A stretch of DNA of 21,553 nt, taken from IMG/VR virus record IMGVR_UViG_3300028883_000147, positions 1-21,553 of that record; one strand, given 5' to 3'. The notes under the pieces are model-generated. The model worked only from the letters and a program-made list of their open reading frames with translations, was not told where the DNA came from and made no database searches. The stretch is from a virus. The position numbers and the translations under genes are program-made. Positions 1 through 21,553 of the stretch are shown here, in pieces. Numbering within the stretch: position 1 is the first letter of the stretch; each line of letters opens with the position of its first letter.

Positions 1-1
1 T

Positions 2-1816
2 AAACCGAAGAAGGAGCCTTGCAGTGCCGCAGGGTTTCGGATCGGAGTAAACAATCAGGATTACCATCTAGGGTTCGAGGAAGCTAGGAACACTTACGAG
101 AGCGACCCTCAGACCTTCGCGGGAGTGGGGTTCGTGATCCCACCGGGAATGGTGGGTGTTGACCTGGATAACGTGAAAGATCGTCACGGCAATTGGAATC
201 TGGACGCACAACTGGTCCTTGCATCTCTCGATACTTATTGCGAGATCAGCCCGAGCGGGGAAGGTTTGAAGTTCCTCTGCTACGGGACGTTAGACGAGAA
301 GCTGAAGCGAGAGGACGCCTCTCGTGGCGTCGAAATGTTCGACGGAAAGGCTGCGAGGTTCTTCACGATTACAGGCCATGTCTTTGACGACGACCATCGT
401 GCAATGGGACATAGCCTGCGTGCCATTCATAACATCCAAGCCGCGATCTCTGACCCCATTACGAACCTAGAGTATGACGATATCGAAACAGGGGACCAAC
501 TGTACGAAGCGAGAGAGCTTGTTACTTGGGTTTCCGAGGACCAGATGGATGACTACGCCGCTTGGCTACGCCTCGGGATGGCACTCCATGCTGCCAGCGG
601 TGGGACCGAAGAAGGTCTTGCGTTATGGGATGAAGTGAGCCGCAAAAACACTAAGTACGAGGAAGGAGCTTGCGAAGCGAAGTGGGATTCATTCACAGGA
701 AGAAAAGCGAGACTGGTTACCATTGGATCACTTCGAGCAATGGCGAAGGAGAATGGATATCGACAGAACCAATACCGAACCCAAGCAGTTCCGGCGTCGG
801 ACTTCTGCCTCAAGGATATCCACAGGGAATACGTCGTCGAGAACTTCCTCGCAGACAACGAACCAATGGTAATCGGGGGAGCATCCAAGTCGTTGAAGAC
901 TACGGTCGCCCTCGACCTCGCGGTCTCGATTGCAACTGGGACTCCCTTTGCGGGACAGTTTAACGTCCCTACTCCTCGCAGGGTTCTCTTCGTCTCCGGT
1001 GAGTCCGGCGAAACTACGACGCAGGAAACGCTCAAACAAATTTGCAGAGGCAGGGAGATCGGGACTGACCAACTCAGCCAGTTGCATATCGGCTTCCACC
1101 TCCCAAAACTGGACGATGAAGATTGCGTTGACGACCTGATGAAAGAACTGAAAGAAAGGGAGATCGGTATCTGTGTGATCGACCCTCTCTACCGTTCACT
1201 TCGGGCAGGTAGCGATGCCTCGAACGTCTATTCAATGGGGGAGAAGCTAGAACTGATCGCGGAGAAACTTCACCGAGCGGGAGTCCTGTGCGTTCTGCTT
1301 CACCACTTCCGAAAGCAGGGACAGACCCACGAAGACCCACCAGAACTGGAAGAGTTAAGCCAATCCGGCATCGCAGAATTCGGGCGACAGTTTCTACTCC
1401 TGAAACGCCGCTCAACTTACAAGATGGACGGAAAGCACACTCTCTGGTTCTCTTGGGGAGGGTCAGCGGGACACCAAGGGTTAAAAATGCTCGAGTCCGA
1501 CACCGGGACATATCAGTCAGGGTTGACCTGGCAGACTGAATTGATATCGACGGTAGAGTGGGCAGAGAGGCAGAAGGAAGAGAAGAAGAACAAGTCCGAA
1601 GAGGAACTCGGAGAGAACTCTCAACAGGTGCTGAACTTCATCATAGCCAATCCGCAATGCACGACGAAAGAGATCATCGAAGCGACGGAGCTATCGAGGT
1701 ACAAGGTTGACAAAGCTGTTGCCAGACTGATCAGCGAAGAAATGGTCTCCGCTGAAAAGAACCCAGAAGACACCAATCCTAAATCACCGAAACTGCACCT
1801 TTACATTGGAGAGTAA
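2..1816 (+). CDS. Primase-polymerase / RecA-fold helicase replication protein (5' partial)
   Basis: This is a multidomain phage replication protein that probably primes and unwinds DNA. The frame is open to the left edge, so the true start lies outside the window; the first in-window start-like codon is GTG at 125, but homologous-looking sequence precedes it. Counting residues from that GTG, an AEP prim-pol-like domain spans about -40 to 110, with the metal-binding type motif VGVDLDNV (11-18), SPSGEGLKF (42-50) and ARFFTITG. A PriCT-2-like segment follows (about 131-212, with the pattern YAAWLRLGMALHA). A RepA/AAA_25-like ATPase then carries Walker A GGASKSLKTT (about 250-259), the downstream block RVLFVSGESGE, Walker B IGICVIDP (about 347-354) and a VLLHHFRK block. 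The C-terminus (about 500-555) looks like a winged helix. Domain assignments are from recalled family patterns; the order matches phage and plasmid primase-helicases. It is followed at once by a nucleotide kinase. Confidence 0.88.
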   Translation, partial: KPKKEPCSAAGFRIGVNNQDYHLGFEEARNTYESDPQTFAGVGFVIPPGMVGVDLDNVKDRHGNWNLDAQLVLASLDTYCEISPSGEGLKFLCYGTLDEKLKREDASRGVEMFDGKAARFFTITGHVFDDDHRAMGHSLRAIHNIQAAISDPITNLEYDDIETGDQLYEARELVTWVSEDQMDDYAAWLRLGMALHAASGGTEEGLALWDEVSRKNTKYEEGACEAKWDSFTGRKARLVTIGSLRAMAKENGYRQNQYRTQAVPASDFCLKDIHREYVVENFLADNEPMVIGGASKSLKTTVALDLAVSIATGTPFAGQFNVPTPRRVLFVSGESGETTTQETLKQICRGREIGTDQLSQLHIGFHLPKLDDEDCVDDLMKELKEREIGICVIDPLYRSLRAGSDASNVYSMGEKLELIAEKLHRAGVLCVLLHHFRKQGQTHEDPPELEELSQSGIAEFGRQFLLLKRRSTYKMDGKHTLWFSWGGSAGHQGLKMLESDTGTYQSGLTWQTELISTVEWAERQKEEKKNKSEEELGENSQQVLNFIIANPQCTTKEIIEATELSRYKVDKAVARLISEEMVSAEKNPEDTNPKSPKLHLYIGE

Positions 1817-1817
1817 G

Positions 1818-2327
1818 TTGAAACTGTTCATCGTGGGACCGGGAAGACACGGTAAAGATACGGTCGCTGAAATGATCCGAGGGAGACTTGGGTTAGAATT
1901 CATATCCTCCAGTGCCTTCGTCGCTGAAAAGGCTTGTCGACCTTGGCTGGAATCCAAATACGGGATCACATACCCGAGCCTTGAGGCTTGTTATGAGGAC
2001 CGGATAAATCATCGGCTCAAGTGGAGAGAAGCCATTGAGAACTATTGTGGGGATGACCTGCAAAGGATGTCGCGGGAAATGTTCGAAGAGTACGACATCT
2101 ATGTCGGGATTCGCCGGCGAGAAGAGTTCATCGCCTCAAAACACCTGGCGAATGTCTCCGTGTGGGTTGACGCATCGGAGCGGATCGACGAAAAAGACAG
2201 GTCGTTGGACATTCTTGAGTCCGACTGCGATGTCACGATAACTAACAACGAAGGCATCGAAGAACTGGCTATGAAGGTCCGGCTGTTATGCTGGGGATGG
2301 AGTCTCAGGTCTGAATGGGTTAAATGA
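1818..2327 (+). CDS. Deoxynucleoside monophosphate kinase-like P-loop protein
   Basis: This is a small P-loop kinase that probably phosphorylates dNMPs to feed phage DNA synthesis. It opens with MKLFIVGPGRHGKDTVAE, a Walker A loop (G7 to T15) of the GxxxxGKDT form typical of T4 gp1-type and other phage dNMP kinases. Later come YVGIRRREEF (a basic block resembling the LID or substrate region), VWVDAS, and a C-terminal CDVTITNNEG block that is usual in this group. I chose TTG at 1818, 169 aa, because GGAGAG at 1808-1813 sits just upstream and the start then follows the TAA of the replication gene without overlap; an in-frame TTG at 1806 is the alternative and would add four residues. It lies between the replication protein and the glycosyltransferase. 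Substrate specificity, including any modified nucleotide, cannot be read from the sequence. Confidence 0.75.
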   Translation: MKLFIVGPGRHGKDTVAEMIRGRLGLEFISSSAFVAEKACRPWLESKYGITYPSLEACYEDRINHRLKWREAIENYCGDDLQRMSREMFEEYDIYVGIRRREEFIASKHLANVSVWVDASERIDEKDRSLDILESDCDVTITNNEGIEELAMKVRLLCWGWSLRSEWVK

Positions 2328-2365
2328 AAGGTAAACTATGGACACTAACCAAACAGGAGCATTAA
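2324..2365 (+). other. Possible 13-codon micro-ORF bridging two genes
   Basis: ATG at 2324 overlaps the TGA of the kinase gene (ATGA) and opens a 13-residue frame (MKGKLWTLTKQEH) whose TAA at 2363-2365 abuts the ATG of the glycosyltransferase at 2366. It exactly fills the gap and could pass ribosomes from one gene to the next. It has no clear ribosome binding site of its own. A chance arrangement is quite possible; a second short frame starts at 2338. Confidence 0.2.
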
Positions 2366-3283
2366 ATGAGCATGACAGACTTTGAGTGGGAAAAAGAGTG
2401 GACAGGGATGCCTGCGTTCACCGTTCCAACCCGAGATACCAAGTTAAGAAACAGTATAGACGTAAGCGACACCGTGGCTTTGGCTAAAAAAAGCACAAGC
2501 AAGCAACCTAAGTATCCTGTGTATGTGATATCCAAAGGTAGATATGACCTTCAGAAAACCGCAGAAGCCTTAACGGGCTTGGGGGTCGAATATAAAGTAG
2601 TAGTTGAGAAAGGGGAATATGGCTTGTACGCAGAGAGATCAGACCCCAAAAAACTATTAAAACTGCCTTTCGATAATCTGGGTCAAGGGTCAATTCCTGC
2701 CCGAAATTGGGTATTGGACCACGCCCGAAACTCAGGACATAAAAGGCATTGGATACTTGATGATAATTTATCTGGGTTTGGGTATCAAAAAGGGGGACGG
2801 AGAATCAACACCAAGACAAACGGAGATATGTTTAGAGAATGCGAGGATTTTGTAGATAGGTATTCGAATGTCAGACTTGCAGGAATGAGGTATCGATTTC
2901 ACCATAATTACGTCAAGTCCCCTTTTTACTTGAACACCCGCATATATTCTTGCATACTCGTTGACAACTCCTTGCGTCACAGATGGAGAGGTAAATTCAA
3001 TGAGGACACTGACCTTAGCTTGCGGGTGTTAAAAGATGGGGATTGCACTATGTTGTTCACTTGGTGCTATTGTAACAAAGCTGCGAGCCTGAGCATGAAA
3101 GGGGGCAATACTGATACCGTGTACCGCGACACAGACGAACGGAAAGAGTTTGCGGAGAGTCTAAGGTCTCAACACCCTGATGTAGTTTCCGTTGTGAGGC
3201 GATACAACAGGTGGCATCATCAAGTAGACTATAGCGGATTCAGGCAAAACGCTTTATCCCCTCTCGACGAATTTGAAAGGTAA
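2366..3283 (+). CDS. TET-associated glycosyltransferase (TAGT)-like DNA glycosyltransferase
   Basis: This is a probable glycosyltransferase acting on modified bases in phage DNA. Of 305 aa, about 49-285 match the TAGT pattern as I recall it: YPVYVISKGRY (50-60), a conserved NLGQGSIPARNWV block (104-116), RHWILDDN with an acidic DDN (132-134, probable metal/nucleotide-sugar site), FNEDTDLSLR (211-220, second acidic cluster) and a NRWHHQVDY block (281-289). TAGTs are known partners of TET/JBP dioxygenases in phages and add sugars to 5-hydroxymethylcytosine. Residues 7-18 (WEKEWTGMPAF type) resemble the start of another phage domain that I recall beside such genes; this is a weak inference. AGGAG at 2355-2359 supports the ATG at 2366. 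Base use differs from its neighbours: three sampled 60-base lines are 40-43% GC, against 57-62% in two lines of the replication gene. No TET/JBP gene is in the window. A generic GT-A enzyme is the alternative. Confidence 0.82.
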   Translation: MSMTDFEWEKEWTGMPAFTVPTRDTKLRNSIDVSDTVALAKKSTSKQPKYPVYVISKGRYDLQKTAEALTGLGVEYKVVVEKGEYGLYAERSDPKKLLKLPFDNLGQGSIPARNWVLDHARNSGHKRHWILDDNLSGFGYQKGGRRINTKTNGDMFRECEDFVDRYSNVRLAGMRYRFHHNYVKSPFYLNTRIYSCILVDNSLRHRWRGKFNEDTDLSLRVLKDGDCTMLFTWCYCNKAASLSMKGGNTDTVYRDTDERKEFAESLRSQHPDVVSVVRRYNRWHHQVDYSGFRQNALSPLDEFER

Positions 3284-3294
3284 ACGGGTATAGT

Positions 3295-3963
3295 CTAAAG
3301 TCTCATAGGTTCCCAATAAGCATATTCGCCATCAAGCACTACCCCACATCCAATGGGAGGCTTGTTGGCGAATTTTCTTCCATACTGGAATTGCAACCGT
3401 TTCCAGTCGAGACCGCTTCCGGTCGAAAGACCGAAGAATCTCCGTTCCTCATTAGCTCCCCAGCGTACGCCCGCTGTTTGATGGTGATGCCCGATGACAG
3501 TAGACCTGCCTGAGTTGACCGCTTGCTTTAGAGCGGCTTCCATGCCCCCAGGTCCGGTCTCTCCGTGAGAGTATTTAACTCCGTCAATGAGGATGCTTCC
3601 GAACCTCTCGATAACTTTCCACTTCACTCCCCAGAAGTCCTGTTCGCTCTTGAGGATGTTCGAAGGCAATCCGGCGTCGTCTGCTCTGCGTTTCGGCAAG
3701 GCGTCGTGATTACCGACGAGCCAAGTAGCGACCGGGAACATCTCGTTGAGTCTCTCGATCTGCACTCTTGCCGCTTCGACTTCGGCTAAGACTCCCGGTG
3801 TCTCCGAGTGCTTACCGTGAAAGTTGATAGCGTGCCAGTCGATAACGTCGCCAATGAATACCACTGTGTTCAGGTTCCACTGGTCGTAGACATCTTTCAG
3901 GAAAGCGGGGTACTCATCGAGCATACCCGGACAGTGCAAATCTCCGATTGCGAGAACTCTCAT
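3295..3963 (-). CDS. Calcineurin-like metallophosphoesterase
   Basis: This 222 aa protein has the full two-metal phosphoesterase signature: GDLH (D8, H10), GDVID (D39, D42), GNHD (84-87), a lone H133 in YSHGET, and GHHH (158-161). All ligand positions of the calcineurin-like fold are present, so it is probably an active phosphatase, phosphodiesterase or nuclease; the substrate is not evident. It is the last gene of the long - strand unit, 14 bases after the beta-propeller gene, and ends 11 bases from the oppositely directed glycosyltransferase. No strong ribosome binding site precedes its ATG, so it may depend on read-through from the gene before it. Known phage members include lambda protein phosphatase-like and Mre11/SbcD-like enzymes; this one is short and has no extra nuclease cap domain that I can see. 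Confidence 0.88.
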   Translation of the reverse strand: MRVLAIGDLHCPGMLDEYPAFLKDVYDQWNLNTVVFIGDVIDWHAINFHGKHSETPGVLAEVEAARVQIERLNEMFPVATWLVGNHDALPKRRADDAGLPSNILKSEQDFWGVKWKVIERFGSILIDGVKYSHGETGPGGMEAALKQAVNSGRSTVIGHHHQTAGVRWGANEERRFFGLSTGSGLDWKRLQFQYGRKFANKPPIGCGVVLDGEYAYWEPMRL

Positions 3964-3977
3964 GCTGTGTTAGTCCG

Positions 3978-5240
3978 TTAGAGATTGTAGGGTTCAGTGT
4001 GTTCACCGCAGACGTAAATGCCATCGCTGCCAGCGGTGATCCGTGAGACCTGTGCATCGTTTGGGTTGTCAGTGAACGTCCAAGGTCGCTCCCATTCAAC
4101 CGCACCATTTGACGCCGCGAGTTTAATGACCTGAGTGTCACTGCTCGCATCGAGTCCGTTAGTGTAGACGTTTCCGCTGCTGTCAAACTCGATGTCCATA
4201 CGCCCATTGTTGAAGTTGTTGAAGGTGTATCCAGTTAAGGTCTTTCGCCATTTCAATCCCGATGAATTGAACACTGCGACACCGTGTAACGAATCAATCG
4301 CAGGTCTTGCAACCTCGCTCCCATCGCTTGACACTCGCATGGGTCCAACTTCCCAACGGTTGTACCCAAACCCAGTTGCGTACTGGTGCTCAGAGTACCA
4401 ATGTGCAGATGTCATGTCGCTAAGGTTAAACACCTCAACGTGCTCGTAAACCTTTGGGTCTGTCAGCGGATCGTCTACGTGGTTTGCAGTAATGGCTGCG
4501 TAGTCACCATTGACATCAAAGCCATTGTCGTAGGTATCAGTGGAAAGGTTTGTGTTTGTCAGAGTTAATTCAGAATCATACGTTTCTGTATCTAGGTCGA
4601 AAATACCCACTTTGCTTGCAGCGGCTGTTGTATCGTAAAACCAAATGACAATCTTGCCGTCGACGTTTGCCTGAGTGAAAGCGTACATTCTCTTTACCGA
4701 TGGCAGGTTGATTGTCTTGACAACAGTTGCATCAGTGTCAATCACTTGCAGGTAAGATGACGACGTTGCAAATGCCTCGCCTTGGATGTAATAGTCGCCC
4801 CATACAGCGACGTTGACATTTCTTCGAGTCACGTACGGCGTGCCAACAGCAACGCGAGTCGCCGTGTAGTCAGACTTAGAAACCACCAACCCGGACGAGC
4901 CTGTAAGCCAATAGTAATTTGTCCCCTCCAGTATCGCTGAATATGAACTGCCTCCAAAGTCGCCAGTAATGACTGGCTGTTCTTGAGTAGTTCCTGAGCT
5001 AACATCCAGAAACATCGCTGCGTATTTTAGACTATCGGTGTTTGACGCTAGGGACGCAAAACCTGAATGCAGAACGTGCAAGCCGTCGCTGGTTAGCATT
5101 AAATCGGAAGGCTTGAATGTGGCATTGTACTTGCAATCGTTAAACCAAATACGAGAACCATTGCTCGCATCCAGTTTCATAATCGAGTAACCTAGTGTAA
5201 CGATCCCCGGTTCTGGGCAGCAGCAACAGCGATCAACCAT
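3978..5240 (-). CDS. Predicted beta-propeller (PQQ-like repeat) virion or tail-tip protein
   Basis: This 420 aa protein is built of repeated short beta-strand units. Examples are SIMKLDASNGSRIWF near the N-terminus and VIKLAASNGAVEWER near the C-terminus, the same L-D/A-ASNG-x-x-W pattern found in PQQ/quinoprotein-type propeller blades. Other units contain SDG and SSGNVYTNG turns. This supports a beta-propeller and suggests a surface or binding role; no enzyme motif is visible. I chose ATG at 5240 because AAAGGAG lies seven bases upstream; a GTG at 5246 would be too close to that site. The N-terminus has four successive cysteines (CCCCPEP, residues 5-11), which is odd. It sits among the genes after the tape measure, so an adsorption or tail-tip job is inferred from position only. 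Confidence 0.6.
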   Translation of the reverse strand: MVDRCCCCPEPGIVTLGYSIMKLDASNGSRIWFNDCKYNATFKPSDLMLTSDGLHVLHSGFASLASNTDSLKYAAMFLDVSSGTTQEQPVITGDFGGSSYSAILEGTNYYWLTGSSGLVVSKSDYTATRVAVGTPYVTRRNVNVAVWGDYYIQGEAFATSSSYLQVIDTDATVVKTINLPSVKRMYAFTQANVDGKIVIWFYDTTAAASKVGIFDLDTETYDSELTLTNTNLSTDTYDNGFDVNGDYAAITANHVDDPLTDPKVYEHVEVFNLSDMTSAHWYSEHQYATGFGYNRWEVGPMRVSSDGSEVARPAIDSLHGVAVFNSSGLKWRKTLTGYTFNNFNNGRMDIEFDSSGNVYTNGLDASSDTQVIKLAASNGAVEWERPWTFTDNPNDAQVSRITAGSDGIYVCGEHTEPYNL

Positions 5241-5242
5241 TA

Positions 5243-5698
5243 TCACACTCCTTTGGAGAATCGACGCATTGCAGCATTGCCGGTTAGGCTAGTGTTATCG
5301 ACCGTTGGAAAGTTCACGTTAGTCAGACCGGCGATCGTGAATTCGACATACAATGCAACGTCTGGCCACGGTCCGCCGCTTACGGCAACTTCACCGGATG
5401 CAATCTCAGAATGACCCTCGAACGCTGTCTGAACTTCTGACGCAGTTGCATCCCAGTCCCAAGTAACATCTTCAGCAGTCCCGTTTACGTCATAATTCGC
5501 CGTGAACGTGCCTGCGGTTGTCGTTGTGTTCGTGTAGAATTCGTGAACCTCTGGGCATTCACACGCCCCTCCCCCACCGCCAGTTCCTCGATAGGGTCTG
5601 GGTCGAGGGGGCAATCGGGTATGCGGTCTGCCTTCGTTGGCTTTGACCGCATTAGCGACCCTTTTTGCTTCATCGTGAGTGAAGATGTACCCGGCCAT
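5243..5698 (-). CDS. Putative tail-associated structural protein with Gly-rich linker
   Basis: This 151 aa protein has three parts: a basic N-terminus with an HDEAKRVANAVKANEG helix, a proline/glycine linker (RLPPRPRP, then GTGGGGGACECPEV, about 28-50), and a beta-rich C-terminal domain (about 60-145). The C-terminal domain has the pattern TASEVQTAFEG...SGGPWPDVALYVEFT, which resembles a small repeat domain common in phage and surface proteins in which a helix of the AxxVQxAL type is followed by a GGPGP turn. AGAGG six bases upstream supports the ATG at 5698. The stop lies two bases before the ATG of the propeller gene. CECPEV here and CCCCPEP at the start of the next protein are similar cysteine clusters. 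Precise role unknown; placed in the tail/adsorption group by context. Confidence 0.6.
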   Translation of the reverse strand: MAGYIFTHDEAKRVANAVKANEGRPHTRLPPRPRPYRGTGGGGGACECPEVHEFYTNTTTTAGTFTANYDVNGTAEDVTWDWDATASEVQTAFEGHSEIASGEVAVSGGPWPDVALYVEFTIAGLTNVNFPTVDNTSLTGNAAMRRFSKGV

Positions 5699-5700
5699 GT

Positions 5701-6321
5701 TTAGCCTCTGATGTCACACTGAATTTCGGTGTTATAAATGTTCATCGTGACCCCTGATCCTGTCGCGGCGTCTGTGATAGCTGCGGTCAGTCGGATATCG
5801 AGGATGTCCCCTGCGGAGAGTCCTGAACCTGTAAGGGCGAACGTGTAGTCTGTCGCAGTCGCAGAGTTGACGGACAACGCCGCTCCTGCGTAGAGGTCAG
5901 TCCCAATCCCACCTTCTTTATCGTGGGCGAAGGCTTGAACGTCAAGGGTCGCTGTAGAGTCTGAGATCGTCGTCATGGCGACGTTTGCCACCAGTTGGAT
6001 AGTTTGCCCGGTCTGATACTCAGGAGGCACTGTGAAGGACTGCCGAGCGTACTGAGTGACTGACCCTGTCGCTCCGTCAGAGGACAGGAGTTTCGGAGGG
6101 GCAGTTGCAAAGGTTCCGACCGTGTATCCAAGGTCATCTGTCGCTGCGGTCGCAGGAAGCAACGCCCCCGAGTCGTGGACCAGCCAGTCTCTTAAATCCA
6201 AGGGGAAAGGGACTGCGTTCTCCTGAGCCATTTTAGCTCGAGGGAAAGCAGTCGTACTGCGGAAGTCGCTTTCATCAAGTTCCGCAGCAGTCGTAGTGAG
6301 GGTAATTCCGGTGAGTCTCAT
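5701..6321 (-). CDS. Hypothetical beta-rich virion protein
   Basis: I do not recognise this 206 aa protein. It is rich in Ala, Thr and Ser with many alternating beta-like segments (TIQLVANVAMTTI, DILDIRLTAAITDA), which is typical of phage tail or fibre components that form jelly-roll or beta-sandwich folds. No signal peptide, membrane segment or catalytic motif is seen. The segment AENAV..PFPLDLRDWLVHDSG (about 30-55) is predicted to be a head region before a beta sandwich starting near residue 90. It follows the tail protein at 6333 by 11 bases and precedes the 5698 gene by two, so it belongs to the same transcription unit. A fibre, spike or tail-tip subunit is the best guess from position. 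Confidence 0.6.
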   Translation of the reverse strand: MRLTGITLTTTAAELDESDFRSTTAFPRAKMAQENAVPFPLDLRDWLVHDSGALLPATAATDDLGYTVGTFATAPPKLLSSDGATGSVTQYARQSFTVPPEYQTGQTIQLVANVAMTTISDSTATLDVQAFAHDKEGGIGTDLYAGAALSVNSATATDYTFALTGSGLSAGDILDIRLTAAITDAATGSGVTMNIYNTEIQCDIRG

Positions 6322-6332
6322 ATCGTTACCTA

Positions 6333-7253
6333 TCAGGGTTTGGAGAAGAAGGGAAGTTCCGACCAGTCGGCTTCTTTATATAGATTGAATTCAAGCAACG
6401 TAGGGTCTGCGTCATCGGCAAGTGCTCCCCCTGCGGCATCAAGTTTCTTCGGGGTAGTGACTCTGACCTCATCTCTACCCTCTAGTCCGTCTTGCAACAC
6501 CCCATTAGCATCTTTCTCGAAGAAGTGGATTAAATCTGTTCCATCAAGGTATCTGAACCCCTCGTTAACTACGACGGTCTTCCACTTGTATTCTTCGTCG
6601 TGAGTGACGTGAACACTGACCATTGCCTCGTAGAACTGGAATCCGTTGTCCTCTGTTAGCTCAGTAATGGACATCGACTTTAGCAAGCCATACCCTGCGT
6701 CGATTACCAAGACGGTACTTCCGTTTGATATGATAACGGGTTTGGAATTCGTAGAGTTGACGTAGTTAGTCAGCCATGAAACTTGGTAGTTCGCGATGTT
6801 GACCTTCAGGTTCACGATTACGTCAGTGAAGTCCGTAGGAAGGGGTTCAATGGGGTCTCCCGCTTTGTTGACGAGAGGAGTTTCATCTCGGTCTTTCCAG
6901 ACGTACTTCTGCGTTTCCTGCGAGGACACGCTGATTCGCATCCTGCGGTCGATTGGATTCGGGTACTGCTGCCTCTCCCTCTCTTGAGTATTCACCGGCT
7001 CAGTTGACCAGACTACCCTGGCGGTCCAGTGCAGAGGGGATGCCGCTGTTAGGTCAATATCTCGGCGTGTATAGAACAGGCTGTCGGGATGGGGAGAGAT
7101 GAAGGAACCGACAACATCCTCGACAGCCTGCCTGACTTCAAAGTAACCATCATCTCTGCTATTCGTTCGGATCAGGTAGGTCTGTGTGATCCGGCTATGT
7201 TGACCGAGCGAACCACCTCTCTCCTGAAGCCTCTCCACTGAAGTTACACTCAC
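6333..7253 (-). CDS. Putative distal tail / tail-tip protein
   Basis: This 306 aa protein lies directly downstream of the tape measure, where siphoviruses encode distal tail or tip proteins. It starts with GTG in a GTGA overlap with the tape-measure stop, so translation is coupled. The sequence alternates charged and beta segments: an N-terminal QTYLIRT region, a central DFTDVIVNLKVNIANYQVSWLTNYVNS block, YEAMVSVHVTHDEEYKWKT, then VVNEGFRYLDG before a C-terminal tail ending DWSELPFFSKP. No catalytic motif is seen. I cannot match it to a named family such as Dit (lambda gpM-like); the role is inferred from gene order and the assignment to the tail is more certain than the specific part. Confidence 0.6.
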   Translation of the reverse strand: MSVTSVERLQERGGSLGQHSRITQTYLIRTNSRDDGYFEVRQAVEDVVGSFISPHPDSLFYTRRDIDLTAASPLHWTARVVWSTEPVNTQERERQQYPNPIDRRMRISVSSQETQKYVWKDRDETPLVNKAGDPIEPLPTDFTDVIVNLKVNIANYQVSWLTNYVNSTNSKPVIISNGSTVLVIDAGYGLLKSMSITELTEDNGFQFYEAMVSVHVTHDEEYKWKTVVVNEGFRYLDGTDLIHFFEKDANGVLQDGLEGRDEVRVTTPKKLDAAGGALADDADPTLLEFNLYKEADWSELPFFSKP

Positions 7254-8836
7254 GATAAAACTCCTCCGACTGTGACTTCGAGGCTAGTGCCTGACTCCAT
7301 TCTGTCTGCGATCCGGCTGAGAAGATCATTAGCCATTTTGGTATTTTCCGCAGACTTCTTGGTGTTGGATGCGGTTTCCTTCATCTCTTTCGCTTCCTTC
7401 TCTCTTTTGGCGTCTCGGGCTTTGGTGAACCTGTCGATGTCAGTTTCCCTGCTCCCTTCTGCCGCTCTTTTGGCATCTCGGGCTTTGGTGAACCTGTCGA
7501 TGTCAGTTTCGCCCCTCTCCCTGAACTTCCCTGAGAACCCTGACTTTTCTTTGTACTTCCCTCCGAAAGGGACCAGGGGTTCGTTGAGCAACTCTTCAGG
7601 AGTCTTCAACTCTCCCATCTCGGGGGCAATGGCTTTCTGGAAGGCTTTAGCGAACTCCTTTGATCCGTCGACAGACGATCTCAACTCCTGGTTGATTTGC
7701 CTTTGGAATTTCAGTGTCTCTTCCGCTGCGGTCTTCTGAGCCTCTTTGGCGATAGCGATCCTTCTTTCTGCCTCAAGCTGTTGATTGGTGAGGTCTTGTT
7801 GCATCCCCTCTGGTCGTAAATCCTCACGGATCGTTCTCAGGGTCGCGAGTTGCTTCTCGATGACCGCGAGTTTATCCTCTTCCGCTTTTATTTGGTCCTC
7901 GATCTGGGTCTTGTTTTTCTCGGCTAAGGATAAACGGAAAGTTTCCATTTCTCCGGTCCGTTTGATCATAGCGGCGTTAGCCTCTGTGATCTTCTTGTCC
8001 TTCTCCCTTCTCGCTTGAGTCTCTTCGTCGTGCTTTGCCATATCCTCAGCCCACTTCAGCATCTCTTGCTGCTTTTCGAGCTTAGCCTCTGTTTCAGCAC
8101 GCTCTTTTTTTATTGCCTCAATCCTTTTCTTTTCAAGTTCCACTTCTGCGCTGAGTCTCTGAGAATGCTTTTCCTCTACCGCTTTTCTTCCTCTTCCTTT
8201 GCTTACTGCCCCTGTCTCCAAGGTCGCTTCGGCTACGGCGGCTCTCGCTTTAGCTTCTTCCATTAGCTCGGCTTTTACTTTCCTCCTTAGCTCTAAGTTC
8301 TTCTCTAAATACTTGAGCACTGACTTTTCAGAGTCGATCTGTTCTTTCAAGCCATCTATCGCAGCCTTCCTCTGCTCGATAGTCCCATCCAGTATCCTTC
8401 GGTTAAAGTTGTGGATGGTCTCCTGCTGTCGCATACCCTCTTTGAGACCTTTGACATAATCGTCGAGCAGTTTCTTAGCCTTCTCGGCAGCTTTATCCGC
8501 TGACTCACCAAACAGGTCCAATGCCAGGGCAAGTTGTAGGGTTGCCGCTGCTGCGACACCGAAAGCAGTCATCCAAGGACCGCCGACAGCCATCAACATC
8601 ATCGTCATGTTGTTAGAGGCGGCTCTCACTGCTCCTGCGAGACCTCCAGTACCTACCGTGGATGCAACGTCCTCAACACCGAAGATCGCGTTCTGAGTGA
8701 ACTGTCTCCAGTCTCTCCGCGATCTTCGGACGGTCTTGGCTTGTGCCTCCAGTTTTTTATTGACGATCTCAATCGACCTGATGAGGTCGCCATGATCCCC
8801 CATGAACCGAGTCGAGATATCAACTTTAGTAGCCAT
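7250..8836 (-). CDS. Tail tape measure protein
   Basis: This 528 aa protein is placed just after the G/GT chaperone pair, as tape measure proteins are in siphoviruses. It has a short N-terminal region, a hydrophobic stretch at about 78-108 (rich in M, A, L and V, including GGPWMTAFGVAAAATLQL) that could cross a membrane during DNA ejection, and then a long, highly charged Lys/Glu heptad-like coiled coil from about 110 to 380 (runs such as AEKAKKLLDDYVKGLKEG). Near the C-terminus the 15-residue unit ETDIDRFTKARDAKR occurs twice. Its length is at the short end for tape measures; with the usual rule of about 0.15 nm per residue it predicts a tail of roughly 80 nm. ATG at 8836 follows the frameshift-extension stop by two bases. 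Confidence 0.82.
   Translation of the reverse strand: MATKVDISTRFMGDHGDLIRSIEIVNKKLEAQAKTVRRSRRDWRQFTQNAIFGVEDVASTVGTGGLAGAVRAASNNMTMMLMAVGGPWMTAFGVAAAATLQLALALDLFGESADKAAEKAKKLLDDYVKGLKEGMRQQETIHNFNRRILDGTIEQRKAAIDGLKEQIDSEKSVLKYLEKNLELRRKVKAELMEEAKARAAVAEATLETGAVSKGRGRKAVEEKHSQRLSAEVELEKKRIEAIKKERAETEAKLEKQQEMLKWAEDMAKHDEETQARREKDKKITEANAAMIKRTGEMETFRLSLAEKNKTQIEDQIKAEEDKLAVIEKQLATLRTIREDLRPEGMQQDLTNQQLEAERRIAIAKEAQKTAAEETLKFQRQINQELRSSVDGSKEFAKAFQKAIAPEMGELKTPEELLNEPLVPFGGKYKEKSGFSGKFRERGETDIDRFTKARDAKRAAEGSRETDIDRFTKARDAKREKEAKEMKETASNTKKSAENTKMANDLLSRIADRMESGTSLEVTVGGVLS
7402..7510 (-). repeat. Tandem direct repeat inside the tape measure gene
   Basis: Two copies of a 46-base unit lie at 7402-7447 and 7465-7510, offset by 63 bases (21 codons), with one mismatch seen (GTCTCG versus ATCTCG on the + strand). 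Each encodes ETDIDRFTKARDAKR. The in-frame period means copy number can change without breaking the reading frame. Confidence 0.9.
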
Positions 8837-8838
8837 AC

Positions 8839-9368
8839 TTAGAATCTTCCGCTAAACACTGGGGGTTCCCCTGTCGCGTTCGTGACTATGTCCTCTGCCG
8901 TAGCTTGCCGAGTCTCTTCGACTCCAAGTTCCCTCATGGTGAAATCGAATATCTTCCTGTAATCCTCGTAGGTGATTTCATCTTTGAGAGAACGAAAGTC
9001 TACCCTCCCGAGTCTTAGGGCGAGGCCGATCCACCAGTCCTCAAGAGGGTCGGCATCTACTTTCCCTCGTCTTCCACTTCATCTTCGGAGAGGAACCCGT
9101 TGAACCTCTGTAACTCCAGGCGAAGTCGAGAACCGAACCCAGCTTCCATTTCGTGGACGAGTTCGAGGTCGTCTTCGGTGAAGACAGGTTCTTTAGTTTC
9201 AGGGTCCACGGTCCCCATAACGATAATCAAGGATCGGTCTTCGGAGAGAAAATACTCTTCAGCCTCAGAGACTGTCAGAGTTCGTATCCCCACTTCCTCC
9301 CCTTGAATCTTCAAGGTTTTGTACCTTCGCTGGCACTTTCCTTTTAGCCTCTCTCTTAAGTCGCTCAT
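8839..9368 (-). CDS. Tail assembly chaperone GT, product of -1 frameshift (176 aa)
   Basis: This is a fusion product made when ribosomes slip back one base at GGGAAAG (9066-9060). It contains the 103 residues of G, then 73 residues in the -1 frame, from GTA at 9060 to TAA at 8841-8839. I translated the extension by hand: it has no stop, begins VDADPLEDWWIGLALRLGR and ends EPPVFSGRF. Its stop lies two bases from the tape measure ATG, so the extension exactly fills what would otherwise be a 220-base empty gap with no good start codon. In lambda and many siphoviruses a G/GT pair made this way binds the tape measure and recruits tail tube protein; gene order here is the same. The slippage efficiency cannot be read from sequence. 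Confidence 0.82.
9057..9368 (-). CDS. Tail assembly chaperone G
   Basis: This 103 aa acidic protein is the zero-frame product of the chaperone locus. It has a conserved-looking core (TLKIQGEEVGIRTLTVSEAEEYF, about 18-40; a KIxGxExxVRxLTxxExxxF style seen in phage tail chaperones) and an acidic end SEDEVEDEGK. The ATG at 9368 has AAGGAAAAGG about four bases upstream. Its first 104 bases overlap the preceding gene in another frame, which is larger than usual for this region. It ends with TAG directly after the slippery site, as expected for a G/GT arrangement. In the cell it should coat the tape measure before the tube assembles and be absent from the finished virion. Confidence 0.8.
   Translation of the reverse strand: MSDLRERLKGKCQRRYKTLKIQGEEVGIRTLTVSEAEEYFLSEDRSLIIVMGTVDPETKEPVFTEDDLELVHEMEAGFGSRLRLELQRFNGFLSEDEVEDEGK
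9060..9066 (-). promoter_or_regulatory. Slippery heptamer for -1 ribosomal frameshifting
   Basis: GGGAAAG is read in the zero frame as G-GGA-AAG, exactly the X-XXY-YYZ phasing needed for slippage, and the zero-frame stop TAG follows immediately. After slipping, codons become GGG-AAA (still Gly-Lys), then GTA. Five bases downstream a 5-bp stem GCCGA/TCGGC (9054-9050 with 9029-9025) could form, and ACCCTC (9050-9045) could instead pair with GAGGGT (9007-9002). The alternative pairings overlap, so I cannot say which structure forms. Confidence 0.8.
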
Positions 9369-9771
9369 TCGCCTTTTCCTTCAGGGTTTTGACCAGTTTC
9401 AAATGCTTCTTCATTACGTCAGGAGGGTCATTTCTCTTGAACGCGATTCCGTGTTTAGTGAGTCGTTTCTCCATGCGGGAAAGTGCTTCTGGTTCCCCAG
9501 TGTCACTGTCATACAGAGCGTTTCCCGTTGTGTGAGCACAACAAGCTTGGTCGTAGTTCGCCTGCAAGAACTCTTTGGATGTCGGGTTCCAAAAAGGCTT
9601 GCAGGCGAGTTCACATTCCTCGTCAGCAGGTTCTGCCGTTCCGTTGCGAACAAGCCAATAACAATCAGGGTCTTCCACAACGTACCCTGCCTCTTCTCTG
9701 CGAAAAGTTGGGGTTCCGCTCGGGCTGATGCCTTCAAGGACTTCGACCGGGATTAAAGTTCTGGCTTTCAT
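9265..9771 (-). CDS. Hypothetical protein between tail tube and tail chaperone
   Basis: I do not recognise this 168 aa protein. It has a compact first part with several cysteines (PDCYWLVRNG, CELACK, QACCAHTTGN) and a segment SRMEKRLTKHGIAFKRNDPP, followed by a Lys-rich helical C-terminus (about 118-150) that ends in Ser/Gly/Asp-rich low complexity. AGAGGAAG five bases upstream supports the ATG at 9771. The low-complexity tail is the part that overlaps the G gene by 104 bases. In other siphoviruses a small gene can sit here between tube and chaperone genes, often of unknown function. A structural or assembly role is inferred only from its position. Confidence 0.65.
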   Translation of the reverse strand: MKARTLIPVEVLEGISPSGTPTFRREEAGYVVEDPDCYWLVRNGTAEPADEECELACKPFWNPTSKEFLQANYDQACCAHTTGNALYDSDTGEPEALSRMEKRLTKHGIAFKRNDPPDVMKKHLKLVKTLKEKANERLKREAKRKVPAKVQNLEDSRGGSGDTNSDSL

Positions 9772-9788
9772 AGCTTCCTCTGTTTAGG

Positions 9789-10205
9789 TTACGAAGTTGG
9801 GTATGTCACAAGACCTTCAGTCTTAACTGTGAATCCTGCCTTCAACCCGTCGCTCATACTGACAGTGGTGTCTCCCATACCGATAGCTGCCGCAGTAAAG
9901 GTGAGTTCGGCTGAATCCGAAAGAATGACCTTACCTGCGACTGTAGTGCCTGGTGCTTGAGAGTTTGACGCAATGAACTGATGCGTTGCGTTTGAAGTAT
10001 CAAGAAACAGGTTCCCGGTAATGTCACCTTGAGCGGTGTACCCGGTTGCCTGTTTCCCAACGGCGACTCCACCGTCAAGCGTTCGGGTCTCGAACACTTC
10101 AGGGTCTTGTGCTCCGACCGTAAAGTCGATGACTTGGGCGACTGTTGTTAAGACAGCAGAGATGGTGAGTTGAAGGTTAGTTCCCTTCCCGATTAGTTTT
10201 GCCAC
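9789..10205 (-). CDS. Major tail tube protein
   Basis: I chose GTG at 10205, giving 138 aa: AGGAG stands about seven bases upstream, and this start avoids the overlap with the tail terminator that the longer frame (to 10280) would force. The protein begins MAKLIGKGTNLQLTIS and continues with beta-type segments (VAQVIDFTVG, ELTFTAAAIGMGDTTVSM, LKAGFTVKTEG), the usual composition of siphovirus tube subunits of the gpV/TP901-1 MTP group: small, Gly/Thr/Ala-rich, without enzyme motifs. Gene order agrees, lying between terminator and chaperone/tape measure. The assignment rests on order and composition; I could not match a named family by motif. Confidence 0.7.
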   Translation of the reverse strand: MAKLIGKGTNLQLTISAVLTTVAQVIDFTVGAQDPEVFETRTLDGGVAVGKQATGYTAQGDITGNLFLDTSNATHQFIASNSQAPGTTVAGKVILSDSAELTFTAAAIGMGDTTVSMSDGLKAGFTVKTEGLVTYPTS

Positions 10206-10215
10206 AGTTTTGCTC

Positions 10216-10638
10216 CTATTGGGGGACGTGCATGACAGTAATAGTGGAATCAATAACGGCGTTGCCTGCATCGCCGCCAAACTCGTCTACTTCGAACGAG
10301 TCGTTAATGTTTTCGATGATGATAGCTCCGATCTTTCGAACGGACCCGAGGCTAACTCCCTGCAAGGTTTGCAGGTCGTCGATGACTGCGTCACAGATGG
10401 TCTCAGCGTCGAAACTGGTCTTACCTCGAACTTGGACGTTGAAGGTCTCTGTTATCAACGTGTCATCGTCTGCGGACAACGTCGAGTTTTGGTCCGACCC
10501 TAACCGAGTAAGGACCACTGTTTTGTAGTCCTCAATCCCTTGGGGAATTCGGTCTACATAAACTTTGTACGCCGCAGCGGTGATGTCTGCTAACGCCGCT
10601 ATCCTGTCTCTCATTTCTTTCTTGACGGTCGCAGCCAT
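10216..10638 (-). CDS. Tail terminator / tail completion protein (DUF3168-like)
   Basis: This 140 aa protein has the pattern of siphovirus tail completion proteins: an N-terminal helix (VKKEMRDRIAALADITA), then a strand with VYVDRIPQG, a conserved-looking YKTVVLTRLGSDQN segment, and FNVQVRGKTSFDAETICDAVIDDLQTLQG, in which a strand is followed by an alpha helix. This is the shape of DUF3168/lambda gpU-like proteins that cap the tube and join it to the head. ATG at 10638 is preceded by a purine-rich run (GGGGGGAAATAAGAC). It lies between the gp10-like and tube genes, the usual place. The family assignment is by recalled pattern, not by search. Confidence 0.72.
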   Translation of the reverse strand: MAATVKKEMRDRIAALADITAAAYKVYVDRIPQGIEDYKTVVLTRLGSDQNSTLSADDDTLITETFNVQVRGKTSFDAETICDAVIDDLQTLQGVSLGSVRKIGAIIIENINDSFEVDEFGGDAGNAVIDSTITVMHVPQ

Positions 10639-10641
10639 GTC

Positions 10642-11211
10642 TTATTTCCCCCCTATGAAAGGCATGATTGTCCGAATGTATTTACCGTACTCGACGTGGA
10701 TAGCTTTGATTGCTGGTCCGTAGGACTTTTTAACCATGTTCCCAATTCGCGAACTTGGCTTAACCCTACCTACCCACTGACCTCCTCCTGATCTCCCTTT
10801 GGCTATCACCTTTCCCGACTTGTCCCTTACGTGCTTCCACCTCTGCACTGTACCTAGCGAGGGCAGGTGTGCATGGTACGCCCGTTTCGGTGCATTCTTT
10901 TTAAGGTTGACGTTGAAACCTACTTTAGCGTCCGCTGGCTTACGTTTTTGAGGTCTACGGACTTTCCTTCTGACCGCCTTTTTCATCTTCAGGTGTCGCG
11001 GGTAGTTCTTGGAGTTTTTAGGTGGTCCGTTCGGAGCGGCTTCTACATATGCTCTGCGAACTATGGTTACTCCTTTGGAAATGGACCTGGTGACAGCCTT
11101 CGTCATAGACTTGCTGTCGTTAAAGGTCCACATACGAACCAGGGTCGCAGAGAGTTCTTCAAGTCCCTTCATGCGGATCGCCCCTGTTTTACTGTTTCGG
11201 GCTACTCTCAT
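10642..11211 (-). CDS. HK97 gp10-like head-tail protein
   Basis: I chose ATG at 11211, 189 aa, because it overlaps the TGA of the preceding gene as ATGA; the longer frame starting at 11247 would overlap by 40 bases. The N-terminus MRVARNSKTGAIRMKGLEELSATL and helix TKAVTRSISKGVTIVRRAYVEAAP fit HK97 gp10-type proteins (minor tail or head-tail joining; often 130-200 aa, an N-terminal helical pair followed by a basic, Gly-rich part). The middle (about 72-110) is very basic (VRRKVRRPQKRKP), more than is usual. The protein follows head closure and precedes the terminator, the canonical slot. The basic region could contact DNA at the neck, which is inference. Confidence 0.72.
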   Translation of the reverse strand: MRVARNSKTGAIRMKGLEELSATLVRMWTFNDSKSMTKAVTRSISKGVTIVRRAYVEAAPNGPPKNSKNYPRHLKMKKAVRRKVRRPQKRKPADAKVGFNVNLKKNAPKRAYHAHLPSLGTVQRWKHVRDKSGKVIAKGRSGGGQWVGRVKPSSRIGNMVKKSYGPAIKAIHVEYGKYIRTIMPFIGGK

Positions 11212-11588
11212 ACTGAGGCGTCCTCTCTTGCTCGCAGTGTGACCCACCTTGAATCTGAACTAGTCTGCTTGTCCCACACTTGGAGCGTGTGTTCGACTCC
11301 GTCAATGTCTGTGTACTTGAGGCGATAGGTCACCAGTATTTTCCGAGTTAAGGCATCGCCCCACATTTCGAAAACTTCGTCTCTCGTCCCGATGACTTGT
11401 CCGTGGATTTCCGTCTCGCGTCCACTCATGGGACGACGATGAACTGGTCGGACACAATGTTCCGACCAGTTCGAATCATCATAGAGGTCGATCTCATTGT
11501 AGTCGTTAGCGGAGGCTGAAGCAGTGGTGGGTTTCTCCACTGTCAGACTGCAATTGAAAATCTTGCACCGCTCCGACATACCTCTCAT
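11208..11588 (-). CDS. Head closure / head-tail joining protein
   Basis: This 126 aa protein is beta-rich in its second half (SGRETEIHGQVIGTRDEVF, then ILVTYRLKYTDIDGVEHTL, then WVTLRARE), the pattern of the small gp16/HK97 gp9-like head-closure or adaptor proteins in which residues fold as a beta barrel after a flexible start. It starts at ATG 11588 with a four-base ATGA overlap on the connector gene and ends by ATGA with the gp10-like gene, so the three are translated together. A second in-frame ATG at 11579 is possible. The assignment is mainly from order between connector and gp10-like genes and from size. Confidence 0.65.
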   Translation of the reverse strand: MRGMSERCKIFNCSLTVEKPTTASASANDYNEIDLYDDSNWSEHCVRPVHRRPMSGRETEIHGQVIGTRDEVFEMWGDALTRKILVTYRLKYTDIDGVEHTLQVWDKQTSSDSRWVTLRAREDASV

Positions 11589-12172
11589 ATCGACATAATC
11601 CTATAGGGGTAGAGCATCGCTTTACCTGCTATGTTAATCCCGTTGCCATCGCACCCTGACCCACCACAACCTTGAATCCCCATCCACATACCAGATGCGA
11701 TTAGGAGGATTGCTTGTCGAATTGGCTCAGGAACATCATGCCCCTCGTCCCCGTAACCTGCCACGTAAGTAATGGTGACAGGCTCTAGGGAATCACGAGT
11801 GTCCGGCCACGACTCGTTATAAACAGGGGCAATCCTGCCGCTGTTAGCACTAAAGTCGTAAAGGGATGAACTCAAGGTCTGTTCAGTACCTTGAGAATCC
11901 GTGTATACAATCGAGGACACCGACTGGATCGGTTGCCTCGGTAAATCAATGATGGTCCAGTCGAAGTAATCCAGTTTCAACTGCCACGTTGCGGTAATGA
12001 GTTGACGAGCCAGGAACTGCTCTGTCCACTCTCTCGCAGCTACGATCATACTGTCGAAGACTGCATCTTGATCAGTACCTCCATAACCGAGCCAAGTCTT
12101 AAGATCGCTTACGACTACTGGTTCGACTACTGGTTGAACTGTTCTTAACAGGCTTATCGTCGACGGTCTCAT
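11585..12172 (-). CDS. Head-tail connector protein (HK97 gp6-like)
   Basis: I chose ATG at 12172 (195 aa, starting MRPSTISLLRTVQPVVEPVV), with AGGAG upstream; the longer frame from 12289 adds low-quality sequence and overlaps the preceding gene more. The protein resembles gp6-type connectors: an N-terminal VSDLKTWLGYGGTDQDAVF segment, then a helix AAREWTEQFLARQLITATW, a beta part with LDYFDWTIIDLPRQPIQSV and SIVYTDSQG, a CxxG loop, and TITYVAGYG followed by a helix PIRQAILLIASGMW. Such proteins form a ring below the portal. It still overlaps the 77 aa gene by 74 bases. It ends with ATGA into the next gene. Confidence 0.75.
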   Translation of the reverse strand: MRPSTISLLRTVQPVVEPVVVSDLKTWLGYGGTDQDAVFDSMIVAAREWTEQFLARQLITATWQLKLDYFDWTIIDLPRQPIQSVSSIVYTDSQGTEQTLSSSLYDFSANSGRIAPVYNESWPDTRDSLEPVTITYVAGYGDEGHDVPEPIRQAILLIASGMWMGIQGCGGSGCDGNGINIAGKAMLYPYRIMSI

Positions 12173-12332
12173 ATGCTGCTGCTCCTCTTCGTACCCATCT
12201 GTCGGCAGAATCCTGAGAAAGCTTGTAAACCTTCCCTGCCTCAAACGACTCGATGACTTCGTCGTTGTGGTCAAGTACGTCCCGGTCAAGCAAGAACTTG
12301 ACCGGAACGACTTTAGGATTTTTGCTAACCAC
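12099..12332 (-). CDS. Small head-region protein (77 aa)
   Basis: GTG at 12332 begins two bases after the stop of the preceding gene. The 77 residues contain KFLLDRDVLDHND, then ESFEAGKVYKLSQDSADRWVRRGAA. The GKVYxLxxDSAxRWxRRGAA pattern is one I recall from small phage proteins encoded between capsid and connector genes. The end is Ser/Thr/Lys-rich (SSTSSRTSSRKRS). The function of this family is not known to me; position and conservation of the pattern argue that it is a real gene rather than a shadow, despite its 74-base overlap with the connector gene. Confidence 0.6.
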   Translation of the reverse strand: MVSKNPKVVPVKFLLDRDVLDHNDEVIESFEAGKVYKLSQDSADRWVRRGAAAYETVDDKPVKNSSTSSRTSSRKRS

Positions 12333-12334
12333 GA

Positions 12335-12763
12335 TTAGGCAATGCTATCTGAAGTCAAACCGGCGTATGAGTGCCGAGGGCAACTGCGGATATAAGTTAC
12401 GACGCCTTCATCTGTCCCTGTCGCCAAGGTCAGGTTCAGTGTCACGTACCGCAGATCAGTCCCTGCTGAAAGCAGTTCCTCTGCGGTGCATTCGAGGAAA
12501 GCGTAGTCTCCGACCGCATCCGGTGCGGCAGACCCCGATTTGATCTCGACATCCGACCCACTTCCATCGCTGGCTGAGTTCGCCAGGATTTTATAAGTCA
12601 GAGCAGAGGTTCCGACAGTACGGAAGAAGGAAGCGATGAACTTCCCGTAGTCCCGCATGTCAACCCATGCAACGTCGACTGCTGAAGTGGCATCAGGGTC
12701 GTGATCATACTGAGTGATCGCCATGATGCTTGAGGATTGGTCTGTACTTGTGGCTACTGCCAT
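12335..12763 (-). CDS. Putative capsid decoration or head-associated protein
   Basis: I do not recognise this 142 aa protein with certainty. It lies just after the capsid gene, a usual place for decoration proteins or other small head proteins. Its composition is small, beta-leaning and Ser/Thr/Ala/Asp-rich, with segments WVDMRDYGKFIASFFRT, ALTYKILANSASDGSG and DLRYVTLNLTLATGTDEGV, which read as beta strands around loops. ATG at 12763 has AGGAG nine bases upstream. A strong hairpin lies between it and the capsid gene. The fold and role are inference from position and composition. Confidence 0.55.
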   Translation of the reverse strand: MAVATSTDQSSSIMAITQYDHDPDATSAVDVAWVDMRDYGKFIASFFRTVGTSALTYKILANSASDGSGSDVEIKSGSAAPDAVGDYAFLECTAEELLSAGTDLRYVTLNLTLATGTDEGVVTYIRSCPRHSYAGLTSDSIA

Positions 12764-12786
12764 AGTCTTAATCTCCTATGAGGTAT

Positions 12787-12806
12787 GCCGGGGATTGCTC
12801 CCCGGC
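12787..12806 (-). terminator. GC-rich hairpin after the capsid gene (attenuator or weak terminator)
   Basis: A perfect 7-bp stem GCCGGGG/CCCCGGC (12787-12793 with 12800-12806) encloses a 6-base loop. It lies 18 bases past the capsid stop and 24 before the next gene. There is no T-run after the stem on the - strand, so it is not a standard Rho-independent terminator; it may stabilise capsid mRNA or reduce read-through. Confidence 0.6.
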
Positions 12807-12824
12807 GAAGTGTGAAGTTAAAGG

Positions 12825-14123
12825 TTAAGCACGTGCTGCCAAGGTCACGAACGGACTGAGCGTTGTGCTTGAGTTCTTAGGAGTCAGAGCAGACTTCCAC
12901 CAAGGCGACCCAGTGTTGTAGGTGTAGAACTTGAACGTCCGTTCGTGATTTACGAACCGAACGTGCATAGACTCAGCAGACTGGATGCTGCCTCCGCCCA
13001 AAGTTCCCCACAGGTACTGCGACCAGTCGCAGAGCATGATATCGCCTTTGTCACCAAGGGTATTCGCATACTCTGTGAAGTAAACTGGGCGACCCAAAAT
13101 GGTATCAGGAACGTCGACCCCGTTACCTGGAACAAAGACAGGAATGTCATCGTTCGTCATGGAAACGTGTGCAGTCACCAATGATGGATAGACATCATGG
13201 TTTGCAAGCCAGATCGAGTTGCCGTATCGCCATGCCCGGTGTCGCATGTCAATCAAATTCTGACCTGTGATCGTGTCTGCGGTCTGACCACCTTCTTTAG
13301 CTACGGTGATCGTAGCAGCGGAGTTCAGGACGCCGACTGGAGCACCTGCCCCAGTTCCGTTGATCTTCTCATCGAACATCTTCGAGGCGAATTCGTCTGA
13401 GAACCCTTGCTCCAAGATTGCGATGAAGGAGACCGCAGAGCGTTCAAGTAGTTGCTCAGAAGCATAGCTCAAACCCATCAAAGCAGTTGCTTCGAGTTTG
13501 ACGTTCTCCAGAGCGACCCGGCTGCTAGAAGGAGCCTGAGTCTCAGTCGTTCGACCGACAGTCAACCCACCACTAACTGAAGTGCTGTGGTTCTTGTCAG
13601 TTCGAGCAGGGATGTTGACGACATCCGATGCCATTGGGATTTGGGTGACTCGACTTGCAGTCGGATCAGCTTCCACTGAAACTGACAGGACTTCTGGTCG
13701 GAACGCTTCGGGGATCAAGAATCCGCCGTAGACGTTCGACAAAGTCGAAGCTTCATCACTTCCTGCGGCTGCGAGGAATTTAAGCTGAGGGGAAAGTTGA
13801 CCTTTCTTCTCGGCGTTCATAACCTCTTCGAGGAAGATGCCTGGGCGACTGTAGCCGAGAGCAGGGTCTTTCTTCCATTGGTCTTCGACCTTGCCGATAC
13901 GGGGGTTGTCGACAGGGTCTGCCTTTGCATCAACGTCGAACCCTCTGCCCATGATCTCTTCGACTTGCTTGAGTCGATCCTCTTCCTTTTCAATAGAAGC
14001 CTCAATGGATTGGATGTTCTCTACGAGAGCAGTCCACTCTTCATCCGTCACGTCTTTACCTGCCGCTGCGGTTAAATCTTTCTTAGCCGCATCGAGGTCC
14101 AGTTTAAGTTGTTTGAGTTTCAT
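12825..14123 (-). CDS. Major capsid protein (HK97 fold)
   Basis: This 432 aa protein is the main shell subunit. Residues 1-60 or so form a heptad-type coiled coil (MKLKQLKLDLDAAKKDL, then IEKEEDRLKQVEEIMGRG), which matches the delta (scaffolding) domain of HK97-type capsids. The shell domain follows from about 115-130 (GSDEASTLSNVYGGFLIPE, the N-arm/P-domain entry pattern of these proteins), and later GLSYASEQLLERS and a NGTGAGAPVGVLN loop are typical of the family; the C-terminus contains TFKFYTYNTGSPWW. Cleavage by the neighbouring S49 protease probably occurs between about 105 and 125, but the exact site is not visible. ATG 14123 is preceded by AAAGAAAAAGG. It is separated from the protease gene by a structured 137-base gap and followed by a hairpin. 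Confidence 0.92.
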   Translation of the reverse strand: MKLKQLKLDLDAAKKDLTAAAGKDVTDEEWTALVENIQSIEASIEKEEDRLKQVEEIMGRGFDVDAKADPVDNPRIGKVEDQWKKDPALGYSRPGIFLEEVMNAEKKGQLSPQLKFLAAAGSDEASTLSNVYGGFLIPEAFRPEVLSVSVEADPTASRVTQIPMASDVVNIPARTDKNHSTSVSGGLTVGRTTETQAPSSSRVALENVKLEATALMGLSYASEQLLERSAVSFIAILEQGFSDEFASKMFDEKINGTGAGAPVGVLNSAATITVAKEGGQTADTITGQNLIDMRHRAWRYGNSIWLANHDVYPSLVTAHVSMTNDDIPVFVPGNGVDVPDTILGRPVYFTEYANTLGDKGDIMLCDWSQYLWGTLGGGSIQSAESMHVRFVNHERTFKFYTYNTGSPWWKSALTPKNSSTTLSPFVTLAARA

Positions 14124-14260
14124 AACTCGGCCTTTTTCTTTGGGGTAAATTGAAGTTTTTCACGTTTGCCGGTCGAATTTCGTACCGAAAATACTGGCCG
14201 AGTTTTCGTACCAGAAGTATCCCTTGATTTTAGCAAGATTTTCCATTATAGCCAAATAAT
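14124..14260 (-). promoter_or_regulatory. Structured intergenic region upstream of the capsid gene
   Basis: This is the longest gene-free gap in the window (137 bases). It contains a perfect 9-bp inverted repeat, AACTCGGCC at 14124-14132 and GGCCGAGTT at 14196-14204; a small hairpin TTTCG-TAC-CGAAA at 14178-14190; and two copies of GGTACGAAA reading on the - strand. A TATAAT hexamer occurs on the - strand at 14250-14245, but no good -35 box stands 16-18 bases upstream, so a promoter is only possible. It probably sets capsid expression level. No small protein fits here. Confidence 0.4.
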
Positions 14261-15127
14261 TTACAGGAGAGCCGCTAGCCTACGCCGATTTCTGTCTCTC
14301 TTGGCTTTAAGACGCTCTAATTTCTCTTCGATGACCTCGTCCAAACTGGCGATTCTGTCGATCATCCCTCTTTCTTTCGCTTCTCCTGCGAGGAAGCTTC
14401 TCCCCTGCCCGAAGTTGGCTTCGACTTTAGCGGCGTCGATTCCTCGACCCCTCGCGACAGCGGAAATGAACTGGGCGTAGAACTCGTCCACGATTCCCTG
14501 CATGTGCTCTTTGTACTCGTCCGAAGGCTTCTCGTACCCTTCCGATTTGTACTTGCCTGCTTTAATGTAAGTGACGTTCGCCTCTTCTTCGCTGTCGTCT
14601 ACGACAGGCAAGATCACCCCGATAGAGCCGGTGTACCCGCTCTCGGTTGAAACAATCTCACTTGCTTGCGAGGCGAGGAAGTATGCCGCTGAATGGGCAT
14701 TGGCATTGACGACCGCAGTAACAGGTTTGACTTGCCGTAGGTCATAAATCGCTTTAGCCGCTTCTGGTAGACCGAAGACTGATCCACCTTGAGAGTCCAC
14801 GTCCATGATGACTTCAGAGATATCCTCGTCCGCCGCAAGGGCTTTCGCAGCTTCCCGAATCTCCATTGATGACATCCCACCTGACGAAAAGATGGAAGGT
14901 CTGTGGCTGAGTGTCCCGTAGATTCCCATCAACCCGAGCTTCCCGCTTCGAGCAGACAACTTGGATCGTCTCTCTTCTGCCTCGGCTTTGATCCGCTCCT
15001 TCATTTCTGCGGGAACGTCCACTCCTTTTTCCTTCGCCAGAAGCACGCCGACGATGGTACTCAATTTAGCTTCTGTGATTGCCCAAGGTTGAGCACAAAG
15101 TTCTTGGGCGATGTAGTTGTATTTCAT
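14261..15127 (-). CDS. S49 (SppA-like) prohead protease
   Basis: This 288 aa serine protease probably matures the capsid. It carries the S49 pattern: IMDVDSQGGSVFGLPEAA (about 107-124), the nucleophile context HSAAYFLAS with S146, GYTGSIGV (about 164-171), and the lysine region YIKAGKYKSEG, where K192 or K194 would be the catalytic lysine. A basic, helical C-terminus follows (LERLKAKRDRNRRR). The start overlaps the portal stop by ATGA. Cleaving the capsid delta domain is the expected job; S49-type proteases are found at this place in lambda (gpC) and many siphoviruses, where the HK97 type uses an unrelated U35 protease. No separate scaffold gene is visible, so the coiled coil of the capsid protein may serve that role. 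Confidence 0.88.
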   Translation of the reverse strand: MKYNYIAQELCAQPWAITEAKLSTIVGVLLAKEKGVDVPAEMKERIKAEAEERRSKLSARSGKLGLMGIYGTLSHRPSIFSSGGMSSMEIREAAKALAADEDISEVIMDVDSQGGSVFGLPEAAKAIYDLRQVKPVTAVVNANAHSAAYFLASQASEIVSTESGYTGSIGVILPVVDDSEEEANVTYIKAGKYKSEGYEKPSDEYKEHMQGIVDEFYAQFISAVARGRGIDAAKVEANFGQGRSFLAGEAKERGMIDRIASLDEVIEEKLERLKAKRDRNRRRLAALL

Positions 15128-16689
15128 CTGATTACCTTTTTTAGTTCAGTGGAAACGGTTTCGTAAATGTTCTCTTTGCGTTCGTGAATCCATTGTTCAA
15201 CGTCTTCGGCTTGGGAGATCGACTTCATCGCCCCGGCAGTTAGCCTCTGGACCGCTGCGGACCTGTCCGCATCTTGAACTCCTGTGACTTCACAGAAAGT
15301 ATTTATTCTCGCGTCTGTCCAGGTTGCATGGTTTGTGTACCACTCTGCTGCCCACTCTTTGAACTTCTCTGGGTCTTGTGAAGCTCCGCTCATTCGCTTC
15401 TCTAGTTGAGCCTCTTCTCTACGGGCGATAGAGATTGCAAGGTCTTCCGCGAAAGCGTATGCAACCGCTTCCCCTTCACCTTCAGGTTCAGGAGGAGCTT
15501 CTTTGTTCACTGGGTTAATCGAAGGGTTCTCATACTTCCCTCCCTCACCGTCTGCTCGAGGGTTCATGCTCTCGAACGCTCGAACTTCATCGGGTGAAAT
15601 CCATTGGTTCTGGATCGCGGAGGCGTACGCTTCGTATCTGGACTTTGTGTCTCCTCGCAAGAGACCTTCAGTCAAGAATTCCACGTAGAACTTGTCTTGG
15701 TATAGCAAGTCTCTCTTCATCGCCTTCTCGACTCGAACGAGCCAAGGTCGAAGTGTGTGGGTCACGAACTGAATTGACATATGTTCGATGTTATTGAACG
15801 TCGCTCTCTCCAAGCTTTGCACCATGTGCAAGGGGACTCGGAAGATTCGACAAATCTCTTCGACTTGGAATTTCCGAGTCTCCAAGAACTGAGCATCCTC
15901 TGGGGTCACGGAAAGTTGCTTCCAAGCCATCCCTTCCTCTAGGACTAAAGGCTTATGGAACCTGCCTCCGTGGATGTCGTTGATTTGGTTTCGAAGCCTA
16001 TCAATAGCGGTGTCGCTGAGGTTATGCGGGTGTTGCAAAACGCCACTGGGTCTCAACCCGTTCTCGAAGAGTTGCAGTCCCATCTGCTCCGCACCCATTG
16101 AGATTCCGAGGGAGTCTCTGGCGTAGCTCAAAACTGAGGTTCCCCACATTCCATCGAGAGACATACCCATGATGTGCATAACCTCATGGGAGTCCAGGGT
16201 CTCATCGTCATCAAGATAGAACCGCTTTCTGCCATCAGACAGTAGCTTAACTTTCTTAACTCTCAGGGGGTTAATTGGGATCAACTCTCCGACAGGTCCA
16301 TTAGAGTTCCCTTTTATCCTGTGCAGACTGTTACCGTTCAACAGAAGATAGTTGAACATCTGATCGTAGAACTCCACTGAAGTTTGCCACCTGTTCGGAG
16401 TGTCGTGGATCACGGAGTGAAGATAGGAGTCGCTCGCCCGTTCTTTAGTTCCGTCTTTGTTTCGTTTATACAGGTTGACCGGGAGAGTCGACCCTGACTC
16501 CGCGATAACTCTGACACAAGCCAGGACCGAAGAAATGTTCAAAGCGTACTCAGGTGTGATCCGAGGCTTGCCGTTAGCAGAGTCAATCAGACTGGTGTAC
16601 CAGAAAGGGTGTGCGGGGTTAGGCTGACCACCTTCCATGTGACCACCATGCATACCGAACATACTTTTAATAGATTGAAGGATGTTCAT
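15124..16689 (-). CDS. Portal protein
   Basis: This 521 aa protein is the dodecameric DNA gate of the head. It matches the HK97-type phage portal family (PF04860 pattern): SSVLACVRVIAESGSTLPV near residue 53, the VEFYDQMFNYLLLNGNSL block (about 105-122), EVMHIMGMSLDGMWGTSVL, and FRVPLHMVQSLERATFNN with the following helix that forms the stem. Beyond about residue 395 a Pro/Glu-rich linker (EAPPEPEGEGEAV) leads into an extra helical domain of about 110 residues (IARREEAQLEKR...AAEWYTNHATW). The ATG at 16689 overlaps the terminase stop by ATGA and the gene ends in ATGA with the protease, so packaging and head genes are translated in series. Confidence 0.93.
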   Translation of the reverse strand: MNILQSIKSMFGMHGGHMEGGQPNPAHPFWYTSLIDSANGKPRITPEYALNISSVLACVRVIAESGSTLPVNLYKRNKDGTKERASDSYLHSVIHDTPNRWQTSVEFYDQMFNYLLLNGNSLHRIKGNSNGPVGELIPINPLRVKKVKLLSDGRKRFYLDDDETLDSHEVMHIMGMSLDGMWGTSVLSYARDSLGISMGAEQMGLQLFENGLRPSGVLQHPHNLSDTAIDRLRNQINDIHGGRFHKPLVLEEGMAWKQLSVTPEDAQFLETRKFQVEEICRIFRVPLHMVQSLERATFNNIEHMSIQFVTHTLRPWLVRVEKAMKRDLLYQDKFYVEFLTEGLLRGDTKSRYEAYASAIQNQWISPDEVRAFESMNPRADGEGGKYENPSINPVNKEAPPEPEGEGEAVAYAFAEDLAISIARREEAQLEKRMSGASQDPEKFKEWAAEWYTNHATWTDARINTFCEVTGVQDADRSAAVQRLTAGAMKSISQAEDVEQWIHERKENIYETVSTELKKVIR

Positions 16690-18515
16690 AGAGTTAATAA
16701 TCCTCTTGTTTCATAGACGCTATGTTGAGGTCTGTACTCGTTGTCGATCAACAAAGCCAGTCCGGTAACTGCTGCGACAGGACCGTCGATCTTACGAACC
16801 CTCGCCTGCCCTTCGTCTGCTTTTAGCAGACGCTTTCTCCCGGCAGTATCTTTAACGTGGATGTTCCCCATCATCCAGTCGAATACTTTGTTGCCAGGAT
16901 GCTTAATTCTGCTCTCAATTGCTAACGCTTCGAATTCCGTAATGGGCTCGAAGAGTGCAGTCCCTTGATTCACCGAGACTCTCTCTACCCCGAATCCTTT
17001 ACTCAATTCGCCTCCGTCTGTCGAAGATGCCCCTTGCTCAATGATCTGAGTAACGGATTCCGCTTTGTGAGGATCATATGCTAAGTATCCAATGTCACAA
17101 TGTTCGTTTATCCGCCCGAAGGTATCGTAAATCGCTCCAACTGAAATGACATCTCCGGGACTTACTATCAAATCCCCTGACTCTCTCCAGTCCGCGAAAG
17201 GGGCTAGGTCGGAGTTCTTTTCGATGTACGCTTCGGGGGCGATTACAAAAGGCCATAAGAGCAACTCACTAATGCCGTGTTCCCCGTAGGTAGGGAACAT
17301 ACATACGAACGCTGTAAAATCTCTTTTATCTGACTTGTCGAATCCTACGACACAGTATTTTCCTCGGAGCGACTCCCAAGTTAAATTTGGATCGTAGTTC
17401 TGTTTCCATACTCCTGAAGGTAACCAAGGACTTGAACTCTCCTGCCATAAATTCAAACGGTACATCAGGAAATCGAGTTGCTCCCCGATCTTCCTCCCTG
17501 ATGTGGTCCAGTCGTTAATGAATTCGGCAGGCTGAATCGTGTGTCCCCAAGCGGGATTGATCTTCCTGCCGATTTCACAGATGTTATCCGGTGTCAAGTC
17601 CGAAAACTTAATTGTAGCATCTGCGGCGTATGCTTGATACATGAATTGGTAATCTTCGACCTCTCCTCTGGCAACCGCTGCTCCGTAGTCGAATTGCTCT
17701 TTACCGTATCCGTCAGGGTCTGTTCCTGCGGTCGATACCTCTAGCTGAATTGGTTCTTTCCGACTGATACCCGCCCTCTTCATACGTCGCATGAATGCCC
17801 TGTCCACAACGTGCGTTTCATCGACTAGGACTGAGCCGTTAAATCCTTCCTTCGACTTCTGCGACCGCTCGTTCGAGGACGAGAAGGGTTTCATTATCGA
17901 GGCTGAAGGTATGTGGGTCAGCTTCATTTCGTTTAAGTTGACGGTGCATTCCGCTTGTAACTCGGGGGACTGGCCCACCATCTGAAGTATGTGCTGTCCC
18001 GCGATGTCTCTAGCTTGCCCACCGTCTTTCGCACACAGAGCGACCTTCTGCCCCGGTTCGCCGTCCCCGCAAGTCAGATAGAGTCCAATAGCTGCGAGAG
18101 TAGGAGACTTCTTGTTCTTTTTCGGAACCCACCAACTCGCTCTGCGGAAACGTCGTACCCACTGCTCTTCGCCTCTCCACTCCGTGAGCGTAACCCAGCC
18201 GAACAGCCGCATAACACATTCGTACTGCCAGTCCGTGGGAACTCCCTTCTTCACTCCGTCGACATAGTGGTCGTGCCGCTGCATCGCAAGCTTTGCGTCG
18301 AACGTATCTGGGATAGGCCAACATCCGATTTGATCGTCGTGCCTCCCTCGCAGGATCAAAGGTGTTCCTGCATAGTCCCCTTCGTAAAGCATACAGTTCC
18401 GCTCAATCCACCAAACTGCATACGCCCCCCTGAGAGCATTGAATTTGCATCCTTTGCTCACAGCGAGTTCGTCGGATGCGTCTCGCATCCAAAGCTTAGT
18501 GGAGTCTGCTTTCAT
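16686..18515 (-). CDS. terL: Terminase large subunit
   Basis: This is the 609 aa packaging motor and nuclease. The ATPase half has the Walker A-like VPKKNKKSPTLA (130-141) after SWW, and Walker B SVLVDETH (228-235). The nuclease half has VVGFDKSDKRDF (D393, D399), GYLAYDPHKAE (D481) and a terminal acidic residue in RKIDGPVAA (D577), as expected for an RNase H-like metal site. Family: Terminase_1/HK97 gp2 type. The Walker A motif has KK where GK is usual (PKKNKKS), so it is slightly atypical, but the family tolerates change there. The gene starts by ATGA overlap with TerS and precedes the portal, the standard order. HNH, TerS and TerL being adjacent suggests cos-type packaging. Confidence 0.95.
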   Translation of the reverse strand: MKADSTKLWMRDASDELAVSKGCKFNALRGAYAVWWIERNCMLYEGDYAGTPLILRGRHDDQIGCWPIPDTFDAKLAMQRHDHYVDGVKKGVPTDWQYECVMRLFGWVTLTEWRGEEQWVRRFRRASWWVPKKNKKSPTLAAIGLYLTCGDGEPGQKVALCAKDGGQARDIAGQHILQMVGQSPELQAECTVNLNEMKLTHIPSASIMKPFSSSNERSQKSKEGFNGSVLVDETHVVDRAFMRRMKRAGISRKEPIQLEVSTAGTDPDGYGKEQFDYGAAVARGEVEDYQFMYQAYAADATIKFSDLTPDNICEIGRKINPAWGHTIQPAEFINDWTTSGRKIGEQLDFLMYRLNLWQESSSPWLPSGVWKQNYDPNLTWESLRGKYCVVGFDKSDKRDFTAFVCMFPTYGEHGISELLLWPFVIAPEAYIEKNSDLAPFADWRESGDLIVSPGDVISVGAIYDTFGRINEHCDIGYLAYDPHKAESVTQIIEQGASSTDGGELSKGFGVERVSVNQGTALFEPITEFEALAIESRIKHPGNKVFDWMMGNIHVKDTAGRKRLLKADEGQARVRKIDGPVAAVTGLALLIDNEYRPQHSVYETRGLLTL

Positions 18516-18874
18516 AATCCTGCGGGTCTACTAGAAACCTTATTCGTCTTCTTGACTGCGTCCTTAACTTGAGACCATCCGAGTTGCTTCCCGAACTTCT
18601 CCAGTCTCTTAATCGCTGCTGACTTTCGCGAGACTGAAGGGTGAGCATAATGTCCACCTTTCTCCGATACGCAGGTCGAGCTTCCGTGGGCTTTCAGTTC
18701 GTCGATAGCCTCTCTGAAGTCTTCCCACGCTTCGCAATAAAGTCTCAGAACATCAATGTTAGCCTCTGACAGTTCCCCCATTTCAACTAAGCGACTTCCG
18801 ACCTCGGACCACTTAGCCAACCCATAGTTTGTCAAGTAATCTGGTGGCGGGGGTAAGCTTTCATATACATTCAT
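18512..18874 (-). CDS. terS: Terminase small subunit (P27 family)
   Basis: I chose ATG at 18874, giving 120 aa starting MNVYESLPPPPDYLTNYG, because it overlaps the HNH stop by ATGA; a start at 18928 would read 55 bases into the HNH gene. The pattern PPPDYL...AKWSEVGSRLVEMGELSEANIDVLRLYCEAW, followed by the helix DFREAIDELKAHG and a Ser/Lys-rich block HPSVSRKSAAIKRLEKFGKQLG, fits P27-type small terminases. It should bind the packaging site (cos or pac) and load TerL. The site itself is not identifiable here. Confidence 0.85.
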   Translation of the reverse strand: MNVYESLPPPPDYLTNYGLAKWSEVGSRLVEMGELSEANIDVLRLYCEAWEDFREAIDELKAHGSSTCVSEKGGHYAHPSVSRKSAAIKRLEKFGKQLGWSQVKDAVKKTNKVSSRPAGL

Positions 18875-19206
18875 CTTCCGTATCCTCCCATGTCTTGAAC
18901 AGTCTTCTTGCTGTGATGTGGTTTGCACATAGTCTGTAAGTTGTCCTCATCGAAGAAAACCTCTGGTCTACCTCGGTGAGGGGTTATGTGATCCACAATC
19001 GCCACTTTAGGTATACATTCTAAAGTCGGCTTTCCTTCCTTTCTGCACTCGACGCAAAACGGATGTTTAGCCAAGTGTTTTAATCTCAGCCCATGTTTGC
19101 CCTTCCACTGTGCGGTATTGTAGAGAGGGTGTCCAGGTTTACTGGTCCCTCTCTTGCGGTGCAGGCTTCTCGCCTTCGATCCGTGTGTCCTCGCTGCTTT
19201 AGGCAT
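18871..19206 (-). CDS. HNH endonuclease (terminase-associated)
   Basis: This 111 aa protein has an HNH/zinc-type nuclease signature: CVEC (C51, C54), VDHITPH (D72, H73 and H77), an asparagine in DEDNLQTMC (N89), and CKPHH (C94, H97, H98). The N-terminus is basic (RSLHRKRG). HNH genes directly before terS are known in HK97-like phages, where gp74 is needed with the terminase for cos cleavage. It begins eight bases inside the end of the tail-fibre gene (ATGCCTAA) and ends in ATGA with terS. A homing endonuclease is less likely because the gene is coupled on both sides to packaging genes. Confidence 0.9.
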   Translation of the reverse strand: MPKAARTHGSKARSLHRKRGTSKPGHPLYNTAQWKGKHGLRLKHLAKHPFCVECRKEGKPTLECIPKVAIVDHITPHRGRPEVFFDEDNLQTMCKPHHSKKTVQDMGGYGR

Positions 19207-20917
19207 CTTGGTCCGCTGCCTCCAATACTCTGATGTTTCCTCGGGCTAACACTCGGTCCCCATCTGCGGTGTCTCTCAACGCCCACCGAAGAACCCCTGC
19301 TGTCGCAGTCACTGCCGCAGAGTTCGTAAACGTGACCTGATTGTTGCCGGCTCCTCCTACTGAGATGCTTCCCGAGCTAATGACCTGTACGTCAGTGTGT
19401 CCTGACCGTCCTCTGTCGATAACTATCTGTAGGGTCTTAGCTGAGACATCAAGTGCCGCCCCTGAAGAGTCTGTAATTGCAATCGTAGTCGCAATCGTCT
19501 CCCCTATAAAGTAGGCGATGTCCGTTCCATTCACCCTCGTTATCTCAGATGCACTGAGAGGGGTTATGATCGCGTCTCCTGTTACTGATCCAGTTATCCA
19601 TCCTGCATCACCACGGTCTCTGATTGCTTCCTGCGAGTCCGTAGTGTTATTGAAGCTCGCCCCTGCTGTCGTAGCGTTGACTTCTGTTAGAGTGGAAGCG
19701 TCTGCGGTTTTACCTGCGATGATTCCAAGCCATGATGCGAGTCGCGTGATGCCAGAGAACCAATATCCGAACGATCCAACAGAGACATGCCCTGACATCG
19801 CCTCGTCCCACACAGCGTCCGCCACTGCTCCTGCCGTTGGGGCAGAAGCGTTTGACAATGACTCCGCTGTACTGCCAACCGTTCCTGAATGATCTGCAAT
19901 CGCTTCAGTCCAAACGGCATCTGCGACCTGTGCCGCTGTCGGTGCTGTCCCTGCCTCAATCGCTGCAATGTCCGCTGAAACGCTTGCACCCGCTGGAGCA
20001 CCAAGCCTTGCATAACTGTCACCAGTCTGCACCGTGTGACCAGTGAGCGCATTGACAGTGCCAATCGTCACCCCGCTTTGATCTGCCGCAAGGCTGACGG
20101 TATCTGTTGAAGCATCAAAGTACGCACTTGACAACAGCGTCCTTGCGTTGAACTCCGACACCGTTGGAATATCGCCAAGTTGAGTATCAAGATTCGCAGA
20201 AGCCAGCCCGACCGCTGCCCGAACACCCGACGCATCAAGACCGCCACCGCCGCTAAGTGCATTGGCATCGACCTGATTGGCAACTGTGAACACGAACTGA
20301 TCCGTCTTCGCCTTGATTGCATCAACATTCGAATCGACAGTTGCGAGTCCTGCCGAGGTAGCAAGGCCGGTTCCGTCGATGTCATTCAGAGCATCAAGAG
20401 TTGTCTTAGTCCCTGAGATTGAATACCCAGTTTTGTCGTTGTTGGTTCCAACTGTGACTAGACCACTTGAAAGGCTTAACTGCCCTGTGCCTGTCCCTGA
20501 CGACAGCAGAACGCTTGCCCCGATGTCGCGAGCGGTTTGTGATGTCCCGCCAAGTTGCACCGTATTAACTGGGGTCTCCAGTTTCAGCCTGATTGCCTTA
20601 TCTAGTGTTCCTGTTGCCTGTAAACTAACCGTGACCGCTGCAACGCCAGTTGAAATTGCTGCATTAGGCAGGTGCAGTTGATACAGCCCCTTTTGGTTGG
20701 TTGCATCAACTTCCGCCCACTTGCCGGACGAGTACGCATCTCCTGCCGTTCCGCTAGCGAGTGTGATGGCAACCCTCGTTCCGCCTTCACGGACATACGA
20801 CGCTGTGACATCGCCAAACGCAAGTCCAGTCTTACCGCCACCAGTAGTCGAGTCGCGAAGCATGACTTCAATGATCTTCGAAGTGGTTCCGCCAGTGAGT
20901 GATTCATCAAACGCCAT
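19199..20917 (-). CDS. Tail-fibre-like structural protein
   Basis: This 572 aa protein is low in charge and rich in Ala, Thr, Ser, Gly and Val. Its N-terminal portion (about 1-115: IIEVMLRDSTTGGGKTGL, then AEVDATNQKGLYQLHLPN) is a pattern I recall from phage fibre and tail proteins. Two copies of the repeat ADAVWxEA occur at about 328-335 and 362-369, spaced by about 34 residues. The C-terminal part has a beta-sandwich-like pattern (AKTLQIVIDRG and TFTNSAAVTATAGVLRWAL). No enzyme motif is seen. GAGGA nine bases upstream supports the ATG. A fibre, baseplate or head-fibre role is inferred. Its place before HNH and terS is away from the other tail genes. Confidence 0.6.
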   Translation of the reverse strand: MAFDESLTGGTTSKIIEVMLRDSTTGGGKTGLAFGDVTASYVREGGTRVAITLASGTAGDAYSSGKWAEVDATNQKGLYQLHLPNAAISTGVAAVTVSLQATGTLDKAIRLKLETPVNTVQLGGTSQTARDIGASVLLSSGTGTGQLSLSSGLVTVGTNNDKTGYSISGTKTTLDALNDIDGTGLATSAGLATVDSNVDAIKAKTDQFVFTVANQVDANALSGGGGLDASGVRAAVGLASANLDTQLGDIPTVSEFNARTLLSSAYFDASTDTVSLAADQSGVTIGTVNALTGHTVQTGDSYARLGAPAGASVSADIAAIEAGTAPTAAQVADAVWTEAIADHSGTVGSTAESLSNASAPTAGAVADAVWDEAMSGHVSVGSFGYWFSGITRLASWLGIIAGKTADASTLTEVNATTAGASFNNTTDSQEAIRDRGDAGWITGSVTGDAIITPLSASEITRVNGTDIAYFIGETIATTIAITDSSGAALDVSAKTLQIVIDRGRSGHTDVQVISSGSISVGGAGNNQVTFTNSAAVTATAGVLRWALRDTADGDRVLARGNIRVLEAADQDA

Positions 20918-20919
20918 TA

Positions 20920-21553
20920 TTAGTCATCCTCGATAACGATTACTGTTGATCCGCCACCGCTACTTGCAGGTGCTACCGCCCCTTTTGCCGCATTTACTCG
21001 AATTCCGTTCACGGTCGATGTACGCTGAGGAGATAATACATTCCCGGTGTCTACTGGCGTAAAGTCACCGTTTGCAGCATCAGTGAATGGTGACTCCGAT
21101 AGCGTCTCGTTTGTACTGCCACCCTGTACAACGAAATCATCCTTCACGTAGTATGCGGTATCGCAGTTGTAAACTGCGTTGTCATAAACTGAGATATTGT
21201 AGGCCGATGAGTATGCTCCCGCCGACAGTTCTATGCCGTGACCTCCAGTACCAGAAAACCCTTCGACAAGATTGGAGTAAATCCTGTTGTTGATCTCGGC
21301 TCCAGTGTTTAAGTAAATGCCACCGCCTGTTCCGCCGTTGCTATAGATGGAATTGTTCGCAACACGCTGATTGTAGCCCAAGATGCTTATCCCGGTTGCC
21401 GCTCCAGTGCCCATTTTGACGATGTTATTCCTTACTGTTAAGGAGTTGGACCCACACCTTATTCCGATGCCAGTAGAGCTATCCGCCATTTCAATGACAT
21501 TACATGAAATCTCATTTCCACCCGCCGTATTATTTATCCCATTAGCACTTCCA
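20920..21553 (-). CDS. Beta-helix repeat protein, N-terminus cut by window edge
   Basis: The frame is open through the right edge; residues upstream of the internal ATG at 21489 continue the same repeat, so the true start is outside. Repeats have the NxI/L...N spacing of right-handed parallel beta-helices (GNEISCNVIE, LTVRNNIVKMGTG, RVANNSIYSNGG, YNISVYDNAVYNC), each about 20-25 residues, and end in a region with SPFTDAANGDFTP, a sequence pattern seen in beta-helix surface and lyase-like proteins. The C-terminus is Ala/Gly/Ser-rich and ends VIVIEDD. Such proteins often form fibres, spikes or polysaccharide depolymerases; no catalytic residues can be assigned here. TAA lies two bases before the next ATG, so the two fibre-like genes are read together. 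Confidence 0.7.
   Translation of the reverse strand, partial: GSANGINNTAGGNEISCNVIEMADSSTGIGIRCGSNSLTVRNNIVKMGTGAATGISILGYNQRVANNSIYSNGGTGGGIYLNTGAEINNRIYSNLVEGFSGTGGHGIELSAGAYSSAYNISVYDNAVYNCDTAYYVKDDFVVQGGSTNETLSESPFTDAANGDFTPVDTGNVLSPQRTSTVNGIRVNAAKGAVAPASSGGGSTVIVIEDD

Follow-up and report, generated by a model that had tools for sequence, protein, structure and literature searches.

A gene of the TET-associated glycosyltransferase (TAGT) family, in a fragment of a phage genome, belongs to a branch of the family that is accompanied by a small partner domain, which we call the W-domain, and in which we find no TET dioxygenase. The enzyme is probably an early DNA glycosyltransferase that uses a UDP-sugar as its donor and has a DNA base as its candidate acceptor. 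(The TAGT family was reportedly defined by Iyer in 2013.) The gene lies in what we will call the window, which is the whole stretch of 21,553 nucleotides that we analyzed; it takes in all of a linear 21.5-kb IMG/VR entry. The features of the window, and of the related loci that are discussed below, are listed in Table 1.

Table 1. Positions of features in the window and, where an L number is given, in other loci
Feature	Position	Strand	Evidence or remark
Primase (PriCT_2) / AAA_25 helicase, with C-terminal winged helix	2-1816	+	Profile matches; gene start is outside the record
P-loop (GPGRHGKDT) dNMP-kinase-like protein, 173 aa	1806-2327	+	phrog_38514, 99 bits; phrog_139 (dNMP kinase), 38 bits
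AGGAG ribosome-binding site	2355-2359	+	6 nt before the ATG of 2366-3283
TAGT-family (PF20691) GT-A glycosyltransferase, 305 aa	2366-3283	+	Pfam, predicted fold, PDB fold matches
W12-x-x-M-P-x-F18, apparent remnant of the W-domain start, fused to the transferase	2399-2419	+	Alignment, weak HMM match
Pfam TAGT domain, residues 50-247	2513-3106	+	PF20691 profile match
Motif NLGQGSIPARNWV, residues 104-116	2675-2713	+	P111, R113, and N114 invariant in alignment
DDN (D132-D133-N134), DxD-like metal/nucleotide-sugar motif	2759-2767	+	Invariant in alignment
N212-E213-D214 of FNEDTDL	2999-3007	+	N212 and D214 invariant, E213 nearly so
H285, near the C-terminus	3218-3220	+	Invariant in alignment
ParB_N-W-domain fusions	L012:7204-7842, L080:8917-9999, L114:5611-6204
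W-domain, apparently duplicated and fused to TAGT	L139:5626-7128
UXS1-like UDP-xylose synthase beside TAGT/W-domain genes	L017:8177-9106, L061:1321-2250, L016:11196-12131		Structure-sequence matches

A TAGT enzyme with a predicted GT-A fold

The open reading frame at 2366-3283 on the plus strand (ATG start, 305 codons) matches the Pfam family TAGT (PF20691) across the entire profile (positions 1-205 of 205), with a score of 124.7 bits (E = 6.1e-36). This is above the family's curated cut-off of 27.5 bits. It also matches PHROG 842, "beta-glucosyl-HMC-alpha-glucosyltransferase," with 149 bits. We found at least 107 relatives in IMG/VR, of which 80 were kept. A search of phage isolates with positions 1-4200 of the window as a DNA query gave zero matches, and sequence searches of the PDB with the protein or with profiles of the family gave chance matches only.

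The initial annotation had identified the product as a TAGT-type glycosyltransferase from the motifs NLGQGSIPARNWV, DDN, and FNEDTDLSLR, and had proposed a search with the family's HMM, whose result is given above. The three motifs are present where they were reported (FNEDTDLSLR starts at F211, nt 2996), and all are conserved among 37 relatives. In the alignment of these 37 relatives, the columns for D132, D133, N134, N212, D214, and H285 are invariant, and the column for E213 is nearly so. N212-E213-D214 is likely to be the catalytic region.

The AlphaFold (AF2) model of the enzyme has a mean pLDDT of 91.7 and a pTM of 0.91. When we compared the model to the PDB with Foldseek, the best match was GnT-I (E = 3.6e-6), and further matches included ColGalT1, TarP, and heparosan synthase, at around 10% identity. 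The predicted structure is that of a GT-A nucleotide-sugar glycosyltransferase with a DxD-type motif, and together with the full-length profile match, it bears out the initial identification. Residues 1-45 were modelled as short helices, whose placement is confident from about residue 11 onwards.

In the window, TAGT comes third in an early operon on the plus strand, after the gene for the primase/helicase and the gene for the dNMP-kinase-like protein. In marine T4-like phages, TAGT adjoins the gene for a family-B DNA polymerase. (Relatives of the dNMP-kinase-like protein are annotated as dNMP kinase, as MazG-like, or as thymidylate synthase. The thymidylate synthase labels are from roseophages and likely reflect fusions; other relatives adjoin MazG-like genes.)

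The W-domain is a conserved partner of TAGT

When we clustered the genes around TAGT, one family was common to 71 of the 87 loci. This is the W-domain, which is found in proteins or segments of about 80-110 amino acids (the domain itself is about 80) with the pattern "W..MPEF...TKSIWYP". The domain starts with W-x2-MP-[ED]-F, which is followed by a strand-helix stretch like IxVxFxxxEDxxxFAxLxxQ and then by T-x-KTKSIWYP. It has no match among the Pfam, PHROG, or NCBIfam families.

The arrangement of the two genes varies. In marine T4-like phages the W-domain gene follows TAGT, and in others it precedes TAGT. Phages 65, POP12, 1.124.O, 1.076.O, and Kuja, as well as L017, have a fusion protein in which the W-domain is N-terminal to TAGT. 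In many phages the W-domain is instead fused behind a ParB_N domain (PF02195, E = 2.1e-19), and the ParB_N part of these fusions resembles phage ParB/DNA-methyltransferase proteins (phrog_498).

By profile search, the W-domain is near or fused to TAGT in 78/81 loci that were found with TAGT as the query, a count that takes in near-identical loci and loci L003-L005, which have a weak partial match only. The loci without it are the window, L002, and L067, which is at a contig end. In the reverse test, with the W-domain as the query, TAGT was on the same strand (upstream, downstream, or fused) in all 78 of the loci that were tabulated. These loci came from the best 80 of at least 468 matches in the collection, so the sample leans towards copies that resemble the query. 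One W-domain locus, L161, has no TAGT within the stretch at hand. Using the W-domain of phage 65 as the query, we found eight phage records, all of which carry TAGT; tblastn against phage isolates with one stand-alone W-domain as the query returned nothing. Because the gene orders and the fusions vary across the tree, we argue that the association reflects a functional link between TAGT and the W-domain, and not the common descent of a single block of genes.

The predicted structure of the W-domain alone (pLDDT 78, pTM 0.47) has no match in the PDB. Since this model is weak, it is the association with TAGT that points to a role for the domain. As a partner of TAGT, the W-domain appears to be undescribed: we found no description of it in the literature that we searched, which did not take in the founding paper of 2013. 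Literature searches on ParB turned up nothing relevant to phage DNA glycosylation.

The window's enzyme may retain the start of a W-domain

In a phylogenetic tree, the window's enzyme forms one clade with those of L002, L003, and L004 (support 100/100). This clade adjoins L006, L007, and L110, which have a separate W-domain gene, and the 44-row branch that holds all of them has support of 81/92. The phylogeny therefore places the window's enzyme within the W-domain-partnered branch of TAGT.

No complete W-domain is adjacent or fused to the window's TAGT, and searches of the remainder of the window and of the 110-kb relative found none. But the N-terminus of the enzyme, FEWEKEWTGMPAF, is similar to the first part of L007's W-domain, NEWEKEWHSMPEF, and it has a weak match (13.8 bits) to positions 10-27 of the W-domain HMM. 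A short PTRDTxKRN segment stands in place of the remaining W-domain. Judging from these similarities, the N-terminus looks like a trimmed W-domain that is fused to the enzyme.

TET was not found, and hydroxymethylase-family genes are rare, in the records tested from this branch

The initial annotation had also proposed that the enzyme acts on 5-hydroxymethylcytosine (5hmC) made by a phage TET/JBP enzyme or, alternatively, on a base made in another way. We searched for Tet_JBP (PF12851) in 67 records with this type of TAGT (50 IMG/VR records that carry a related TAGT, 12 more, and five isolates), and there were no hits in any of them. Most of the contigs that we tested for pathway enzymes are fragments, but the 67 include the 110-kb contig of L002 and two 47-kb genomes of Vibrio/Shewanella isolates. 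The same search finds the TET of Nonlabens phage P12024L, our positive control, with E = 2.8e-29. The family, the predicted fold, and DNA as the likely target all stand, and so does the alternative of a base made in another way, while a TET/5hmC pathway is not supported for this branch.

It could still be that a TET/JBP dioxygenase and a methylase are encoded in the unsequenced part of the genome and make the 5hmC that TAGT then glycosylates. The name of the family suggests this, TET, TAGT, and a methyltransferase are consecutive in the operon of P12024L, and the window is a fragment (the sister phage described below has a genome of 38 kb). We nevertheless consider this very unlikely, given the result for the 67 records and for the nearest relative's 110-kb contig among them. 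Also, 32 phage records were positive for TET and 24 for TAGT, and P12024L is the only one in both sets. When we searched viral contigs for further TET-linked TAGTs, P12024L itself came back, along with two close relatives and nothing else. The TAGT of P12024L is in the same Pfam and PHROG families as the window's enzyme (PF20691, 76 bits), but it adjoins TET and a DNA methyltransferase, has no W-domain, and is a remote outgroup on a separate branch of the tree.

The thymidylate-synthase/hydroxymethylase family (PF00303; TS-family) was found in 5/67 records: one of the 50 (a short match), one of the 12 (whose genome is 364 kb), and three large-genome isolates. Among the isolates, Kuja's gene is annotated as thymidylate synthase (thyA). 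As a control, this search detected gp42 of phage T6 (56 bits), which is about 70 nt from T6's TAGT. Alpha-glucosyltransferase (PF11440) was found in 0/48 records with this type of TAGT (control: T6, E = 5.6e-260), and C5 cytosine methyltransferase was found in 2/48, both partial matches. The isolates 1.124.O and 1.076.O, whose records (47 kb apiece) are marked as partial genomes, contain TAGT without TET, the TS-family, or alpha-glucosyltransferase.

Modification before replication is another route by which the acceptor could arise. A dCMP or dUMP hydroxymethylase of the TS-family, or a hydroxylase, would be encoded in the missing part of the genome; the neighboring dNMP kinase would phosphorylate the modified dNMP that it makes, the DNA polymerase would insert it, and TAGT would then add the sugar. 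T6 and, with hydroxycytosine, RB69 are precedents for this route, the TAGT gene of T6 adjoins gp42, and the window's dNMP-kinase-like gene ends just 38 nt upstream of TAGT. But this kinase is not recurrent among the neighbors of TAGT, and phages whose DNA is normal often have a dNMP kinase too. Also, a search that detects gp42 of T6 found TS-family genes in only 5/67 records, one of which is annotated as an ordinary thyA. We think that this route is unlikely.

The closest relative of the window's enzyme is from L002 (72% identity). Among the larger ORFs of the L002 contig, a Pfam scan (with 25 of 34 families listed for one half) recognized no base-hydroxylating enzyme; it did identify many NAD/ADP-ribose functions and a radical-SAM protein. 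The 110-kb contig IMGVR_UViG_3300025237_000002 (L089-L094) is rich in NAD/ADP-ribose and RNA-repair functions: it encodes Sir2, Macro, ADP-ribosylglycohydrolase, NADAR, NAPRTase, KptA, Thg1, and 2'-5' RNA ligase. It further encodes a glutamate-synthase domain, an M42 peptidase, and a Rieske protein.

The sugar donor

In nine loci from several branches, a UDP-xylose synthase (UDP-glucuronate decarboxylase, with the signature ACPASP) is encoded 1-3 genes from TAGT and on the same strand. The proteins from L017, L061, and L016 match structures of human UXS1 with E values of 1e-91 to 1e-126 (best 1.6e-126), and the next family is at 1e-44. UDP-glucose dehydrogenase is encoded near TAGT in many T4-like loci. 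Because both enzymes are nearby, UDP-xylose is the likely donor in the lineages with an adjacent UDP-xylose synthase. Neither gene was found in the 21.5-kb window.

Other sugar genes are also present in the neighborhoods of marine T4-like phages, which raises the question of whether TAGT modifies something other than phage DNA, such as tRNA, a host or virion protein, or a surface glycan. The nearest solved folds (GnT-I, ColGalT1, and TarP) do act on proteins or glycans, albeit at only about 10% identity, and no base-hydroxylating enzyme was recognized. On the other hand, TAGT is found in replication or early-gene contexts in unrelated phages, the W-domain is fused to ParB_N domains like those of ParB-DNA-methyltransferase proteins, and the TAGT of T2 and T6 acts on DNA (PMC13216743). 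A target other than phage DNA seems quite unlikely to us.

Comparison to known systems

The TAGT of T2 and T6 places a second glucose on alpha-glucosyl-hmC (PMC13216743; also PMC13390438), and an AlphaFold3 model of the T6 enzyme has the GT-A fold (PMC13216743). Like the window's enzyme, these proteins belong to PF20691 and have an acidic DxD-type motif (DDD in T6 and DDN in the window). But T6's TAGT is very remote in sequence, with 39 bits to the Pfam model and E of about 1 to a profile of the window's branch. Its gene is beside gp42, and it works with hmC and an alpha-glucosyltransferase, both of which are mostly absent in the window's branch.

Closer relatives are found in Aeromonas phages Aeh1 and 65 and in Vibrio phages 1.124.O, 1.076.O, and Kuja, whose TAGTs are 39-44% identical to the window's and belong to the same branch. 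Where phages 65, 1.124.O, 1.076.O, and Kuja have an N-terminal W-domain, the window's enzyme has its first residues only. The TAGT gene of Aeh1 has been listed as "presumably modifies DNA, unknown base" (PMC8056088, after Iyer 2013), and gene 42 is absent from both Aeh1 and 65 (PMC2993671).

RB69-like phages and Thanatos have pentosyl cytosines with a direct oxygen linkage, and their genomes contain a TS-family gene that is thought to be involved (PMC13390438, PMC12838424). These phages (RB69/Mosigvirus and Thanatos) resemble part of the window's branch in having a DNA pentose without TET, if the UDP-xylose synthase genes do indicate a pentose. They differ in having a TS-family gene, which most of our TAGT records lack, and other candidate transferases.

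TAGT without a T-even alpha- or beta-glucosyltransferase, and with no known substrate, was reported in 288/753 phage genomes (PMC13216743). Solitary TAGTs were thus already noted in 2026, and it is the partner domain that appears to be new. The links to the W-domain, ParB, and UDP-xylose synthase, along with the absence of TET and alpha-glucosyltransferase and the rarity of hydroxymethylase-family genes, turn the puzzle of the solitary TAGTs into a defined hypothesis that is open to testing with Vibrio and Aeromonas phages in culture.

Proposed mechanism

We propose that the DDN motif binds the UDP-sugar along with a metal (metal dependence is probable, given the DDN) and that E213/D214 or a neighboring residue is the catalytic base. 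The sugar would be moved from the UDP-sugar onto a base of the phage's DNA; where UDP-xylose synthase adjoins TAGT, it would come from UDP-xylose. The acceptor would not arise from a phage TET acting on 5-methylcytosine nor, in most members, from a phage-encoded dCMP hydroxymethylase. The W-domain, plus ParB_N where present, would recruit the transferase onto the DNA. The four members of the window's clade would have kept just the W-MP-F start of the W-domain, as a fusion to the enzyme. The glycosylated base could shield the phage's DNA from restriction.

Petrov 2010 reported that some relatives of T4 that lack gene 42 have DNA that is cut by type II enzymes to which T4 DNA is resistant (PMC2993671). 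This speaks against a wholesale modification of cytosine in at least some of these relatives. A more speculative extension of our proposal, which is possible but which we would not bet on, is that TAGT and the W-domain (with or without ParB_N) are a self-contained module for DNA glycosylation that operates without phage-made hydroxymethylated cytosine. The W-domain or ParB would load the transferase onto DNA or guide it there. The sugar attached would be a pentose, in several lineages xylose, and its acceptor would be either a canonical base or one that the host has modified. If true, the result would be a new type of modification of phage DNA, one that has not yet been described.

TAGT is an accessory gene in this phage lineage

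Facing TAGT in the window is a minus-strand module that encodes a metallophosphoesterase, an HK97-type major head protein, an S49 protease, portal, terminases, and HNH. Three ORFs in or beside this structural module (3981-5246, 7253-8836, and 19202-20917) have no match in the Pfam and PHROG libraries that we tried.

The 38.25-kb contig IMGVR_UViG_3300025687_000129 (L215-L216) is from a sister phage, whose terminase is 75% identical to the window's. The contig is apparently a whole genome, as both of its ends fall between the genes for the terminase small subunit and HNH. TAGT was not found in this apparently whole genome, so it is an accessory gene in this lineage. The two phages have the structural module in common, and their early regions are unrelated: the sister phage's early region encodes an N6/N4 DNA methyltransferase and a PAPS-reductase-like protein.

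Follow-up and report, generated by a model that had tools for sequence, protein, structure and literature searches.

The heptamer GGGAAAG at positions 9066-9060 of the minus strand is almost certainly the site of a programmed -1 ribosomal frameshift of the lambda G/GT kind. Lambda-type phages make G and GT by such a frameshift. The frameshift is ordinary, lambda-like and common to many tailed phages, with nothing new in kind; less ordinary are the conserved hairpin after the slip site and the stop codon that abuts the heptamer. The window is the whole stretch of DNA that was analysed (21,553 bases; IMG/VR record IMGVR_UViG_3300028883_000147), a metagenomic contig of an uncultivated virus. The occurrence and rate of the shift, as well as the roles given below to G, T and the hairpin, are proposed by analogy with better-known systems.

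The features are listed below. The basis of each assignment is given in brackets.

9057..9368, minus strand: G, tail assembly chaperone, zero-frame product of 103 aa (reading frame; phrog_344; HK97 fold).
9060..9066, minus strand: slippery heptamer G-GGA-AAG in X-XXY-YYZ phase, directly followed by TAG (sequence; 29/30 loci; same letters as lambda).
8839..9060, minus strand: T extension, -1 frame, 73 codons plus TAA at 8841-8839 (open frame; identity with L002 and L003; pN/pS; phrog_337 in relatives).
9001..9051, minus strand: predicted RNA hairpin, 5' arm 9051-9042 and 3' arm 9010-9001 (alignment and covariation in relatives).
9265..9771, minus strand: orf168, conserved gene between the tail tube gene and G; context, outside the frameshift product (ORF; homologues in 30 loci).
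9789..10205, minus strand: likely major tail tube protein; its length is 138 aa when the start is set by alignment with L002; expected partner of T (position).
7250..8836, minus strand: likely tape measure protein, 528 aa; expected partner of G (position; helical-looking by eye).

Heptamer and its conservation in relatives

The G ORF starts at ATG 9368 and has 103 codons, the last of which read ...GAG GGA AAG TAG (TAG at 9059-9057). The -1 frame, read from GTA at 9060 onward, is open for 73 sense codons up to the TAA at 8841-8839; the ATG of the tape measure gene, at 8836, lies two bases past this TAA. The predicted length of GT is 103 + 73 = 176 aa. The exact X-XXY-YYZ phase of the heptamer, the zero-frame TAG directly after it and the stop-free -1 frame that ends two bases before the tape measure ATG were all part of the original prediction and are borne out by sequence and translation; all coordinates and lengths given there are correct, including the 176 aa. 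A stop codon in the -1 frame, named there as counter-evidence, was looked for by translation and is absent. As had been anticipated, ORF callers would miss GT and about 220 coding bases, left empty by an annotation based on ORFs alone.

According to the proposed mechanism, most ribosomes would translate GGA AAG and terminate at the UAG next to it, so that the 103-aa G is made. In a minority of them, the tRNA-Gly and tRNA-Lys placed on G-GGA-AAG would slip back by one base to GGG AAA; the slipped ribosomes would then continue for 73 codons and produce the 176-aa GT.

The frequency of such sites by chance was assessed on 25 ORFs (7038 codons), picked as likely genes out of the 67 listed. In-phase heptamers that fit X3(A/T)3Z occur 15 times in these genes. 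A -1 extension of at least 60 codons is found at just two of them: the G site and the portal/protease junction.

The heptamer of the portal/protease junction (AAAAAAG, 15142-15136, minus strand; portal gene, 291-codon -1 frame leading into the protease) was rejected as a frameshift site. It lies near the portal stop, overlaps a ribosome-binding-like AAGG that precedes the protease's own ATG, and is absent from the four relatives read (L041, L042, L043 and L045). As it is not conserved in these relatives, it is considered either a chance occurrence or a part of the protease ribosome-binding site.

Relatives were retrieved from IMG/VR with orf168, the gene upstream of G, a search that is blind to the slip site. 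The 30 loci scanned are 29 from this search and one (L006) from a search with the tail tube protein; L007 was omitted because it shares a contig with L002, and the site of L002 was read separately. In each locus, the scan looked up to 90 bases from the end of a G-like ORF for an in-phase heptamer with a -1 extension. Such a heptamer (GGGAAAC, AAAAAAC or AAAAAAA) was found in 29 of the 30 loci, each with a -1 frame that stays open for 73-112 codons; the exception is L019, where the contig stops short of G. Neither heptamer nor extension entered into the selection of these loci, and the lack of conservation that had been named as grounds for abandoning the prediction was not observed. A rescan with orf168 of L008 gave only contigs already among the relatives, and genome contigs scanned with the orf168 alignment contained no relative. 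The query protein P0001 had no relative in viral contigs and gave nothing among phages.

Removal of identical sequences left 21 distinct sites, including those of the window and L002. The heptamer is AAAAAAC in 15, GGGAAAC in 3, AAAAAAA in 2 and GGGAAAG in the window alone; GGGAAAC is the heptamer of L005, L011 and L030. The zero-frame stop abuts the heptamer in 12 of the 21 sites and is located further on in the other 9. Mean distances from slip site to stop of 26 nt (PRFect training phages) and 36 nt (Xu set) are given in a passage of PMC10885494. In L031 and L032, the slip site is AAAAAAA, at 4310; transcriptional slippage could act there too.

Zero-frame product and -1 extension

The identification of G as a tail assembly chaperone is well supported, by profile and by fold. 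G matches phrog_344 (tail assembly chaperone; E=1e-8), a family matched by all 13 aligned G members. The Pfam search with the window's G gave nothing; Phage_TAC_13 (Pfam) is touched by 4 of the 13 members, the window not among them (E up to 0.1, best 1e-4). No useful match was obtained with G in NCBIfam, nor anything among phages with the G of L013, and the comparison of the sequence profile of G with the HK97 chaperone was not significant (E 0.4). The structure model of G, built from 13 aligned sequences, is confident, with a pLDDT of 89.8. Among PDB entries, Foldseek ranks 2ob9, the tail assembly chaperone of HK97, first for this model (E 2.1e-3). The VIA-align superposition with 2ob9 has a Z of 9.7 and an rmsd of 3.5 over 93 residues; the predicted fold of G resembles that of the HK97 protein with only 20% identity. 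The BFVD search with this model gave tail chaperones, the top predicted viral protein being the chaperone of Arthrobacter phage Salgado.

In Salgado (L048, NC_055033; about 2133), the chaperone gp66 is annotated alone. An in-phase GGGAAAA is found 24 nt before its stop, and the -1 frame there is open for 60 codons; Salgado may thus encode a GT that lacks annotation.

Judged by comparison of the window with L002, the T frame (-1) is under purifying selection and changes as a coding sequence does. The identity of T is 71% in L002 and in L003. The window and L002 differ in this frame with a pN of 0.177 and a pS of 0.739, and the changes at codon positions 1/2/3 number 17/12/36; the remaining two frames have stops in both the window and L002 and lack such a codon-position pattern. 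In the family search of the extension, put forward as a check, the window's T matches no family in PHROGs and Pfam and no protein of phage and plasmid records; the T of relatives matches phrog_337 (tail protein) in 4 of 13 cases and phrog_39 (tail assembly protein) in 1 of 13. The structure model of T is poor (pLDDT 67.5), and no PDB chain matched it.

Translation of T as a separate gene, from its own start coupled to the stop of G and without any frameshift, is very improbable. Re-initiation at stop/ATG junctions is common, and ATG 9056 comes right after the TAG of G; this ATG is, however, in the zero frame and meets a TAA after 13 codons, and a start of T there was rejected as being in the wrong frame. 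Counted in extension codons, the T frame has its earliest ATG, GTG or TTG at 42 (window), 29 (L005) and 25 (L008 and L010), either within the conserved part or past it; the independent start codon considered in the original prediction is found nowhere in the first 41 extension codons of the window. The retention of a phase-correct heptamer in nearly all loci also argues against separate initiation. Many more distant relatives have a GTG, TTG or ATG at T codons 7-11, and some Microbacterium phage subclusters appear, from a passage of PMC7302621, to express both ORFs separately; in distant relatives with such starts, separate initiation of T could be a second route. From the positions of the start codons, the whole T domain of the window and its near relatives appears to be obtainable solely through a shift.

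The reading of the two frames as one broken or mis-assembled gene (sequencing error or pseudogene), suggested by the metagenomic origin of the record, deserves almost no credence, being refuted because the frame break is at the identical place in 20 other distinct site sequences; the purifying selection on the extension also speaks against it.

Predicted hairpin downstream of the heptamer

A hairpin downstream of the slip site is well supported by sequence comparison for the lineage; for the window, the support comes through inheritance only, 9 of the 10 pairs being kept (the outermost pair is G.A). The alignment includes the window, L002, L003, L008 and L010 and has a 10-bp stem that pairs columns 28-37 with columns 69-78. 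In the window, the stem begins 8 nt 3' of the heptamer. Standard pairs occupy 97.5% of 40 cells, a measure on which the stem is favoured by having been derived by eye from L008. Changes on both sides are found in 4 of the 10 stem pairs. The paired percentage and the covariation score were reached by 0/500 shuffles; two other counts, of doubly changed pairs and of further pair types, were no higher than in shuffles. Sliding the stem arms in the alignment destroys the pairing. In a second clade (8 sequences, 7 distinct), 95.5% of cells are paired and 3 pairs are changed on both sides.

The contribution of the protein code was controlled by permuting synonymous codons within T (500 permutations, 16 sites). 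Stability exceeds that expected from the protein code at 13 of the 16 sites, at most 18/500 permutations folding as well; the sites that fail this control are those of the window (106/500), L017 (426/500) and L025 (240/500). The stability is specific to this position. In a scan of 14 sites, z is -2.2 or lower at the heptamer in 11 sites; at offsets of 33 to 132 nt, such values number 2 of 56. Among codons whose amino acid is unchanged between the window and L002, 4/17 differ in T codons 1-21 and 22/35 beyond (Fisher p 0.017). The window's own fold is weak (z only -0.8) and is not exceptional in a dinucleotide shuffle of its 90 nt (z -0.37). No Rfam family matches the window.

Fusion of the two frames through transcriptional instead of ribosomal slippage has next to no probability. 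RNA polymerase can slip on runs of six or seven A, and such a run is present in most relatives; the window, L005, L011 and L030 have, however, runs of only three (GGGAAAG or GGGAAAC), the X-XXY-YYZ phase is kept in all, and the downstream hairpin fits ribosome pausing.

For the ribosomal frameshift, stimulation by the predicted hairpin is likely from the sequence comparisons: located 8 nt past the heptamer, it would probably pause the ribosome and help to set the G:GT ratio. The G/GT shift of this lineage probably depends on a composite signal, unlike that of lambda: a stop-abutted heptamer and, about 5-8 nt further on, a long stem-loop that compensatory changes maintain in addition to the encoded protein sequence. 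The local fold of lambda is weak (z -1.61, 40/500), whereas the hairpin covaries in the relatives of the window. The hairpin of Rhodococcus phage Jflix2 is not exceptional (z -0.60, 147/500). Like the site described here, the Escherichia coli dnaX signal combines a slippery heptamer and a simple downstream stem-loop, according to passages of PMC5009743 and PMC3711429; dnaX is another gene, with a heptamer other than that of the G/GT site. In open-licence papers on structures downstream of phage G/GT sites, no such conserved hairpin was found described; this is no claim of its being unpublished.

Gene context, known systems and meaning

The position and order of G/GT fit the arrangement tail tube, small gene, G/GT, tape measure. 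The tail tube ORF has 91% identity with the ORF of L002. Its longer reading (9789-10280) has no PHROG or Pfam match, and the tape measure ORF has no significant profile match in PHROGs and Pfam; both assignments therefore rest on position. In the window as in L002, the small gene, orf168, encodes 168 aa and shares 104 nt with G in a different frame. It has no match in profile libraries. Its motif AEPADEEC is invariant in 12 aligned members. T is read in the frame of orf168.

In Jflix2 (genes 18 and 19), the order is as here: major tail protein, small gene, chaperone, joined chaperone, tape measure. Its GT is annotated as one joined chaperone CDS, and its G is related to that of L035. Unlike the window, Jflix2 has the heptamer GGGTTTC, with 36 bases from the end of the heptamer to the end of the stop. 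Its small gene (gene 17) is dissimilar to orf168 by eye.

The site resembles lambda G/GT (NC_001416) in having a short G, a -1 extended GT and a location just before the tape measure gene. The heptamer is that of lambda letter for letter: the original prediction had refrained from claiming this identity, and the caution proved unnecessary, the lambda slip site being G_GGA_AAG in the lambda record and in a passage of PMC7618472. The differences are the stop, directly after the heptamer here and separated from it by 15 nt in lambda, and the extension, 73 codons here and 144 in lambda. In the section of PMC5009743 that deals with this system, the G-T shift of lambda occurs at a low level, gpG and gpGT bind the tape measure protein, T binds the tail tube subunit, and G/GT are widely conserved among long-tailed phages. 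Frameshifting of 6% and 7% was measured in two such chaperone genes, according to a passage of PMC3711429. By analogy with lambda, G would coat the tape measure protein, and tail tube subunits would be recruited by GT through its T part.

Other ORFs of the window are listed here for context. A TET-associated glycosyltransferase domain (PF20691, E=6e-36) is encoded at 2366-3283 (plus strand), beside an unassigned small ORF (1806-2327) that is nucleotide kinase-like by eye; the two together hint at modified DNA bases. An HNH endonuclease-like ORF (18871-19206, minus strand) directly precedes the gene of the terminase small subunit.

If the composite signal proposed above is real, the control of the G:GT ratio in this lineage would rest on a dedicated RNA structure. 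The hairpin, if functional, would provide a natural family of sites in which an RNA structure sets this ratio and changes in sequence without losing its pairing. The tuning of the G:GT ratio across tailed phages would thereby become testable with ordinary reporters.
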